From positions 2,602,001-2,666,000 of the forward strand of contig NZ_CP120368.1 in NCBI RefSeq assembly GCF_029892045.1: DNA of 64,000 nt. The letters are read 5' to 3'. The translations under genes were made by a program, and so were the position numbers. Source of the stretch: Sinorhizobium numidicum. Its GTDB lineage: Bacteria; Pseudomonadota; Alphaproteobacteria; Rhizobiales; Rhizobiaceae. The notes beneath the pieces are model-generated. The model saw nothing but the letters and a program-made list of their open reading frames with translations, was not told the origin of the DNA and did no database searches. This document shows, in pieces, positions 1 to 64,000 of the stretch; positions within the stretch are counted from its first letter, which is position 1; the number at the start of each line of letters is the position of its first letter.

Positions 1-849
1 GCGGAAATGGCGGGCGACCAGCGCATCGACGACGCGGGCTCGCTCACGTTCGAGACGCATCCCTTGCTTGAAGCAGAGGATTATCTCGGACAGCCGGCCG
101 TCAGCCTCGACGTGTCCTGCAGTGCTGACACGGCCAACCTCGTCGCACGGCTCGTCGATATCCACCCCGACGGCACGGCGACGCGCGTCGCCTTCGGCGT
201 CCTCAACCTCGCCCATCGCAACGGCAATGCGAAACCGCTGCCGATGGAGAAAAACCGGAAGACGCGCGTCACGCTGGTGCTCGACGCCTGCGGCTATCGC
301 TTCCGCCCGGGTCACCGTATCCGGCTGTCGCTGTCGACCTCCTACTGGCCGATGATCCTGCCGCCGCCGACCGATCCCGGCCTGACGATCGACACCGCCA
401 GCCTATCGCTGTCGCTGCCGCTCCTCGGCGACCACCGCGAAATCGTCGTGCCGCAGCCGGCAAATCCCGATCCGCTGCCCCACTATATCGAGCATTCGCC
501 GCCGGTGACGCACCGGACGGTCGAACGCGATATGACGAAGGGCGTGACCCACTATCGGATCTACGAAGACACCGGGCTCGTAGAACATCCCGGCACCGGC
601 AATGCGACTCAGGATATCCGCGACGAAACCTGGTCGATCGCGCCTGGCGATCCGCATTCGATGGCGGGCCTTTCCACCTGGACCTGCATCGCGCGCCGCG
701 GCCGCCAGTCGGTCAAGACCGTCTCGACCTCGCGGTTGGCCTGCACGGCAGCCGAATGGATCACCTCGGCAAAAGTCGAGGCTTTCGAGGGCGAAGAGAA
801 GATTTTCGAGAAGTCCTTCGAAAAGCGCATCAGGCGCGATCTGATGTAG
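1..849 (+). CDS. CocE/NonD family hydrolase, C-terminal part (5' end outside window)
   Basis: The frame is open from the first base, so the gene starts upstream of the window. The visible 282 residues match the C-terminal jelly-roll domain (PepX_C type) of CocE/NonD serine hydrolases: a run with LLEAEDYLGQPAVSLDVS, then ARLVDIHPDGTATRVAFG, then RFRPGHRIRLSLS. These are the usual beta-strands of that domain. The catalytic alpha/beta-hydrolase half (Ser, Asp, His) is not in the window, so substrate cannot be judged. Family members cleave acyl esters, amides or X-Pro peptides. The stop TAG at 847 is followed by a 300-base non-coding stretch full of dispersed repeats. Confidence 0.8.
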   Translation, partial: AEMAGDQRIDDAGSLTFETHPLLEAEDYLGQPAVSLDVSCSADTANLVARLVDIHPDGTATRVAFGVLNLAHRNGNAKPLPMEKNRKTRVTLVLDACGYRFRPGHRIRLSLSTSYWPMILPPPTDPGLTIDTASLSLSLPLLGDHREIVVPQPANPDPLPHYIEHSPPVTHRTVERDMTKGVTHYRIYEDTGLVEHPGTGNATQDIRDETWSIAPGDPHSMAGLSTWTCIARRGRQSVKTVSTSRLACTAAEWITSAKVEAFEGEEKIFEKSFEKRIRRDLM

Positions 850-888
850 GCGATCAGATGGCGCGGATCGCTCATCCCGCTCACCCAA

Positions 889-1010
889 CTGCCCCTCACC
901 TCAACCCTCTCCCAAACGGGGGAGAGGAGACGAGGTCGCCGGTGAAGAGTGGAGTTGAAGGAGCGGGTCCGGCCGCTACAGTGTCCCCTCTCCCCGCCTA
1001 TAGGGAGAGG
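889..1010. repeat. dispersed palindromic repeat, CT-rich family C
   Basis: Short CCCCTCACC / CTCTCCC / GGGGGAGAG blocks, partly self-complementary. Related stretches lie at 4856-4990, 9247-9430, 14437-14536, 30923-31012, 34795-34858 and 55648-55770, always between genes. They resemble the short intergenic palindromes common in rhizobial genomes. No coding content. The gap 850-1160 holds only this and the next repeat. Confidence 0.6.
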
Positions 1011-1013
1011 GCT

Positions 1014-1118
1014 ACTGCATGTATCTTTAAATCGGAGCCGATTTAAGGACAAAAACATGCAGCAATTCAAAGTGCTACAGCGACCTTTGTGCGTCTGAAA
1101 AGACGCACGGCGCTGTAG
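1014..1118 (+). repeat. dispersed palindromic repeat, family A copy 1
   Basis: A roughly 105-bp unit: CTGCATG, an AAATCGG-N4-CCGATTT-like hairpin, CATGCAGCAATTCAAAGTG, then GTGCGTCT-GAAA-AGACGCAC and GCGCTGTAG. Other copies are at 33271-33332 (inverted, partial), 43371-43473, 46268-46369 and 47060-47122, with degraded pieces near 44625 and 45273. It resembles RIME-type rhizobial intergenic elements; the exact family name is not asserted. Confidence 0.75.
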
Positions 1119-1160
1119 GGTGAGGGCAATCCGAACAAGTCCACCGTGCCTCATTCCCAC

Positions 1161-1559
1161 CTACACGGGGCTCAGCGTCTTCAGCGCTTCAAGCGCCCGC
1201 TCGGCATCTGCCGCTGGCACGAAAATGTGGTCGTGGTAAAAGGCGGCGACGACATTGGCGCTGACGCTGGCGCTGGTCAGCGCTTCCGAAACTGCCGCTG
1301 TCAGGCCGACGGCCTCGAGCGCTGAATGAACGCTGAGCGTGATAAGCCGCAGGACCGGCCCATAAGGAAGCCCGGCCTCATCCGCCCGCCATCTTTCGAG
1401 GATAAGCGTCAGGCCTTCAGCTTCACGGAAAGTGCCGATCGGCTCAAGTGCAAGCCAGGGCGCGGCGTCGCCCTCTACCGTGCAGTAGACGTATTCGCCT
1501 TCGCGCAGAATCGGGTTCATCTCCGCCAGCAGGCGGGCGAGATCGGTTTCTCCACTCAT
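1161..1559 (-). CDS. ACT domain-containing protein
   Basis: 132 residues matching the small stand-alone ACT-domain family found widely in proteobacteria. The N-terminal half carries the YVYCTVEGDAAPWLALEP segment, the C-terminal half the beta-alpha-beta LTAAVSEALTSASVSANVVAAFYHDHIFVP unit where amino acids bind in ACT folds. Probable role is small-molecule (amino-acid) sensing; no catalytic residues are seen. It starts 13 bases after the hydrolase gene on the same strand, so the two are probably co-transcribed. The ATG at 1559 has a GAGGAGCGGCAAGAA leader. Ligand unknown. Confidence 0.8.
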   Translation of the reverse strand: MSGETDLARLLAEMNPILREGEYVYCTVEGDAAPWLALEPIGTFREAEGLTLILERWRADEAGLPYGPVLRLITLSVHSALEAVGLTAAVSEALTSASVSANVVAAFYHDHIFVPAADAERALEALKTLSPV

Positions 1560-1572
1560 TTCTTGCCGCTCC

Positions 1573-2496
1573 TCATGCTGTCCCTACCAGTCGCGCCACG
1601 CCATGGACGAGATGATAGAATCCTTCCCTTGCGCCGGGACTCATATGCCGCGCCCTCAGCCAGGCATGGATCATCTGCGGTTCCTCGCGAAAGGTGACGT
1701 CGACCCCCGCTTGCGCGAGCCGCGCGGCGTAGGTACGCGCGTCGTCCCGCAAGGGATCAAAATGCGCGCCGGTGATGTAGGCCGGTGGCAGTCCGGAAAG
1801 ATCGTCGGCTTTCAAGGGACAGGCGAACACGTTGCCCGCGGGCGCCTTCAGCACCTCACGGTAGTAGCCGACATCACCCGTCGAAAGTCCCGGCGCTTCC
1901 GCCATCTCCACATAAGAGCCGCCGACGAGATCGCCGCCGAGGCCGGGATAGATCAGCACTTGGCCGACGACGCCGGAAAGCCCCTCGGCCCTCGCCTTGA
2001 GCACCGCGCCGGCAGCGAGATTGCCGCCGGCACTGTCGCCAGCGACAACCACCTGCCGGCCATCGGAGAGAAGCGCTTCGAGCACCGCGTAACAATCGTC
2101 AAAAGCCGCGGGCCAGACATGCTCCGGCGCCAATCGATAATCGACCGACACCAGTTCGGCGCGCGCCCCATCGGCAAGCTCGGCACAGATTGCGTCATGG
2201 CTTTCGAGCGAGCCGACGACGAAGCCGCCGCCATGGATATAGAAGATGCGCGTGTCGGTCGCGACCGCCGCCGGCCGATAGTGCCTGACCGGAATGCGCC
2301 CAGCCAGCCGATCGTCCCGCCGCGTCAAACCTTCCGGCGACGGCGCATCGAACTCGGCGCAAAGCGCGTCGTACCAGCGGCGTTGCTGATTGACGGAGGC
2401 GTAGACCGCGTCAGCGGGATAGAACGCCTTGCAGCGCTCATGAAAGGCGAGAATACCGGCCTCGGTCGGCATCGGTCTTGATACTTTCGAATCCAT
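1573..2496 (-). CDS. alpha/beta hydrolase of the HSL (hormone-sensitive lipase-like) family
   Basis: 307 residues. The oxyanion-hole motif HGGG is at residues 88-91 and the nucleophile motif GDSAGG at 153-158 (Ser155). A downstream FDPLRDD segment and a C-terminal HAW supply the expected Asp and His. Length fits Abhydrolase_3 esterases, cytoplasmic with no signal peptide. These enzymes hydrolyse short acyl or aryl esters; the true substrate is not readable. The ATG at 2496 follows an AGGAGAGC ribosome site. It is divergent from the LysR gene at 2619, which may regulate either side, and leads the ACT-domain gene in a two-gene unit. Confidence 0.85.
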   Translation of the reverse strand: MDSKVSRPMPTEAGILAFHERCKAFYPADAVYASVNQQRRWYDALCAEFDAPSPEGLTRRDDRLAGRIPVRHYRPAAVATDTRIFYIHGGGFVVGSLESHDAICAELADGARAELVSVDYRLAPEHVWPAAFDDCYAVLEALLSDGRQVVVAGDSAGGNLAAGAVLKARAEGLSGVVGQVLIYPGLGGDLVGGSYVEMAEAPGLSTGDVGYYREVLKAPAGNVFACPLKADDLSGLPPAYITGAHFDPLRDDARTYAARLAQAGVDVTFREEPQMIHAWLRARHMSPGAREGFYHLVHGVARLVGTA

Positions 2497-2618
2497 CCTG
2501 CTCTCCTGGTAAAAAGCTTACCATCGGCACGGCCGCACGCACTACAAAATGCGCCAAGCCATGGCGCTCCACGTCACTTCGCTTGCCATCGGCTTCGACC
2601 CCGGTGTTAACTCTCGCC

Positions 2619-3527
2619 ATGGCATTCACACTCCGGCAGTTGCAGTACTTCATCGCCGTCGCAGAACAGGGCTCGGTCACACGCGCGGCGCAGAATCTTT
2701 CGATTTCGCAGTCTTCGATCACGGAAGCGATCAAAGAGCTGGAAACCGATCTCGGCGTCGAACTCTTCGATCGTCATCCGCGCGGGCTGTCGATCACTCA
2801 CAACGGCCACCAGTTCCTGCGCCATGCGACGAAGATCCTCGCCGATGTTTCCGATGCACGGCGCAGCTTTTCCGACAGCCGCGAGGAACGCGGCGGCAGG
2901 CTCAATCTCGGCGTTACTTCGCTCGTCGCCGGCTACGTGCTCTCCGACCTCCTCGCCCGCTATCGCCGCGCCTGCCCCGGCGTCGAAGTGAGCGCCATCG
3001 AGGATAACGGCTCCTATCTCGAACATCTGCTGATCGGCGGCGAGCTCGACGTCGCGGTCATGGTCATCTCCAACCTGCGCGACCGCATGGCGCTGCAGGC
3101 GGAAATTCTCGAGACCTCGCCCTACCGCCTCTGGCTGCCGATCGGCCATCCACTCGTGAGCGCCGATATCATCTCGGTCGAGGATATCGCCAAGGAGCCG
3201 CTGATCATGCTGACGGTGGACGAAATCGAGGAAAACACCGGCAAGCTGCTGACGGCCTTGGGTGCACGCCCCCATGTCGCCTTCCGCACCCGATCGGTCG
3301 AAGCGGTCCGAAGCCTGGTGGCGACCGGCGCCGGCATCGCGCTCCTTCCGGACCTCGTCTACCGCCCCTGGTCGCTCGAAGGCGACCGTATCGAAAGCCG
3401 CGATGTCTCCGGCGCGCTGCCTGTCGTGCAGGTCGGCATGGTCTGGCGCAAGGGTTCGAGCCTGCCGCAATCCGCACGCGATTTCGTCGGCATCGCCGAG
3501 GCCCTGCGCAGCGCCCGCCCCCGCTAA
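2619..3527 (+). CDS. LysR-type transcriptional regulator
   Basis: 302 residues. An N-terminal winged HTH (FTLRQLQYFIAVAEQGSVTRAA, then SISQSSITEAIKELE) is followed by a type-2 periplasmic-binding-protein effector domain. I take the ATG at 2619 because the conserved LysR N-terminus begins there; a frame running further upstream has no family similarity. The gene lies between a divergent hydrolase and a polyamine-type ABC operon on the same strand. The likely targets are therefore the transporter genes starting at 3675, the divergent hydrolase, or both. Inducer unknown; a polyamine or its breakdown product would fit the context. Confidence 0.88.
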   Translation: MAFTLRQLQYFIAVAEQGSVTRAAQNLSISQSSITEAIKELETDLGVELFDRHPRGLSITHNGHQFLRHATKILADVSDARRSFSDSREERGGRLNLGVTSLVAGYVLSDLLARYRRACPGVEVSAIEDNGSYLEHLLIGGELDVAVMVISNLRDRMALQAEILETSPYRLWLPIGHPLVSADIISVEDIAKEPLIMLTVDEIEENTGKLLTALGARPHVAFRTRSVEAVRSLVATGAGIALLPDLVYRPWSLEGDRIESRDVSGALPVVQVGMVWRKGSSLPQSARDFVGIAEALRSARPR

Positions 3528-3579
3528 ATGCCACCCTGAACTGCTTCAGGTCACACCCATCGGAAAAACCGATAACGCC

Positions 3580-3595
3580 ATTCTGATTAATGAAT
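3580..3595. promoter_or_regulatory. possible LysR-type operator before the ABC transporter
   Basis: ATTC-N8-GAAT inverted repeat in an AT-rich patch 80 bases before the binding-protein gene. A second perfect palindrome, GCCGCTCGAGCGGC, sits at 3641-3654 close to the start codon. Either could be a regulator site for the LysR protein encoded just upstream. Evidence is the symmetry and position only. Confidence 0.3.
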
Positions 3596-3674
3596 TTGCG
3601 AATACGGAGAAACCAAGGCACGCTTCATCCTGGGAACAAAGCCGCTCGAGCGGCATAAACTGGGGAGACTTCAG

Positions 3675-4835
3675 ATGAAGCAGATCTTGAAATCCTGCAC
3701 CGCGCTTACCCTTTCGCTCGGCCTCGCCGCTCCTAGCCTTGCGCAGGAGCCGCTGAAGGAGCTCGGCAAAGGTGAAGGCGAACTCTCGATCGTCGCTTGG
3801 GCCGGCTATATCGAACGCGGCGAAACCGACAAGAACTACGACTGGGTTACGGACTTCGAGAAGAAAACGGGCTGCAAGGTCAGCGTCAAGACCGCCGCAA
3901 CGTCGGATGAAATGGTCGCATTGATGAACGAAGGAGGCTTTGATCTCGTCACCGCCTCCGGTGATGCCTCGCTCCGCCTCGTCGCCGGAAAGCGCGTCCA
4001 GCCGATCAACACCGACCTCATCCCAAGCTGGAAGACGATCGACGAGCGCATGCAGAACGCGCCCTGGCATACGGTCAACGGCGTCCACTACGGCACGCCC
4101 TACGTCTGGGGCCCGAATGTGCTGATGTACAACCGGGAGGTCTTCAAGGATCAGCCGCCGAAGAGCTGGAACGTCGTCTTCGAGGAAATGAAGCTGCCCG
4201 ACGGAAAGTCGAACAAGGGCCGGATACAAGCCTATGACGGTCCGATCCACGTCGCCGACGCCGCCAACTACCTGATGGCGCACAAGCCCGAGCTCGGCAT
4301 CAAGGACCCCTACGAGCTCAACGAAGCGCAGTACAAGGCCGCTCTTGACCTGCTTCGCACCCAGCGCACCCTCGTCGGCCGCTACTGGCACGACGCGATG
4401 ATCCAGATCGACGACTTCAAGAACGAGGGCGTCGTCGCCTCCGGCTCCTGGCCCTTCCAGGTCAATCTGATGCAGGCGGAGAAGCTGCCGATCGATTCGG
4501 TGATCCCGGAAGAAGGCGTGACGGGCTGGGCCGATACGACCATGCTGCATGCCGAAAGCGAACATCCGAACTGCGCCTATATGTGGATGGAGCATTCGCT
4601 CTCGCCGAAGGTCCAGGGCGATGTTTCCGCCTGGTTTGGAGCGAACCCCTCCGTCGGCGCTGCCTGCAAGGGCAACGAGCTTCTGACCGATGAGGGCTGC
4701 AAGACCAACGGCTACGATGACTTCGAGAAGGTCAAGTTCTGGAAGACGCCGGTGACGAAATGCGAGAGCCAGGGCGAGTGCGTGCCCTATCACCGCTGGG
4801 TCTCGGACTATATCGGCGTGATCGGCGGGCGGTAG
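3675..4835 (+). CDS. spermidine/putrescine-type ABC transporter substrate-binding protein
   Basis: 386 residues with a clear signal peptide (about 1-23, ending SLAQ) and a PotD/PotF-like type-2 binding fold: ELSIVAWAGYIERG at the mature N-terminus, FDLVTASGDASLRLVAGKRVQPI, VHYGTPYVWGPNVLMYN. It should capture a polyamine-like cation in the periplasm. The C-terminal third has several cysteines (NCAYM, AACKG, EGCKT, KCESQGEC) that could form disulfides, more than is usual in PotD. The ATG at 3675 follows GGGGAGACTTCAG. First gene of the transporter set; a repeat-filled 190-base gap separates it from the ATPase gene. Confidence 0.87.
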   Translation: MKQILKSCTALTLSLGLAAPSLAQEPLKELGKGEGELSIVAWAGYIERGETDKNYDWVTDFEKKTGCKVSVKTAATSDEMVALMNEGGFDLVTASGDASLRLVAGKRVQPINTDLIPSWKTIDERMQNAPWHTVNGVHYGTPYVWGPNVLMYNREVFKDQPPKSWNVVFEEMKLPDGKSNKGRIQAYDGPIHVADAANYLMAHKPELGIKDPYELNEAQYKAALDLLRTQRTLVGRYWHDAMIQIDDFKNEGVVASGSWPFQVNLMQAEKLPIDSVIPEEGVTGWADTTMLHAESEHPNCAYMWMEHSLSPKVQGDVSAWFGANPSVGAACKGNELLTDEGCKTNGYDDFEKVKFWKTPVTKCESQGECVPYHRWVSDYIGVIGGR

Positions 4836-4855
4836 GCCCAGCCGCATCGCAAGCA

Positions 4856-4990
4856 CGCCCCTCACCCTAATCCTCTCCCCGCTTGCCGGGAGGAGCAAAG
4901 CCTCCGCCAAGGCGCTCGTGTCGCGTGGCTTTTTAGTGAGGCGCCGCCGCTAGTCCCCTTCTTCCCGCCTGCGGGGAGAAGGTGCATGGC
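4856..4990. repeat. dispersed palindromic repeats, family C
   Basis: Two CT-rich palindromic blocks (CTCTCCCCGCTTGCCGGGAGG and CTTCTTCCCGCCTGCGGGGAG) fill the gap between the binding-protein and ATPase genes. They may act as an intra-operon stem-loop that lets the binding protein be made in excess over the membrane components, a common arrangement. That role is inference. Confidence 0.55.
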
Positions 4991-5026
4991 AGCGCGGAGG
5001 AGGGGCAATCCATCTGGAGTATTTCT

Positions 5027-6025
5027 ATGACCACCGCCGTCCTCTTCGACAATGTTTCCCGCCATTTCGGCGCCGTGCGCGCCGTCGACCGCGTGAACCT
5101 GCAGATCGCCGAGGGCGAATTCTTCGCGATGCTCGGTCCCTCCGGCTCCGGCAAGACGACCTGCCTCAGGCTGATGGCCGGTTTCGAGCAACCCACCCAC
5201 GGCCATATCGAAATCTTCGGCGAGACGGCGGAAGGCGTGCCGCCCTATCGCCGCAGCGTCAACACCGTATTCCAGGACTACGCCCTCTTCCCGCACCTCT
5301 CCATTCTCGAAAACGTCGCCTACGGCCTGATGGTCAAGGGTATCGGCCGCGAGGAAAGGCGGAGGGCGGCCGAGGACGCGCTCGCCATGGTCAAGCTGCC
5401 GGGCTACGGCACGCGCCGGCCGGGCCAGCTTTCCGGCGGCCAGCGCCAGCGCGTCGCGCTCGCCCGCGCGCTCGTAAACAAACCAAAGGTCTTGCTCCTC
5501 GACGAACCCTTGGGCGCGCTCGATCTCAAGCTGCGCGAACAGATGCAGGAAGAATTGAAGAGCCTGCAGAAATCACTCGGCATCACTTTCGTCTTCGTCA
5601 CCCACGACCAGGGCGAGGCACTCTCGATGGCCGACCGGATTGCCGTCTTCAATGAGGGACGCATCCAGCAGCTCGGCAGTCCGGAAGAGGTCTACAATCA
5701 GCCGAAGACCCGCTTCGTTGCCGATTTCGTCGGCTCGTCCAACGTGCTCTCGGCGAAACTCTGCCAAAAGCTCGGCCTCAAGGCGCCCTTCGCCAGTCTG
5801 CGGCCGGAGGCGATCGCTATCGCCGCGCCGCATGATGGCGCCATCGCCCTCTCCGGCACCGTCGCTGCGCAAAGCTTCCTTGGCGCGACCAACCGCATCG
5901 TTGTCGATGTCGAGGGTGCGCGCATCGCCGTCGCAAGTCCCGCCGCGCACGCGGTCCCCGCCGTCGGCAGTCCGGTGACGATTAGCTTCGCACCGCGCGA
6001 CCTTCACCCGATGGAGGACGCATGA
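5027..6025 (+). CDS. polyamine-type ABC transporter ATP-binding protein
   Basis: 332 residues, PotA-like. Walker A GPSGSGKTT at 37-45, Q-loop in VFQDYALFPH, signature LSGGQRQR, Walker B LLLDEPLGALD, and the THD switch histidine. A short TOBE-like C-terminal domain follows (about 260-330). The ATG at 5027 is preferred over an upstream in-frame GTG at 4982, because conserved sequence begins at TTAVLFDNVS. It powers the two permeases encoded next; its stop overlaps the first permease start by four bases (ATGA), which indicates translational coupling. Confidence 0.9.
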   Translation: MTTAVLFDNVSRHFGAVRAVDRVNLQIAEGEFFAMLGPSGSGKTTCLRLMAGFEQPTHGHIEIFGETAEGVPPYRRSVNTVFQDYALFPHLSILENVAYGLMVKGIGREERRRAAEDALAMVKLPGYGTRRPGQLSGGQRQRVALARALVNKPKVLLLDEPLGALDLKLREQMQEELKSLQKSLGITFVFVTHDQGEALSMADRIAVFNEGRIQQLGSPEEVYNQPKTRFVADFVGSSNVLSAKLCQKLGLKAPFASLRPEAIAIAAPHDGAIALSGTVAAQSFLGATNRIVVDVEGARIAVASPAAHAVPAVGSPVTISFAPRDLHPMEDA

Positions 6026-6972
6026 CGATCGTCGCCGAAAGCTTCGTCCTTCCGGAACGCCGCGGCACGGCCGGTCGCCTGTCGGACTTTTTCTGGCGGC
6101 ATCCACATGTGCTCCTGGCGGTGCTGCTCGGGCCGCCGCTGCTCTGGCTCGGGATCGTCTATCTGGGATCACTCTTCGCACTCCTCCTGCAGAGCTTCTT
6201 TTCGATCGACGATTTTTCCGGCCTCATCAACTACGAATTCACGCTCGCCACGTATCGGCAGCTCCTCAGCGAAACCAATCTCGACATCATCATCCGTACG
6301 GTGGCGATGGCGGCCATCGTGACGCTCGCTTCGGCGCTTATCGCCTTTCCCATCGCCTACTACGCCGCCCGCTACGCTCGTGGGAAATGGAAGGCGCTGT
6401 TCTATCTCGGCGTCATGCTGCCGCTCTGGTCGAGCTATCTCGTCAAGGTCTACGCCTGGAAGCTGATCCTCGCCAAGGAAGGCATTCTCACCTGGTTCCT
6501 CGAGAAGCTGAACCTTCTATGGCTACTCGAGGCCTGGCTGGCGCTCCCCGTCGTCGGCGGCAATTCGCTGTCGATCAGCTATACCGGCACCTTCATCGTC
6601 TTCGTCTATGTCTGGATGCCGTTCATGATCCTGCCGATCCAGGCGGCGCTGGAGCGCGTGCCGACCAACCTGATCGAGGCCTCCTCGGATCTCGGCGGCA
6701 CGCCGGCCCAGACCTTCCGCTATGTCGTTTTCCCGCTGGCGCTGCCCGGCATCGTCGCAGGCTCGATCTTCACCTTCTCGCTGACGCTCGGCGACTACAT
6801 CATTCCGCAGATCATCGGCTCGTCGCGGCTCTTCATCGGGCAGGCCGTCTATGCCCAGCAGGGTACCGCCGGCAATATTCCGCTTGCCGCCGCCTTCACG
6901 GTCGTGCCGATCGTCATCATGGGCGCCTATCTCTGGATGGCCAAACGAATGGGAGCCTTCGATGCGCTCTGA
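6022..6972 (+). CDS. polyamine-type ABC transporter permease (PotB-like)
   Basis: 316 residues, about six membrane helices. The first is near residues 30-55 ([22 protein letters not shown]). The coupling EAA loop is [25 protein letters not shown] in the C-terminal third. Overlaps the ATPase gene by 4 bases and the next permease by 11, so the four transporter genes form one operon. It should form a heterodimer with the following protein in the inner membrane. Confidence 0.88.
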
Positions 6973-7777
6973 GAAATCATATCGCGCTCCCTTCGGCCTG
7001 AAGATCGCCGCCGCCTCCGGCCTCGCTTTCATGCATCTGCCGATCCTCCTGATATTCCTCTATGCCTTCACGACGGAGGAAAAGAGCTACCAGTTCCCGC
7101 CGCCCGGCCTGACCACACAATGGTTCGCGGCCGCTTGGAACCGGCCGGACGTCTGGGCGGCGCTCACCTTCTCGGTCAGGGTCGCCTCGATCGCCACGGC
7201 CGTCTCGCTCGTGCTCGGCACGCTCTGCGCCGCCGCGGTCAGCCAGACCCGCTTCTTCGGCCGCGAAACGATCTCGCTGCTCGTCATCCTGCCGATCGCG
7301 CTGCCCGGCATCATCACCGGCATCGCGCTTCGCTCTGCCTTCTCGATGGCGGACATCCCGTTCTCCTTCTGGACGATCGTCCTTGGCCACGCGACCTTCT
7401 GCATCGTCGTCGTCTACAACAATGCGGTCGCACGCTTCCGGCGGATTTCCGGCTCGCTGATCGAAGCCTCGATGGATCTCGGCGCCGATGGCTTCCAGAC
7501 CTTCCGCTATGTGATCCTGCCGAACATCGGCACGGCGCTCCTTGCCGGCGGCATGCTCGCCTTCGCGCTCTCCTTCGACGAGGTGATCGTCACGACCTTC
7601 ACCGCCGGCCAACAATCGACACTGCCGATCTGGATGCTGGAAGAACTGATCCGACCGCGCCAGCGCCCCGTCACAAATGTCGTCGCGATGATCGTCGTGC
7701 TCGTCACCTTTTTGCCGATCCTCGGCGCCTACTACCTCACCCGCGACGGCAACCAGATCGCCGGCGCCGGCAAATGA
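6962..7777 (+). CDS. polyamine-type ABC transporter permease (PotC-like)
   Basis: 271 residues from the ATG at 6962, which lies inside the end of the previous permease. Six predicted membrane helices, with the EAA-type loop [22 protein letters not shown] near residue 170. The [22 protein letters not shown] segment after helix 1 is typical of the PotC/YdcV side of these transporters. A frame open further upstream overlaps the first permease in a different reading frame and is not coding. Followed after 25 bases by the dehydrogenase gene. Confidence 0.88.
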
Positions 7778-7802
7778 TATGGAACATGAAGGGAGAACAG
7801 AT

Positions 7803-9230
7803 ATGGACACCCAACTCTTGATCGGATCCCGCTTCGAGGCCGGGACCGAGGCCGAGGAGCACATCCTGAACCCAAGGACGGGCGCCAAGATCATCGATCT
7901 CGCCGAAGCCTCCCACGCACAGATCGACGCCGCCGTGGACGCCGCGGAGCAGGCGTTCGTCACCTGGTCACAGACGACGCCCGCCGAACGCTCCGGCCAT
8001 CTGCTTAAGATCGCCGATGCGATCGAGAAAAACGCCGACGCCTTCGCGGCGCTCGAAGCGCTGAATTGCGGGAAGCCTATCAACGCGGTGAAGAACGACG
8101 AACTGCCGGCGATCATCGATTGCTGGCGCTTCTTCGCCGGCGCGGTGCGCAACCTTCATGCGCCGACGGCCGGCGAGTACCTGCCGGGCCACACCTCGAT
8201 GATCCGCCGCGACGCGATCGGCATCGTCGGGTCGATCGCCCCGTGGAACTATCCGCTGATGATGATGGCCTGGAAACTGGCGCCGGCGATCGCCGGCGGC
8301 AACACGGTCGTCTTCAAGCCGTCGGAACAGACGCCGCTGACGGCGCTTAAACTCGCGCGGCTGCTCGCCGATATTCTGCCGGAAGGCGTCGTCAACGTCA
8401 TCACCGGCCGCGGCGAGACGGTCGGCAACGCGCTGATAAACCACCCCAAGGTCTCAATGGTCTCGATCACCGGCGACATCGCCACGGGCAAGAAGGTGCT
8501 CACCGCCGCCGCCAAGACGGTAAAGCGCACCCATCTCGAACTCGGCGGCAAGGCACCGGTCATCGTTCATGACGACGCCGATCTCGAGGCGGTCGTCAAC
8601 GGCATCCGCACCTTCGGCTACTACAATGCCGGCCAGGATTGCACCGCCGCCTGCCGGATCTATGCCGAGGCCGGCATCTATGACAAACTGGTCGCCGATC
8701 TCACCGCCGCCGTTTCGACGATTCGCTACAATCTCGCCGAGGACACCGAGAACGAGATCGGTCCACTGATCTCCAGCCGCCAGCGCGATCGCGTCGCAAG
8801 CTTTGTCGAGAGGGCTGCCGATCAGAAGCATATAGAGATCACTACCGGCGGCGCGCTCGGCAGCACAGACGGCTTCTTCTTCCAGCCGACGGTCGTTGCC
8901 GGTGCCACGCAGGAAGACGAGATCGTCCGCCGCGAGGTCTTCGGCCCCGTGGTCTCGGTGACGCGCTTTACCGACAAGGACGATGCCGTCGCCTGGGCGA
9001 ACGACAGCGACTATGGCCTCGCCTCCTCGGTCTGGACGAAGGACATCTCCAAGGCGATGAAGGCGGCGTCACGCCTGCAATACGGCTGCACCTGGATCAA
9101 CACCCATTTCATGCTGACCAACGAAATGCCGCATGGCGGCGTCAAGCAGTCGGGCTACGGCAAGGACATGTCGGTCTACGCGCTGGAGGACTACACCGCC
9201 GTTCGCCACATCATGATCAACCACGGCTGA
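7803..9230 (+). CDS. NAD-dependent aldehyde dehydrogenase, probably gamma-aminobutyraldehyde dehydrogenase
   Basis: 475 residues, full ALDH length. The general base is in LELGGKAP (Glu246) and the nucleophile in [11 protein letters not shown] (Cys280); the cofactor-binding TFTGS-type turn is replaced by SITGD. Closest by eye to the PatD/YdcW type, which oxidises 4-aminobutanal (from putrescine) to GABA. The position directly after a polyamine transporter supports that substrate. The ATG at 7803 follows AAGGGAGAACAG; an upstream ATG at 7779 lacks a ribosome site. Last gene of the likely LysR-controlled polyamine unit. Confidence 0.87.
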
Positions 9231-9246
9231 CGGGCACCGATCGTCG

Positions 9247-9430
9247 CTCTTCCCGCCCTTCTCCCCGCACGCGGGGCGAAGGGGACGCGCGGCAACCCTT
9301 CAGTCCCCACTCCCGCAAGCTCGGCATAGGGGTGAGTTCTCCCCCTTCTCCGCGTAGCCGCACGCGGTGAAAGGAAATGGCGAGCTGGCGGCGAGTCATC
9401 TTCTCCCCATCAGAACGGGAGAAGGTGCCG
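9247..9430. repeat. dispersed palindromic repeats, family C
   Basis: Three or four CT/GA-rich palindromic blocks (CTTCTCCCCGCACGCGGGG and relatives) in the gap between the aldehyde dehydrogenase and the siderophore receptor. The gap 9231-9655 otherwise holds only the two iron boxes. Confidence 0.55.
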
Positions 9431-9557
9431 GCAGGGCGGATGAGGAGCATATCGCCTGCTTCGCCCTTCGACGGACGAAACCTGCCGAAGGCTTGATTTT
9501 TCCAGCCGCCGCCGATGGCCCGACGCCCTGTTGCCCATTTCCCACAAATTTTAAAAC

Positions 9558-9574
9558 ATGAGTCTTGGACTCAT
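9558..9574. promoter_or_regulatory. iron-responsive operator, RirA (IRO) type, box 1
   Basis: Perfect inverted repeat ATGAGTC-TTG-GACTCAT. It contains TGA-N9-TCA, the published IRO pattern bound by the iron regulator RirA in rhizobia. It lies 81 bases before the receptor start. The pattern match and position are seen; the binding protein is inferred. Confidence 0.7.
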
Positions 9575-9598
9575 AAAAACCTTGCACGCACAATAATC

Positions 9599-9615
9599 AT
9601 GAGTGAATAGCTCAT
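9599..9615. promoter_or_regulatory. iron-responsive operator, RirA (IRO) type, box 2
   Basis: Second palindrome ATGAG-N7-CTCAT, again an exact TGA-N9-TCA, 24 bases after the end of box 1 and 40 bases before the receptor start. Two boxes of the same pattern in tandem support iron repression of the three-gene unit that follows. Confidence 0.65.
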
Positions 9616-9655
9616 CTTATTCGCTTTTCGCTTATCGATCAGAAAGTTGCGTCGC

Positions 9656-11833
9656 ATGCCTACCAACACCACCCGTCTCCTGCCGCTGATCCGCGCGGTC
9701 CTCGCCGCCACGTCCGCCCTCGCCCTCGTCGCCACCGCGCAGGCGCAAGAGGCCGAACAGGAGACCTCCAGCGATGGAGATTCGACTACTCTCGAAACCT
9801 TGGTTGTGAACGGCGGCAGCGGCGGCGTCATCACGGCGGAAGGCTATGTCGGCATCAGCAGCGCGACCGGAGCCAAGACAGACACGCCCTTCCTGGAAAC
9901 GCCGCAATCGATCTCCTCCGTCACCGAGCAGCAGTTGAAGGATCGCAATCCGCAGACGCTGCTTGAAACGCTCGCCTATACGCCGGGGACGCGCGTCGGA
10001 GCCTACGGCTTCGATCCTCGCTTCGACGCCTTCTTTGTGCGCGGCTTCGATGTAACCTATACCGGCGTCTTCCGCGACAACCTCCGGCAGCCGGCTGCCG
10101 TGGACTCGATCTTCAAGAATGAGCCCTACGGACTCGAAGGAGTTTCGATCCTGCGCGGCCCCTCCTCGGCCCTCTACGGCGCAACCGGTGCCGGCGGTCT
10201 TTACAATCTCGTCACCAAGCGGCCGACGGAAGACACGTTACGAGAGGTGCAGGTTCAATATGGCAGTCACGACCGTTATCAGGGCCAATTCGACTTCTCA
10301 GGCCCGGTGAATGAGGCCGATCCCGTCTATTACCGCCTAACCGGCTTGCTGCGCGATGCTGACACGGAGCAGGTCGGCGTCCCCGACGACCGCGCCTACA
10401 TCGCGCCGGCCTTCACCTGGAAACCGGACGAAGGCACCAAACTAACCATTCTCGGAGAGTATTCGCGCACCAAGACCGGAGGCACGGCGACCTACTACAA
10501 CGACCCAGCCACGGGTAGGGCGACCGACATCTTTGCCGGCAATCCTGCCTTCAACGACTCAGTACAGAAGCAGGCGCGTATCGGCTATGAATTCGAGCAC
10601 CGGCTCAATGATACGTTTGTTTTCCGCCAGAATGCACGAGTGTCCACTCTGAACATCGACGCAGACTGGGACTTCGCCTATGGGCCGAATGCTGACGATC
10701 CAACGTTGCTTGACAGCGTGGCCGGCACATACGACGAACGGTTGGCGGCGTTCGTCATTGATAGCCAGTTGGAAGCCAAGTTCGACACGGGCGCGCTCGA
10801 GCATACGCTGCTTGCCGGCATCGACTACACTAAGCTGCGTTTCCGCGCGCTCGACGGACGTGGCGTGTCGCCGCCGCTCGACACAAAAAATCCGACACAA
10901 GGTCGCCCGGTAGATCCAATCGATTTCAATACCCGCACAGTACAGGATCAGTGGCAACTCGGTACCTACCTGCAAGACCAGATCCGCTACGACGCCTGGA
11001 CCTTGACCGTAGGCGGTCGCTACGACTGGGTCTCGACCGACACGGATACGACAGATCTCGCCACCGACTCGCTCACGACGATTTCGCAAAAGGACAAAGA
11101 GTTCTCTGGCCGCGTAGGGCTCACATATCAGACTGACTTTGGCCTCGCCCCCTATATCAGCTACTCAACCGCATTTTTGCCCAACGCCGGCTTCAACAAA
11201 GAAACGAACCAACCTTTCAAGCCGACCGAAAGCGAACAGGAAGAAATCGGCGTCAAATACCTCTTGCCCAACAGCAATACGCTGATCACCGCCGCTCTCT
11301 TCAACATCGATCAGAAGAATGGCCTCTATCTCGAGGCCGTCGGGAGCAGCAACATTCAGGTTCAGCGCGGCAAACTGCGTTCGCGTGGTTTCGAGGTCGA
11401 AGCGAATACCAGCCTCGACAACGGCCTCTCGCTAACAGCGTCTTATGCCTATACCGACGTGAAGATCATCCAAGGGCCTGTCGGCACGGTTGGAAACTAT
11501 GTCTCTTCCGCGCCACACCACATCGCATCGGTATGGGCCTACTACACACTGCCGGAAGATGGTCCAGGTGCCGGACTCAGCATAGGCGGCGGCGCGCGCT
11601 TTGTCGGCTCCAGTTACGGCAATGACCAGAACACCTTCAGAAACAGTTCGCGTATCCTGTTCGATGCATCTGTTGGCTATGACTTTGCAGCGATCGACAA
11701 AAAGTATGAGGGTCTGCAACTGCAGGTAAATGCCACCAATCTCTTTGATCGCCGCGAAGCGGTATGCACTGCCGGGTACTGCCATCGCGACCAGGGCCGT
11801 ACCGTCATCGGCTCGCTGCGTTACAACTGGTAA
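9656..11833 (+). CDS. TonB-dependent siderophore receptor
   Basis: 725 residues. Signal peptide about 1-31 (ALVATAQAQ), then a plug domain (TPFLETPQSISSVTEQQLKDRNPQTLLETL; later VSILRGPSSALYGATGAGGLYNLVTKRP), then a 22-strand-type barrel ending in SLRYNW with a terminal aromatic residue. The plug pattern is that of FhuA/FoxA-like hydroxamate receptors. It should import a ferric siderophore across the outer membrane. The ATG at 9656 is used; a TTG three codons earlier is in frame. Two RirA-type boxes lie upstream. It leads a unit with a FhuF-type reductase and a binding protein. Confidence 0.92.
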   Translation: MPTNTTRLLPLIRAVLAATSALALVATAQAQEAEQETSSDGDSTTLETLVVNGGSGGVITAEGYVGISSATGAKTDTPFLETPQSISSVTEQQLKDRNPQTLLETLAYTPGTRVGAYGFDPRFDAFFVRGFDVTYTGVFRDNLRQPAAVDSIFKNEPYGLEGVSILRGPSSALYGATGAGGLYNLVTKRPTEDTLREVQVQYGSHDRYQGQFDFSGPVNEADPVYYRLTGLLRDADTEQVGVPDDRAYIAPAFTWKPDEGTKLTILGEYSRTKTGGTATYYNDPATGRATDIFAGNPAFNDSVQKQARIGYEFEHRLNDTFVFRQNARVSTLNIDADWDFAYGPNADDPTLLDSVAGTYDERLAAFVIDSQLEAKFDTGALEHTLLAGIDYTKLRFRALDGRGVSPPLDTKNPTQGRPVDPIDFNTRTVQDQWQLGTYLQDQIRYDAWTLTVGGRYDWVSTDTDTTDLATDSLTTISQKDKEFSGRVGLTYQTDFGLAPYISYSTAFLPNAGFNKETNQPFKPTESEQEEIGVKYLLPNSNTLITAALFNIDQKNGLYLEAVGSSNIQVQRGKLRSRGFEVEANTSLDNGLSLTASYAYTDVKIIQGPVGTVGNYVSSAPHHIASVWAYYTLPEDGPGAGLSIGGGARFVGSSYGNDQNTFRNSSRILFDASVGYDFAAIDKKYEGLQLQVNATNLFDRREAVCTAGYCHRDQGRTVIGSLRYNW

Positions 11834-11837
11834 CGTC

Positions 11838-12593
11838 ATGGCGACGGGCGGTCATGAAAACATGACGCATGCCGGCGGGCCGAGGGTTCTCTCGGCCGCT
11901 TTCGCCGGCCCGCATGCCTGGTGCAATGAGAAGATGATGCTGTCGGAAGCACTCGCCGACGGCATCGCTCTGCCGGAGTTTTTCGGCTCCGGCGCGTTCG
12001 ATCGGGCGCTCACCACTTACGCCGAGGCTTCCGGCGGCACCGACCGGCGCGCCGTCGCCTCCATGTGGTCGCTCTATTATTTCTCCTGTCTCACAATCCC
12101 CTATGTCGTCGCGCGCGTGCTCGATCGTCAGGCGCTACCGGTCGCCTTCGACAAGATGACCGTGGCGCTTTCCGCCGACGGGCTCCCGCGCGCCTTCGGA
12201 GTCTCGACGGCTGGCGACTGGCGGGACGACGGCGAGGAAGAAATCTTCTCCGTCCTCACACCCCTGATGGAAGAGCACCTCGCCAAGGTGGTCGGTCATC
12301 TCAAGGCGTTCGGCGGCATCTCGCCGAAGCTCGCCTGGAACAATGCCGCGGTCTATATCGATTACGCCCTTCGCACCGCCGGAACCGAACCCTTGAGCAA
12401 GCACGCCGACACCATGATCGGCCTCAAGTCGATGCCGAATGGCGCGCCCAATCCCTTCTTCGACTGTCTGCGTCACGAGGAAGAGGATGGGACGCGCGTC
12501 TGCCGGCGCAAGATCTGCTGTCTCAGATATCTCCTCCCGGGAATCCCGAGCTGTGGCAGCCTCTGCGCCCTCCCCAGCCAAAGGAAACAGTAG
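11838..12593 (+). CDS. FhuF-type siderophore-iron reductase
   Basis: About 251 residues. The C-terminus carries the FhuF [2Fe-2S] ligand set Cys227-Cys228-X10-Cys239-X3-Cys243, in RRKICCLRYLLPG and PSCGSLC. The E. coli prototype has X2 between the last two cysteines, so the spacing is one longer here. The enzyme reduces ferric iron in hydroxamate siderophores after uptake, releasing Fe2+ in the cytoplasm. It starts four bases after the receptor stop. An ATG at 11862 is an alternative start. Its last codons overlap the upstream frame of the next gene. Confidence 0.85.
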   Translation: MATGGHENMTHAGGPRVLSAAFAGPHAWCNEKMMLSEALADGIALPEFFGSGAFDRALTTYAEASGGTDRRAVASMWSLYYFSCLTIPYVVARVLDRQALPVAFDKMTVALSADGLPRAFGVSTAGDWRDDGEEEIFSVLTPLMEEHLAKVVGHLKAFGGISPKLAWNNAAVYIDYALRTAGTEPLSKHADTMIGLKSMPNGAPNPFFDCLRHEEEDGTRVCRRKICCLRYLLPGIPSCGSLCALPSQRKQ

Positions 12594-12594
12594 T

Positions 12595-13728
12595 TTGTCT
12601 CGCCTACTTCTTTGCCGCCGCGCCTTCGTTCGCGCCGTCGCATTTCTCCTGATCGCCTTCTCCCCGCTTTCCGCGCTGGCCGAGGTGCAGTGGCCGATGA
12701 CCGTCACCGATGCGGTGGGCCGAGAGGTGACGATACCTGCCGCGCCCAAAGCCGTCCTGCTCGGCAGCGGTTTCAATCTCTTGGCGCTCTCACTCATTCA
12801 TCCGGATCCGGTTGCTCTCCTCGCCGGCTGGTCCGGCGACATGAAGAACGACAATCCCGAGATCTACCAAAGCTTCCTGCGCAAATTCCCGAAGCTTGCC
12901 GACGTTCCGCTGATCGACGACGGCAGCGGACCGGGCCTTTCCTTTGAGACGATCCTGACGCTGAGAGCCGATCTCGCAATCCTCGCCAACTGGCAGGCGG
13001 ATACGGAACAGGGCCAGCGCGCGATCGACTATCTCTCGGGGATCGGCGTGCCGGTGATCGTGGTAGATTTCAACGGCGACCCGCTCAAGAACACGCCCGG
13101 CAACATGCGGCTGCTCGGCAAGATCTTCGAACAGGAGGAAAAGGCCGAAGAATTCGCGCGCTTCTACGAGGAGCGCCTCGCCCGAATCCGCGACCGCGTC
13201 GCGAAGCATCCGGAATCCGGACCGACCGTTCTCATGGAGGCTTTCCCGGGCGCAGACAGTTGCTGCTGGGCCTATGGCACCGGCGGTCTCGGCGAATTCA
13301 TCGGCATCACCGGCAGCCGCAATATCGCCGCTGGCAAGCTTCCCCGCCCGGGCGGCATGGTCAATGCGGAAGCAGTGATGGCCGAGAACCCGGATGTCTA
13401 TATCGCCACGTCCTCGCCGGGCGGAAAATACAGCGGCTTCTCGATCGGTCCCGGCGTTAACGCCGATGAGGCAGAGCAGACGTTGGCCAACGCCCTCGAA
13501 ACACCCGTGAGAGCGAGCATAGCGGCGGTCCGCAACGGGCGTGTTCACGGCCTTTGGAATTTCTTCAACGCCATTCCGCTGAACATCGTCGCGGCGGAAG
13601 CCTTTGCCTCGTGGCTGCGTCCGGACCTCTTTCCCGACATCGATCCGGCCGCGACGCTTGCGGAGATCAACCGACGCTTCGCCGCCGTTCCCTTCGAAGG
13701 CAGCTATTGGATCAGCTTGAAGAAATAA
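12595..13728 (+). CDS. iron-siderophore ABC transporter substrate-binding protein
   Basis: 377 residues from a TTG at 12595. That codon directly follows the FhuF stop, has AAAGGAAACAG upstream, and opens a clean signal peptide (AVAFLLIAFSPLSALA). The mature part is a type-3 (FepB/BtuF-like) binding fold: GREVTIPAAPKAVLLGSGFNL, then DLAILANWQ. GADSCCWAYGTGGLGEFI and AVRNGRVHGLWNFFNAIPLNIVAAEAFA follow. It should deliver the siderophore from receptor to inner-membrane permease. No permease or ATPase gene follows, so its partners are encoded elsewhere. Reading the frame further upstream would run into the FhuF coding region, so I reject that. Confidence 0.82.
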   Translation: MSRLLLCRRAFVRAVAFLLIAFSPLSALAEVQWPMTVTDAVGREVTIPAAPKAVLLGSGFNLLALSLIHPDPVALLAGWSGDMKNDNPEIYQSFLRKFPKLADVPLIDDGSGPGLSFETILTLRADLAILANWQADTEQGQRAIDYLSGIGVPVIVVDFNGDPLKNTPGNMRLLGKIFEQEEKAEEFARFYEERLARIRDRVAKHPESGPTVLMEAFPGADSCCWAYGTGGLGEFIGITGSRNIAAGKLPRPGGMVNAEAVMAENPDVYIATSSPGGKYSGFSIGPGVNADEAEQTLANALETPVRASIAAVRNGRVHGLWNFFNAIPLNIVAAEAFASWLRPDLFPDIDPAATLAEINRRFAAVPFEGSYWISLKK

Positions 13729-13872
13729 GCAGGGTCAGCCTGGCGAAGAAGCTATGGACGGCGGCTCTAGCCCGTTGATTTCAGGGCACCTTGTCCGCTC
13801 AGCCGATGGCCAGAGCTGCGGTGATTGCCAGCCGTGCGCCACCCTATATAAGGTTCTCGGAGGAGGATCTTC

Positions 13873-14394
13873 ATGCTGTGGCTGATTGCGTTGCCCCTGG
13901 GCGTGGCGCTCGTGTATCTCGCGGCCCGCTACGGCCGTTTTCGCAGTTGGCTGGAGCCGGTCCTGTCGATTGCAGTTGCACTGGGGCTTAGTGCTGCCTT
14001 CCTGATCTGGCTGAGCGAAAGCACCCCGGATGAGGTTCCGGCACCCGAGCCGACGCGTCCGGCCACCGGACTGACCGCTGCCGACATCATGCTCGAAAAT
14101 CTGACATTCGAGCGTAATCAGTCCCAGCGCAGCTACCGTGTTCAGGGGACAGTCAGCAATACCTCCGGCTTCACGCTGGAATACTTCCGCCTGACCGTCA
14201 CGCTCGAAGACTGCCCCAAGGCCCCATGTGAGCAGATCGGCGACGACACGGCGCTCATCCTCCTGCGTGTGCCGGGCGGTGAAGCCCGTCCGTTCGAGAC
14301 TTTCCTAACTTTCCCCTTCAGAAACGGAGAAGCTCCGACCGCACCGAAGTGGACCTATCGGGTGAGCGAGGTCAGGGGCGCGGCGGCCCGGTGA
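13873..14394 (+). CDS. conserved membrane protein of unknown function
   Basis: 173 residues. Two N-terminal membrane helices (about 2-20 and 30-51, the second LSIAVALGLSAAFLIWL), a proline-rich linker, then a soluble domain of about 100 residues. That domain has a beta pattern (YRVQGTVSNTSGFTLEYFRLTVTLEDC) resembling FxLYD/DUF3426-type domains exposed to the periplasm. Two cysteines (EDCPKAPCEQ) could pair. A strong GGAGGAGG site precedes the ATG. No functional partner nearby; function unknown. Confidence 0.65.
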   Translation: MLWLIALPLGVALVYLAARYGRFRSWLEPVLSIAVALGLSAAFLIWLSESTPDEVPAPEPTRPATGLTAADIMLENLTFERNQSQRSYRVQGTVSNTSGFTLEYFRLTVTLEDCPKAPCEQIGDDTALILLRVPGGEARPFETFLTFPFRNGEAPTAPKWTYRVSEVRGAAAR

Positions 14395-14436
14395 TTTGGA
14401 TGGCGCCAGGCGAGCAGTTTCGCGCATTTTTGTCCC

Positions 14437-14536
14437 TCATCCGCCTGCCAGCACCTTCTCACCCTTTCGAGAGGGGAGAAGGGACTTGCGGCAGCCTCTC
14501 AGTTCCCTCTCCCCGCTGGCGGAGAGAGGGTCAACA
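14437..14536. repeat. dispersed palindromic repeat, family C
   Basis: CT/GA-rich palindromic blocks (CACCCTTTCGAGAGGGGAGAAGG-like; CCCTCTCCCCGCTGGCGGAGAGAGGG-like) between two converging genes. They may form a transcription-terminating stem, but there is no T-run. Confidence 0.5.
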
Positions 14537-14573
14537 TGGGGGCGAATCGTCATCGGACGCGTGGCGAGACGCA

Positions 14574-16124
14574 TCAGCAATAGATACTGAACTTCTCCCG
14601 AATCGCCCGGTCGATCTCCGGCGCAATCACCGAAGGTGCGGCCTCCGCGAGAATGCGGTTCTTTCTCTCAATCGCGCGCGCGATGAGGTCCGGACGGCCG
14701 ATTTCCACCCATTCCTTCGGGCTCGTCCGGTCGGCCACCGCCGGATAGATATATTCCGTCTGCATCAGACCGAGCGTCTGCGGATGACCGAGATAGTGGC
14801 CGGGGCCATCGAGGCAGACGGAGCGCATGGTTTCGAGCGAAACCGAGTCCTCCGTCACATCGATGCCGCGGATGCAGCGCTGAACTTGTCCGAGCAGGTC
14901 GTCGCCGAGCACCAGCGATTCCAGGCAGAAGCCGAGCAGCGAGGCATGCATGCCGACGGCCTCATAGACCATGTTGAGCCCGGAAAGTCCCGCCATGACA
15001 TTGGAGATCGCCTGCTCCCAGCCGGCCTGCATGTCCGGCAGCTTGGCATCCGCAATGCCGGCGGCGGCGCCGCCCGGCAGGCGATAGAATTGATGCATCT
15101 GCGCACAGCCCGCCGTCAGCAGCGCCTGCTCGCCGGAGCCACCGGACATCGCCCCTGTCCTCAGATCTGAAACAAAAGGCCAGGTGCCAAAGATCGCCGG
15201 ATGTCCCGGCGCCATGGCGTTGACATAGACGACGCCCGCCAAGCATTCGGCGACGGCCTGCACGATCGCAGCGGCAAGCGGCGCCGGCGCGGTTGCGCCT
15301 GCCTGCCCCGCCGAAAGCAGCAGGATCGGCATGCCGCCGCGGATGCACTTCTCCATGGTGATGCAGCTTTCCTCGGCGAATTTCATTGGCGGAACGACGA
15401 AGCAGTTCGAATTCGAAACGAATGGCCGAGGCCGCCACTTGTCGTCACCGCCTGCGATCATGTGCAGAAGATCAAAGCAGCCCTCGACATGCGACGGATC
15501 GGAGAAGCTGGTGCCGACATGTTTGGTCGTACCGGCGCAGCAGGCATAGAGTGTGTTGATGTCCATCAGGAAATTATCAGGGATATCCCGGCAGACCATC
15601 GCCCTCTGGAAGAAATGGACGTTGTCGAGGTAATGAACGAGCTGCGCCGCATTCAAGAGATCCTTGGCCGTCGATTCGCGATATTCGCGTTTCTCGACAT
15701 CGACCACGTGGACCGCCGCGCCGGCCGTGCCGTAATAGACGCGGGTTCCGCTGAGTTCGAGGTCCTGTTTCGGGTCGCGAGCATAAAGGGTAATGTCGCG
15801 CGCGGCGACAGCCAGCATGTCCTCGACCAGCGCACGGGGGAAGCGAATGCGCCCGTCGTCGCCGAGGATCGCGCCGGCTCCGGTCATGATCTCGATGCCG
15901 GACTTCGGCGCATTGGCGAGGCCGATCTGCTCAAGCGCATCGAGCGCCGCCTCATGGATCCGTTTGACGCTCGCTTCCGTCAACGGTTTGTACTGACCAC
16001 CCGGCAGCCCTGGGCGCACCGGCCGGATGTTTTCAGCAAGCGGCGCGGAGCGGAGCGCCACACGCGCCGCCCGTCCCCCGGACCGTCTCGAACCAGCAAC
16101 TGCGCATTCGTCAGTCATCGTCAT
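14574..16124 (-). CDS. MttB-superfamily methyltransferase without pyrrolysine (betaine methyltransferase-like)
   Basis: 516 residues, the usual MttB length, with no in-frame amber codon, so it belongs to the non-pyrrolysine branch. Conserved runs include GGQYKPLTEASVKRIHEAAL, YYGTAGAAVHVVD and MSGGSGEQALLTAGCAQMHQF. Members of this branch move a methyl group from glycine betaine or related quaternary amines to a corrinoid protein. No corrinoid protein or methyl acceptor gene is in the window. Its stop-side neighbour is intergenic DNA; upstream lie two dimethylglycine/sarcosine dehydrogenase-like genes on the same strand. GGGAGAG precedes the ATG at 16124. The substrate is inferred from context. 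Confidence 0.82.
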   Translation of the reverse strand: MTMTDECAVAGSRRSGGRAARVALRSAPLAENIRPVRPGLPGGQYKPLTEASVKRIHEAALDALEQIGLANAPKSGIEIMTGAGAILGDDGRIRFPRALVEDMLAVAARDITLYARDPKQDLELSGTRVYYGTAGAAVHVVDVEKREYRESTAKDLLNAAQLVHYLDNVHFFQRAMVCRDIPDNFLMDINTLYACCAGTTKHVGTSFSDPSHVEGCFDLLHMIAGGDDKWRPRPFVSNSNCFVVPPMKFAEESCITMEKCIRGGMPILLLSAGQAGATAPAPLAAAIVQAVAECLAGVVYVNAMAPGHPAIFGTWPFVSDLRTGAMSGGSGEQALLTAGCAQMHQFYRLPGGAAAGIADAKLPDMQAGWEQAISNVMAGLSGLNMVYEAVGMHASLLGFCLESLVLGDDLLGQVQRCIRGIDVTEDSVSLETMRSVCLDGPGHYLGHPQTLGLMQTEYIYPAVADRTSPKEWVEIGRPDLIARAIERKNRILAEAAPSVIAPEIDRAIREKFSIYC

Positions 16125-16142
16125 ATCTCTCCCAATCGTGCT

Positions 16143-16251
16143 CTAGAGCGCCGTGCGTTCAAGTGAACGCACAAGGGACGCTCTAGCACTCTAGATTCTA
16201 GAGCATCTTGTCCGCTTTCAGCGGTTCCGCTTGAAAGCGGGATGCTCTAGA
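16143..16251. repeat. dispersed palindromic repeat, family B copy 1
   Basis: A 109-bp unit made of nested palindromes: CTCTAGAGCG, GTGCGTTC-AAGT-GAACGCAC, ACGCTCTAG, then TCTAGAGCATC and CCGCTTTCAGCGG / CCGCTTGAAAGCGG, ending GATGCTCTAG. A near-identical unit lies inside the cobalamin riboswitch at 29522-29628, and a diverged one at 48377-48480. It separates the methyltransferase gene from the dehydrogenase genes upstream. Confidence 0.75.
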
Positions 16252-16307
16252 CGTTTGTTTTATCGCGTGATTTATCCGAAAACTGGTTCCCACTTTTCAG
16301 ATCACGC

Positions 16308-18755
16308 TTACGCCCGCACGCGCTCAGCTTTCGGGTCATACATCGGCTTCAGCGAAGCCTCAGCCTTGACCCGGGTTCCGGCGATTTCGATCTCGTAGCT
16401 CGACGCAAGCACATCCGCGTCGCGTTCGCCTTCGGAGGGCACGTAGCCCAGGCCTATCGCAGCGCCGAGGTGATGGCCGTAATTGCCCGAGGTGATCGTG
16501 CCGACGATTTCCCCGTCGCGGACGATCGCCTCGTTGTGGAACAGCAGCGGCTCCGAATCCGCGAGCCGGAACTGCACCAACCGGCGCGAAAGACCCCGCT
16601 CATGTCTAGCAAGCACCGCCTCGCGGCCGATGAAATCTCCCTTGTCGGGCTTCACCGCAAATCCGAGCCCGGCTTCGAGCACATGATCCTCGTCGGTGAT
16701 GTCATGGCCAAAGTGACGGAAGGCCTTCTCGATACGGCAGCTATCGAGCGTGTGAAGACCGCAGAGCTTGAGCCCGACATCCTGTCCTGCCGCCTCCAGC
16801 GTCTCGAACACATGCGCCGCCTGATCGGTCGAGACATAAAGCTCCCAGCCGAGTTCGCCCACATAGGTGACGCGGTGCGCACGCGCGAGGCCCATGCCGA
16901 TCTCGATCTCGCGTGCCGTACCGAAGGGATGGGCAAGGTTGGAGAAATCGTTCGGGCTCACCTTTCGCATCAGCTCCCGCGACTTCGGCCCCATGACGCA
17001 GAGCACGCTTTCGGCGGCGGTGACATCCGTGATCACCACGAACTCGTCGCGAAGATGTTTTCGCAGCCAAGCAAGATCCCGCTGCAAGGTCGCGCCCGGC
17101 ACGACAAGAAAGAAGGCGGTCTCCGAGAGCCGCGTAACGGTTAGATCGCTCTCGATGCCGCCGCGCGCATTCAGCATCTGCGTATAGACGATCCGCCCCG
17201 GCGCAACGTTCATATCGTTGGCGCATAGGCGCTGCAGAAAAGCTAGCGCATCGCGCCCCTCGACCCGGATCTTGCCAAAGGAGGTCATGTCGAAGAGACC
17301 GACACCGCCGCGAACCGCCAGATGCTCTTCCCGCTGGTTCTCGAACCAGTTTTGCCGCTTCCAGGAATAGCGGTATTCGCGTTCCTGGCCGTCGCTCGCG
17401 AACCAGTTGGCGCGCTCCCATCCCGCCACTTCGCCAAAAACGGCGCCGCGGGCCTTCAGATGCTCATGCAGCGGCGAGCGGCGGACGCCGCGCGCCGTCG
17501 CCATCTGGCGATAGGGGAAATGATCCGCATAGAGCAGGCCGAGTGTTTCGGATACGCGCTCCTGGAGATAGGCGCGGTTCTTCTGGAAAGGTTGCGCCCT
17601 GCGGATATCGACCTCCCAGAGATCGAAGGGTGGCTCGCCGTCGTTCATCCATTGCGCCAGCGCCATGCCGGCGCCGCCGGAAGATACGATGCCGATCGAG
17701 TTGTATCCAGCTGCAACCCAATAGCCTTTGAGCTCTGGCGCCTCGCCGAGATAGTAGCGATCGTCCGGCGTGAAGCTTTCCGGCCCGTTGAAGAAGGTAT
17801 GGATGCCCGCCGTCTCCAGCATCGGCATGCGGTTGACGGCCATCTCGAGGATCGGCGCAAAGTGGTCGAAATCTTCCGGCAATTGGTCGAAGCAGAAATC
17901 CTCGCGGATGCCCTCCATCCCCCAGGGCTTTGCCTTCAGTTCGAAGGCGCCGATCAGCATCTTGCCGGCATCTTCCTTGTAGTAGGTGCATTCGTCCGGC
18001 ACGCGCAGCACCGGCAGGCGGCTCAAGCCCGGGATTGCCTCGGTCACGATATAGAAATGCTCGCAGGCATGAAGCGGCACCGTCACGCCGGATTGGCGAG
18101 CGAATTCCCTGCCCCACATGCCGGCGCAGTTGACGACGTTTTCCGTCTCGATGGTGAAGCTCTCGCCGTTCTGCTCGCAGGTAACGCCGGTGACGCGGCC
18201 GTCCTTTTTCAGAACTGACGTGACCTTGACGCCCTCGATGATCGTCGCGCCGTTCTGCCGCGCGCCTTTGGCAAGCGCCATGGCGATATTGGCCGGGTCG
18301 CACTGGCCATCAAGCGGCAGATGTACCGCCGCCTTGACGTCCGAGACGTTGAGGTGCGGATACATCGCCTTCACCTCTTCCGGCGTGATCTCGCGCACAT
18401 CGACGTTGAAGGCGCGCGCGAGCGAGGCCTGCCGGTAGATTTCCTCCTTGCGCTCTTCCGTCAAGGCAACTGTGATCGAGCCATTCTGGCGCATGCCTGT
18501 GGCAATACCGGTCTCCGCCTCGAGCTTGACGTAGAGGTCGGCCGAGTATTTTGCGAGCCGCGTCATGTTCTGCGAGGCGCGAAGCTGACCGATGAGGCCC
18601 GCGGCATGCCAGGTCGTACCGCAGGTCAGTTGCTTGCGCTCGAGCAGCACCACATCGGTCCAGCCGAGCTTCGACAGATGATAGGCGACCGAGCAGCCGG
18701 AAACGCCGCCCCCGATGATGACGGCACGCGCTTTTGCAGGAACGGGTTTCATCAT
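16308..18755 (-). CDS. FAD-dependent dehydrogenase/aminomethyltransferase fusion (dimethylglycine or sarcosine dehydrogenase-like)
   Basis: 815 residues. The N-terminal FAD-binding motif is GGGVSG at 15-20. The WHAAGL motif at 49-54 (His50) matches the histidine that holds FAD covalently in dimethylglycine and sarcosine dehydrogenases. A DAO oxidase domain runs to about 370. A bridging domain and a GcvT-like folate-binding half follow (from about 430), with AGLGFAVKPDKGDFIGREAV near the end. It should oxidise an N-methyl group and pass it to tetrahydrofolate. It overlaps the next upstream gene by four bases. Paralogue of that neighbour, same length. Which N-methyl amine it uses cannot be told from sequence. 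Confidence 0.85.
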   Translation of the reverse strand: MMKPVPAKARAVIIGGGVSGCSVAYHLSKLGWTDVVLLERKQLTCGTTWHAAGLIGQLRASQNMTRLAKYSADLYVKLEAETGIATGMRQNGSITVALTEERKEEIYRQASLARAFNVDVREITPEEVKAMYPHLNVSDVKAAVHLPLDGQCDPANIAMALAKGARQNGATIIEGVKVTSVLKKDGRVTGVTCEQNGESFTIETENVVNCAGMWGREFARQSGVTVPLHACEHFYIVTEAIPGLSRLPVLRVPDECTYYKEDAGKMLIGAFELKAKPWGMEGIREDFCFDQLPEDFDHFAPILEMAVNRMPMLETAGIHTFFNGPESFTPDDRYYLGEAPELKGYWVAAGYNSIGIVSSGGAGMALAQWMNDGEPPFDLWEVDIRRAQPFQKNRAYLQERVSETLGLLYADHFPYRQMATARGVRRSPLHEHLKARGAVFGEVAGWERANWFASDGQEREYRYSWKRQNWFENQREEHLAVRGGVGLFDMTSFGKIRVEGRDALAFLQRLCANDMNVAPGRIVYTQMLNARGGIESDLTVTRLSETAFFLVVPGATLQRDLAWLRKHLRDEFVVITDVTAAESVLCVMGPKSRELMRKVSPNDFSNLAHPFGTAREIEIGMGLARAHRVTYVGELGWELYVSTDQAAHVFETLEAAGQDVGLKLCGLHTLDSCRIEKAFRHFGHDITDEDHVLEAGLGFAVKPDKGDFIGREAVLARHERGLSRRLVQFRLADSEPLLFHNEAIVRDGEIVGTITSGNYGHHLGAAIGLGYVPSEGERDADVLASSYEIEIAGTRVKAEASLKPMYDPKAERVRA

Positions 18756-21199
18756 GCCTTCAGTCTTTCATTCGAGGGATCCCAGAGCGGCTGGTCCGGC
18801 TGCACCGTGGCCTTGACGCGGTCGCCGAAAACTTCGACTTCGATCTCCTGCCCAGGCACGGCGAGATCGGCGCGCAGCATGCCGAGCGCGATCGACTTGC
18901 CGACGCGATAGCCCCAGTTGCCGGAGGTCGTTTCGCCGACGACCTGACCGCCCGACCAGAGCGTCGACATATAAGGCGCGTCGCAATCGCCAGCCTCGAC
19001 TGTCAGCGTCACGAAGCGTTTCGCGATGCCTTGCTGCTTCTCGCGCTCCAGCGCCGCCTTGCCCTTGAAGGCCGGCTTCGACCAATCGACGAAGCGCTCG
19101 AGCCCGCCTTGCAGGATCGTGTAGTCCGTCGACAGATCGCCCTTCCAGGCGCGATAGCCCTTCTCGATGCGCAGGCTATCGAGCGCTTCCATGCCGAAGG
19201 GTTTCAGCCCGCGCTTCTGCCCGGCCTCCCACACGGCATCGAAGATTGCCGCGGTATCATCGACCTTCGTATGGATTTCCCAGCCGAGCTCGCCGGCGAA
19301 GGAGACCCGAACCAACTGGCAATAGCGCCCGGCGATCTTCGCCGTCTGGTGCGTGAGCCACCCCTTCGAAAGATCGGCGTCCGCGACTTCTGCAAGAATC
19401 GCGCGTGATTTCGGCCCCGTCAGGATTTGGCAGCAGCAATTCGCCGTCACGTCTTCAAGCGTGAAGGCCGCATCCGCCGGGCGGTGCTTTTGCAGCCATT
19501 CGAAATCGTGCCATTGCGCTGCCGCCGCGGTGATCAGGAAGAAGAAATCTTCCTCGATCGCCATCACAGACATTTCCGTGACGATGCGGCCCTTGTTATC
19601 GGCGAAATAGGCCAAACCGATGCGTCCAGGCTTCGGCACGCGACCGGTGATGAGGCCGGAGAGCCATTCCCGCGCGCCCTCGCCATTCACCCGGAAGCGC
19701 GAGAATCCCGGCAGGTCCAAAATGCCGGCGGCGTCGCGCACGGCGAGGCATTCCTCTGCGATGCGTTTCGCCCAAGGCCCTTCGCGACCCCAGGTCTGCG
19801 TCGCCTCTTCCGACGTATCGTCGCCGGGCTTGGCGTACCACATGGCGCGCTCCCAGCCGTTATAGGGCTTGAATTGCGCGCCGAGCGCGGCGATGCGGTC
19901 GTGGATCGGCGACAGCTTCCTATTGCGCCCGGCAGGCCAATAGTGCTTCGGGAAATGCATTGCATATTCATGGCCGTAGACTTCCATGCCCTTAGCGATG
20001 CAATAATCCTGGTCGGTATAGTCGGTGTAGCGGCGCGGATCGCATGACCACATGTCCCATTCCGTCTGGCCTTCGGTGACCCATTCGGCGAGCACCTTGC
20101 CGGCGCCGCCCGCCTGGCAGATGCCGAAGGTGAAGACGCAGGCCTCGAAGGCATTCGGCACGCCCGGCATCGGCCCGATCAGCGGATTGCCGTCCGGCGC
20201 ATAGGGGATCGGCCCGTTGATGACGCGCGAAAGGCCTGCCGTTCCGAGGATTGGTACACGCTCGACCGCGTCGTTCAGATACCATTCCAACCTTTCGAGA
20301 TCGTCGGGGAAGAGCTGGAAGGAGAAATCCGCCGGCATCGGATCGTCCGGTGTGGTCCAATGCGCCCGGCAGTTCTTCTCGTAGGGTCCGAGATTCATGC
20401 CGTATTTCTCCTGCCGGAGATAATAGGAAGAATCGACATCGCGTAAGAGCGGCAGCTTGTGGCCCGCCTCCTTCGACCAGGCGGCAAGCTCCGGGATCTC
20501 GTCGAAGAGAATGTATTGATGGCTCATCACCATCATCGGGACGTCGCGGCCGAACATCTTGCCGACTTCGCGGGCATAATAGCCGGCGGCATTGACGACG
20601 TACTCGCAGCGGATTTCGCCCTGCGGCGTGGTGATGACCCACTCGTCGTTCTCGCGGCGTGCGCCCGTTACAGGACAGAAGCGGATGATCTTCGCGCCCA
20701 TGTCGCGCGCGCCCTTGGCTAGCGCCTGGGTGAGCTGCGCCGGGTCGATGTCGCCGTCATAGGGATCGTAGAGCGCGCCGCTCAGATCATGCGTTTCGAG
20801 GAAAGGATAGCGGCCGCGCATCTCGTTCGGCGTGAGTATATCGAGGTCCATGCCCTGGTAGCGGCCCATGCCGACGACACGCTTGAACTCCTGCAGCCGT
20901 TCCTTGGAATGGCCGAGGCGGACGGACCCCGTCACGTGATAGTTCATCGGATAATCGACGAGCGTCCCCAACTCGCGGTAGAGCGACGCCGAATAGCGCT
21001 GCATGTTCATGATCGACCAGGATGAGGAGAAGGTCGGCACATTACCCGCCGCATGCCATGTCGAGCCGGCCGTCAACTCGTTCTTTTCCAGAAGCACACA
21101 ATCGGTCCAGCCGGCCTTGGCCAGATGAAAGAGCGAGGAAGCGCCAACCGCTCCCCCGCCGATGATCACGACCCGCGCGTGAGACGGCAAAATCGACAT
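18752..21199 (-). CDS. FAD-dependent dehydrogenase/aminomethyltransferase fusion, second paralogue
   Basis: Also 815 residues when started at the ATG at 21199, which has GAGGGAAC before it and opens directly into the FAD fold (GGGAVG at 14-19). The frame is open a further 69 codons upstream, but that part has no family similarity and runs into the divergent LysR gene. The WHAAGN motif with His49 again marks covalent FAD. The C-terminal GcvT half includes LERFVDWSKPAFKGKAAL. With its neighbour and the MttB-like gene it fits stepwise demethylation of betaine, dimethylglycine and sarcosine to glycine. First gene of the unit, divergent from a LysR regulator. Confidence 0.85.
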   Translation of the reverse strand: MSILPSHARVVIIGGGAVGASSLFHLAKAGWTDCVLLEKNELTAGSTWHAAGNVPTFSSSWSIMNMQRYSASLYRELGTLVDYPMNYHVTGSVRLGHSKERLQEFKRVVGMGRYQGMDLDILTPNEMRGRYPFLETHDLSGALYDPYDGDIDPAQLTQALAKGARDMGAKIIRFCPVTGARRENDEWVITTPQGEIRCEYVVNAAGYYAREVGKMFGRDVPMMVMSHQYILFDEIPELAAWSKEAGHKLPLLRDVDSSYYLRQEKYGMNLGPYEKNCRAHWTTPDDPMPADFSFQLFPDDLERLEWYLNDAVERVPILGTAGLSRVINGPIPYAPDGNPLIGPMPGVPNAFEACVFTFGICQAGGAGKVLAEWVTEGQTEWDMWSCDPRRYTDYTDQDYCIAKGMEVYGHEYAMHFPKHYWPAGRNRKLSPIHDRIAALGAQFKPYNGWERAMWYAKPGDDTSEEATQTWGREGPWAKRIAEECLAVRDAAGILDLPGFSRFRVNGEGAREWLSGLITGRVPKPGRIGLAYFADNKGRIVTEMSVMAIEEDFFFLITAAAAQWHDFEWLQKHRPADAAFTLEDVTANCCCQILTGPKSRAILAEVADADLSKGWLTHQTAKIAGRYCQLVRVSFAGELGWEIHTKVDDTAAIFDAVWEAGQKRGLKPFGMEALDSLRIEKGYRAWKGDLSTDYTILQGGLERFVDWSKPAFKGKAALEREKQQGIAKRFVTLTVEAGDCDAPYMSTLWSGGQVVGETTSGNWGYRVGKSIALGMLRADLAVPGQEIEVEVFGDRVKATVQPDQPLWDPSNERLKA

Positions 21200-21274
21200 G
21201 CGTAGTTCCCTCGTTTTGTCGCGATATTTGACGAGGAGCCAAGAACCATCAAGCACAGAAAGGAGGCTTTTTTG

Positions 21275-21289
21275 ATCGAAGAATTCGAT
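21275..21289. promoter_or_regulatory. possible LysR operator between the dehydrogenase unit and its divergent regulator
   Basis: Perfect inverted repeat ATCGAA-GAA-TTCGAT in the 124-base divergent gap, in an AT-rich setting. LysR proteins usually bind such dyads (T-N11-A class) in divergent promoters. Position and symmetry only. Confidence 0.4.
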
Positions 21290-21323
21290 TAGATTCCTCT
21301 GGCGGAACTGAGGAGCGTCGCAA

Positions 21324-22184
21324 ATGCAAGTTGACCTGATCGAGACCTTTCTGGACCTGATGGAGACGCGAAGCTTCAACCGCACCGCCGAACGGCTGAA
21401 CATCACCCAATCGACCGTTTCTCATCGTGTGAAGGCGCTGGAGGCGCAATTCAACCGCAAGCTCTTCACCCGCAACAAGGGCGGCACCGTTCCGACCGCC
21501 TCAGGCCTTCGCTTTCTGGATTACGCCAAAGCCCTGCAAAATCAGTGGCATGAAGCGACTCGCGCTGTCGCCAGCGCTGGTGCCTTGGAGCGTTCGATGC
21601 GGCTCGGCATCCAGCATGACCTAGCAGAGACCCTTGCCGGCCGCTGGGTAGCGGCCATTCGGCGCGAGCTGCCGACAACGGAGATCTATATGGAAGCCGA
21701 TTATTCGAACCAGATGAACCGCGATCTCGCCGCCGGAGAACTCGATCTTGCGATCCTCTACACGCCGCATTACCTGCCCGATCTTCATTATGAACGGATC
21801 GGCGAACTGCATTACCTTATGGTCAGCACCGATGCGCATGAGATCGGCGAGGTGAAGCCTGAGACCTATATCCGCTCAAGTTATTCGCCCGCCTTCGACC
21901 GCGCGCACCGGCTGGCCCTGCCGCATCTTTCGGCTGCTTCGCTCGCCGCCGGGCAGAACATGGCGATCACCGGCCTGCTGCAGGCGCTGGGGGGCGCTGC
22001 CTATGTGACAAGCGCTGCTGCGCTGCGGCTCTCCGAACTCGGCGTCGCAAGTCGCGTCACCGACGCGCCAGTGATCCCGCAGGCCGTCTACGCGGCGACG
22101 AGCCTTCGCACACGCCACGCCCACCAGCACCGCAAGATCATCGCCTCCATGGATGGCTTGCTCCTGCCATCAGAGAGCCTCTAA
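21324..22184 (+). CDS. LysR-type transcriptional regulator
   Basis: 286 residues. Winged HTH at the N-terminus (LIETFLDLMETRSFNRTAERLNITQSTVSHRVKALE), then an effector-binding domain from about residue 90. Transcribed away from the betaine-type demethylation genes, so it is their most likely regulator. The 3' end overlaps the convergent hydrolase gene by four bases. Inducer unknown. Confidence 0.85.
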   Translation: MQVDLIETFLDLMETRSFNRTAERLNITQSTVSHRVKALEAQFNRKLFTRNKGGTVPTASGLRFLDYAKALQNQWHEATRAVASAGALERSMRLGIQHDLAETLAGRWVAAIRRELPTTEIYMEADYSNQMNRDLAAGELDLAILYTPHYLPDLHYERIGELHYLMVSTDAHEIGEVKPETYIRSSYSPAFDRAHRLALPHLSAASLAAGQNMAITGLLQALGGAAYVTSAAALRLSELGVASRVTDAPVIPQAVYAATSLRTRHAHQHRKIIASMDGLLLPSESL

Positions 22185-23890
22185 AACCTGTCCTTGAAAT
22201 GCGCCTTCAGCCGCGTCACGTCCTCCGGCGTCACGCCCTGCGGATCGGTGACCGCCATCCAGGCATCGATATAATGCTCTGGCGCATAGACGTGGCCGTA
22301 GCCGATCGGCGAGGTCGTCGCGAGTGCCATATCTGCCAGAAGCTGCAGCATCGTCACCACCGGGAACCAGCGGAAAGCCGGCGAAACGTCCGGACCGCGC
22401 GGCGCCTTCATCCATTCCGGCTCCCTGTAGACGGAATAGGGATCGAAGAAAGTGACCGGATCGCTCGCATATTGCAGATAGACGATCCGCATTGCACCCC
22501 AGTGTGCGCCCGGAATATCGAGGGCGTTCTGCTGACTGGTGAAGCGAATGATGGAGCTATCCTGATAGCGCGGCAGCCAGGCGGGAGAGCCGGCATTGCG
22601 GTCGGCGGTGACCGAGAGCCACGTCTGGCTCGGAAAGGGCGGTCCGCTCCAGAGAGCCCCCTGAAAAGGATCGCTGATAATGTTAAAGAGATTGACGGAA
22701 GCTTGCGAGTTCATCGCCCCGAGACTCAAACCGTGCAGATAAAGCTTCGGCCGCCGTTCCTTCGGCAACGTTGTCCAATAGCCATAGACCTCATCGAAGA
22801 GCGCGTCGGCGGCGTCGGCTCCATAACCGGGCTCGACCAGCAGGGAAAGCCAGCTCGTGAGGTAGGAATATTGCACGGCGACGCTCGCCACATCGCCATG
22901 GAGCAGATATTCGAGCGGGTCGAGTGCCGCCGGGTCGACCCAGCCGGTGCCGGTCGGGACGACGATGATCAGCGATTTGCGATCGAAACCGCCGGCGCGC
23001 TTTAGTTCCTCTAGTGCCAGTTTGGCACGCTCCGCAGCCGTCTCGGCGGAATTCAGGCCGACATAGACGCGGACCGGGTCGGGGACGCGCACCGGATCGG
23101 GAGCCTCACCGCCGAAGAAAGCGCCGATCTCCGCGCCGGTCGGGCCCGAGGCGATGAACTGTCGGCCTTGCCGCCCGAGATCATCCCAGCGCAGCAGCGA
23201 AGCGTCGCTGCCTGTTTTCACGGGATCTTTGGGGGGCGCAACATCGGGATCGATAAGAGCATCGAGCGTCTGGAAAGAACTGTCGGCGGCGTGGAGCGCG
23301 AACTTGAAGATCACACCGTTTGCCACCGACCAGAAGAGCGCGATGGCCGCGAGCCCGCCAAGGGCTCGTGCGATGGGGCGTGTCAGGAAATACTCCAGCC
23401 ATCGGGAAAGAACGCGGAACGTCGCCCGGAAAAGGCGGGCCAAAAGCACGAGCACGATGAAGATAGCGGCGGCAAGAACGCCGAGTTTCACGGGCTCCGC
23501 GCTTTCGATCGGCTCCAGGCCCATGACGTCCCGGACGGTGTTTTGCCAGCCCGCCGTCTGCCACAGGAAGACCGCGGCGGCGGCAATGCAGACGATTCCC
23601 GCGGCGATCTTCAGCGTGCGTGCCCGCCGTGCGGTCGGCTCTGGAAGTTCGAAAAAGGACCAGAGCCAGCGCAGGGATACGCCGATCGCATAACCGGCGG
23701 CGAGCGAAAAGCCGGAGATCACCGCCTGAATGAGATACGGCCGCGGAATGAGGCTCGGCGTCAGCGATACGGCGAAGAAGAGCACGCCGACGAGCAGCCC
23801 CGCCGCGGAGAACGAGCCCCAATGTCTTGCACGGTACCCTGTCGACAGCGACTGCGAACTCGGCGCGCTGGACCGGCGGCTGTAATCCAT
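22181..23890 (-). CDS. membrane-anchored alpha/beta hydrolase (Abhydrolase_9 type)
   Basis: 569 residues. Four or five membrane helices in the first 190 residues (for example GLLVGVLFFAVSLTPSLI, ALGGLAAIALFWSVANGVIF), then a large hydrolase domain. The nucleophile elbow GLSLG sits in PKLYLHGLSLGAMNS, and a late PGAHWG is a candidate for the catalytic His. This matches the DUF2319 / Abhydrolase_9 family, whose substrate is unknown. No operon partner; upstream neighbour is an unlinked Lrp gene. Start ATG at 23890. Confidence 0.8.
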   Translation of the reverse strand: MDYSRRSSAPSSQSLSTGYRARHWGSFSAAGLLVGVLFFAVSLTPSLIPRPYLIQAVISGFSLAAGYAIGVSLRWLWSFFELPEPTARRARTLKIAAGIVCIAAAAVFLWQTAGWQNTVRDVMGLEPIESAEPVKLGVLAAAIFIVLVLLARLFRATFRVLSRWLEYFLTRPIARALGGLAAIALFWSVANGVIFKFALHAADSSFQTLDALIDPDVAPPKDPVKTGSDASLLRWDDLGRQGRQFIASGPTGAEIGAFFGGEAPDPVRVPDPVRVYVGLNSAETAAERAKLALEELKRAGGFDRKSLIIVVPTGTGWVDPAALDPLEYLLHGDVASVAVQYSYLTSWLSLLVEPGYGADAADALFDEVYGYWTTLPKERRPKLYLHGLSLGAMNSQASVNLFNIISDPFQGALWSGPPFPSQTWLSVTADRNAGSPAWLPRYQDSSIIRFTSQQNALDIPGAHWGAMRIVYLQYASDPVTFFDPYSVYREPEWMKAPRGPDVSPAFRWFPVVTMLQLLADMALATTSPIGYGHVYAPEHYIDAWMAVTDPQGVTPEDVTRLKAHFKDRF

Positions 23891-24025
23891 CGACGAACTC
23901 CACTGCTTTTTCGCGCCCCAACGCAGGCGGCAATGTCGCCCCGCACTCGTCTTCAGTCAATTGGAGCAACCGGGGGCGTGCGGCGGCACAGCAGGTCCGT
24001 GCCAGTTAGCCGCGGTCAGGCGAGA

Positions 24026-24484
24026 CTAGATCCTCCGCTCCTTGATCGTGTTCATCACGAAGCTCGTTTCGATCGAGGCGACGCATTTGAGCCGCGCAAT
24101 CTTTTCCTTGATGAAGCGCTCGTACTGCTCGAGTCCGGCGCTCATGACCTTCAACACATAGTCGCGCGAACCGGTGACGAGATGGCATTCGAGCACCTCG
24201 TCCCAGCCGCGGATCGCCTCTTCGAACATGACGATCTCGTCCTCGTGCTGGCGGCTCAGCCGCACGGTGGCGATCGCCGTCATCGTCCAGCCTTCGACCG
24301 CCGGGTCGACGAGCGCGGTGTAGCCGCGGATGACTCCGGCTTCTTCGAGCCGCCGCAAGCGCCTGAGACAGGGCGACGGCGACAGGCCGACACGTTCGGC
24401 AAGCTCGTTGTTGGTGATCCTGGCGTCGGCGAGCAGTTCCTTCAGAATCCGGCGGTCCGTTTCATCGGCAATTTTCTGCGTCAT
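24026..24484 (-). CDS. Lrp/AsnC-family transcriptional regulator
   Basis: 152 residues from the ATG at 24484 (AACGAGAAG before it). An ATG 12 codons earlier is possible. HTH at the N-terminus (DRRILKELLADARITNNELAERVGLS, then PCLRRLRRLEEAGVI), followed by the RAM/Lrp effector fold (AIATVRLSRQ, then VTGSRDYVLKV). Divergent from a methionine-gamma-lyase-like gene. Lrp relatives commonly control such sulfur-amino-acid lyases, so this is likely its local activator, sensing methionine or cysteine. Confidence 0.88.
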   Translation of the reverse strand: MTQKIADETDRRILKELLADARITNNELAERVGLSPSPCLRRLRRLEEAGVIRGYTALVDPAVEGWTMTAIATVRLSRQHEDEIVMFEEAIRGWDEVLECHLVTGSRDYVLKVMSAGLEQYERFIKEKIARLKCVASIETSFVMNTIKERRI

Positions 24485-24609
24485 ATCTTCTCGTTTCCGG
24501 CAAATATTTGCGTCCATCAAAGCGAAGTGATTGCAAATAGCAAGGATCGGTCCAAGCGTCTGATATAATTTAGCCGTCAGTCGAGTCCTTCGTCTTGAGG
24601 AGAGAAGCC

Positions 24610-25893
24610 ATGACCGCGCCGCACCCGTCCAAGACCCATATCGGTAACCACAAGCTGCATCCCGAAACCCTGATGCTGAACTATGGTTACGATCCGGAGC
24701 TTTCGGAAGGGGCCGTCAAGCCGCCGGTGTTTCTGACTTCGACCTTCGTCTTCCGCTCGGCCGAGGAGGGCCGCGATTTCTTCGATTTCGTCGCCGGCCG
24801 GCGCGAGCCGCCGGCAGGCGTCGGTGCCGGCCTTGTCTATTCGCGTTTCAATCACCCGAACAGCGAGATCGTCGAGGATCGCCTCGCGGTCTTCGAAGGG
24901 ACGGAGAGCGGTGCGCTCTTTTCCTCCGGCATGGCGGCGATCGCGACGACGCTGCTTGCCTTCGTGCGTCCGGGTGATGCCATCCTGCATTCGCAGCCGC
25001 TTTACGGCGGCACCGAAACGCTGCTTGCAAAGACCTTCCTCAATCTCGGCGTTTCTGCCATCGGCTTTTCCGATGGGGTCGACGAGGCGGCCGTCAGCGC
25101 AGCCGCAGAGGAAGCGATGAAGAAGGGACGGATCGCCATTATCCTCATCGAGACGCCGGCGAACCCCACAAACAGCCTCGTCGATGTTGCGATGATCCGT
25201 CGTATCGCCGACGCCATCGGAGAAAGACAGGCCTATAGGCCGATCATCGTCTGTGACAACACACTGCTTGGTCCAGTCTTCCAGCGTCCGATCGAATATG
25301 GCGCCGACATCTCGCTCTATTCGCTAACCAAATATGTCGGCGGGCACTCCGACCTTATTGCCGGCGCGGTGCTCGGCTCGAAGGCGATCATCAAACAGGT
25401 GAAGGCGCTTCGCGGCGCGATCGGCACGCAGCTCGATCCGCATTCCTGCTGGATGATCGGCCGGTCGTTGGAAACGCTAGCGGTGCGCATGCACAAGGCG
25501 AACGAAAACGCCCGCGTGGTCGCTGAATTCCTGCGCGACCACCCCAAGGTCGAGCTTATTCATTACCTGCCCTTCCATGACGAGGCCTCGCCGGTCGGCC
25601 GCACCTTTGCGGCACAGTGCACCGGCGCCGGCTCGACCTTCTCCTTCGACATCGTCGGCGGCCAGGAAGCAGCCTTCCGCTTTCTCAACGCACTGCAGAT
25701 TTTTAAACTTGCCGTCAGCCTCGGCGGCACCGAGTCCCTTGCGAGCCACCCCGCCGCGATGACCCATTCCGGCGTGCCGATCGAGGTGCGTCACCGGATT
25801 GGCGTGCTCGAATCCACCATCCGCCTGTCGATCGGCATCGAGCATCCGGACGATCTCGTCGCGGATCTCGCAAACGCGCTCACCGTCGCCTGA
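24610..25893 (+). CDS. PLP-dependent Cys/Met-metabolism enzyme, methionine gamma-lyase/cystathionine gamma-synthase family
   Basis: 427 residues. The PLP lysine is Lys241 in [11 protein letters not shown]. Substrate/PLP motifs [17 protein letters not shown] and SGMAAIATT are intact. This longer subgroup ([20 protein letters not shown] insert) is often labelled cystathionine gamma-synthase family or methionine gamma-lyase. It would split methionine to methanethiol, ammonia and 2-oxobutanoate. The ATG at 24610 follows GAGGAGAGAAGCC. Divergent Lrp regulator next door. Exact reaction is not settled by sequence. Confidence 0.83.
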
Positions 25894-25899
25894 TGTGCG

Positions 25900-25928
25900 A
25901 TTGGGCCGCCTTCGATTTGCGGCCCGAT
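25900..25928. terminator. bidirectional terminator-like hairpin
   Basis: GGGCCGC at 25903-25909 pairs with GCGGCCC at 25919-25925, extended by A/T pairs. It lies between the convergent lyase and VOC genes, with few T residues, so termination strength is uncertain. Confidence 0.5.
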
Positions 25929-25938
25929 CGGTCGCGTT

Positions 25939-26289
25939 TCAGTGCGATAGGATGTTGATCGTGTTGCCGAACGGATCGCGCAGATAGAAGCGCCGCACGC
26001 CCCAAGGCTCGTCGGTGATGTCGTAGGTTACTTCGACACCGGCGGCCTTCGCGCGCCGATAAATCTCATCCACGTCGTCCACCTCGATCGAGACCGCCGG
26101 CACCGGCGTTCCCGACCCGCCCTCGCTGGCGACGCTCACCTGCGGCACGGCTGAGCCGCCTTCTGCCGCGAAGGTGACGAGCCAGCCGTGATCCATCACG
26201 ATATCAAGGCCCAACAGATCCATGTAAAAGGCACGCGCACTTTGCGGATCGGAAGCCTGAAGATTGGGCACGATGCGTCGAACAGCCAT
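25939..26289 (-). CDS. VOC family (glyoxalase/bleomycin-resistance-like) protein
   Basis: 116 residues, one VOC unit: RRIVPNLQASDPQSARAFYMDLLG at the start, VPAVSIEVDDVDEIYRRAKAAG in the middle, VRRFYLRDPFGNTINIL at the end. The final F-R-D-P-F-G-N motif is typical of VOC metal-binding folds. The ATG at 26289 comes one base after the TetR stop codon, so it is co-expressed with that regulator. Substrate unknown; a small electrophile or a drug-like ligand of the TetR protein are possibilities. Confidence 0.83.
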   Translation of the reverse strand: MAVRRIVPNLQASDPQSARAFYMDLLGLDIVMDHGWLVTFAAEGGSAVPQVSVASEGGSGTPVPAVSIEVDDVDEIYRRAKAAGVEVTYDITDEPWGVRRFYLRDPFGNTINILSH

Positions 26290-26290
26290 T

Positions 26291-26893
26291 TTACCCTCCC
26301 GACTTTGATACGGCGCGGCGCGCGGACAGCGCCAACTCGACCAGCGACGCTGCGGCCACGCCCGCCGTCTCCATATAGCTCGGATCGCGGTGGAGCAAAA
26401 CGACAGCGAAGCTGCCATCAAGCAAAAGCCGTATCTGCCGCGCAAGCGCGGCTGCGTCGTCGACCAGCTCCGCCTCGAACACCTGCCGCAGCCAGTCCTC
26501 AAACTTCTTCTTGTGGGCGGCGCCGATCCGGATCGCCGGGTGCCCGGGCATGTTCGCAAGTTCGGCGGAGGTGCGCAGAAAACCGCAGCCTTTCCATTTC
26601 GGGTGGCGGGCAGCACGGGCGAGATTGCGGAATATCCCCTCGATCTTCGCCGCCACGTCGCCGTCGGTCTCGGTGAACCATTTCTGGAAGAGTTTGAGGT
26701 TCGGCTGGTCGCGCGCCTCAAGGTAGGCTGCAATTAGGTCGTCCTTGCTTTCGAAATGGTAATAGAGCGTGCGTTTCGTCACGCCGGCCGCTTCCGCCAC
26801 GGCGTCGACGCTGACGGCGCGGATGCCTTCCGCATAGAAGAGCTTGGCGGCGGCGGAAACGATGCGATCACGCGTAGGCAATACGGTCATCAT
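26291..26893 (-). CDS. TetR-family transcriptional regulator
   Basis: 200 residues. N-terminal HTH (RDRIVSAAAKLFYAEGIRAVSVDAVAEAAG, then VTKRTLYYHFESKDDLIAAYLE) and a larger helical ligand domain with the FLRTSAELANMPGHPAI segment common in this TetR group. Leads the VOC gene and is divergent from an enoyl-CoA hydratase gene 83 bases away. It probably represses itself, the VOC gene and perhaps the hydratase. Confidence 0.87.
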   Translation of the reverse strand: MMTVLPTRDRIVSAAAKLFYAEGIRAVSVDAVAEAAGVTKRTLYYHFESKDDLIAAYLEARDQPNLKLFQKWFTETDGDVAAKIEGIFRNLARAARHPKWKGCGFLRTSAELANMPGHPAIRIGAAHKKKFEDWLRQVFEAELVDDAAALARQIRLLLDGSFAVVLLHRDPSYMETAGVAAASLVELALSARRAVSKSGG

Positions 26894-26976
26894 TGTCTTG
26901 TATACCGACTAGTGAATATACAATCCATTATCGCGCGCCTAGCCTTCCCCCGTCAACACACGATGGGGAGACAGAC

Positions 26977-27768
26977 ATGTCCGATACAGTGCTATTTGAA
27001 ATTTCAGCCGGCATCGCGCTCGTGACGCTCAACCGGCCGGAGAAGCTGAACGCGCTCAATTACGAGCTGATAGATCGGCTTCTGTCTCACCTCGATCAGA
27101 TCGAGGCGGACGACGCGGTTCAGGCGGTGATCCTCACCGGTGCGGGCGAGCGCGCCTTTTCCGCCGGCGGCGACATTCACGAATTTTCAGACAGCGTCGC
27201 ATCGGGCGTGAATGCCGCCGTTCGCGATTTCGTTCGGCGCGGGCAAAGGCTGACAGCCCGACTTGAGGCCTTTCCAAAGCCGGTGATCGCCGCCGTCAAT
27301 GGTCTTGCCTATGGCGGCGGCTGCGAGATCACCGAAGCCGTCCATCTCGCAATCGCCAGCGAACGGGCGCGCTTTTCCAAGCCCGAGATCAAGCTCGCCA
27401 TGCCGCCGACCTTCGGCGGTACGCAGCGTCTACCGCGCCTTGCCGGACGCAAGCGCGCGCTCGAACTGCTTTTGACTGGTGACGATTTCTCACCGCAGCG
27501 CGCGCTCGAGATGGGACTCATCAACAGGATCGTGCCGCATCACGACCTGATGAATGCCGCATGGACGCTCGCCGCCCGCATCATCCACCACTCGCCTCTT
27601 GCGACCGGCGCCATCATCACCGCCGTCACAAGGGGCCTCAACATGACGATCGGCGAAGGCCTGCTGAACGAAAGCGAGCAGTTTGCACGCCTCGTGCCAA
27701 GCCACGACCTGACCGAGGGCTTGTCCGCCTGGAAGGAACGGCGCGAACCTCGCTACGCCGGGCGCTGA
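26977..27768 (+). CDS. enoyl-CoA hydratase/isomerase family (crotonase) protein
   Basis: 263 residues. Crotonase oxyanion-hole motif AFSAGGDI near residue 63. The second hydrogen-bond donor region is LAYGGGCEITEAVHLAIAS, with the catalytic-position Glu in GGCEIT, and the KLAMPPTFGGTQRLPRLAG loop is intact. It should act on acyl-CoA esters in the cytoplasm. ATG at 26977 with GGGGAG before it; an upstream GTG-started frame is ignored. Divergent from TetR-VOC, so a degradative or detoxifying role with them is possible but unproven. Confidence 0.85.
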   Translation: MSDTVLFEISAGIALVTLNRPEKLNALNYELIDRLLSHLDQIEADDAVQAVILTGAGERAFSAGGDIHEFSDSVASGVNAAVRDFVRRGQRLTARLEAFPKPVIAAVNGLAYGGGCEITEAVHLAIASERARFSKPEIKLAMPPTFGGTQRLPRLAGRKRALELLLTGDDFSPQRALEMGLINRIVPHHDLMNAAWTLAARIIHHSPLATGAIITAVTRGLNMTIGEGLLNESEQFARLVPSHDLTEGLSAWKERREPRYAGR

Positions 27769-27866
27769 AATCTTGCACTACGCCGCCTTCGTCGCTCCGA
27801 TCGTGCCGGCGCAATGACCGGCGCGATCGCCAATCTCACTGCGGCTCGCTGTGGAATGAAGTGTCG

Positions 27867-28345
27867 TCAACTGCGCGCGAGGCCGAGAACGAAAAGCGCC
27901 AGCGCGCCGATGGAGGCGATCGTGCGGACGTGGTTCCACCAGACCCAGTCGGTCAAGTAGCGCTGCTGCCAGAGATCGGTCGCCGCCTGTCCCGGTGCGG
28001 CGGCGGCAAGGGCGTTGTTCAGCGGTACGTTGAAGATAATGGTCACCGCCAGCGTACCGATGAGATAGACGAGACCGCCGGCGGCCAGCAGGTAGCTCCC
28101 CTGCCCGCCCCAACGACGGCGGTGAGGACAAGAACCAGTCCAAGGAGCGCCGTTCCCATGAAGGCGGTGAGAAACAGCGGATTCTGGATCACCACATTGA
28201 TGGCGTTCATCGCGGCGATGCCCTGCTCGGGCGGCAACCGCGACAGCGCCTGCATGATGCAGACGGAGAAGACAAAGAAGAGTCCGGCCATCAGGCCGGA
28301 GCCGATGACGGCAGCGAAAGACAAGGCGGGGATAAGAGCAACCAT
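27867..28345 (-). pseudogene. DUF1772 (anthrone-oxygenase-like) membrane protein, frameshifted
   Basis: The N-terminal part, from ATG 28345, encodes MMVALIP-type start, FAAVIGSGLMAGLFFVFSV and LTAFMGTALLGLVLVLTAVVG. The C-terminal part continues in another frame with GGQGSYLLAAGGLVYLIG, FNVPLNNALA and the final WWNHVRTIASIGALALFVLG. Joined, they make a normal DUF1772 protein of about 160 residues with four helices. One base is missing near 28103-28120, in a G/C-run. Either the gene is broken or the assembly lost a base. Divergent from a TetR gene that probably controls it. Confidence 0.7.
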
Positions 28346-28449
28346 CACGCGACACTCCGGATACCGTTTGCAGCCGTCTTCAGGGCTTCGCCGGCAAGAT
28401 CTTGCAGCTTGCTCTCACCGCCCGGTAGCAACGTGAACTTCCCAGACAT
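28345..28449 (-). CDS. small ORF (34 residues) translationally coupled to the DUF1772 gene
   Basis: ATG at 28449 with a strong GAGGAGGATGAG site just upstream. It encodes 34 residues starting MSGKFTLLPGGES and ending NGIRSVA. Its TGA overlaps the ATG of the DUF1772 gene (TGATG), the usual sign of coupling. No family recognised. It may be a leader peptide, a remnant, or a real small protein; the good ribosome site argues that it is translated. Confidence 0.45.
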   Translation of the reverse strand: MSGKFTLLPGGESKLQDLAGEALKTAANGIRSVA

Positions 28450-28478
28450 CTCATCCTCCTCATCTCCACCGCAAAAAT

Positions 28479-28496
28479 ATGAGTGTTGCTCACATT
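28479..28496. promoter_or_regulatory. TetR operator-like element 1 (ATGAG-N5-CTCACATT)
   Basis: ATGAGTGTTGCTCACATT. The same pattern occurs in reverse orientation at 28538-28555. The pair brackets the divergent promoter region between the DUF1772 unit and the TetR gene, as expected for an autoregulated TetR repressor. Confidence 0.55.
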
Positions 28497-28537
28497 ACAA
28501 AATGTGATAAATCCTCATGTCTCAGCAGTCAAGTCAA

Positions 28538-28555
28538 AATGTGAGTGAGGCTCAT
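28538..28555. promoter_or_regulatory. TetR operator-like element 2, overlapping the TetR start codon
   Basis: On the minus strand this reads ATGAGCCTCACTCACATT, matching element 1 at 13 of 18 positions, with identical ATGAG and CTCACATT arms. It covers the ribosome site and start codon of the TetR gene. Binding here would block both transcription and start-codon access. Confidence 0.55.
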
Positions 28556-29225
28556 GATTTCAGAAGCAACGCCGGCCACTGCTGCCAATGACGAAGCGCC
28601 AGCCCTCCGCCGCACGCCGAGCCAAAGGCGTAGCCGCGAACGGGTTGAACACATCCTCTCCTGCGCCACGGCGCTGATCGAGCAAAAAGGAAGCGATGCC
28701 ATGCGCATGAGTGAGGTGGCCGAGATGGCCGGAATTTCCATCGGCTCGCTCTACCAGTACTTTCCCGACAAGGCGGCGATCATCCGCACGCTCGCCGAGC
28801 GCTACAACACGGCCTCCCGGGATTGTATCGCAACGGAACTCGCCAAGGTCACGAGCATCGCCGAACTGCGCGATGCCTTTGCCGCCCTTTTTGACATTTA
28901 TTACGAGATGTTCCGGGCCGAGCCGGTGATGCGCGACATCTGGTCGGCGATGCAAGCTGACAAGATCCTGCGCGAGATCGAGCTCGCCGAGAGCCGGGCG
29001 AATGGGCGATTGCTCGCCGACGTCTGGGAACGGGTGGCACCCGGCACGCCGCGGGAGAAAATCGAAGATGCCGCTTTCCTCATCATGCATCTTGGCGAAT
29101 GTACCATGCGGCTCGCCGTCTCGGTCGATCGTGCCGAAGGTGACCGCATCGTCGAAGCCTACAAGCGCATGGTTCTGCACAATTTTGCCTCGGGCGACAT
29201 GCCCGACGATAAAAGCGTGGCATGA
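28554..29225 (+). CDS. TetR-family transcriptional regulator
   Basis: 223 residues from ATG 28554 (GAGTGAGG before it); a GTG three codons earlier is also in frame. HTH: RVEHILSCATALIEQKGSDAMRMSEVAEMAG, then ISIGSLYQYFPDKAAIIRTLAERY. The C-terminal half is a helical ligand domain with the MFRAEPVMRDIWSAMQADKIL segment. Divergent from the DUF1772 unit with paired operator-like elements between, so it probably represses that unit and itself. Confidence 0.87.
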   Translation: MISEATPATAANDEAPALRRTPSQRRSRERVEHILSCATALIEQKGSDAMRMSEVAEMAGISIGSLYQYFPDKAAIIRTLAERYNTASRDCIATELAKVTSIAELRDAFAALFDIYYEMFRAEPVMRDIWSAMQADKILREIELAESRANGRLLADVWERVAPGTPREKIEDAAFLIMHLGECTMRLAVSVDRAEGDRIVEAYKRMVLHNFASGDMPDDKSVA

Positions 29226-29317
29226 ATTCGGGCGAGCAATGTCGGTAGAACCGGCTAGGCGCTTTTCCATAGCGGCTCGATTGACATGGATGAAAAGCAA
29301 ACCTAATCATCGAAGAT

Positions 29318-29660
29318 CGATTGGTTCCCGGGATGCGAACGCGTTTCGGGAGTAAACGGGAACGTGACGGATGGACCCAAGCTGGGCATCTCAATCACGG
29401 CCGACCCCGCGACTGTAGAGCGGCGTGAATTGCCGTTCCGGAGCGATCCGGAAGAAGCCACTGGGAGGAGAACCGCGAGACGTGGTTCGAACCTGGGAAG
29501 GCGAGGCAAGTTCCCTGGTGACTAGAGCGCCGCGCGTTCAAATGAACGCGCAAAGGACGCTCTAGCGCTCTGAATCTAGAGCATCTTTTCTGCCTTCAGT
29601 GGTTTCACTTGAAAGCAGGACACTCTAGGCACCTTACGCCGCGAGCCAGGAAACCTGCCA
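29318..29660 (+). ncRNA. cobalamin (AdoCbl) riboswitch, interrupted by a dispersed repeat
   Basis: Conserved parts of the B12 riboswitch in order: GGTTCCCGGG, AAACGGGAA (about 29355), CCCCGCGACTGTAGAGCGG (29405), GCCACTGGGAGG (29457), CTGGGAAGGCGAGGCAAG (29492), and a good B12-box, GAGCCAGGAAACCTGCC (29643-29659). Between the GAAGGCGAGGCAAG part and the B12-box lies a complete 107-base family B repeat (29522-29628). It is flanked by GGTG and CACC, which could close a stem beneath it. The riboswitch precedes cbtB and cbtA and should shut off cobalt uptake when cobalamin is plentiful. Whether it still folds with the extra arm is unknown. Confidence 0.85.
29522..29628. repeat. dispersed palindromic repeat, family B copy 2, inside the riboswitch
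   Basis: CTAGAGCGCC, CGCGTTC-AAAT-GAACGCG, GGACGCTCTAGCGCTC, TCTAGAGCATC, then CTTCAGTGG / CTTGAAAGC and ACACTCTAG. Same layout as 16143-16251 with base changes that mostly keep the stems. Sits between the riboswitch core and its B12-box. Confidence 0.75.
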
Positions 29661-29719
29661 AGCGATGCGGGCATAAGCCCAAACCCGGGAAACATCCCAT
29701 TGCCATCACGGAGGTTGTC

Positions 29720-29896
29720 ATGGCTACGTCTACAGTTTCGAGCATTCCGCTGTCCCTCAGCGATCGTCTGACCGCAGGCCTCATCGCTCTGATGATCGGT
29801 GCCTTCCTCGTCTTCGGCGCCGGCTTGGCGAATTCGGCCGTCCTGCACGATACCGCGCACGACACCCGACATTCCTACGGCTTCCCCTGCCACTAA
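29720..29896 (+). CDS. cbtB: cobalt transporter subunit CbtB
   Basis: 58 residues, the usual CbtB size. One membrane helix (RLTAGLIALMIGAFLVFGAGLAN) and a histidine-rich C-terminus (HDTAHDTRHSYGFPCH) that should bind cobalt. Works with CbtA in cobalt uptake for cobalamin synthesis. The ATG at 29720 follows GGAGGTTGTC; an in-frame ATG-less extension upstream overlaps the riboswitch and is rejected. Under the cobalamin riboswitch. Confidence 0.88.
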   Translation: MATSTVSSIPLSLSDRLTAGLIALMIGAFLVFGAGLANSAVLHDTAHDTRHSYGFPCH

Positions 29897-30055
29897 ATGA
29901 TGGCTTGGAACGCTCACGCGTTCCGCATCGAAGTGGACGACCGCCCGGCGGACGGAGTACGCGTGCGTGCCATCTGGCACGTCCGCGGCCGCAGCGCATA
30001 TTCCACGTCCATGGAATGCTCCGGCCGCCCCGCGGCGCGCCGTGCGCCGAACTGA
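29897..30055 (+). CDS. possible small ORF (52 residues) between cbtB and cbtA
   Basis: Opens at an ATG immediately after the cbtB stop (TAAATG), so ribosomes ending cbtB could restart here. It ends 12 bases before cbtA. The protein is basic (begins MMAWNAHAFRIEVDD, ends PAARRAPN) with no recognised domain. It could be a spacer that is read by chance. The exact stop-start junction and the complete filling of the gap are the only support. Confidence 0.3.
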   Translation: MMAWNAHAFRIEVDDRPADGVRVRAIWHVRGRSAYSTSMECSGRPAARRAPN

Positions 30056-30067
30056 GGGATATAGACA

Positions 30068-30916
30068 ATGATCGTCAAAACACTTCTGGCCGCCATCGTG
30101 GCCGGGCTGATCGCCGGCGTCTTCATGACCGCCGCGCAGGAACTGCGCGTTACGCCATTGATCCTGCATGCGGAGCAATATGAGGGTGAGGCTCCGGCGG
30201 CGACTGACCAGCCGGTGGGCGAGCAGCCTGCCGCCGCCGCCCACGATCAGCATTCTTTCCTGAACCTGGAGCGGGACGCGGTCGGAAAACAGCCTAACGC
30301 TTCTCCTCATGCTACTCCGAACGGCACCTCGCCGCTCGGCACGATCTTCTCGGCACTCTCGCCTATTTCGCCGGCCTATGCCCATGAGCATGGGGGCGAA
30401 CACGAGGAAGGCGGCATCATGTTCGGCATGAGCCGCTTCTCCGGCACGCTGCTTGCCAATCTGGTGACCGGTGCGGGCTTTTCGCTGCTTCTTGCCGGCA
30501 TCAGCCTCGTCATCGGCTACCCGATAACGCTCGCGAACGGTGCGCTCTGGGGCGCCTTCGGCTGGCTTGCCGTCCACATGCTGCCGGCGGTCGGCCTGCC
30601 GCCGGAATTGCCCGGCTTCCCCGCCGCCGAACTTGGCGACCGCCAGCTCTGGTGGGCGGCGACCGTGCTGCTTTCAGCGGCAGGGCTCTATCTGCTGGCA
30701 CTGCGCCCCGGAATCCTCGCCAAGGTCGTAGGGCTCGTCCTGATCGCAGCGCCGCAGGCCTATGGTGCGCCGCAGCCGCTCGACATTTCCAGCAACGTTC
30801 CGGCCGTCCTCGGCGCCGAATTTGCCGTCGCCGCACTGGCGACCACGCTCGCCTTCTGGATCGTGCTCGGTGTTGTCTCCGGTTTTATCAACGATTGGTT
30901 CCTTAAGACGCGTTAA
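30068..30916 (+). CDS. cbtA: cobalt transporter subunit CbtA
   Basis: 282 residues. N-terminal helix (LLAAIVAGLIAGVFMTAAQEL), a long histidine-bearing loop (AYAHEHGGEHEEGG), then four further helices (for example LLANLVTGAGFSLLLAGISLVIG, VLLSAAGLYLLALRPGIL). This matches CbtA, with which CbtB acts in cobalt import. GAGGGATATAGACA precedes the ATG. Shares the B12 riboswitch with cbtB. Repeats of family C lie just after the stop. Confidence 0.88.
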   Translation: MIVKTLLAAIVAGLIAGVFMTAAQELRVTPLILHAEQYEGEAPAATDQPVGEQPAAAAHDQHSFLNLERDAVGKQPNASPHATPNGTSPLGTIFSALSPISPAYAHEHGGEHEEGGIMFGMSRFSGTLLANLVTGAGFSLLLAGISLVIGYPITLANGALWGAFGWLAVHMLPAVGLPPELPGFPAAELGDRQLWWAATVLLSAAGLYLLALRPGILAKVVGLVLIAAPQAYGAPQPLDISSNVPAVLGAEFAVAALATTLAFWIVLGVVSGFINDWFLKTR

Positions 30917-30922
30917 GCGCCC

Positions 30923-31012
30923 TCTCCCGCTCGCGGGCGAGGGGTCAGGAACTCGCCGCTTGTCCTTCTCCCGCAGGCGGGAGAAGGTCTCGGCAGCGGA
31001 TGAAGGGCAATC
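30923..31012. repeat. dispersed palindromic repeats, family C
   Basis: CCCTCTCCCGCTCGCGGGCGAGGG-like and CTTCTCCCGCAGGCGGGAGAAGG-like palindromes between the convergent cbtA and FhuF-like genes; may act as a bidirectional stem terminator. Confidence 0.5.
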
Positions 31013-31040
31013 CACGGGTGGAGAACGCTTCGTTCACCCG

Positions 31041-31895
31041 CTATTCCCGTGCCGTTTCACGCAAATGCGCCCGCAGCCGCTCGCGTCGTATTTCCGGCCT
31101 GAGCAACACGCAGCTATCGCAATAGCTGCCGGCATCAGTGCGATAGTACAGGCAGCAGCCGCCCCGCATTCTGTAGGTCTGGGAAAGCGCCCTCTCACCG
31201 TCATTGCAAGGCACGGCGGCATCGATCTCTTCATAATGGAGTTCCCGCGTAAACAACGGCGAGCCTTGGTGCTTGACGATCGCGAGGGCGTGAGCAATAG
31301 CCTCCGCCTCTTTCCCCTGACGTCGCCCAATCTCCAGAAAAGCACCCGCCAGACTGTCTGCCGCAAGCCGCCACTGCGCGCGGACTGATAGGCCGCAGCG
31401 CCGGCTCAACAGCGTAATCACCGGTTTCAACTGCGCAACGAAAACATCCCGGAAACGGCTGCCGGCCTCCTCCGGCCGGGCACCGGCCGCAATCTGCGGC
31501 AGTTCGACAAGAAAATGAAATCGGCTCGCCTCGAGCGTCCGCTCGCCCACGGGGCGCAAATAGCTTTCAAAGCGCAGCCCCGCCAATTCAGGCACCAGAC
31601 CCGTGGCGAGAAAGACCGTTACAGTCACCAGGCTGAGCTGGTGACTGTAAAAAGCGATCAGATGCGCCGCCCGCACTTTGTCGTCCATGCCGGAGGCGAA
31701 ACGGTTCTGATAGGCGAGGCAAGCCTCCACGCTGGCGGACGCATCCCTCCAGAACGCCGTTGCTGGAATGAATTTGGCAGCGGAAGCATCCGATGAACAG
31801 GCGACCTCCGGAAATGCAGCGGCAAGCCATTCGATGGCCGCCGCGGCGTCCTCGCCGCTTGCCGCGCTGCTCGCCCTCCCTTGCCGTTGCTGCAC
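31041..31895 (-). CDS. FhuF-like [2Fe-2S]-binding protein
   Basis: 284 residues. The C-terminus has the textbook FhuF cluster ligands Cys247-Cys248-X10-Cys259-X2-Cys262 (GGCCLYYRT, then GSYCDSC). The rest resembles the helical FhuF/IucA-C-terminal fold (AHLIAFYSHQLSLVTVTVFLATG). The GTG at 31895 is chosen because GAGGGG lies eight bases before it and it follows the stop of the upstream gene by 19 bases. A longer frame to 31970 would overlap that gene and lacks a ribosome site. Probably reduces ferric siderophores. Not preceded by a RirA-type box that I can see. Confidence 0.78.
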   Translation of the reverse strand: MQQRQGRASSAASGEDAAAAIEWLAAAFPEVACSSDASAAKFIPATAFWRDASASVEACLAYQNRFASGMDDKVRAAHLIAFYSHQLSLVTVTVFLATGLVPELAGLRFESYLRPVGERTLEASRFHFLVELPQIAAGARPEEAGSRFRDVFVAQLKPVITLLSRRCGLSVRAQWRLAADSLAGAFLEIGRRQGKEAEAIAHALAIVKHQGSPLFTRELHYEEIDAAVPCNDGERALSQTYRMRGGCCLYYRTDAGSYCDSCVLLRPEIRRERLRAHLRETARE

Positions 31896-31914
31896 GTGTC
31901 GGACCCCTCGGCTA

Positions 31915-33222
31915 TCAGAAAACGCTGGCGGAGAGCCAGCCGCCCTCGAAGCCTGCCTTGCGCAGCCCATAGCGGAAAGCCGGAATGCTGGATGTGAGGT
32001 CCCAAAGCAAGCCGCTTCGCCAGTTTTCGATCATTATCACCGAGAGCCCCTGGTCAAGCCCGACGACGCTGTCGTCCACCCATCCCTCGGCGCCTTCACT
32101 CGGCAGGCTCGGATTGAAGCCTCCGGGGAGACGGTCGTCATTGAGCAACGCCGGATAGTGCGCCAGGAGATGGGAAAGGCCGCTCAGGCAGGCATCCGGA
32201 TCGAACGGCAAGCCGGCGAGCGATGCCCAGGGAACGAGCGTTCCGTCGTCGGCGCCGAAGGGCGCACCGCGGGCCGCATAGCCCAGCAATTTTTGCCATC
32301 GTCCGTCGCGAAGCTGCAACCAGCCCTTCGGCGCATGGCAGGCGCTGAAGCCCCAGAGATCGCGGCAATAGCCGGCGAAACCGTGGGGGTTCTCCTGCGC
32401 ATATGCGCGCTGAAGGGCGATCGCCCGGCGCGTGTTCTCGAAATAGTCGCTCGCCACCCTGCGCATCCCGGCATCGCGAAGAGCGCGGAAATCGATCCAT
32501 GCGTGGGGGAAAAGATGGATGAACAGCGCGCCGGCGTGAAGGTGCGGCATGCCGTCGAGCGTCAGCCATTCATGGGCGGCCGTAGAGGCTTCATAGGTCT
32601 CCGGCTCGATCGGATAGCTCGGCGAGCCGAGCGCCAGCACATAGAGTAGCAGCGCCTCGCTATAGCCGCACCACCGGTGCTTCAGGAAGCGGCCGGGCGG
32701 CCTCCATCCCATCGTCAGCGTATCGCCGCGATTGAGCGCCCAGGACCAATCCGCCCTTCCGTAGAGCCGCTCTGCAAGGCTCCGGATCTCCGCCTCGGCC
32801 TTCCCGCTTCCCGCAAAGTAGGCCGCAGCCGTCAGGACGCCGGCGAAGAGGAGCGCGCTGTCGATGGTCGAAAGCTCGCTGCGCCAAGTCCGCTCTCCGG
32901 TTCGCATATCGAGGAAATGATAGTAGAAGCCGCGATAGCCGGTTGCACGCGCGTCGCTCGCCTGCCTGCTGCTCTCGAAGAAACGCAGGGTCGTCAGCAC
33001 CCGCCGTGCCGCTTCGGCTCGTCCGATCCAGCCGCGCTCCACCGCGACCGGATAACAGGAGAGACCGAAGCCCGTCGCGGCGATGCTCGACGGCGAAGCT
33101 CGCCGCGACGTATCGGCCACGAGCCCGGTCCTCTGGTCTGAATATCGAAGGAAATAGCCGAACGCGGCGCGTTGCAGCCGGTCTACACGTGCGAAATACG
33201 AATTCGGCGTGGCGTGAACCAT
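31915..33222 (-). CDS. glucoamylase-family protein, GH144-like (putative beta-1,2-glucanase)
   Basis: About 435 residues. Motifs of the glycoamylase domain (PF10091): TGLVADTSRRASPSSIAATGFGLS near the N-terminus, RGFYYHFLDMRTGERTWRSELSTIDSALLFAG. Then WCGYSEALLLYVLALGSP, PHGFAGYCRDLWGFSACHAP and GWVDDSVVGLDQGLSVIMIENWRSG. GH144 members cut linear or cyclic beta-1,2-glucan, which rhizobia make. No signal peptide is seen, so it acts in the cytoplasm unless exported otherwise. The start is uncertain: ATG 33222, or GTG 33252 ten codons upstream. Followed on the same strand by the FhuF-like gene. Confidence 0.78.
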   Translation of the reverse strand: MVHATPNSYFARVDRLQRAAFGYFLRYSDQRTGLVADTSRRASPSSIAATGFGLSCYPVAVERGWIGRAEAARRVLTTLRFFESSRQASDARATGYRGFYYHFLDMRTGERTWRSELSTIDSALLFAGVLTAAAYFAGSGKAEAEIRSLAERLYGRADWSWALNRGDTLTMGWRPPGRFLKHRWCGYSEALLLYVLALGSPSYPIEPETYEASTAAHEWLTLDGMPHLHAGALFIHLFPHAWIDFRALRDAGMRRVASDYFENTRRAIALQRAYAQENPHGFAGYCRDLWGFSACHAPKGWLQLRDGRWQKLLGYAARGAPFGADDGTLVPWASLAGLPFDPDACLSGLSHLLAHYPALLNDDRLPGGFNPSLPSEGAEGWVDDSVVGLDQGLSVIMIENWRSGLLWDLTSSIPAFRYGLRKAGFEGGWLSASVF

Positions 33223-33270
33223 ATCGGCGTTCTGTTCGGTGACCGTGGTCACATTGGGGCGGCACCCGCC

Positions 33271-33332
33271 CTACAGCGCCGTGCGTCCTTTCAGACGCAC
33301 GAAGATCGTGTAGCACTTTGAATTGCTGCATG
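33271..33332 (-). repeat. dispersed palindromic repeat, family A copy 2 (inverted, partial)
   Basis: CTACAGCGCCGTGCGTC, then the AGACGCAC hairpin arm, then GTAGCACTTTGAATTGCTGCATG; reverse-complement of the end of copy 1, lacking the ATCGG-type first hairpin. The 33223-33519 gap otherwise shows no gene. Confidence 0.7.
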
Positions 33333-33519
33333 GAACGCATTGGCTTGGGTGATCACCGAATATTGTAAGTTTGCTCCGCCGCAACAGTCGCCGATTGCTG
33401 ATCCTGTGGTACATTCCTCTATGGCACTGATCCCAACGCCAAGTTCGATTTTCGCGAAGCGATACTCGGTAAGAGGGACAGAGCGTCCTGACGCTAAATC
33501 ATGATGATTGGCTGACGCG

Positions 33520-34311
33520 ATGTTGAACACGCTGGCATTGATCCTGGCTCTCAGTGGAAGCCCTATACAATCGGCGTTGCCCGCGGATGTCGACGTGGAA
33601 CTGGTGCTGGCGGTCGACATGTCCGGATCGATGGACATGGAAGAGGCGCGCGTGCAGCGCTCCGGCTATCTGCAGGCGCTGAGGCACCCGGATTTCATCA
33701 ACGCCGTCAAGGGCGGGTATCTCGGACGCATCGCCATCGGCTATTTCGAGTGGGCAGGGCTGGTAAACGAAGCCTCCGTCGTCACCTGGCAAGTGATCGA
33801 CAAAGCCGCCGACGCCGAAGCTTTTGCCGCCAAGCTCGAGGCCCGGCCGATCGGCACGCGGCGCGGCACCTCCATCTCGAATGCGATCCTCTTCGGCACG
33901 AACCTCATCGAATCCAACGCCTTTTCAGGAGCCCGGCGCGTCATCGACATTTCCGGCGACGGGCCGAACAATACAGGCCCGCCCGTGAACCCCGCCCGCA
34001 ATGACGCGGTGGAGCGCGGCATCGTGATCAACGGGCTCGCAATCCTCATCCGCCCATCAGTGTCGACGGGCCCCCTGGACCAATATTACGCGGAATGCGT
34101 CATAGGCGGCCCGGGCTCGTTCGTGCTCCCGGTACACGAGCCTGAGGATTTTGCGACCGCGATCCGCCAGAAACTGATCCTCGAGGTAAGCGGTGCGACA
34201 CCTGCGCCCATCCTTCGCCTCGCCGCGGTCGCGCCCACGGCAGACTGCCTGATTGGCGAAAAACTGCGACCTGGATTTCTCGATAGGGTTTATCCGGAAC
34301 TCGATCGGTAA
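33520..34311 (+). CDS. DUF1194 (von Willebrand factor A-like) secreted protein
   Basis: 263 residues. Signal peptide about 1-20 (LNTLALILALSGSPIQSAL). A vWA fold follows with MIDAS motif DMSGS at 33-37, ISGDGPNNTGPPV as the third metal-loop region, and RGTSISNAILFG containing the MIDAS threonine. Typical of the DUF1194 family of alphaproteobacteria; function unknown, likely metal-dependent protein binding in the periplasm. The ATG at 33520 is used; the in-frame TTG at 33508 is not needed. Not in an operon. Confidence 0.82.
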   Translation: MLNTLALILALSGSPIQSALPADVDVELVLAVDMSGSMDMEEARVQRSGYLQALRHPDFINAVKGGYLGRIAIGYFEWAGLVNEASVVTWQVIDKAADAEAFAAKLEARPIGTRRGTSISNAILFGTNLIESNAFSGARRVIDISGDGPNNTGPPVNPARNDAVERGIVINGLAILIRPSVSTGPLDQYYAECVIGGPGSFVLPVHEPEDFATAIRQKLILEVSGATPAPILRLAAVAPTADCLIGEKLRPGFLDRVYPELDR

Positions 34312-34332
34312 CGTGTTGCCGGGACAAATGCA

Positions 34333-34366
34333 AAGTCGCCGCACGGATCATCCGAGGCGGCGACTT
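34333..34366. terminator. terminator-like hairpin after the vWA gene
   Basis: AAGTCGCCGC at 34333-34342 pairs perfectly with GCGGCGACTT at 34357-34366. It lies 21 bases after the stop codon at the convergent junction with the small gene at 34404. Confidence 0.6.
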
Positions 34367-34403
34367 CCATGATTATTGCTGGCGACTGCCCCTCTTTTGC
34401 TGC

Positions 34404-34625
34404 TCACTGCAGGATGCGAGTGCGGGACTCGAAATCCGCCCCCGCAACGGTCAGCTCCCGTCGATCACGGAGTTCATTGGAGACGGCTTGCAGCGCCATT
34501 TCGACGCAATATTCCAGAGCCTGCGCATCCAGCGCCCGGGCACTATCGCGGATATAGGCCAGCATTCTCGCGATGCTGGCAAGTTCCGTCTCATGGTCAG
34601 TCGAAGTCGTAGCAAGATTGTTCAT
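34404..34625 (-). CDS. small conserved-looking protein of unknown function
   Basis: About 73 residues from ATG 34625 (GGGGGTTCAA before it); ATG 34637 is an alternative. Acidic and helical: MNNLATTSTDHETELASIA, RMLAYIRDSARALDAQALEY, MALQAVSNELRDRRELT. It lies 245 bases downstream of the YcaO gene on the same strand, separated by a family C repeat, so membership of that unit is doubtful. No family recognised. Confidence 0.5.
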   Translation of the reverse strand: MNNLATTSTDHETELASIARMLAYIRDSARALDAQALEYCVEMALQAVSNELRDRRELTVAGADFESRTRILQ

Positions 34626-34794
34626 TTGAACCCCCATTACGTGCTCTCGTTGGGGTGGAATATAAACGAATTTGGCGGTTCCGCGCGTTGCACGAGCGTT
34701 GCACACGTCATGGTCGTATTGCGTGTCGCTTTTCGCTTGCGGGGAATCAAAATTGCTGATCGTTTCGCGCGAAAATGGCCCTTCGTCCGGCCTG

Positions 34795-34858
34795 TCGACC
34801 AGCCCGCAAGCGGGGAGAAGGACACGCTTGGCAGGGCGCGGCTTGCCCCCTCTCCCTT
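34795..34858. repeat. dispersed palindromic repeat, family C
   Basis: GCAAGCGGGGAGAAGG / CCCCCTCTCCCTTC blocks just after the YcaO stop codon; the usual intergenic repeat position. Confidence 0.4.
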
Positions 34859-34870
34859 CTTAATCCCGCA

Positions 34871-36085
34871 TCATGAGAAGATCGCCTTCGAAAGCGCACG
34901 CGGTCCGAAACGGCGCGCCCTCTCGCCTTCCGGGTTCTCGAGATCCGGAACGAAAACCTTGACGACGGAAAACGGCAGACGCTCGCAAGACAATCGCACG
35001 GTAATAACGGATTGCGCTCCCGCTCCCTTGACGCAATCGAGGACATGGCCCAACAGGCCGCCGAGATCCATCCCGCCGTCCCGGGGTTCGGCCGCAACCG
35101 GTCGCGGCTCAGCGAGGAAGGCGCGTCGCGTAGATTCCGGCAAAGGCCGGTTGAAGGTTTCGGGATAGACGTCGTCCCGGGCGCCGCTGATATAGGTGAG
35201 CCGCGATTGCGCCGCCTCCGTCACCGCCCTGATCGCCGCCCGCACCGCCGAGAGATGCGCGCCGCTGCCGCTTGTCACCTCGACGAAGCGAACATGGCTG
35301 CGGATAGCCGTGTCACGTGGTCCCAGGAGAGCGAGAAAGCAGGGGATGTCCGTGTCGCAGCTTATATCGAAAAGTCGGAGATCCAGTTCCGCAGTTTTTA
35401 TGCGCTCAATCAAAGCGTTTAGCGCCGGATCGCCAAGTGTTTCAGGGGCGACACAAGCCTGATGACGAGCGTCCGAACCGGACACGCGCCACAGGGCATG
35501 CGCATCACGCTCGACCCGCTCCAGCAAGCCGTGCAGTATCGCCTCCTCGACTACATTTCCAGACGCTAGGCCATCCGACGACATCCAGAAACGTGAGGCC
35601 CGTGTACGGTCGAGCATGGCCGCTTCCAGCGGGACAAGCGTTTCACGGCCGGAAATCAGATCGACGCCGGCAACCCACTCGACTTCGTCATCCGGCCGGA
35701 TGTCTTCCTGGCCTGCGGCGATCAACCCGTCCAGCGTATTGAACATCCGTCCGGAGACCTGCAAATTGCGGGCCGTACCCACGATGGTTGCGACCGACGG
35801 CGCGCCGGCAACCGTACGTTCGAGGGCCTCCATCGTTGCGGAAGTTCTGGCATCCGCGTCCGACAGCCCTTTGCCTTGGGCGACCACGATCGACCGGGAG
35901 TTCGGCGTATAGGCGCACCAGACCGGGATCCCGACCTTGTCGAGCCCCGTATGCCGGGCGACGCGCGTCACGCCAAAGTCACCAAGCAAGGGTCGAACGC
36001 GGGCGAGCGTTTCCTCAGGGTTGCACGCCCGGTCGGAATAAACACCGTCCCCGTTCGCCCGTCTTTGGATCTCCAGGCTGATCAC
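34871..36085 (-). CDS. YcaO-family ATP-dependent enzyme
   Basis: 404 residues. YcaO ATP/Mg signatures: TSATMEALER (Ser82, Glu86, Glu89) after AQGKGLSDADA, and the helix EEAILHGLLERVERDA (Glu189, Glu192). The C-terminal VVKVFVPDLENPEG and RRFGPRALSKA are also typical. YcaO enzymes activate peptide amides with ATP to make azolines or thioamides. The C-terminus lacks the proline-rich tail of azoline-forming members, and no TfuA, E1-like or Ocin-ThiF partner is nearby. Its ATG overlaps the stop of the 71-residue gene by four bases. Last gene of a tightly packed unit. Substrate unknown; the coupled small protein is the first candidate. Confidence 0.85.
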   Translation of the reverse strand: MISLEIQRRANGDGVYSDRACNPEETLARVRPLLGDFGVTRVARHTGLDKVGIPVWCAYTPNSRSIVVAQGKGLSDADARTSATMEALERTVAGAPSVATIVGTARNLQVSGRMFNTLDGLIAAGQEDIRPDDEVEWVAGVDLISGRETLVPLEAAMLDRTRASRFWMSSDGLASGNVVEEAILHGLLERVERDAHALWRVSGSDARHQACVAPETLGDPALNALIERIKTAELDLRLFDISCDTDIPCFLALLGPRDTAIRSHVRFVEVTSGSGAHLSAVRAAIRAVTEAAQSRLTYISGARDDVYPETFNRPLPESTRRAFLAEPRPVAAEPRDGGMDLGGLLGHVLDCVKGAGAQSVITVRLSCERLPFSVVKVFVPDLENPEGERARRFGPRALSKAIFS

Positions 36086-36297
36086 CCGTCAAAATGGCCC
36101 GAGAACACCTCGTCAGCGGACGACACCGCCACCGCGAAGTCGACGCTTTTGATGACGGCGCCGCCCTTAGCGCGAAGACTGTTCGCGGTCGCCAGATCGC
36201 CCGTCACCGAATCGAGCGGCCTTACCGTCCCGTTGCCCAAGTCCGCCAGCCACAGGCCGGGTTCGCCGGGAATCCCAATCACAACAACTTTTGCCAT
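36082..36297 (-). CDS. 71-residue protein coupled to YcaO (possible substrate or partner)
   Basis: ATG at 36297 with GAGGGGCGAT before it. The frame is open further upstream, but that part overlaps the regulator gene. The protein begins MAKVVVIGIPGEPGLW and ends SSADEVFSGHFDG. It has no cysteine, six serines and three threonines, many glycines and a hydrophobic first strand. Stop overlaps the YcaO start (ATGA). Size and coupling are those of RiPP precursors, but I see no clear leader-core boundary. It may instead be a recognition partner. No family recognised. Confidence 0.6.
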   Translation of the reverse strand: MAKVVVIGIPGEPGLWLADLGNGTVRPLDSVTGDLATANSLRAKGGAVIKSVDFAVAVSSADEVFSGHFDG

Positions 36298-36317
36298 ATC
36301 GCCCCTCATGCCTCTGA

Positions 36318-38141
36318 TCAAAACCCCGCTTTTTTCAGTCCCTCGCGATAGAGGTCCTTCTGCCACTGCTCTTTCATCGGAACGACGGCAAGCCACTTGT
36401 CGACATCGAAGCTCGGATTGATCTTCAAAGCCCGCATCCTATGCGCTCGAGCTTTCTTGCGGTTCCCGAGCATCGCCCAGCTCGCCGCAACGATCCTGTC
36501 CCCCGGCGTCTTGTCTTTCATCCTTTGCGCAAAGCCGATTGCCTCCTCGTATTGCCCGAGGAAATAGCTGGCACCCGCCGCGCTCCAGAGATAGGCGTCC
36601 GGCGCCAGCGGATTGAGCGAAAGCGCCTTGCCGAGCTTCTCGAGGGCCTCGGCCGGGCGGGCGGCGTGAACGAGGGTATCGGCGTGGCTATAGAGCACGT
36701 CGGCGTAATGCGGGCTTAGCTGTTCGGCCAGATCCAAGGCAGCGAGGCTTTCGTCCAAATCGCCCTGATAGAGCTTCACCACACCCAATTCGCGGTGTGC
36801 GGCAGGAAGCTGTTCGTTGCTTTGCATCGCCCCCCTCGCATGGCGCTCGGCAAGCGACAGAAGATCGTTGTTACCCTGCGCGGTCAAAAGCCATTCGGTC
36901 GCATAGGTTCGCGATATTCCGCTCAAGGCCGGCGCGAAATCCGGCTTGAGCCTGATTGCGTCGCGGAAGTCACGACGGGCCCTGCGAACGTCCGGCAAGC
37001 CGAGACCGGACAGATGGCGCAACCCGCCGAGATAGGCGTAGTAGGCCTCCGGATGCGCCGCGTAATCCAGGTGCTCCGCCTGCCCCCTCTCGACCTGCTC
37101 CGTCACCGCACGCGCGACATGATAGGCGATTTCCTGGCGCTGCTGTATCAGCCCCACAGGCGAGATCGTGAAGCGGTCCGCCCATATGATTTCGTCGGAG
37201 GGAAGAAAGATAAGCTGCGTGAAAAGCCCCTGGTCCGAAAGGCGACAATCGAGCGCGTAGGTGACGCCATGTTTCTGAAGGAACGCGGCCTTGTCCGCCG
37301 CGTCGCGAATTCGCTCGGCGGTGTAGGGCGCGACAACCGACATCGAACGCAGCGAACAGAGCCCGATCGTGATGTCCTCGATCACCGCGACGCTGACGGT
37401 GTGAAGCGTTGGGTCGCCGCCGAGCGCGGCAGGCGGAAGCAATGCGACGCGCGGCAACGGCGGGGCGGCGGGCGAAGCGCCTTCCACCGTCTCCCCGACG
37501 AATGCGGTCGGCTGCAGCAACACTCTGGCTGGCGTGCGGCCACCGTTCAGCAGTTGGCCGTGGCCGACGCGTTCCAGGATTTCCAGAACGGCCGTGTCGG
37601 CCGGGTCGAGTTCGAGGAGATGCGCGCAGGCTGAGCGCAGCATCGACCTGTCGGCGAAGCGCTCTTCTGCATCGATGAGCGCCTTGCGCAGCATTTCTGT
37701 GAAACCCTGCCGCTTCCGCATGATCCAGTCCGTGTACCGGCCAGCCGGCAGGTCCGCCGAAGCCAGAAAAGACTCCCGCCAAAGCGCCAGGGCTTTGCGG
37801 AAGGTCTCCTCGGAGCCGCCCAGCGCGTCGAACCCAGACACGTCGCAAGACAATGTCCCCAGCGCCACCTCGCTCTCTATCGAGGCAAGCAGCGGTCCGT
37901 CGGCTGTCGCAAGGTGCCGCATGCGCCAGAGGGTGGAACGCAGGTTCTTGAAGGCGACGCTCTTTTCCCGGTCGGGCCAGATCAGCGTCGCGAGCTTCTC
38001 GCGAGAGGCCGTTTTCTGTTCCGACACACACAGGTAAGCGAGGATCAGCAGGCCCCGCTCCGGACACGCCGCAACCCCGCCGCTGGAGTCGACCAGCCGC
38101 AGTTCCCCGAATGTCTGTAGGTGATAGCCCCCGCCTACCAT
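36318..38141 (-). CDS. SARP-like transcriptional regulator with BTAD, TolB-like and TPR domains
   Basis: 607 residues. The N-terminal winged helix (about 5-95) is LQTFGELRLVDSSGGVAACPERG and later LIWPDREKSVAFKNLRSTLWRMR. A BTAD-type helical domain follows (about 105-200, ALALWRESFLASADLPAG, LRSACAHLLELDPADTAVLEIL). Next is a TolB/FlgO-like fold (about 230-350, VSVAVIEDITIGL, YALDCRLS, EIIWADRFTIS), then about seven TPR units to the end. This layout is common in rhizobial regulators of unknown target. It ends 20 bases before the 71-residue gene, so it is most likely in the same operon and may control it. Confidence 0.8.
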   Translation of the reverse strand: MVGGGYHLQTFGELRLVDSSGGVAACPERGLLILAYLCVSEQKTASREKLATLIWPDREKSVAFKNLRSTLWRMRHLATADGPLLASIESEVALGTLSCDVSGFDALGGSEETFRKALALWRESFLASADLPAGRYTDWIMRKRQGFTEMLRKALIDAEERFADRSMLRSACAHLLELDPADTAVLEILERVGHGQLLNGGRTPARVLLQPTAFVGETVEGASPAAPPLPRVALLPPAALGGDPTLHTVSVAVIEDITIGLCSLRSMSVVAPYTAERIRDAADKAAFLQKHGVTYALDCRLSDQGLFTQLIFLPSDEIIWADRFTISPVGLIQQRQEIAYHVARAVTEQVERGQAEHLDYAAHPEAYYAYLGGLRHLSGLGLPDVRRARRDFRDAIRLKPDFAPALSGISRTYATEWLLTAQGNNDLLSLAERHARGAMQSNEQLPAAHRELGVVKLYQGDLDESLAALDLAEQLSPHYADVLYSHADTLVHAARPAEALEKLGKALSLNPLAPDAYLWSAAGASYFLGQYEEAIGFAQRMKDKTPGDRIVAASWAMLGNRKKARAHRMRALKINPSFDVDKWLAVVPMKEQWQKDLYREGLKKAGF

Positions 38142-38261
38142 GGAAGCCTCAGCCGCTCGAAGGGCCTGGAGCCCCGCCCCTGGCGGCCAGTCGAACGACC
38201 GGCTGCCGGTTAGCGCTCTGCGATTTGAACATCACCACTTTGTCTATGCCCCCTCTTTCCC

Positions 38262-38543
38262 TCAAGCGAATGTCGAAAGATCGGTCACATCACGCAATCC
38301 GCCGCCGGTCGATGGCGGTGAATTTTTGAAGAAGAAGGAAAAGTGTACGTCGAGAACGTCCGCAATATCATGCAGCCGGCTCGCGGACACCCGATCGACA
38401 CCCTCTTCGTATTTCCGGATCTGCCCAGGCGCGACACCCAGCGCACCGGCAAGCCCGTCCTCGCTCATTCCCAACATGGTGCGGCGAAACCGAATGCGAC
38501 CACCGACAAAAATGTCGATGGGATTGGGCGAGGTAAAACCCAT
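38262..38543 (-). CDS. XRE-family helix-turn-helix protein
   Basis: 93 residues. HTH_3 fold: FVGGRIRFRRTMLGMSEDGLAGALGV, then APGQIRKYEEGVDRVSASRLHDIADVLDV, ending with FSFFF and a disordered tail (PPSTGGG). Similar small XRE proteins are frequent in rhizobia. GGAGGCGCAG precedes the ATG at 38543. It lies 120 bases upstream of the SARP-like regulator on the same strand and may control the unit. Confidence 0.82.
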   Translation of the reverse strand: MGFTSPNPIDIFVGGRIRFRRTMLGMSEDGLAGALGVAPGQIRKYEEGVDRVSASRLHDIADVLDVHFSFFFKNSPPSTGGGLRDVTDLSTFA

Positions 38544-38731
38544 CTGCGCCTCCGCATGATCCGATGGCTGCCCCTTCTTTGAGGATGCTTGAAAAACGGA
38601 GACGTTGCAACTCGCAGCTTTGGGCGATGCACAGGGTTCTCGTCATGGAGGGCGTCCATGGCTAGAGGCACAGCACATCGTCTTGGGGATCCGGCCGGCT
38701 CAATGCGCGTGGGGCTCGAGGCAATATCGTT

Positions 38732-38792
<61 letters not shown>

Positions 38793-38873
38793 CTGTCGCA
38801 GGTTTCCCGGCGGATAGCCACCGCTCCCCGCAGCCGTTCTATCCGCCGGGTCGATCGTTCGGGGACCGCCCGG

Positions 38874-39287
38874 TTACCATGACCTCCAACCACTCGACCA
38901 GTAACGCCCCTTGAGATCGCTGAGGCGGTCTTCAAGGTCCGCAATGATGTCCTCGAGACGCGAGGATCGCCGCATCGGCCAATATGAATATGAACGGCTG
39001 GTACTTGCAATGAGCAGCCCGGCCACGGCCATTAACGCGAGTGCGGTCCAAGCCGGATGTTCCCTCGCCATTTCGCCTGTCCTGCGGCCCGTGTCCATGA
39101 CCCTGGTGGCGACGGCTCTACCGGACGGAATCTCCAGGTCGGAGAGCATGTCTTTGAGCGAGTCGACCTGCTCGCGAAGCCACTGAACCTGCTCCTCGAT
39201 CGGCTGCTCCGGAACACCGACCTTGCCGGTCTTCGTATCGACCACCCCACGGGGCACCGCGGCACCGAGTTCATTCTTATCTGCCAT
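38874..39287 (-). CDS. small membrane protein, ElaB/YqjD-like
   Basis: 137 residues from ATG 39287 (GGAGG nine bases before). An amphipathic helical/coiled segment (EEQVQWLREQVDSLKDMLSDLE) is followed by one membrane helix (WTALALMAVAGLLIAS) and a short cytoplasmic coiled tail (SSRLEDIIADLEDRLSDLKG). The pattern is that of ElaB/YqjD/DUF883 proteins, which can tether ribosomes to the membrane in enterics; that role is not shown here. An earlier ATG at 39314 lacks a good ribosome site. Confidence 0.7.
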   Translation of the reverse strand: MADKNELGAAVPRGVVDTKTGKVGVPEQPIEEQVQWLREQVDSLKDMLSDLEIPSGRAVATRVMDTGRRTGEMAREHPAWTALALMAVAGLLIASTSRSYSYWPMRRSSRLEDIIADLEDRLSDLKGRYWSSGWRSW

Positions 39288-39331
39288 TATCCTGATCCTC
39301 CAAATCGAGCCCATTCCAAAGGTCTGGGCGA

Positions 39332-39757
39332 CTACCGAGGAAAACGACTGCCGGGGCGAGGAGTTCCTTGGGCGGTGGGAAGTGGTGGAAGATGTCGGGA
39401 ATGGTGGGCCCGGAGGGCCAGCAAAATCGCAATCTTTTCAATGGGGTTTGCCAAATTTTCGGCGGATGAATTCCCTATCCGTTCCATAGTTTGCCAAATT
39501 GCCAAATCGCCCTCGATGATACGTTCATGGGCTTCCGGGAACCTTTGCTTCTTCCTTTCGGGAAATCGCGACCTCGGCTTTGGCTCCTTTGGTCGCGTCA
39601 CTTGCTCAAGCATCGAGCGCCTTATGCGGATCGGCGGGTCGCCGCCGAAGATGTGAATGCGCGGCGTCCCGTCATCATCAATCCAGATGATCTCGCTCCG
39701 GACGACCACCTCGTCGCCCACCTGAATTTCCTCCCTTGCCGTCACCGCCGGTGTCAA
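39332..39757 (-). CDS. hypothetical protein spanning the left att site
   Basis: 141 residues. The first third looks like a small beta domain (EEIQVGDEVVVRSEIIWIDDDG, then PRIHIFGGDPPIRIRRSMLEQV). The middle is basic and the last 28 residues are read through the att repeat into host DNA. Its 5' part lies inside the decayed element. GGGAGGAAATTC-type sequence near the start is acceptable as a ribosome site. It may be a small regulatory gene of the element whose end was remade by integration. No family recognised. Confidence 0.45.
   Translation of the reverse strand: MTPAVTAREEIQVGDEVVVRSEIIWIDDDGTPRIHIFGGDPPIRIRRSMLEQVTRPKEPKPRSRFPERKKQRFPEAHERIIEGDLAIWQTMERIGNSSAENLANPIEKIAILLALRAHHSRHLPPLPTAQGTPRPGSRFPR
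39400..39417. other. attachment-site direct repeat, left copy
   Basis: The 18 bases AATGGTGGGCCCGGAGGG are repeated exactly at 42243-42260, where they include the 3' end of a tRNA gene (complement of CCCTCCGGGCCCACCA). This copy has no tRNA attached, as expected for the distal att site of an element integrated into that tRNA. Confidence 0.8.
39447..39505. other. TTTGCCAA cluster, possible integrase arm sites (left)
   Basis: TTTGCCAA at 39447-39454 and 39490-39497, TTGCCAA at 39499-39505. The same motif recurs four times near the other att site. Clustered short repeats next to both att cores are typical arm-type sites of tyrosine recombinases. Confidence 0.45.
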
Positions 39758-39956
39758 ACGGTGATCGGCGGCGGCCGTCGGGTCGCGGCGCTCAAGACGC
39801 GCACCAACGAAATCTCTGCTTAGGGTTTAGCTCGTGACCTCTCAAGGTTGCTGTGATAACGTCAGACTTCCTTGACGACATTGTTTCTGGGGCTGCTCCG
39901 GGTGCAGGACTGATCCCGCAAACTACCCTGGGCGCAAAACGAGAAGGGGTGGACGG

Positions 39957-40220
39957 ATGGCATGGAGTTTAGGTGAAGTGTGGCTTCAACCCGGCCAGTC
40001 TGAGAGGCGGTGGTATACCTTTGGGGATCCTCCAAGCTGGATCGGGCCGCAAGTTCTCTTTCCTAGAGCCCTAAATGCTCGGGGAGTGCTGGCCGTTCGG
40101 GACCCGGGCACTGAGGCCCTCCCCATTAGCTTGGGAACCCGTTACTGGGCGACAATCGTAAATGTGAGCCCCCCAGGCGAGTGGGTTAATTATTCTCTAA
40201 CGGGGGGCGAACTAAAATGA
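39957..40220 (+). CDS. small hypothetical protein of the integrative element, first of a pair
   Basis: 87 residues, rich in Trp, Pro and Gly (begins MAWSLGEVWLQPGQSERRW, ends GEWVNYSLTGGELK). Likely a small beta-sheet protein; no family recognised. GAAGGGGTGGACGG precedes the ATG. Its end overlaps the next gene by four bases, so the pair is translated together. Codon use is less GC-skewed than in flanking genes, in line with transferred DNA. Confidence 0.55.
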   Translation: MAWSLGEVWLQPGQSERRWYTFGDPPSWIGPQVLFPRALNARGVLAVRDPGTEALPISLGTRYWATIVNVSPPGEWVNYSLTGGELK

Positions 40221-40498
40221 CGTTCAAGAGAGCCGCCAACTTATTTGTACGGACCAACGCGTCCGGTGACATCCTCAGCATTTTTTGGCCTTTTGAGACC
40301 GTGGAACAAGGTGGCCCGGATCAAACAGGTGTTGCCCTTTCGGATGGCGAAAAGTTACACAATGTCGCCGTTCCTCCTGATTTGTATGATGCTGTTTCGG
40401 TACGGGACTTACCTGCAGACTTGTTTGGCAATTACGATCTCCAAGTCGACGAAAAGGGCAACGCCCTACTTGTGAGACGCGGGCTCGAAGGGCACTAG
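40217..40498 (+). CDS. small hypothetical protein of the integrative element, second of a pair
   Basis: 93 residues: LFVRTNASGDILSIFWPFE, then DGEKLHNVAVPPDLYDAVS, then NYDLQVDEKGNALLVRR. Soluble, acidic, no recognised family. Starts inside the stop of the previous gene (ATGA). A fragment of an IS end begins two bases after its stop, so anything that followed it may have been lost. Confidence 0.55.
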   Translation: MTFKRAANLFVRTNASGDILSIFWPFETVEQGGPDQTGVALSDGEKLHNVAVPPDLYDAVSVRDLPADLFGNYDLQVDEKGNALLVRRGLEGH

Positions 40499-40500
40499 GT

Positions 40501-40568
40501 CGCCGACTCATAAAGCGCATCCAGATTTTGGCTGAAGCGAGTTTGACGAGAGCAAGGTAGTTTTCGCT
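40501..40568 (-). mobile_element. IS5-type element fragment, duplicate of the transposase 3' end
   Basis: The 68 bases match 41043-41112 with few differences (shared CCAGATTTTGGCTGAAGCG and GAGAGCAAGGTAGTTTTCGCT). Identity stops abruptly at 40568, after which sequence is unrelated to the transposase. This is the remains of a second copy, evidence of IS-driven deletion in the element. Confidence 0.7.
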
Positions 40569-40675
40569 TCGACGGCAACTACATGTTCCCGATCGTCGAC
40601 CGGTTCGGCACCATGGATCAGGTGCGCCAGCACTACGCCGATCCCGGAACGGCTACGTCTGACGCGCCGAAGCCC

Positions 40676-40990
40676 CTACCCTCCAACGATTTCGCTGATC
40701 TGCACGATGGGCGCGATGTCCGTATAGTTGGCGACGTCCGCGGCGATCTCCGCGCGGTGGGGACCTAACGCCTCCTGGAATATCGCCAGGGTCGGCGAGT
40801 AGACGTGGCACGCCGCGACGAACTCCGGCGCGCTTCCAGGTTCGCGACCCGCAAGGCCCTTATCGATCTCGTAGCGCAGGCAGGCATCGCCGAGCCGTTC
40901 CTGGATCAGTGGCATGTGGCGGGTGCGGTAGTAGTCGTGATCGAACTTCGAGCCGCCATCGGCCGGATAGTAGACGCTCATCTTGATCAT
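40676..40990 (-). CDS. EthD family reductase/stress-type protein
   Basis: 104 residues, a ferredoxin-like dimeric alpha-beta barrel fold: MIKMSVYYPADGGSKFDHDYYRTRHMP at the start with the conserved H-P, then VAACHVYSPTLAIFQEALGPH. Matches the EthD family. AGGAGCCCGACC precedes the ATG at 40990. It lies between two IS remnants within the tRNA-bounded element, and so could have been carried in by the IS or the island. Substrate unknown. Confidence 0.78.
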   Translation of the reverse strand: MIKMSVYYPADGGSKFDHDYYRTRHMPLIQERLGDACLRYEIDKGLAGREPGSAPEFVAACHVYSPTLAIFQEALGPHRAEIAADVANYTDIAPIVQISEIVGG

Positions 40991-41037
40991 GGTCGGGCTC
41001 CTGCCTGAACGCCTCTCCGAGCGTCCGAGGGGCCTTT

Positions 41038-41755
41038 CTAGCTCACCGGCTCGTAAAGCCGCAACCAGATTTTGGCTGAAGCGAGTTTGACGAGAGCAAG
41101 GTAGTTTTCGCTGTGCTTTTCGAAGCGGGTGGCGATGGCACGGAAGTGCTTGAGTTTGCTGAAGAAGCGTTCGACGAGGTTGCGGTAGCGATAGAGAAAG
41201 GCGCTGAACGGCGGGCGGCGTTTGCGGCCGGGCATCGGCTTGATGTTGGCCCATACGCCGCGCGCGGCCATCTCGAGGCGCAAGGCATCACTGTCGTAGG
41301 CGCGATCGGCGAGCAGCACGTCGCCGCCGCCGAGCGTATCGAGCATGTCGGCGGCGCTCCTGCCATCGTGTGCTTGTCCGGGCGTCAGCTTGAGCGCGAT
41401 CGGCAGGCCGCGCGCATCGACCAGCGCGTGGATCTTAGTGGTCACTCCACCGCGCGAGCGCCCCATGCATCTGTCGTCAGGCTCACGCCCCGGGGGCGGT
41501 ATCCGGCGCGTCCCCTTTTTACCGTTGGCACCATGCTGATGAACCCGGATCGACGAGCTGTCGATCATCTGCACATCGCCATCGTAAGCCATTGACACAG
41601 CATCGAAGAGCCGGTCCCATACGCCCGCCTTGCGCCATCTGACGAAGCGGTTGTAGCAGGTCGTATACGGGCCGTAGCGCTCGGGAATGTCCGCCCACGG
41701 CGAGCCGGTCCGAAGACGCCAGTAAATCCCATTCAGAACACGCCGGTCGTCAACC
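41038..41755 (-). mobile_element. IS5-family transposase, 5'-truncated
   Basis: The readable frame covers about 239 residues: VLNGIYWRLRTGSPWADIPERYG, WRKAGVWDRLFDAV, then the DDE parts MIDSSSIRVHQHG, DVLLADRAYDSD and YRYRNLVERFFSKLKHFRAIATRFEK. It matches IS5/IS1031-type transposases. About 40 N-terminal residues and the corresponding IS end are missing, and the frame joins integrase sequence directly near 41755. No start codon remains upstream of the GTG at 41598. It should be inactive. A duplicate of its 3' end lies at 40501-40568. Confidence 0.85.
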
Positions 41756-42116
41756 CGAAGCCTTGGAGCCTCTGCGCCGCGACAAGGAATTCGTGCTTTT
41801 GAACGGCTATGGCGTACCTTTTTCGGAGAAGTCCTTGACCGGAATGATGGCGCATTGGACGCACCAAGCGGGCATGCCGAAGGGCTATACCTTGCACGGC
41901 TTGCGGAAATCCTATGGCGGCGATCTGACCGAAGCGGGCGCCTCCGAAATGCAGCAGAAAGACATGCTCGGGCACACCACCCTCGATGAGGTGGTCAACT
42001 ATGCAAAGGGAGCAAGCAAGCTCAGATTGACGGTCGAGGGAACCCGGCGGCTGGAGGAATACCATGAAAAGCGGGCCAAAAAGCCTCGCCTGCGGGTGGT
42101 CGGCGGCGGCGAATGA
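41750..42116 (+). pseudogene. tyrosine recombinase (phage-type integrase), C-terminal remnant
   Basis: About 118 residues remain: KEFVLLNGYGVPFSEKSL, YTLHGLRKSYGGDLTEAGA (the H-x-x-R pair), MLGHTTLDEVVNYAKGAS (the G-H and catalytic Tyr). This is the C-terminal half of the catalytic domain. The N-terminal half and first catalytic Arg are missing; the break coincides with the truncated IS. It lies 126 bases from the tRNA, the normal position for an integrase at a tRNA att site. A terminator follows. Confidence 0.82.
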
Positions 42117-42145
42117 TTTGAGCAAGAACCGGCGAATCAAAAGAG

Positions 42146-42169
42146 GGCGGCGCTTCAGCCGCCTTTTTT
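42146..42169 (+). terminator. Rho-independent terminator after the integrase remnant
   Basis: GGCGGC-GCTTCA-GCCGCC followed by six T residues; a textbook hairpin with T-run 29 bases after the integrase stop. Confidence 0.8.
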
Positions 42170-42170
42170 G

Positions 42171-42212
42171 TTGCCAATTGTTTGCCAAGCTTGCCAAAAT
42201 CCAGTTGGCAAA
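42171..42212. other. TTTGCCAA cluster, possible integrase arm sites (right)
   Basis: TTGCCAA at 42171, TTTGCCAA at 42181, TTGCCAA at 42191 and an inverted TTGGCAAA at 42205-42212, all within 42 bases, just inside the right att repeat. Matches the motif near the left att site. Confidence 0.45.
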
Positions 42213-42242
42213 CCGCCCCTTAACTAATTGATTTTAAAGGAA

Positions 42243-42260
42243 AATGGTGGGCCCGGAGGG
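42243..42260. other. attachment-site direct repeat, right copy (tRNA 3' end)
   Basis: Exact copy of 39400-39417, covering the CCA end and acceptor stem of the tRNA on the minus strand. Integration here keeps the tRNA intact, and the decayed element extends to lower coordinates. Confidence 0.8.
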
Positions 42261-42320
42261 ACTCGAACCCCCAACCAAGCGGTTATGAGCCGCCGGCTCT
42301 AACCATTGAGCTACAGGCCC
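42245..42320 (-). tRNA. tRNA with CAU anticodon, probably tRNA-Ile2 (or elongator Met)
   Basis: 76 nt with CCA encoded. On the minus strand: acceptor GGGCCTG/CGGGCCC, D-arm GCTC...GAGC, anticodon stem GGCGG/CCGCT around CTCATAA, T-arm GGGGG-TTCGAGT-CCCTC. Anticodon CAU. A G1-C72 pair excludes initiator tRNA. The anticodon arm (GGCG-CTCATAA-CGCTTGG) resembles E. coli tRNA-Ile2, whose C34 is lysidylated, more than elongator Met. Its 3' end served as integration site. Confidence 0.9.
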
Positions 42321-42471
42321 TGTCGACTGTCGCAGTCGCCGCGAACCAATGGTAATTCGCGTATGGCAATGGCTCTAACCGAAAACCTTTTTGACGACAA
42401 GCCATTGCCGCAATGCCTACACAATCGATAAGCATGGAATCGAGGGACAAAACAACCGGAGAGAAACAATC

Positions 42472-43269
42472 ATGATGTCTACACGCGTTGCCCGCACGAT
42501 TCATGTCGTTGCCATGGCCGCCGCTTTTGCCGGGGCGTTCGCTGCGGTCGCGGCGGCGCAGGATAATGCCGATGGCCAGGGGGGCGGCCAGCGGGACGGC
42601 AAGGGACGCCCGGATGGCATCAGGGGCCGTCAGGCGGTTATCAAGGTCTCCGGTGAGGGCCGCTCGACCACGGCGCCCGACATGGCGATCCTGCAATTGA
42701 GCGTCGTCAAGGATGCGAAAACCGCGCGCGAGGCGCTCGACGCCAACAACAAGGCGATGGCGGAGGTGCTTACGGCGCTGAAGGAAGGCGGCATCGCCGA
42801 GCGCGACCTGCAGACCAGCGGCTTCTCGATCAATCCGCAGTATAATTACCCGCCGAACAATGACGGCGGCAACCGGCCGCCGGAACTGGTCGGCTACCAG
42901 GTGGTCAACGGCGTTACCGTGCGCGTCCGCGATCTCGGCAAGCTCGGCGAAATCCTCGACAAGTCGGTGTCTCTCGGCGTCAACCAGGGCGGCGGCATCG
43001 AATTTACCAATGACAAGCCGGAGGATGTGATCACCGAGGCGCGCAAGAAGGCCGTCGCGGACGCCATCGCCAAGGCCAGGGTGCTCGCCGAAGCGGCCGG
43101 CGTCTCGCTCGGCCGGCTGATCGAGCTCGCTGAGCAGCCGTCGCGGCCCGAGCCGCTCCCGGTGGTGCGCAGCATGGCCAAGGAATTTGCCGCCGATGCG
43201 GTGCCGGTGGCGACGGGGGAGACTGCCTATACCGTCACCGTCAACGTGACCTTCGCGGTCAACCAGTAA
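42472..43269 (+). CDS. SIMPL domain (DUF541, BP26-like) periplasmic protein
   Basis: 265 residues. Signal peptide about 1-28 (HVVAMAAAFAGAFAAVAAA), a Gly/Asp-rich linker, then the SIMPL domain: VIKVSGEGRSTTAPDMAILQLSV, LQTSGFSINPQYNYPP, GYQVVNGVTVRVRDL and ARKKAVADAIAKARVLAEAAGV. BP26/Omp28 proteins form ring-shaped periplasmic channels in Brucella and are immunogenic. GGAGAGAAACAATC precedes the ATG. Monocistronic, starts just beyond the tRNA. Confidence 0.87.
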   Translation: MMSTRVARTIHVVAMAAAFAGAFAAVAAAQDNADGQGGGQRDGKGRPDGIRGRQAVIKVSGEGRSTTAPDMAILQLSVVKDAKTAREALDANNKAMAEVLTALKEGGIAERDLQTSGFSINPQYNYPPNNDGGNRPPELVGYQVVNGVTVRVRDLGKLGEILDKSVSLGVNQGGGIEFTNDKPEDVITEARKKAVADAIAKARVLAEAAGVSLGRLIELAEQPSRPEPLPVVRSMAKEFAADAVPVATGETAYTVTVNVTFAVNQ

Positions 43270-43370
43270 GCGCCGGTTTGGCCCTGAGCCTGCAAGGTTC
43301 AGGGCAATTCTGACATCTTCAGACCGGCAAAAGATGGGCCTGGGCCGAAAAACAATGAGCCCCTCACGCT

Positions 43371-43473
43371 GCTGCATGTTCCTTAATCGGAACCGATTAA
43401 CGGACAAAACATGCAGCAAATTCAAAGTGCTACAGCGATCTTTGTGCGTCTGAAAAGACGCACGGCGCTGTAG
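43371..43473 (+). repeat. dispersed palindromic repeat, family A copy 3
   Basis: GCTGCATG, TTAATCGG-AACC-GATTAA hairpin, CATGCAGC, CAAAGTGCTACAGCG, GTGCGTCT-GAAA-AGACGCAC, GCGCTGTAG. A near-complete copy between two convergent genes; a separate weak stem (GCCCTGA...TCAGGGC, 43281-43305) just after the SIMPL gene may be its terminator. Confidence 0.75.
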
Positions 43474-43527
43474 GCGTGAGGGGCTCATTTCCGTCGGCCG
43501 GGGGAGACAAGACGGAAATTCGAGAAT

Positions 43528-43911
43528 TTACCAGCGACCGATGAATGGGCATCCGCGCACATTGGCGAAGACGATCGTTTGGTTGGAGCCGCGACGGCGG
43601 CCTTCGACGACGACGCGCCGACGCGAGACATCGGCTACATAGGCCCGGCGCAGGCCGCGATCACGTGCCTTCTCGACGGCGATCCACGGAGCGCAGCGGC
43701 CGCGGCGTTCGCCAAAGCCCGGGCGATAGCGGTCACGGCGCCAGTCGCGCTCATCGCCGTAGCGGTCGTAATCACGATACTGGACATCGACGCCGCGCGG
43801 AGAGCCGAATTCGAAGACGAACGATTCAGCGGAAGCTGTGGAGGCCGCACCGGCAAGACCGGTCAAGCCGAGAACGGCTGCTACGGCGGCATTGACGAGG
43901 AATTTTCTCAT
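43528..43911 (-). CDS. secreted basic protein of unknown function
   Basis: 127 residues. Signal peptide about 1-28 (VNAAVAAVLGLTGLAGAASTASA), then a charged Tyr/Arg/Asp-rich stretch (RDYDRYGDERDWRRDRYRPG). It ends in a small domain with a Cys pair (GRCAPWIAVEKARDRGLRRAYV and ANVRGCPFIGRW). Similar small periplasmic proteins occur in rhizobia, function unknown. GGAGAATCGCC precedes the ATG. Confidence 0.7.
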   Translation of the reverse strand: MRKFLVNAAVAAVLGLTGLAGAASTASAESFVFEFGSPRGVDVQYRDYDRYGDERDWRRDRYRPGFGERRGRCAPWIAVEKARDRGLRRAYVADVSRRRVVVEGRRRGSNQTIVFANVRGCPFIGRW

Positions 43912-44165
43912 GGCGATTCTCCGGTGTAACGAGGGTTCATTGGCGGTTATCGTTTTTCAGCGATTGAGCCAAACATAGACCGGATAAACTGAACGCTACC
44001 GGAACCCTCCGTTCATGTGCTGTTCAGGTTGATGAATCCCTTCCTCGAGGGAACGAAGCGCGAAAGGATTCGTTCCCGCGCTAAAGCGCGCCGCGCGCGC
44101 CGGCGGTTGCGCAAAGTCGTTGAATTGCAGCGCAATTCTGGAGATTGCAGGGAGGAAGAGCGGCT

Positions 44166-44570
44166 TCAGCCAGCCAGCTCCTGTTCAAAAATGCGAATGT
44201 TGCGATAGTGGCTCAAGCGGGTGATGGCACCATCCTCGATCTCGAAAATGAAGACGCTCGGAATGGAGTAGGACTGACCCGAGGCCTCGGGAAAGCCGGT
44301 CATGGTTTCGCGATAAGTGCCGCGCGCGGTCATGTCCGCGGCCACGCGCTGCCCGAAAGCATCATGCATCAGCACGACGTCGCTGAAAGTCTCGTCGAAA
44401 TGGCGCAGATAGCTCATTACCCAGGCTCGCAGCGGACCGACGCCAACGGTTCGCTGACCGGTAACGGAATCGAGCGCAACGTCTTCGTCGACAAGCGTGG
44501 AGAGGGCATCGAAATCGCGATCGTTGAGGGCTTCGATGAAGCGGCTGGCGATCGTCTGGGCGTCTGTCAT
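44166..44570 (-). CDS. nuclear transport factor 2 (SnoaL-like) family protein
   Basis: 134 residues with the NTF2 cone fold: ASRFIEALNDRDFDALSTLVDEDVALDS at the start, LRAWVMSYLRHFDETFSDVVLM, and the closing strands SIPSVFIFEIEDGAITRLSHYRNI. Such proteins are small hydrolases, isomerases or binding proteins; no catalytic assignment is possible. GGGGGAGATA precedes the ATG. The 250-base gap on its downstream side (43912-44165) shows nothing I recognise. Confidence 0.82.
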   Translation of the reverse strand: MTDAQTIASRFIEALNDRDFDALSTLVDEDVALDSVTGQRTVGVGPLRAWVMSYLRHFDETFSDVVLMHDAFGQRVAADMTARGTYRETMTGFPEASGQSYSIPSVFIFEIEDGAITRLSHYRNIRIFEQELAG

Positions 44571-44624
44571 TATCTCCCCCTGAACTCGAAGGCGCAGTTA
44601 CTCTACTGCGTCGTCCCTTCAAAA

Positions 44625-44690
44625 AACGGAACCGATTTAGGGATAAAACCACGCAGCAACGCAAAGTGCCACAGCGACCTCAGTTGCCGA
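44625..44690 (+). repeat. dispersed repeat, family A, degraded copy
   Basis: CGGAACCGATTTAGGGATAAAACCACGCAGCAACGCAAAGTGCCACAGCGACC aligns to the middle of the family A unit but the GTGCGTCT hairpin is gone. Confidence 0.5.
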
Positions 44691-45102
44691 GATGCAAGAT
44701 CACCTCGCGACGGTGTGGGCTGTCGCGATGCTCGAAAAGATAGATCCCCTGCCACGTACCGAGCGACAGGCGCTGGCCGGCGACCGGGACACCGATCGAG
44801 ACCTGCGTCAGCGCCGCCTTGATATGCGCGGGCATATCGTCCGGCCCCTCCTGCGTGTGGATGATCCACCGCATGGACGGGTCGGAGGACGGCGGCACCA
44901 GGCGGCGAAAGAACTCGTTGAGATCGCGTTTTACGTCCGGATCGGCGTTTTCCTGGATGAGCAGCGACGCCGACGTATGACGGACGAATACCGTCAGGAG
45001 TCCCTCCGTCACGCCGGAAAGCCGCACGAACTCGGCGGCTTCATCAGTAAACTCGTAGAGACCCTGGCCGTTTGTAGCGATAGTGATGGCGGTTTGCGGC
45101 AT
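44680..45102 (-). CDS. YjbQ family protein (UPF0047; secondary thiamine-phosphate synthase family)
   Basis: 140 residues from ATG 45102. Conserved features: GLLTVFVRHTSASLLIQENADPDVKRDL, with the invariant H-T-S and E-N, then MRWIIHTQEGPDDMPAHIKAAL, with the H and D-D-M-P-A-H ligand set, then LSLGTWQGIYLFEHRD. Members show weak thiamine-phosphate synthase activity; the physiological role is unclear. The frame is open 45 codons further upstream without family similarity; GGGAAGAC precedes the chosen ATG. Confidence 0.87.
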   Translation of the reverse strand: MPQTAITIATNGQGLYEFTDEAAEFVRLSGVTEGLLTVFVRHTSASLLIQENADPDVKRDLNEFFRRLVPPSSDPSMRWIIHTQEGPDDMPAHIKAALTQVSIGVPVAGQRLSLGTWQGIYLFEHRDSPHRREVILHLGN

Positions 45103-45272
45103 GTCTTCCCGTTTGCCCTGCTCGATCTCGCGACTGCATGGTTCACCCATTCGAACCGATGAAGGCGGTCGGCAATTATTCAATGTAGCACGATCGACAG
45201 AAACGCGCATGGCCGGAACGCCACGCGATCCGGCCATGCGAGCGGCAGTTGCCTAGATGGGAGCCGAAGTTG

Positions 45273-45315
45273 TTACAGTCACCTTGTCCGTCTGAAAGGA
45301 CGCGCGGTGCTGTAA
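45273..45315. repeat. dispersed repeat, family A, short fragment
   Basis: TACAGTCACCTTGTCCGTCTGAAAGGACGCGCGGTGCTGTAA keeps the closing CTGTA arms and a weakened TCCGTCT/GGACG hairpin. It sits between the YjbQ and DUF1428 genes. Confidence 0.5.
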
Positions 45316-45316
45316 G

Positions 45317-45670
45317 TTACAACTCCAGGAAGGGCTTGAAGCCGCCGTAGATCATCCGCTTGCCATCGAAAATGGATTTCCACTCGTCTCCCTGGAGCCG
45401 CGGGTCCGCCATCACCTTGGCGACGATCGCATCGCGGTCCTCGCGCGACTTGTAGAGCACCCAGGAGAAAACGACCGTCTCGTCATCCTTGGCCTGTACC
45501 GCGCGCGGAAAGGACGTAACTTCGCCATAGGGCACGTCGTCACCCAGGCACTCGACATAGCCGAGCGCGCCATGTTCCTTCCAGACGTCGCCGGCCTTTC
45601 GCGCCAGGTTCTTATAGGCCTCGACATTTTCCTTCGGCACCGCGATGAGAAAACCATCGACATAGGACAT
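45317..45670 (-). CDS. DUF1428 family protein
   Basis: 117 residues. Family pattern MSYVDGFLIAVPKENVEAYKNLA at the start, GALGYVECLGDDVP, VVFSWVLYKSREDRDAI and FDGKRMIYGGF. A dimeric alpha-beta barrel fold of unknown function. ATG 45670 follows GAGGAGGTGGAC; earlier in-frame codons lack similarity. Divergent from the VOC-family gene 144 bases away. Confidence 0.87.
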   Translation of the reverse strand: MSYVDGFLIAVPKENVEAYKNLARKAGDVWKEHGALGYVECLGDDVPYGEVTSFPRAVQAKDDETVVFSWVLYKSREDRDAIVAKVMADPRLQGDEWKSIFDGKRMIYGGFKPFLEL

Positions 45671-45813
45671 GTCCACCTCCTCTGCTTGAAAGACAACAAA
45701 GGACGATCGAGGCGGAAAGGTTCCGACAGTTTGCAAATATTCGACGCGGCTGTCGGGAGAGCATCTTTCCGATCGTCCTCGGTTCGCAAGAGCTATCCCA
45801 AGGGAGAAACGCC

Positions 45814-46296
45814 ATGCAGAAGATCACGCCATTCCTCTGGTTCGACAATCAGTTGGAAGACGCCATCGAATTCTACACCTCGATTTTCCGCAATGCCCGC
45901 GTCGAGGGCATCAAGCGAGGGCCGGACGGCAAGGCCTTCACCGCCAGCTTCGAGCTTGAGGGCCAGCACTTCATGGGTCTTAACGGCGGGCCGCATTTCA
46001 AGTTCACCGAGGCGATCTCGTTTTTCGTCCGATGCGCGGGTCAGGCCGAGGTCGATTACTATTGGGACCGCCTGATCGAAGGCGGGATGCCGCAGCGATG
46101 CGGCTGGCTGAAGGATCGCTACGGCCTATCCTGGCAGATCATTCCGGATGCGCTGATGCGCTATCTCAGCGACCCCGACAGTGCGAAGGCTGGCCGGGTG
46201 CAGCAGGCGATGATGGGCATGGTCAAGATTGACGTTGCGGGTCTGGATGCAGCAGCGGGAGATACGACATGTTTCCTTAAATCGGCACCGATTTGA
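45814..46296 (+). CDS. VOC family protein, PhnB-like, with a C-terminal tail read from a repeat
   Basis: 160 residues. PhnB/3-demethylubiquinone-methyltransferase-like VOC fold: ITPFLWFDNQLEDAIEFYTSIF, FTASFELEGQHFMGLNGGP, DYYWDRLIEGG, LKDRYGLSWQIIP and RVQQAMMGMVKIDVAGL. Family members stop about 10 residues after that last motif. Here the last 9-10 residues (GDTTCFLKSAPI) are translated from a family A repeat that begins before the stop, so the repeat has replaced the native end. The fold should be unaffected. Substrate unknown. Confidence 0.83.
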   Translation: MQKITPFLWFDNQLEDAIEFYTSIFRNARVEGIKRGPDGKAFTASFELEGQHFMGLNGGPHFKFTEAISFFVRCAGQAEVDYYWDRLIEGGMPQRCGWLKDRYGLSWQIIPDALMRYLSDPDSAKAGRVQQAMMGMVKIDVAGLDAAAGDTTCFLKSAPI

Positions 46297-46369
46297 GGAT
46301 GAAAACATACAGCAATTCTAAGGTGCCACAGCGACCTTTGTGCGTCTGAGAAGGCGCACGGCGCTGTGG
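46268..46369 (+). repeat. dispersed palindromic repeat, family A copy 4
   Basis: CATG, AAATCGG-CAC-CGATTT hairpin, CATACAGCAATTCTAAGGTG, GTGCGTCT-GAGA-AGGCGCAC, GCGCTGTGG. Overlaps the 3' end of the VOC gene, supplying its stop codon. Confidence 0.75.
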
Positions 46370-46381
46370 GCAAGAAGCTCC

Positions 46382-46951
46382 TCACCCGCCGCAGGTCTGC
46401 AGCTGACGCGCGTAGAGTGCGGCCATATTCGCCGCCCTCTTGGCGCCGGTTTTGGCCGTGTCGCTCCAATTGCCGCGCGCGTAGCCGCCTTGGCCATGGT
46501 AGTAGGCAACATAGAGCCGATAGGGATCGTTAAGCGCAATGCCGTTCTGCTGGTGGCTTTGATTGTGGTACCACGCAATGAAGCGGATGGCGTCGCCGAA
46601 GTCCGATCGGCGTGCGGTCCAGCGCCCGGTCTCGCTTTGGTAGCGCGCCCAGGTGCCGTCGAGTGCCTGGGAATAGCCGTAGGCCGAGGAAACCCGCGTC
46701 CAGGGAATGAATCCGAAGAGCTTGGTGCGCGGCGGCTTGGCGTTGTGACGGAAGCCGGACTCCGTATAGATCGTTGCCATCAGCACCGGCACGGGCACGC
46801 CATATTCGCGCTCCGCCTGATAGGCGGCGCGGCGCCAATTGTTGAAAAGGCCATCTCGCTGCTCGAAAACCGCGCAGGCGTTCCGGGTCTCTCTCGGTAC
46901 CGTTCCGCAGCCGGCCAGCAACAGGAGGACGACGACAAATACGCAACGCAT
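46382..46951 (-). CDS. lipoprotein with lytic transglycosylase (SLT) domain
   Basis: 189 residues. Lipoprotein signal with lipobox LLAGC (Cys15). The SLT domain follows, with catalytic Glu in ATIYTESGF, then SSAYGYSQALDGTWARYQ and FIAWYHNQSHQQNGI, ending with YVAYYHGQGGYARG. It should cleave peptidoglycan glycan strands at the outer-membrane side. Sits between two repeats; no operon partner. Confidence 0.87.
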   Translation of the reverse strand: MRCVFVVVLLLLAGCGTVPRETRNACAVFEQRDGLFNNWRRAAYQAEREYGVPVPVLMATIYTESGFRHNAKPPRTKLFGFIPWTRVSSAYGYSQALDGTWARYQSETGRWTARRSDFGDAIRFIAWYHNQSHQQNGIALNDPYRLYVAYYHGQGGYARGNWSDTAKTGAKRAANMAALYARQLQTCGG

Positions 46952-47059
46952 CGTGGAACCTCTCGTTTGCGAGAGATTGATAAAACGTAAATGTTAAGGA
47001 TCGGTTTTGAAGCGAAGTTGAACGATTTTAAGGATCGCAACTTCACGACGAACGAAGTC

Positions 47060-47122
47060 CATGCAGCAGTTCAAAGTGTGACAGCGATCTTTGTGCGTCA
47101 GATAAAGACGCACTGCGCTGTA
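47060..47122 (+). repeat. dispersed palindromic repeat, family A copy 5 (partial)
   Basis: CATGCAGCAGTTCAAAGTG, ACAGCGATCTTTGTGCGTCA, AAAGACGCACTGCGCTGTAA. Lacks the first hairpin. It lies upstream of the DUF2066 gene. Confidence 0.7.
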
Positions 47123-47180
47123 ATATTTTGCACTGTAGCATTGGCCGCCGATCGCGAAGACAACTGGAGGCGGCAGACCG

Positions 47181-48007
47181 ATGGTGGTGGGGAAGAGAGC
47201 GGTTGTAATGCTGCTGGCGATGTTTGCCGGCGCGGCCGCCGCCGACAGCGTCCGCGATCTCTACACGAGCGACGCGATCGTCACAGGCACCGCCGAGGAA
47301 AACCGGCAGATCGGCTTTCGCGAATGCCTCGGCGAAGTTCTGATAAAAGCGTCGGGCGACCAACGGATCCTGGAGCTTCCGGCATTGGCGCCGCTCATGC
47401 AGCGCGCGGGCAGTTTCGTTGCAAGCTTTTCCTACCGCGATCGACTGGAAGGTATTCCGATCCATGACGAACAGGGCACGCACGACCGCCCGCATGACCT
47501 GACCTGCGCTATGAGCCGGCGACCATCGATCCGCTGCTCCATACTCTCGGGCGCAAGCCTTGGCTCGCACCGCGCCCTCGGCTGGCCGTCTTCCTTGCCG
47601 TTAAAGACCAGCAGCGCAGCTTCGTGCTGGCGAGCGACGGCCAGGAGAGCCCCTATATGGCGCAGTCGCTCGAAGCTGCGACCGTACCCCTCGCCCTTGC
47701 GATAAAGCTGCCGGAGAGCGCTGTTGTTGCAGCCGAACGGCTTGACGCCGCCGCCTTGGCAAGGGCGGAACCGGCGCGGTTGAACGCATTGGCAAGGATG
47801 ATCGGCGGCGAGGTGCCGCTCGCCGGTACGCTCGCATGGAGCGATGCGGCGCTCGGCTGGATTGCCGACTGGCAATTGCTCGCAGCCGGAAAAACCCATC
47901 GCTGGCAGGTGAGCGGCGTCAGCTTCGACGACGCGTTCCGCAACGCTCTCCGCGGCGCGGCGCAAGTCCTCTCAGGAAACGGCGCGCCTCCTGACGACAG
48001 CCGCTGA
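47181..48007 (+). pseudogene. DUF2066 family protein, frameshifted
   Basis: Frame 1 from ATG 47181 gives a signal peptide and LYTSDAIVTGTAEENRQIGFRECL, then SFSYRDRLEGIPIHDEQGTHDRPHDLTC. The family then continues in another frame: YEPATIDPLLHTLG, KPWLAPRPRLAVFLAV, SFVLASDGQESPYM, to the stop at 48007. One base, probably a C in the run around 47507 (TGC-GCTAT, expected TGC-CGC-TAT), is missing. Restored, the protein is about 275 residues, normal for DUF2066. Either a recent null allele or an assembly error. Function of the family is unknown; GGAGG precedes the ATG. Confidence 0.78.
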
Positions 48008-48068
48008 CGCTTTCCTAATCGCCAGAGCAGGATGGGAAAAAGCGTTCCGCATCCCGCTCCAACTTATC

Positions 48069-48362
48069 TTAGCTGAGCGTGCCGATCAGTTCACGATAGG
48101 CAGCCTCGGGAAAAGCTTTCAACGTGCGGGTCCGCACATTGCCGTTCATGCCGAGGGTGAGCGCAAACCGCGCGGCCACCGCATCGTCCGGCGCCTCGCA
48201 AATTGCGACCATGTCGTATTCGCCCATGGTGAGGTAAAAGTCCTTGAAGGAGCCGCCCATCTCTTGGAGCAGCTTCCTGGCGGCATCCAGCCGCTTCGGA
48301 GACTCGCGAACGTTCTTGATGCCCTGCTCGGTCCAATTGAGAAGCACGACGTAAGTGGTCAT
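48069..48362 (-). CDS. GYD domain-containing protein
   Basis: 97 residues. Family pattern: YVVLLNWTEQGIKNVRESPKR, GGSFKDFYLTMGEYDMVAICEAPDD (the G-x-Y-D core that names the family) and MNGNVRTRTLKAF. Small alpha-beta barrel of unknown function. GGGGAGGTGTCAG precedes the ATG. Monocistronic. Confidence 0.87.
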   Translation of the reverse strand: MTTYVVLLNWTEQGIKNVRESPKRLDAARKLLQEMGGSFKDFYLTMGEYDMVAICEAPDDAVAARFALTLGMNGNVRTRTLKAFPEAAYRELIGTLS

Positions 48363-48376
48363 CTGACACCTCCCCT

Positions 48377-48480
48377 TAGAGCACCTGCTTTCGGCCGAAA
48401 GCTGGGAAAGCAGATAAGATGCTCCGGATGCAAAGTGCTGGAGCGTTGTTGTGCGTTAATCACAACGCGCGGCGCTCCAG
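48377..48480. repeat. dispersed palindromic repeat, diverged relative of family B
   Basis: TAGAGCACCTGCTTTC...GAAAGCTGG...AGATGCTCC, then GTGCTGGAGCG, TTGTGCGTT-AAT-CACAACGCG, GGCGCTCCAG. Nested palindromes in a layout like family B with a family A-like second hairpin. Confidence 0.5.
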
Positions 48481-48591
48481 AGCACGGGTTTACGCCTTGC
48501 GGTGCAATACTCCTCTCGCACTGCCAAGAGTGCCCTTTCGGTGCAAGCCGGAAAGTATAGTCCCAGGCACAGAGGCGAACAAGCGCGCATG

Positions 48592-48617
48592 AAAAAAGCC
48601 GGGCACAGGGCCCGGCT
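48592..48617 (-). terminator. Rho-independent terminator of rpoD
   Basis: On the minus strand AGCCGGGC-CCTGT-GCCCGGCT followed by five to six T. It lies 23 bases after the rpoD stop codon. Confidence 0.85.
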
Positions 48618-48640
48618 CTTTGTAACGCGTCTCAGAACGT

Positions 48641-50695
<2,055 letters not shown>

Positions 50696-51047
50696 TTATT
50701 CGTCGCTTTCCTTGTCGCAACCGGCGTAAGCCCGGTGCCAATACTGCTCGGAGGTCCGGGTACGCCGCGTACCCGCCACCGAATCATTTCCCCTGACGTA
50801 ACGGGATGAAGTTTAATTCCTGATTAACCACGATAGCGATCGCGATTGAACGGGCAAGCTCCGACAGTCCTGCCACTGACTCGTCCCTGGCATGATTTCC
50901 TATCCGCCGTACCATATCGCCATTTCTGCTTGAAATGGTGATTCCCAGAATTTTCGGTCCCGTCAAGCATTTCCGGTGAAAAACCGCGTAAATCGGCAAA
51001 AAACGCTTCTCCGCGGGTTTCTGCGCTGTTTATCAGCTTTCGCTCAA

Positions 51048-51076
51048 GATGTAGGAACGGCCTTTAAAAAGACAAG
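51048..51076 (-). promoter_or_regulatory. possible promoter upstream of rpoD
   Basis: On the minus strand CTTGTC, 17 bases, TACATC, close to the rhizobial sigma-70 pattern (CTTGAC-N17-CTATAT). It would give a leader of roughly 340 bases before rpoD. The gap 50696-51190 shows no convincing gene; a small hairpin GCACCA-N6-TGGTGC lies at 51124-51141 after tdh. Confidence 0.35.
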
Positions 51077-51190
51077 GGTTGCGGCCTTTTTCCCCGACAA
51101 GGCGCTGTTGCCGCGATGAAGCCGCACCAGCCGAATGGTGCGCGCCCGCTAAAATTATAGAGATCGCCGTCGGAACCGTGGGCGCGTCGG

Positions 51191-52228
51191 TTACATCCAA
51201 TCCATCACCACCTTGCCCGAGTTGCCGGAGCGCATCGCCTCGAAGCCCTCGCGGAAATCGTCGATGCCGATCCGATGGGTAATGACCGGCGATAGGTCCA
51301 ATCCGCCCTGGACGAAGGCGATCATCTTGTACCAGGTCTCGAACATTTCGCGCCCGTAAATGCCCTTGAGATTGAGCATCTTGAAGATGACCTTATTCCA
51401 ATCGATCTCGAAACCGGCGGGCGCGATGCCGAGAATGGCGATCTTGCCGCCATTGTTCATCTTGTCGATCATGTCGCGGAAGGCAGATGCGGCGCCCGAC
51501 ATTTCGAGGCCGACGTCGAAACCCTCGGTCATGCCGATCGACCGCATCACGTCCGCCAGGTTCTCCTTGGACGCGTCGACGACGTAATCGATGCCGACCT
51601 TGCGCGCGAGATCGAGCCGAACGGGATTGATGTCGGTGATCACCACCTTGCGGGCGCCGGACCGCTTGGCGACCATCGCGCCCATGATCCCGATCGGTCC
51701 GGCACCGGTGACGAGCACGTCTTCGCCGACAAGATCGAAGGAGAGCGCCGTATGCACTGCATTGCCGAAGGGATCGAAGATCGCGGCGATCTCATCCGGC
51801 ACGTCGTCGGGCATCGACACGACATTATACTCCGGAAGGCAGACGAACTCGGCGAAGGCACCCGGGCGGTTGACGCCGACGCCGAGCGTGTTGCGGCAGA
51901 GATGCCCCCTGCCCGCCCGGCAGTTGCGGCACTTGCCGCAGACGATATGGCCCTCGCCGGAGACACGCTCGCCGACATGATGTTTGGTGACAGCGGAGCC
52001 GACTTCAGCGATCTCGCCCATGAATTCGTGGCCGACCACCATCGGCACCGGAATCGTCTTCTGCGCCCACTGATCCCAGTTCCAAATATGCACGTCGGTG
52101 CCGCAGATCGCCGATTTCTTGACACGGATCAGAACGTCGTTCGGCCCGACCTCCGGCACCGGCACGCGCTCCATCCAGAGGCCAACCTCAGGTCTCGTCT
52201 TGACCAGCGCCTTCATCATGTTGGTCAT
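51191..52228 (-). CDS. tdh: L-threonine 3-dehydrogenase
   Basis: 345 residues, zinc medium-chain dehydrogenase. Catalytic zinc site: [12 protein letters not shown] (Cys) and VVGHEFMGE (His-Glu). Structural zinc site: [18 protein letters not shown] fold: [18 protein letters not shown] with the acidic residue in VITDINP. It oxidises threonine to 2-amino-3-oxobutanoate, which the neighbouring Kbl cleaves. ATG 52228 follows GAGGACATTGC. 55 bases downstream of kbl on the same strand, one operon. Confidence 0.95.
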
Positions 52229-52283
52229 CGCAATGTCCTCACTTGTCCGCAGCGCGCGGCTCCCTCATCGCTTGTGTTGCCCC

Positions 52284-53471
52284 TCAAATCACACTCAGTT
52301 CGCGTCCCACCTCCTCGAACGCGTCAATCGCGCGCCGGACGTCCTGTTCGCTATGCGCAGCCGACATCTGCGTGCGGATGCGCGCCTGTCCCTTCGGCAC
52401 CACCGGGAAGGAAAAGCCGATGACATAGACGCGCTTGTCGAGCATGCGTGCCGCCATTTCCTGCGCCAGCGCCGCATCACCGAGCATGACCGGGATGATC
52501 GGATGACCTTCGCCCGCAAGCGTGAAGCCGAGCTTCGACATTTCCGCGCGGAAGAGCGCCGCATTCGCATAGAGCCGCTGGCGCAGGTGATCGCCGTTCT
52601 CGATCAGTTCGAAAACTTTGAGGGATGTAGCCGCGATCACCGGTGCAAGCGTGTTGGAGAAGAGATAGGGCCGCGATCGCTGGCGCAGCCACTCGACGAC
52701 GTCTGCCTTGGCCGACGTGTAGCCGCCCGATGCCCCGCCAAGCGCCTTGCCGAGCGTGCCGGTGATAATGTCCACCCGGCCTTCGACGCCGCAATGTTCG
52801 GCCGAACCACGCCCATGCTTACCGACGAAGCCGACCGCGTGGCTATCGTCCACCATCACCATCGCGCCGTATTTTTCCGCAAGATCGCAGACGCCCCGCA
52901 GGTTGGCGACGATACCGTCCATCGAGAAGACGCCATCCGTGGCGATCAGCTTGAAGCGGCTGCCTTCTGCCTTTTTCAGTTCCTCTTCCAGCGCCGCCAT
53001 GTCGTTATTGGCGTAACGGAACCGCTTCGCCTTGGAAAGGCGCACGCCATCAATGATCGAAGCGTGGTTTAACGCATCCGAAATGACCGCGTCTTCCTCT
53101 CCGAGCAGCGTCTCGAACAGCCCGCCATTGGCGTCGAAGCAGGAGGAATAGAGGATCGTGTCTTCCATGCGCAGGAAAGAAGAGATCCGGGCTTCGAGCT
53201 GTTTGTGTTCTTCCTGCGTGCCGCAGATGAAGCGCACCGACGCCATGCCGTAGCCGTATCGGTCGAGCGCCTTCTTGGCGGCCTCGGCAAGCTCCTCGTT
53301 ATCGGCGAGGCCGAGGTAATTGTTGGCGCAGAAATTCAGAACCCGATCACCGGAAGCGACCTCGATTTCACCCGATTGTTTGGAGGTGATGACGCGCTCG
53401 GATTTGTAAAGCCCGGCCGCCTTGAGACCGTCGAGTTCCGAGCGGAGGTGAGTAAGAAAGGCAGAGGTCAT
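52284..53471 (-). CDS. kbl: glycine C-acetyltransferase (2-amino-3-ketobutyrate CoA ligase)
   Basis: 395 residues, PLP alpha-oxoamine synthase. Motifs: [57 protein letters not shown], and the PLP lysine in [18 protein letters not shown]. It splits 2-amino-3-oxobutanoate with CoA to glycine and acetyl-CoA. Paired with tdh for threonine catabolism. A 14-base palindrome lies 26 bases before the start. Confidence 0.96.
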
Positions 53472-53496
53472 GAGAGGCCGCTTTCGAACAAAGGAG

Positions 53497-53510
53497 TTTG
53501 TCTAGACAAA
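53497..53510. promoter_or_regulatory. palindrome upstream of kbl, possible operator
   Basis: Perfect TTTGTCTAGACAAA, 26 bases before the kbl start codon. The TNGTCTAGACNA type of dyad is common for GntR or Lrp-like repressors, but the binding protein is not identified. Confidence 0.4.
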
Positions 53511-53606
53511 TAGCACGATGGCTAGCGACGCACAGCAAATTCTCGCTGCATTGTCGAGGTGAAACGCGCGGGATTCAAGCGTCTTCCGCGCCGCCGACGC
53601 GGCGCT

Positions 53607-53651
53607 GCTGGATCCCTGTGACAATCCCTGTGCTCGTTACAGGGATCCAGC
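53607..53651. repeat. long inverted repeat between recQ and kbl
   Basis: GCTGGATCCCTGTGAC pairs with GTTACAGGGATCCAGC around a 13-base loop; weaker complementarity extends the arms outward (GACGCGGC...GGCGCGTC). The loop itself carries another ATCCCTGTG. Probably a dispersed palindrome or a terminator of recQ; no T-run. Confidence 0.55.
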
Positions 53652-53702
53652 CACGGCGCGTCTGCGTCGTGAATGAGCACAGCGCACCTTGGCCGAACCG
53701 GA

Positions 53703-55574
53703 TCAACCACCGCCTTCTTCAAACGCATCGATCACCGCCAGGAAAGCTTCGCCATACTTCTCCCGCTTGCTCTCGCCGATGCCGGGAACATCAAGGAGAT
53801 CCTCGAAGCCGCGCGGCCGCTGCTTGGCGAGTGCAATCAGTGTCGTATCCGGGAACACGACATAGGGCGGCACGTCCATGTCGCGGGCAATCGCGAGGCG
53901 CTGCGACCGTAGCTTTTCGAAGAGCTCGAGATCGGAGCCGGCCAGGTCCGAACGCTCGCGCGCCGTCGCAGATTTCGTCCCGCGCGCGGCCTTGCCGGAA
54001 CTCGGACGGTCTTTGCGGAAAAGAACCTGTCGTTCGCGACGAAAGACGCTGCGCGCCTCGGGTTCGAGCTGCAGCGCGCCGAAGGCGGAATGGTCGACCT
54101 TGATCAGCCCGGCGGCAAGCAACTGCCGGAAAACCGATTGCCAGGTGCGTGGCGGCAGATCCTTGCCGGCGCCGAACACCGGCATATCGACATGGCCAAA
54201 TCGTTCGGTCTTCTCGTTGATCGTTCCCATCAGCACGTCGATCACGTGACCAGCACCGAAACGCTCGCCGGTCCGGTAGACGGCGGCAAGCGCCTTGATC
54301 GCGGCTTCCGTTCCGTCCCAGGTCTCGACTGGTTTCAGGCAGGTGTCGCAGTGGCCGCAGCGGCCGGGATGCGCCTCGCCGAAATGCGCGAGGATTGCCT
54401 GCCGCCGGCAACCGGCCGTCTCGCAGATCGCGAGCAGCGTGTTGAGCTTGCCCCGTTCGATGCGCTTGATCTCCTCGGGCGAGCCGCCCTCATCGATCAT
54501 TCTTCGGCGCTGAATGACGTCGGCCATGCCATAGGCCATCCAGACCTCGGAAGGCAGCCCGTCGCGCCCCGCCCTGCCGGTCTCCTGATAATAGGCCTCG
54601 ACCGAGCCCGGCAGGTCGAGATGGGCGACATAGCGCACGTCCGGCTTGTCGATTCCCATGCCGAACGCCACCGTCGCGACGAGGCACAGCCTTTCTTCCT
54701 TTAGGAATGCGTCCTGATGGGCATCGCGCAACGCCCGATCCATACCGGCATGATAGGGAAGCGCGCGTATCCCTTGCGTGTTCAACCATTCCGCCGTGTC
54801 ATCAACCTTGGCGCGCGACAGACAATAGACGATGCCGCTCGCATCCTTGAAGCGGGACAGGAAACGCAGGAGCTGCTGGCGCGGCTGGTCGCGTTCGACG
54901 ATCTCGTAGGCGATGTTCGGCCGGTCGAAGCTGGTGGTGAAAACCCGCGCGCGGTCGAGCCCCAGCCGCTTGATGATGTCGTCCCGCGTGTGCGGGTCGG
55001 CCGTCGCCGTGAGCGCGATGCGCGGGACGCCGGGAAAACGGGATGCGAGACAGCCGAGGCCGCGATATTCCGGCCGGAAGTCATGTCCCCATTGGGAAAC
55101 GCAATGGGCCTCGTCGATCGCAAAAAGCGCTATGTCCGTATCGGCGACCATGTCGGCGAAGGCATCCGTGACGGCGCGCTCAGGCGTGACATAGAGTAGA
55201 TCAAGCGCGCCTGCGGCAAGCGAATGGCGGACCGCAATCGCCTCGTCGCGTGTCAGCGAGGAATTGAGCGCGGCGGCACGAACGCCGAGTTGCTTCAGCG
55301 CTTCCACCTGGTCGCGCATCAGCGCGATCAGCGGAGAGACGACGATGCCGACGCCGTTGCGGCAGAGTGCTGGAACCTGGAAGCACAGCGATTTGCCGGC
55401 ACCCGTCGGGAAAAGAACGACCGCATCGCCGCCTGCCACCACATGCTCGACGACATCCTGCTGTTTGCCGCGGAAGGCCGAATAGCCGTAGACGCGTTTG
55501 AGAACGTCGAGAGGATTGCCGGTGCCTTCCGTTTCGAACAGGCGCGCGGCAGTGCTGTTGTGGCTATCGTGCAT
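53703..55574 (-). CDS. recQ: ATP-dependent DNA helicase RecQ
   Basis: 623 residues from ATG 55574; the frame is open 66 codons upstream through a family C repeat, without similarity. Walker A in [21 protein letters not shown] box in [20 protein letters not shown], motif [16 protein letters not shown]. RecQ-Ct zinc cysteines are in [12 protein letters not shown] and CGHCDTC, and an HRDC domain is at the end ([40 protein letters not shown]). It unwinds DNA in repair. It lies between dnaG and kbl on the same strand. Confidence 0.94.
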
Positions 55575-55647
55575 GGAATCGCTTTCGTCGGGCGGGGCAG
55601 TATGGCGTCTCGGTAGGTCGGATGCAAACTGGCGGAGGATTACCCCT

Positions 55648-55770
55648 GGCCCTGCCCTCTTCCCGCAGTCGGGCGAGGGTGTGTCGCGCCTGCGGCTCGA
55701 TAGTGCCCGCGTGATCCTTCTCACCGCGCCCGCGAAAAGGTGCCGGCAGGCGGATGAGGGCAGCCTCAAC
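55648..55770. repeat. dispersed palindromic repeats, family C
   Basis: CTGCCCTCTTCCCGCAGTCGGGCGAGGG and CCTTCTCACCGCGCCCGCGAAAAGGTGCCGGCAGGCGG-type blocks between the recQ start and the dnaG stop. Confidence 0.5.
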
Positions 55771-55784
55771 ATTCGGAAAAAAAC

Positions 55785-57779
55785 CTACCGCGCAGCTGGA
55801 CCCTTCACGCGCCCGGAGAGCACGCCAAAACCCTCGATGATCGCCTCGAGCTTGTCCATGCGGTGAAGTTCGAGCTGCACCTCCTCCATGGCCCGCACGA
55901 GGCGCTGGCCCTGTTCGATATCCTGGGCCGCGGCCGCCTCGGCGATCTCGCGTTCCAGCTCCCGCTTCTGCCAGAGGAGTGCTTTCGTCCGGCGGTGGAG
56001 CGTGAGGGCCTGGAGATAGCCTTCGCGCGCGTCCTCGGTCGCCGCCGCGATCGTCGCCGTCCACAGCCGGGCGTAGCGGACTTGCTGGTCGAGCGCGCCG
56101 ATGAGCGCACCAAATCCCTCGGCCTCCAGTTGCTCCACGAGACTTTCCCGCGTCAGTCGCGGCCCGTTAGTCGCCGCGGCATTGAGGACCGCGGCCCAGC
56201 AGCGCTGCAGGTCGCGGTGATCGAATTCGATGGTCGATATTTCATCATATTCATCGAACAGCAGTTGCGGGTGATTGACAATGGTGAGTGCAAGCACGCT
56301 TTCGCGCAGCACTGGCGGCCGCACGGAACGAGCCGCCTTCATCATCTGGTTAAGCTTCGAACTACCCGCGGTCCCGGCTTCAACAACTGCGCCCATCACA
56401 GGATCGGTAGGCGGCATCGACCTTCTGCCGCCTTGGCGCCCACCCCGGTCGAACGACCGTCGTTGGCTCCTGAACGGCGGCGCGCTGCCTTGCAGGAAGG
56501 CATTCAACCGGTCGCGCATATCCTGGCCGTAATGGCGGCGCACGCTCTCGTCGGCAATGACGGAGGTCACCTGCCTCAGACGCGCTTCCAGTTCGGCGCG
56601 CTTTTCCGGCGTGTCGAAGTCACCGCCCTGAACTTCGCGCAGCCATACCATTTCGGCGAGCGAGCGAGCGTTGGCGAGCACCTTGTCGAACGGCTCGCGT
56701 CCCTCGTGGCGCACGAGGTCGTCGGGGTCCTTGCCATCCGGCAGCATGGCGAAGCGGACGGAACGTCCAGGCTTCAGATGCGGCAGCGCCAGATCGACCG
56801 CGCGATTGGCCGCGCGAATGCCTGCACCGTCACCGTCGAAGCAAAGCACCGGCTGCGGCGTCATCTTCCAGAGAAGGTCGAGCTGGTTTTCGGTGAGCGC
56901 CGTGCCGAGCGGCGCCACTGCATTCTCGATGCCGGCCTGATGGAGCGCGATCACGTCCATATAGCCTTCGACGGCTATGATCGTTCCCGCCCCGTCCGCG
57001 CCTTGCGAAGCGCGTCGGGCGCGCGTGAAATTGAAGAGCACATTGCCCTTGTGGAAGAGCTCGGTCTCGTTCGAATTCAGATATTTGGCCGGCGCATCCG
57101 GCGACATGGCGCGGCCGCCGAAAGCGATCACTTTCTCGCGCGAGGAGAGGATCGGAAACATGATGCGGTCGCGGAAGCGGTCATAGGAGACCGGTATATC
57201 CGGCCCGTGCACCACAAGGCCGCAATCCTCGATCTGCTCCTTGCCGACGCCCTTGCCGGCAAGAAACTCCTTCAGCGCATTGCGGCTGTCAGGCGCAAAG
57301 CCCAGTCGAAATGTCTCGATCGTGCGACCGTTCAAACCGCGCTCGCGCAGATAGGCGCGCGCCTTCGCGCCGTTTGCCGTCTGGAGCTGATCCTGGAAGA
57401 ACTGCGTCGCCAGTTCCATCACGTCGAGCAGGCTCGTGCGTTCCTTCTCCCGCCGCTCGGCCTGAGGGTCCGGCTGCGGCATGGCGACACCTGCCAAGTC
57501 GGCGATCTGCTGCACGGCTTCGGGGAAGCTCAGGCCTTCGAGATCGGTCAGGAATCGGAAATGGTCGCCGGAAACGCCGCAGCCGAAGCAATGATAGCGG
57601 CCCTTGCGATCCTCGCAGTGGAAGCTCGGCGACTTCTCCCCATGGAAGGGGCAGCAGGCCCAGTAGTCGCCGCGCGGGACATTGGTCTTGCGCCGGTCCC
57701 AGGTGACGCGCTTGCCGATCACGTCCGAAATCGGAACGCGGTCGCGTATCTCGTCGAGGAAGGACTGTGAAAAGCGCAT
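55785..57779 (-). CDS. dnaG: DNA primase DnaG
   Basis: 664 residues from ATG 57779; a TTG two codons upstream is in frame. Zinc-binding domain at the N-terminus (CCPFHGEKSPSFHCE, then YHCFGCGVSGD). TOPRIM core with AVEGYMDVIALHQAG and CFDGDGAGIRAANR, and a helical DnaB-interaction domain in the last 150 residues. It makes RNA primers for replication. Located between the yqeY-like gene and recQ. In many bacteria dnaG lies directly before rpoD; here three genes intervene. Confidence 0.95.
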   Translation of the reverse strand: MRFSQSFLDEIRDRVPISDVIGKRVTWDRRKTNVPRGDYWACCPFHGEKSPSFHCEDRKGRYHCFGCGVSGDHFRFLTDLEGLSFPEAVQQIADLAGVAMPQPDPQAERREKERTSLLDVMELATQFFQDQLQTANGAKARAYLRERGLNGRTIETFRLGFAPDSRNALKEFLAGKGVGKEQIEDCGLVVHGPDIPVSYDRFRDRIMFPILSSREKVIAFGGRAMSPDAPAKYLNSNETELFHKGNVLFNFTRARRASQGADGAGTIIAVEGYMDVIALHQAGIENAVAPLGTALTENQLDLLWKMTPQPVLCFDGDGAGIRAANRAVDLALPHLKPGRSVRFAMLPDGKDPDDLVRHEGREPFDKVLANARSLAEMVWLREVQGGDFDTPEKRAELEARLRQVTSVIADESVRRHYGQDMRDRLNAFLQGSAPPFRSQRRSFDRGGRQGGRRSMPPTDPVMGAVVEAGTAGSSKLNQMMKAARSVRPPVLRESVLALTIVNHPQLLFDEYDEISTIEFDHRDLQRCWAAVLNAAATNGPRLTRESLVEQLEAEGFGALIGALDQQVRYARLWTATIAAATEDAREGYLQALTLHRRTKALLWQKRELEREIAEAAAAQDIEQGQRLVRAMEEVQLELHRMDKLEAIIEGFGVLSGRVKGPAAR

Positions 57780-57995
57780 GGACAACGGATACCTCTAGCC
57801 GATCTTCATATAAGCGGCATGGCTGACGGAAGCCACCGCCGTGATCCGCGGGTACCCGCTATTCACAGGCGGCCGGCATGCGCGGTGGGGCGCAGTCGGG
57901 CTGTCCAAGCAAGCATGTCGCGCGACCAAGCGTCGCGTCTGGTGAGGATAAGTCGGAGCGAAGGGCGCCCGCCAAACCGCGGCGGGCGCGCCAGC

Positions 57996-58445
57996 TTACT
58001 TCAGCAGCTCCTTGACGACGCCGGAGGCCTTGGCGAAATCCATCTGGCCGGGATAGCGCTCCTTCAGCGCGTTCATGCACTTGCCCATGTCGCGAAGGCC
58101 ATGGGCTCCCGTCTCGGCGACGATTGCGGCACAGGCCTGCTTCACCTTCTCTTCGGAGAGCTGCGCGGGCAGGAATTGGTTGATGATCGCGATTTCCTGC
58201 CGCTCCTGCTCCGCGAGTTCGGGACGGCCACCCTCGTCGTAGATGCGAGCCGATTCCTCACGCTGTTTGATCATCTTGGCAAGGATCTGCAAGATCTCGT
58301 CGTCACCGACCGGGTCCTTGCCCTGACCGCGATTGGCAATGTCGCGATCCTTGATCGCAGCCTGGATCAGCCGAACGGTCGATGTGCGTCGCGTATCCTT
58401 GGCTTTGAGTGCCTCTTTCAGTGCGTTGGCGAGTTGGTCGCGCAT
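57996..58445 (-). CDS. GatB/YqeY domain-containing protein
   Basis: 149 residues. YqeY pattern: MRDQLANALKEALKAKDTRRTSTVRLIQAAIKDRDI, ILAKMIKQREESARIYDEGGRPELAEQE, FLPAQLSEEKVKQ and the tail PGQMDFAKASGVVKELL. It resembles the tRNA-binding tail of GatB; may take part in tRNA-dependent amidation, not proven. Followed by dnaG on the same strand and divergent from carA, the normal alphaproteobacterial order. Confidence 0.9.
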   Translation of the reverse strand: MRDQLANALKEALKAKDTRRTSTVRLIQAAIKDRDIANRGQGKDPVGDDEILQILAKMIKQREESARIYDEGGRPELAEQERQEIAIINQFLPAQLSEEKVKQACAAIVAETGAHGLRDMGKCMNALKERYPGQMDFAKASGVVKELLK

Positions 58446-58770
58446 GTCTTACTCCATGTCAAAACCGGCCCGCGCTACCTGTGCCCGGAACCGGTTCGAA
58501 TACATCGTTGTTGTCGTCGTCTTAAACCAGTGCGGCGGGCGCAATCAAACGGATTACGCAACCGCTTGAATTCTAAGGAACTTTATTTCCCGGCAATTCA
58601 CAGCGGCTGGTTGACCCGGTGAACGCCTTTGGCTATTTTCCGGCACCTGCACGACATCGGCATGAATCCATTTTTCGCGGGGCTTCCGCGCGCCATGCCG
58701 CATGCATTTGAAATGGCGACGAACCGACCGGCTTTCAAGCCTCGCTTTCCGCCGCAACGGGATAGGAACG

Positions 58771-59976
58771 ATGACCGCGACACCCGCATGGACAACCCAG
58801 CAACCCACCGCCCTGCTCGTTCTGGCCGACGGCACGGTGATCGAAGGCAAGGGCATCGGCGCGACCGGTAAGGTTCAGGCCGAGGTCTGCTTCAACACGG
58901 CGCTGACCGGCTATCAGGAGATACTGACCGATCCGTCCTATCTCGGTCAGATCGTCACCTTCACCTTCCCGCATATCGGCAATATCGGCACCAATGACGA
59001 GGACATCGAGGACCTGACGCCCGCCGCTCGCCACGGCGCCGTCGGCGTGATCTTCAAGGCCGACATCACCGAACCGTCCAACTATCGCGCCGCCAAGCAT
59101 CTCGACGCCTGGCTGAAGGCGCGCGGCATCGTCGGCCTCTGCGGCATCGATACGCGGGCGCTGACCGCCTGGATCCGCGAGAACGGCATGCCGAACGCCG
59201 TTATCGCTCACGATTCGTCCGGCGTCTTCGACATCGAGCTTCTGAAGGCCGAGGCAAAGGCCTGGAGCGGCCTCGAAGGCCTCGATCTCGCCAAGGTCGC
59301 GACATCCGGCCAGTCCTACCGGTGGAACGAGAAGCCGTGGGTATGGAACGAAGGTCATTCGACGCTCGGGGAAACGGAAGCCGCCTATCACGTCGTCGCG
59401 CTCGACTATGGGGTCAAGCGCAACATTCTCCGTCTTTTCGCCGGCCTCAACTGCCGGGTGACCGTCGTTCCCGCCCAGACGAGCGCGGAAGAGGTTCTGG
59501 CGTTGAAGCCGGACGGCATCTTCCTTTCGAACGGGCCTGGAGACCCGGCGGCCACCGGCACCTATGCGGTGCCTGTGATCCAGGATCTGTTGAAGACCGA
59601 GATTCCTGTCTTCGGCATCTGCCTCGGCCATCAGATGCTGGCGCTGGCGCTCGGCGCCAAGACCGAGAAAATGCACCAGGGCCATCACGGCGCCAACCAC
59701 CCGGTCAAGGACCACACCACAGGCAAGGTCGAGATCGTCTCCATGAACCATGGCTTCGCGGTTGATTCGAAATCGCTGCCGCAAGGCGTTGAGGAGACTC
59801 ACATTTCGCTCTTCGACGGCACCAATTGCGGCCTGCGTGTCGCCGGCAAGCCGGTCTTCTCCGTCCAGCACCATCCGGAGGCTTCCCCCGGCCCGCAGGA
59901 CAGCCACTACCTCTTCCGCCGCTTCCTCAATCTGGTGCGGCAGAAGAAGGGCGAGCCGGCGCTCGCCGAACGCTGA
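58771..59976 (+). CDS. carA: carbamoyl-phosphate synthase small subunit
   Basis: 401 residues from ATG 58771 (GATAGGAACG before it); an upstream frame has no family similarity. The N-terminal CPSase domain includes FNTALTGYQEILTDPSYLGQIVTFTFPHIGN. The class-I glutamine amidotransferase domain has its nucleophile in FGICLGHQML (Cys284) and the catalytic His-Glu in QHHPEASPG. It releases ammonia from glutamine for CarB, feeding pyrimidine and arginine synthesis. carB is not in the window. The 325-base gap before it (58446-58770) shows no gene; it holds the divergent promoters. A terminator follows at 60001. Confidence 0.96.
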   Translation: MTATPAWTTQQPTALLVLADGTVIEGKGIGATGKVQAEVCFNTALTGYQEILTDPSYLGQIVTFTFPHIGNIGTNDEDIEDLTPAARHGAVGVIFKADITEPSNYRAAKHLDAWLKARGIVGLCGIDTRALTAWIRENGMPNAVIAHDSSGVFDIELLKAEAKAWSGLEGLDLAKVATSGQSYRWNEKPWVWNEGHSTLGETEAAYHVVALDYGVKRNILRLFAGLNCRVTVVPAQTSAEEVLALKPDGIFLSNGPGDPAATGTYAVPVIQDLLKTEIPVFGICLGHQMLALALGAKTEKMHQGHHGANHPVKDHTTGKVEIVSMNHGFAVDSKSLPQGVEETHISLFDGTNCGLRVAGKPVFSVQHHPEASPGPQDSHYLFRRFLNLVRQKKGEPALAER

Positions 59977-60000
59977 GAAGAGCCGCAAGGCAAGAGAAGA

Positions 60001-60024
60001 GGCCCGCCACGTGCGGGCCTTTTT
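60001..60024 (+). terminator. Rho-independent terminator after carA
   Basis: GGCCCGC-CACGT-GCGGGCC followed by TTTTT. It lies 24 bases after carA and just beyond the end of the convergent LysR gene. Confidence 0.85.
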
Positions 60025-60028
60025 GCGA

Positions 60029-60919
60029 TCAGGCGTCGCCAAGCCGGGCGGCGATGAAATCGACCGCCGCGCGCACCGAGGGCAGTTGTCCGCGCCTGTG
60101 CGGCATCAAAATCGTCGTCGTCACCTTGCCGGCCGTCCATTCCGGAAGAATGCGGACAAGGGCACCGCTTGCGATCTCCTCATGACAAAGCTTGCCGGGC
60201 AAGGTGGTGATGCCGAGGCCGGCCATGGCAGCCTCGCGTAAAACGCGGGATTCGTCGGCAACGAAGCGCGGTCTTGGCGAAACCGCGACCACCGAACCAT
60301 CCGCGTGCTGCATCGTCCAGCCTTCGGCCGTTAGCGATGTAAGCAGACCGTCATGCTGCTCGATATCTTCTGGCTTCTGAGGCAGCCCGCATCGGTCCAA
60401 ATAGAGAGGCGAAGCGACGAGCAGCTTGGCCTCCGAACCGACCCGCCGTTGCACGAGATCGGAATCCGGTAGCGGCGCGAAATGATCGCGCACCGCGAGG
60501 TCGAAGCTTTCCTGGATGATGTCGACGAAGCGGTCCGTCGCATGCAGCACGACACGCACCTTCGGATAGGCGAGCGCGAGTTGCGGCAGAAGCGGCGCCA
60601 GCGAAAGCTGCGCGGTCGGAACGGAAGCCGTGATCCTGACTGTGCCGCTCGGCTCGGCAAGCCTGCCCTTGACAACGTTCTCCGCCGCCTCCGCCTCGAT
60701 CAGCATGGCTGCGGCGTGGCGATAGAAGTCCTCGCCCGTCTCGGTAACGGCAAAGCGGCGCGATGTGCGATTGATGAGGCGGACGCCGAGGTCCCGTTCG
60801 AGCTCCGCCACGCGCTTGCTGAGCGTCGATTTCGGCACGTTGAGCGCCCGCGCCGCCGGTGCAAAGCCTTTGTGATCCACGACGTGGACGAAGAAGGTGA
60901 AATCATTGAGGTTTGCCAT
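60029..60919 (-). CDS. LysR-type transcriptional regulator
   Basis: 296 residues from ATG 60919. HTH at the N-terminus: [40 protein letters not shown]. The effector domain carries [19 protein letters not shown] and [25 protein letters not shown], a CrgA/DsdC-like subgroup. Divergent from the SDR gene, with a strong dyad between them, so the SDR/imine-reductase-like pair is the likely target. Confidence 0.88.
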
Positions 60920-60939
60920 AACATCCCAATCGTCTGCAA

Positions 60940-60960
60940 ATGTGGACGATACGTCCACAT
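60940..60960. promoter_or_regulatory. LysR operator-like perfect palindrome
   Basis: ATGTGGACG-ATA-CGTCCACAT, nine-base arms without mismatch, 21 bases upstream of the LysR start and 68 upstream of the SDR start. A third half-site CGTCCAC lies near 60982. It suits a LysR dimer-pair site for divergent control. Confidence 0.6.
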
Positions 60961-61027
60961 CAGCCCCACTAGCACAACTTCGTCCACGAATGCATCTCTT
61001 CGTTCATCCAAACCGAAGAGGAACATC

Positions 61028-61789
61028 ATGACGAACTATCAGGACAAAAAAGCCGTCGTGATCGGCGGCACCCATGGAATGGGACTGGCGACGGTCAAGC
61101 GTCTCGTACACGGCGGCGCGGAGGTGCTGCTGACCGGGCGCAACGAGGACAATCTCGCCAAGATTCGGCGGGAGTTCGGTGCACGCGTTCACGCCCTGCG
61201 CTCGAATATCGCCGATATCAACGACATCGCTATTCTCGGCGCGGCCGCCGGGCAGAAGCTCGGCGCGATCGATCTTCTGCACATCAATGCCGGCATCTCC
61301 GAACTGGAGCCCTTTGATCAGGTGAGCGAGGCCTCATACGATCGCCAGTTCGCGGTCAACACCAAGGGCGCATTCTTCACCGTCCAGCGGTTGGCGCCGC
61401 TCATCCGCGAAGGCGGCTCGATCGTCTTCACCTCCTCCGTCGCCGACGAGGGCGGGCATCCGGGCATGAGCGTCTACAGCGCCACCAAGGCGGCACTCGT
61501 CTCCTTCGCCTCCGTGCTCGCGGCCGAACTGCTGCCGCGTGGCATCCGCGTCAACACGGTCAGCCCCGGCTTCATCGACACGCCGACGAAAGGCGTTGCC
61601 GGCCTGACCGAAACCGAACGCGCCGAGTTCAAGGCGCTGGGCGACACCATCACGCCGATGAAGCGCAACGGCACGGCCGACGAGGTGGCGCGCGCGGTGC
61701 TGTTTCTCGCCTTCGAGGCAACTTTCACGACGGGAGCAAAACTCGCGGTCGATGGCGGCCTCGGCCAGAAGCTCTCCATCCCGGCCTGA
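61028..61789 (+). CDS. short-chain dehydrogenase/reductase (SDR)
   Basis: 253 residues. Classical SDR: cofactor motif [16 protein letters not shown] (Gly-rich), LHINAGISE, catalytic Ser in [11 protein letters not shown], and Tyr-X3-Lys in [15 protein letters not shown], then [13 protein letters not shown]. Arg in LLTGRNED suggests NADPH. ATG 61028 follows GAAGAGGAACATC. Followed 22 bases later by an imine-reductase-like gene. Substrate unknown. Confidence 0.88.
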
Positions 61790-61811
61790 TATGACAAAGG
61801 AAAGAAGAACC

Positions 61812-62684
61812 ATGAGCAGGATTTCCATTCTCGGCCTCGGCGCCATGGGCAGCGCGCTTGCCGCGACTCTCATCCGCAAGGGCCACTCGGTAATCGTCTG
61901 GAACCGAACGCGCTCCCGCGCTGAACCGCTTGCTGCCGCCGGTGCAAAAATCGCCGCGAGCCCAGCCGAGGCAATTGCAGCAGCGGAGCTGACGATCCTC
62001 TGTGTCGTTGATTACGACGCCGCGCGCTCGGTGCTGACGCAGGCAGAGGACGTGCTCGTCGGGCGTTATCTCGTCAATCTGACCAACGGCACGCCGGGCG
62101 ACGCGAGAGACCTGGGGACCTGGCTGGACGCGAAGGGCGCGACCTATCTCGACGGCGGCATCATGGCGATCCCGCCGATGATCGGGGACACCGGCGCTTT
62201 GATTCTCTACAGCGGCTCAACCAACCTTTTCGAGCGGCACCGCGCAGTGCTCGACGCGCTCGCCGTAAGCCGCCACCTTGGAGACGATCCGGGCCTCGCA
62301 GCGCTTCACGATCTGGCCCTGCTTTCCGGAATGTACGGCCTCTTCTCAGGCTTCCTGCATGCGAGCGCCTTGGTGACGAGCGGCGGCGGCAAGGCCGTCG
62401 ACTTCCTGCCGCTGCTCCTCTCATGGATCGAAGCAATGAGCGGCACCCTGCCCGACCTCGCCGGCAAGATCGACAGCGGTTTGCACAGTCGGAATGTCGT
62501 CTCGAACATCGAGATGCAGAAGATCGCTCTCGAGAACATCGTCAGAGCGAGCCGGGAACAGGGCGTCGCGCCCGATTTCATCGAGCCAATGCTGCGGCTT
62601 GCGGGTCAGCGGGTCGCCGAGGGTCATAACGCCGACGACATCTCCGCCGTAGTCGAATTGATCCAGAGGCAAAAGCGAACCTGA
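61812..62684 (+). CDS. NAD(P)-binding oxidoreductase of the beta-hydroxyacid dehydrogenase/imine reductase group
   Basis: 290 residues. Rossmann start ISILGLGAMGSALAATLIRKGHSVIVWNRTRSRAEPL, the NRT-R pattern favouring NADPH. The LVNLTNGTPGDARDLGTWLDAKGATYLDGGIMAIP segment and the C-terminal helical domain (SGMYGLFSGFLHASAL) match imine-reductase-like proteins better than 6-phosphogluconate dehydrogenase, where a Lys is expected in the second half. ATG 61812 chosen over an upstream frame that overlaps the SDR gene. Co-transcribed with the SDR gene. Confidence 0.83.
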   Translation: MSRISILGLGAMGSALAATLIRKGHSVIVWNRTRSRAEPLAAAGAKIAASPAEAIAAAELTILCVVDYDAARSVLTQAEDVLVGRYLVNLTNGTPGDARDLGTWLDAKGATYLDGGIMAIPPMIGDTGALILYSGSTNLFERHRAVLDALAVSRHLGDDPGLAALHDLALLSGMYGLFSGFLHASALVTSGGGKAVDFLPLLLSWIEAMSGTLPDLAGKIDSGLHSRNVVSNIEMQKIALENIVRASREQGVAPDFIEPMLRLAGQRVAEGHNADDISAVVELIQRQKRT

Positions 62685-62746
62685 TTTCAAGGCGTTAGGA
62701 CTGCCGTTTGAAACGGAGTGGCAGATCATTGAATCATTTTCGGAAC

Positions 62747-62772
62747 AAGGCCCGCCGACAACGACGGGCCTT
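62747..62772. terminator. bidirectional terminator-like hairpin
   Basis: AAGGCCCG at 62747-62754 pairs with CGGGCCTT at 62765-62772 in the gap between the convergent oxidoreductase and aatA genes. T content after the stem is modest. Confidence 0.6.
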
Positions 62773-62791
62773 CGTCTATCGGAAACAGCTC

Positions 62792-64000
<1,209 letters not shown>

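Follow-up and report, generated by a model that had tools for sequence, protein, structure and literature searches.

A rhizobial YcaO cassette without an adjacent TfuA gene as the probable larger half of a split thioamide-forming RiPP system

A proposed split TfuA-YcaO system in Sinorhizobium numidicum

Within a stretch of 64,000 nucleotides of Sinorhizobium numidicum DNA (the window), we identify a four-gene cassette that probably makes up the greater part of a TfuA-YcaO RiPP system split between two loci. Its product would be a backbone thioamide, made in trans by a YcaO and a TfuA that stem from different cassette lineages. In the proposed mechanism, which is built on comparison of sequences and gene neighborhoods, a 71-aa precursor would carry a conserved N-terminal leader recognized by the enzymes, and its last ~22 residues would form a single core. 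The YcaO would use ATP to activate a backbone amide of the core, the TfuA encoded on another contig (C1) would supply the sulfide that gives the thioamide, and an XRE regulator and a SARP-like/TPR regulator would control expression. We infer the joint action of precursor, YcaO, and TfuA, the thioamide product and its position, and the roles of the two regulators from this combined evidence. Precedent for the proposed part played by TfuA comes from a Methanosarcina tfuA mutant, in which tfuA on a plasmid is reported to restore thioamidation (PMC5589413), and from the description of TfuA as a hydrolase used for passing on sulfide (PMC13063428).

A shortened form of a widespread rhizobial cassette

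The compact minus-strand cluster proposed in an earlier, sequence-only reading of this DNA was confirmed, with all reading frames intact (Table 1). Its spacing also held, with 20 bases between the SARP-like/TPR regulator and the small protein and an overlap of 4 bases (GTGA) between the small gene and YcaO, and a further 120 bases separate the end of the XRE gene from the start of the larger regulator. In the coordinates of its own genome, the cassette lies at C2:2636874-2638297.

Table 1. Genes of the window cassette and proposed parts of the precursor (window positions)
Feature	Position	Strand	Properties
XRE-type (Cro/CI) regulator	38262..38543	-	93 aa; Pfam HTH_3 1.8e-9
SARP-like/TPR regulator	36318..38141	-	607 aa; TPR_2 1.7e-10; AlphaFold pLDDT 82
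Small protein, proposed precursor peptide (leader and one core copy)	36082..36297	-	71 aa; 51 other family proteins
Proposed leader, residues 1-30	36208..36297	-	leader profile
Proposed core, residues 50-71, KSVDFAVAVSSADEVFSGHFDG	36085..36150	-	core profile
YcaO enzyme	34871..36085	-	404 aa, GTG start; PF02624 1.2e-66; class usually with TfuA next

That no known cassette has this layout proved to be true in part: the layout is without a name in the literature surveyed, but it corresponds to a widespread five-gene cassette in shortened form. Among the best 80 of 101 related loci found, the order XRE, SARP-like/TPR regulator, small protein, YcaO, TfuA occurs in 53, so the window version is a common rhizobial cassette that lacks the final gene. 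The order XRE-YcaO-TfuA is seen in 7 more of these 80 loci, and TfuA directly follows YcaO in 60. In the 53 full cassettes, the stretch from the regulator stop to the end of the small gene measures 226 to 304 bases, and the YcaO match begins no more than 87 bases further on, so that an additional gene would not fit between regulator and YcaO.

The small protein and this YcaO class, delimited at 320 bits or more (a gap in the score list from 321.6 to 259.2), occur together: in a sample of 297 Rhizobiaceae genomes, all 43 with the YcaO class encode the small protein. The small protein was detected in at least 45 of the 297 genomes, a lower bound given that G212, G266, G063, and G149, missed in that search, were later shown by the profile to encode it as well. 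The expectation that the small protein would stand beside YcaO in other rhizobia was borne out for 46 of 50 places in this family sample (within 500 bases) and failed for four; each of the genomes concerned has this YcaO class at another site. Conversely, the small protein is missing from the YcaO locus in 14 genomes, and all of these encode one at another place. In a class sample of 385 genomes, the A1 profile gave a small-protein hit in a single one, the genome of the window itself.

The 71-residue protein as a probable precursor peptide

The 71-aa protein is best read as a precursor peptide, since both a leader and a core can be predicted in it by comparison with its relatives. It belongs to a family of 52 database proteins, itself included, and neither Pfam nor NCBIfam returns a match; as noted before, it is free of cysteine. 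Over 16 sequence pairs of YcaO, small protein, or TfuA, each compared within its own group, dN/dS ranged from 0.12 to 0.29 (YcaO, 0.18 to 0.29; TfuA, 0.19 to 0.29; small protein, 0.12 to 0.26), with dS near 1 in the comparisons involving window genes. The small protein is far from a chance open reading frame and is under purifying selection.

The division into leader and core is suggested by rhizobial repeat precursors, in which a core unit is present two to four times. Their leader is like residues 1-30 of the 71-aa protein, whose last 22 residues match the repeated unit. The unit mark F[SAG][GSAD] is present twice in 11, three times in 16, and four times in 2 of 29 long precursors, and FSGH occurs 31 times in 33 proteins (2000 shuffles: mean 0.029, maximum 1). 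On three repeat precursors, the leader profile scores 39.7 to 42.3 bits, against 6.9 for the best of 2000 shuffles. The core profile, applied to the whole region, gives 29.1, 24.8, and 13.3 bits on three repeat precursors, against best shuffles of 13.9, 8.6, and 12.9, and in each none of 3000 shuffles reaches the whole-region score; a single core copy reaches at most 8.3 bits and lies within the shuffle range (best shuffle, 11.2). The sole match of the repeat-precursor profile in the genome of the window is the 71-aa protein (E 3.0e-9), and a repeat-type precursor was not found there by this profile search. Some observations speak against the precursor reading. An AlphaFold model hints at some fold in the small protein (pLDDT 66.8), and conservation is good in the leader half. 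Four distant relatives have a precursor in front of YcaO in which a likeness to this leader can be seen by eye; the leader profile supports one (12.3 bits), two weakly, and the fourth not, and the core profile supports none of the four.

These results favor the earlier proposal of a peptide-modification cassette, with the 71-aa protein as its probable substrate. That proposal had named oxazoline or thioamide formation through serine and threonine. Thioamide is the likelier of the two, because a TfuA is encoded elsewhere in the same genome, and the serine appears not to be the point, as the Ser of FSGH is Ala in five of seven sequences compared.

YcaO enzyme and a TfuA proposed to act in trans

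The window YcaO matches PF02624 at 225.7 bits, against a cut-off of 25.7. The solved archaeal YcaO MJ1094 matches residues 17-389 of the window YcaO at 1.2e-30 (110 bits), compared with 32 bits for PDB chain 6ci7, which is named YcaO and which we take to be the E. coli protein. The best NCBIfam model is TIGR03266 (McrA thioamidation), at 194 bits and thus under its cut-off of 365. As most YcaO relatives align only from about residue 16, the true start may be later than annotated here.

The sequence-only reading had found the usual partners of YcaO to be absent. Among the seven window proteins scanned with Pfam and NCBIfam (31915-39314), there is indeed no E1-like/Ocin-ThiF protein, dehydrogenase, or exporter, and no protease either; the lack of protease and exporter counts against the proposed system. 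TfuA is likewise not at the locus, but it is present elsewhere in the genome, with matches at C1:1167780 and C2:2398181. In all, two YcaO and two TfuA of this genome score over cut-off; one of each form an adjacent pair, which leaves the window YcaO and the C1 TfuA over. The C1 TfuA gene (C1:1167642-1168364) lies behind its own XRE gene with no YcaO adjacent. It falls in a supported tree group (SH-aLRT 99) of 17 rows, comprising itself, nine XRE-TfuA units, and seven complete cassettes, and its XRE shares 87-90% identity with the XREs found in seven complete Ensifer/Sinorhizobium cassettes. TfuA is found elsewhere in all 19 searched genomes that lack it directly behind YcaO; in 16 of them it is intact, with YcaO absent within the fetched ~1.5 kb on each side. 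Against the proposed reading, the unpaired TfuA of G702 has an in-frame stop, and the best TfuA of G692 and of G694 has a different YcaO as its partner.

A YcaO-like tail before the C1 TfuA was considered and rejected in a free search, in which 706 of 5000 shuffles were as good (L088). Anchored at the stop codon, a test chosen after the tail had been seen, 2 of 20000 shuffles were as good; such a tail was not noticed in eight other XRE-TfuA units examined up to the TfuA start.

Alternative explanations

The single-core protein could instead serve the regulator as a dedicated partner, or YcaO as a recognition protein, with another peptide being the one that YcaO and TfuA modify, a reading that we regard as rather unlikely. 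Its appeal is that the small protein keeps to the regulator. The two are adjacent on the same strand in all 30 loci fetched (of 50 places). Of the best 80 of 101 loci, 66 encode the small protein, and all 66 have a relative of the regulator beside it. The same holds for 15 of 17 places, one with a broken regulator, in the genomes where the small protein is missing from the YcaO locus. On one plasmid, the regulator is accompanied by two small proteins, with no YcaO beside them. In some genomes, moreover, a single-core protein linked to the regulator occurs together with another precursor that lies immediately in front of YcaO-TfuA, and the single-core protein may for this reason be other than the substrate. 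This reading is countered by the 53 full cassettes, in which the small gene is the only one between regulator and YcaO, by the failure of the profile search to find a repeat-type precursor in the same genome, and by the small-protein C-terminus, which belongs with the repeated core unit.

Since the cassette itself is without TfuA, and since some YcaO enzymes are described as making thioamides without one (PMC6511847, PMC13063428), the YcaO might also act on the small protein alone and form an azoline or another modification. We consider this very improbable: relatives keep TfuA, adjacent or elsewhere, the small protein offers no cysteine, and the FSGH serine is not constant among the seven sequences compared. 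The combination expected of a LAP locus, an E1-like/Ocin-ThiF or dehydrogenase partner with a Cys/Ser/Thr core, was not found among the seven scanned proteins, and azoline chemistry was rejected on the missing partner genes and the unconserved core serine. Finally, the short window XRE and the scattering of the pieces could be taken as signs of a functionless, decaying remnant, as could the failure to detect an upstream XRE in L037 and in four related loci where regulator, small protein, and YcaO are all present (in a fifth, L040, the contig starts inside the regulator). With reading frames intact and the low dN/dS of YcaO, TfuA, and small protein, at dS of about 1 against the window, such decay is hardly credible.

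Relation to known systems

With the thiovarsolin family of TfuA-YcaO clusters, as presented in PMC6511847, the proposed split system shares YcaO, TfuA, and a precursor with the core once or repeated, from no repeat up to five in the thiovarsolin type. The account there gives the thiovarsolin cluster no specific protease, and none was noticed here either. The present system differs in its precursor, in its XRE and SARP-like/TPR regulators, and in the separation of TfuA from YcaO. The thioglycine-forming YcaO-TfuA system of methanogens, to which the below-cut-off TIGR03266 match points, acts on a large enzyme, McrA (PMC5589413), rather than on a precursor peptide. E. coli YcaO, which thioamidates uL16, has backbone thioamidation by a YcaO enzyme in common with the proposed system but, as described in PMC13063428, has no TfuA and uses a ribosomal protein as substrate.

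More than 500 Rhizobium TfuA-YcaO clusters were counted by antiSMASH (PMC8120280), and these probably include the complete form of this cassette. The split locus would not qualify, because adjacent YcaO and TfuA were selected in that survey, and searches based on adjacency would in general miss loci like that of the window. Our analysis now gives a set of rhizobial TfuA-YcaO clusters a precursor family without Pfam or NCBIfam match, with a predicted core position, and suggests that the partners of one RiPP enzyme pair can sit apart and come from different lineages.

The regulators

The larger regulator had been described as a SARP/BTAD-TolB-TPR protein. Its TPR part is clear, but in the window protein Pfam detects neither SARP/BTAD nor TolB; Trans_reg_C appears at E 0.098 in one of 12 members of the regulator alignment. 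The secondary structure of the AlphaFold model can be read as a winged-helix-like portion at the N-terminus plus helical, alpha/beta, and TPR portions. The Foldseek matches listed for this model are TPR proteins, with no helpful match for the N-terminus. It may be speculated, by analogy, that the modified peptide is a signal read by this adjoining TPR regulator, a receptor-pheromone pair in which the thioamide would be a stabilizing mark and the YcaO and TfuA would stem from two cassette lineages on two contigs; we hold this to be doubtful. A comparable receptor-pheromone logic is found in RRNPP systems.

Upstream of the XRE genes, inverted repeats with 7-base arms were found in some loci and none in the window, in a scan of the seven loci, out of 16 named, that gave an upstream stretch. 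The window XRE is shorter than the 151-aa XRE adjoining TfuA on contig C1, with which it shares 46 of 93 aligned residues.

A shortened form of a five-gene cassette

The four minus-strand genes of the window lie where the sequence-only reading had placed them, with 20 bases between the regulator and small-protein genes and an overlap of 4 between the latter and the YcaO gene. The YcaO protein is a clear member of PF02624 in Pfam; McrA thioamidation YcaO is its top NCBIfam model, at a score under the cut-off, and MJ1094 its top PDB match. For the SARP-like regulator, the TPR part alone has Pfam support, and we read the N-terminus of its AlphaFold model (pLDDT 82.2) as winged-helix-like.

Related loci were taken by YcaO similarity, and each of the best 80 of 101 was checked for relatives of the XRE, the regulator (sarp), the small protein and TfuA. 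Among these best 80, the order xre-sarp-small-ycaO-TfuA occurs in 53, xre-sarp-small-ycaO without TfuA in 7, sarp-small-ycaO in 5 (among them L040, a 3.6-kb contig starting within the regulator), the window layout with a reversed TfuA upstream in 1, xre-ycaO-TfuA in 7 (one carrying two xre), xre-ycaO in 6, and ycaO by itself in 1. An annotated plasmid, that of Rhizobium sp. CCGE532, is in agreement: its YcaO gene shares 4 bases with a TfuA-like gene. The earlier view that the usual partner is absent therefore describes a shortened form. This form is common to the window's nearest relatives, titled Sinorhizobium or Ensifer (YcaO 68-74% identical), and the complete cassette is found in other species bearing these genus names, such as S. 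terangae (L101) and S. psoraleae (L098).

By eye, L048 and L056 have short stretches between XRE and YcaO that resemble the starts of the regulator and small protein, as if these two genes had been deleted there. On a Rhizobium tumorigenes plasmid (L118), two genes for small proteins and one for an MBL-fold hydrolase come after the regulator, with no YcaO in the fetched stretch and no TfuA match plasmid-wide.

TfuA elsewhere in the genome

The S. numidicum genome holds two TfuA matches over the cut-off and two YcaO. One of each adjoin on contig C2, which also carries the cassette; the other TfuA lies on C1, which we infer to be a separate replicon, and begins 113 bases behind a 151-residue XRE. 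That XRE is 87-90% identical to those of seven complete cassettes (L088, L089, L091, L095, L097, L098 and L101). In a TfuA tree from a quick search without bootstrap, with some long branches in other parts, the C1 TfuA clusters with the same seven and with nine XRE-TfuA units from other genomes (SH-aLRT 99). A quick YcaO tree unites the window sequence with 12 relatives (support 100). The larger group around them (99) takes in Rhizobium-type cassettes but none of the four, out of the seven, that were kept after thinning. It would therefore seem, from these placements, that the two halves derive from separate cassette lineages. Ahead of the C1 TfuA lies a YcaO-like tail with a stop codon that overlaps the TfuA start. 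It hints at a deleted YcaO, but only an anchored test, chosen after the tail had been noticed, supports this, and none was seen in eight other XRE-TfuA units.

TfuA is not directly behind YcaO in 20 loci, and in all 19 genomes searched (L040 was omitted) it occurs elsewhere. The best TfuA is intact and has no YcaO within the fetched stretch in 16 of the 19: nine are XRE-TfuA units, six are divergent from a regulator and one from the XRE of the cassette itself. The best TfuA of G702 carries an in-frame stop, and those of G692 and G694 are each part of a small-YcaO-TfuA set.

Coordinates of features in the window and in related loci
Feature	Location	Observation
(GA)29 repeat	window 38733-38790	perfect tandem repeat, ~190 bases upstream of XRE start
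C1 TfuA	C1:1167642-1168364
Inverted repeat	L119 4020-4055 (own genome, C1)	perfect, 9-base, ATTCGAGCA/TGCTCGAAT, immediately upstream of C1 XRE, operator-like
TfuA pieces	L117 7618-8217 (R. rhizogenes pC5.7c, tandem cassette)	differing frames, behind first YcaO
357-base reading frame	L115 3328-3684	PLSDB label OXA-type resistance gene, 100% identity; label perhaps an annotation artefact

The small protein as a candidate precursor

The family search returned 52 small proteins, the window's own counted. In the family sample of 297 genomes, the small protein was found in 45, including all 43 whose YcaO is of this class (at least 320 bits, a limit placed at a gap in scores); in the other two, the small protein lies beside a YcaO of 219-231 bits. 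It is within 500 bases of a YcaO in 46/50 places, and is present elsewhere in 14/14 genomes whose YcaO locus is without one, counts that kinship among rhizobia makes less independent than they appear.

A second type, with the same leader, stands directly upstream of YcaO-TfuA in L136, L137 and L117, where a unit like DLAVGFEPKEAAFSGHVYRTP follows in three, two and three copies. A profile built from these proteins recovers 33, of which 29 are long with two to four copies and four are single-core (71-72 residues); in the own genome the window protein is its sole match. Residues 1-30 of the window protein strongly match the repeat-precursor leader, and its last 22 residues score 29.1, 24.8 and 13.3 bits against the three repeat regions, above the best of 3000 shuffles per precursor (13.9, 8.6 and 12.9). 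With a core profile, single core copies score no higher than shuffles, and the single-core protein linked to the regulator may act in some way other than as a substrate.

If the small protein is the substrate, YcaO would activate an amide of the core and TfuA would deliver sulfide, by analogy with thiovarsolins (PMC6511847) and McrA (PMC5589413); TfuA is described as a hydrolase that serves to hand over sulfide (PMC13063428). The replacement of FSGH by FAGH in 5/7 sequences printed speaks against a Ser-derived azoline, and Gly67, because it is invariant across the 31-row alignment, is one candidate modification site. YcaO, the small protein and TfuA are all under purifying selection.

In the more distant G212, G063, G266 and G149, the gene before YcaO starts, by eye, much like the window leader and runs on into a different core, which is repeated in two of the four; by profile the leader likeness holds in G149, is weak in G212 and G063, and finds no support in G266. 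A different short peptide lies between regulator and YcaO-TfuA in G106, G236 and G178. In L231, L232 and L235, the order is regulator, short peptide ending NATSNIVHAVRFR, YcaO and TfuA, which makes this peptide another candidate precursor, dissimilar to the first, beside a regulator of the same kind.
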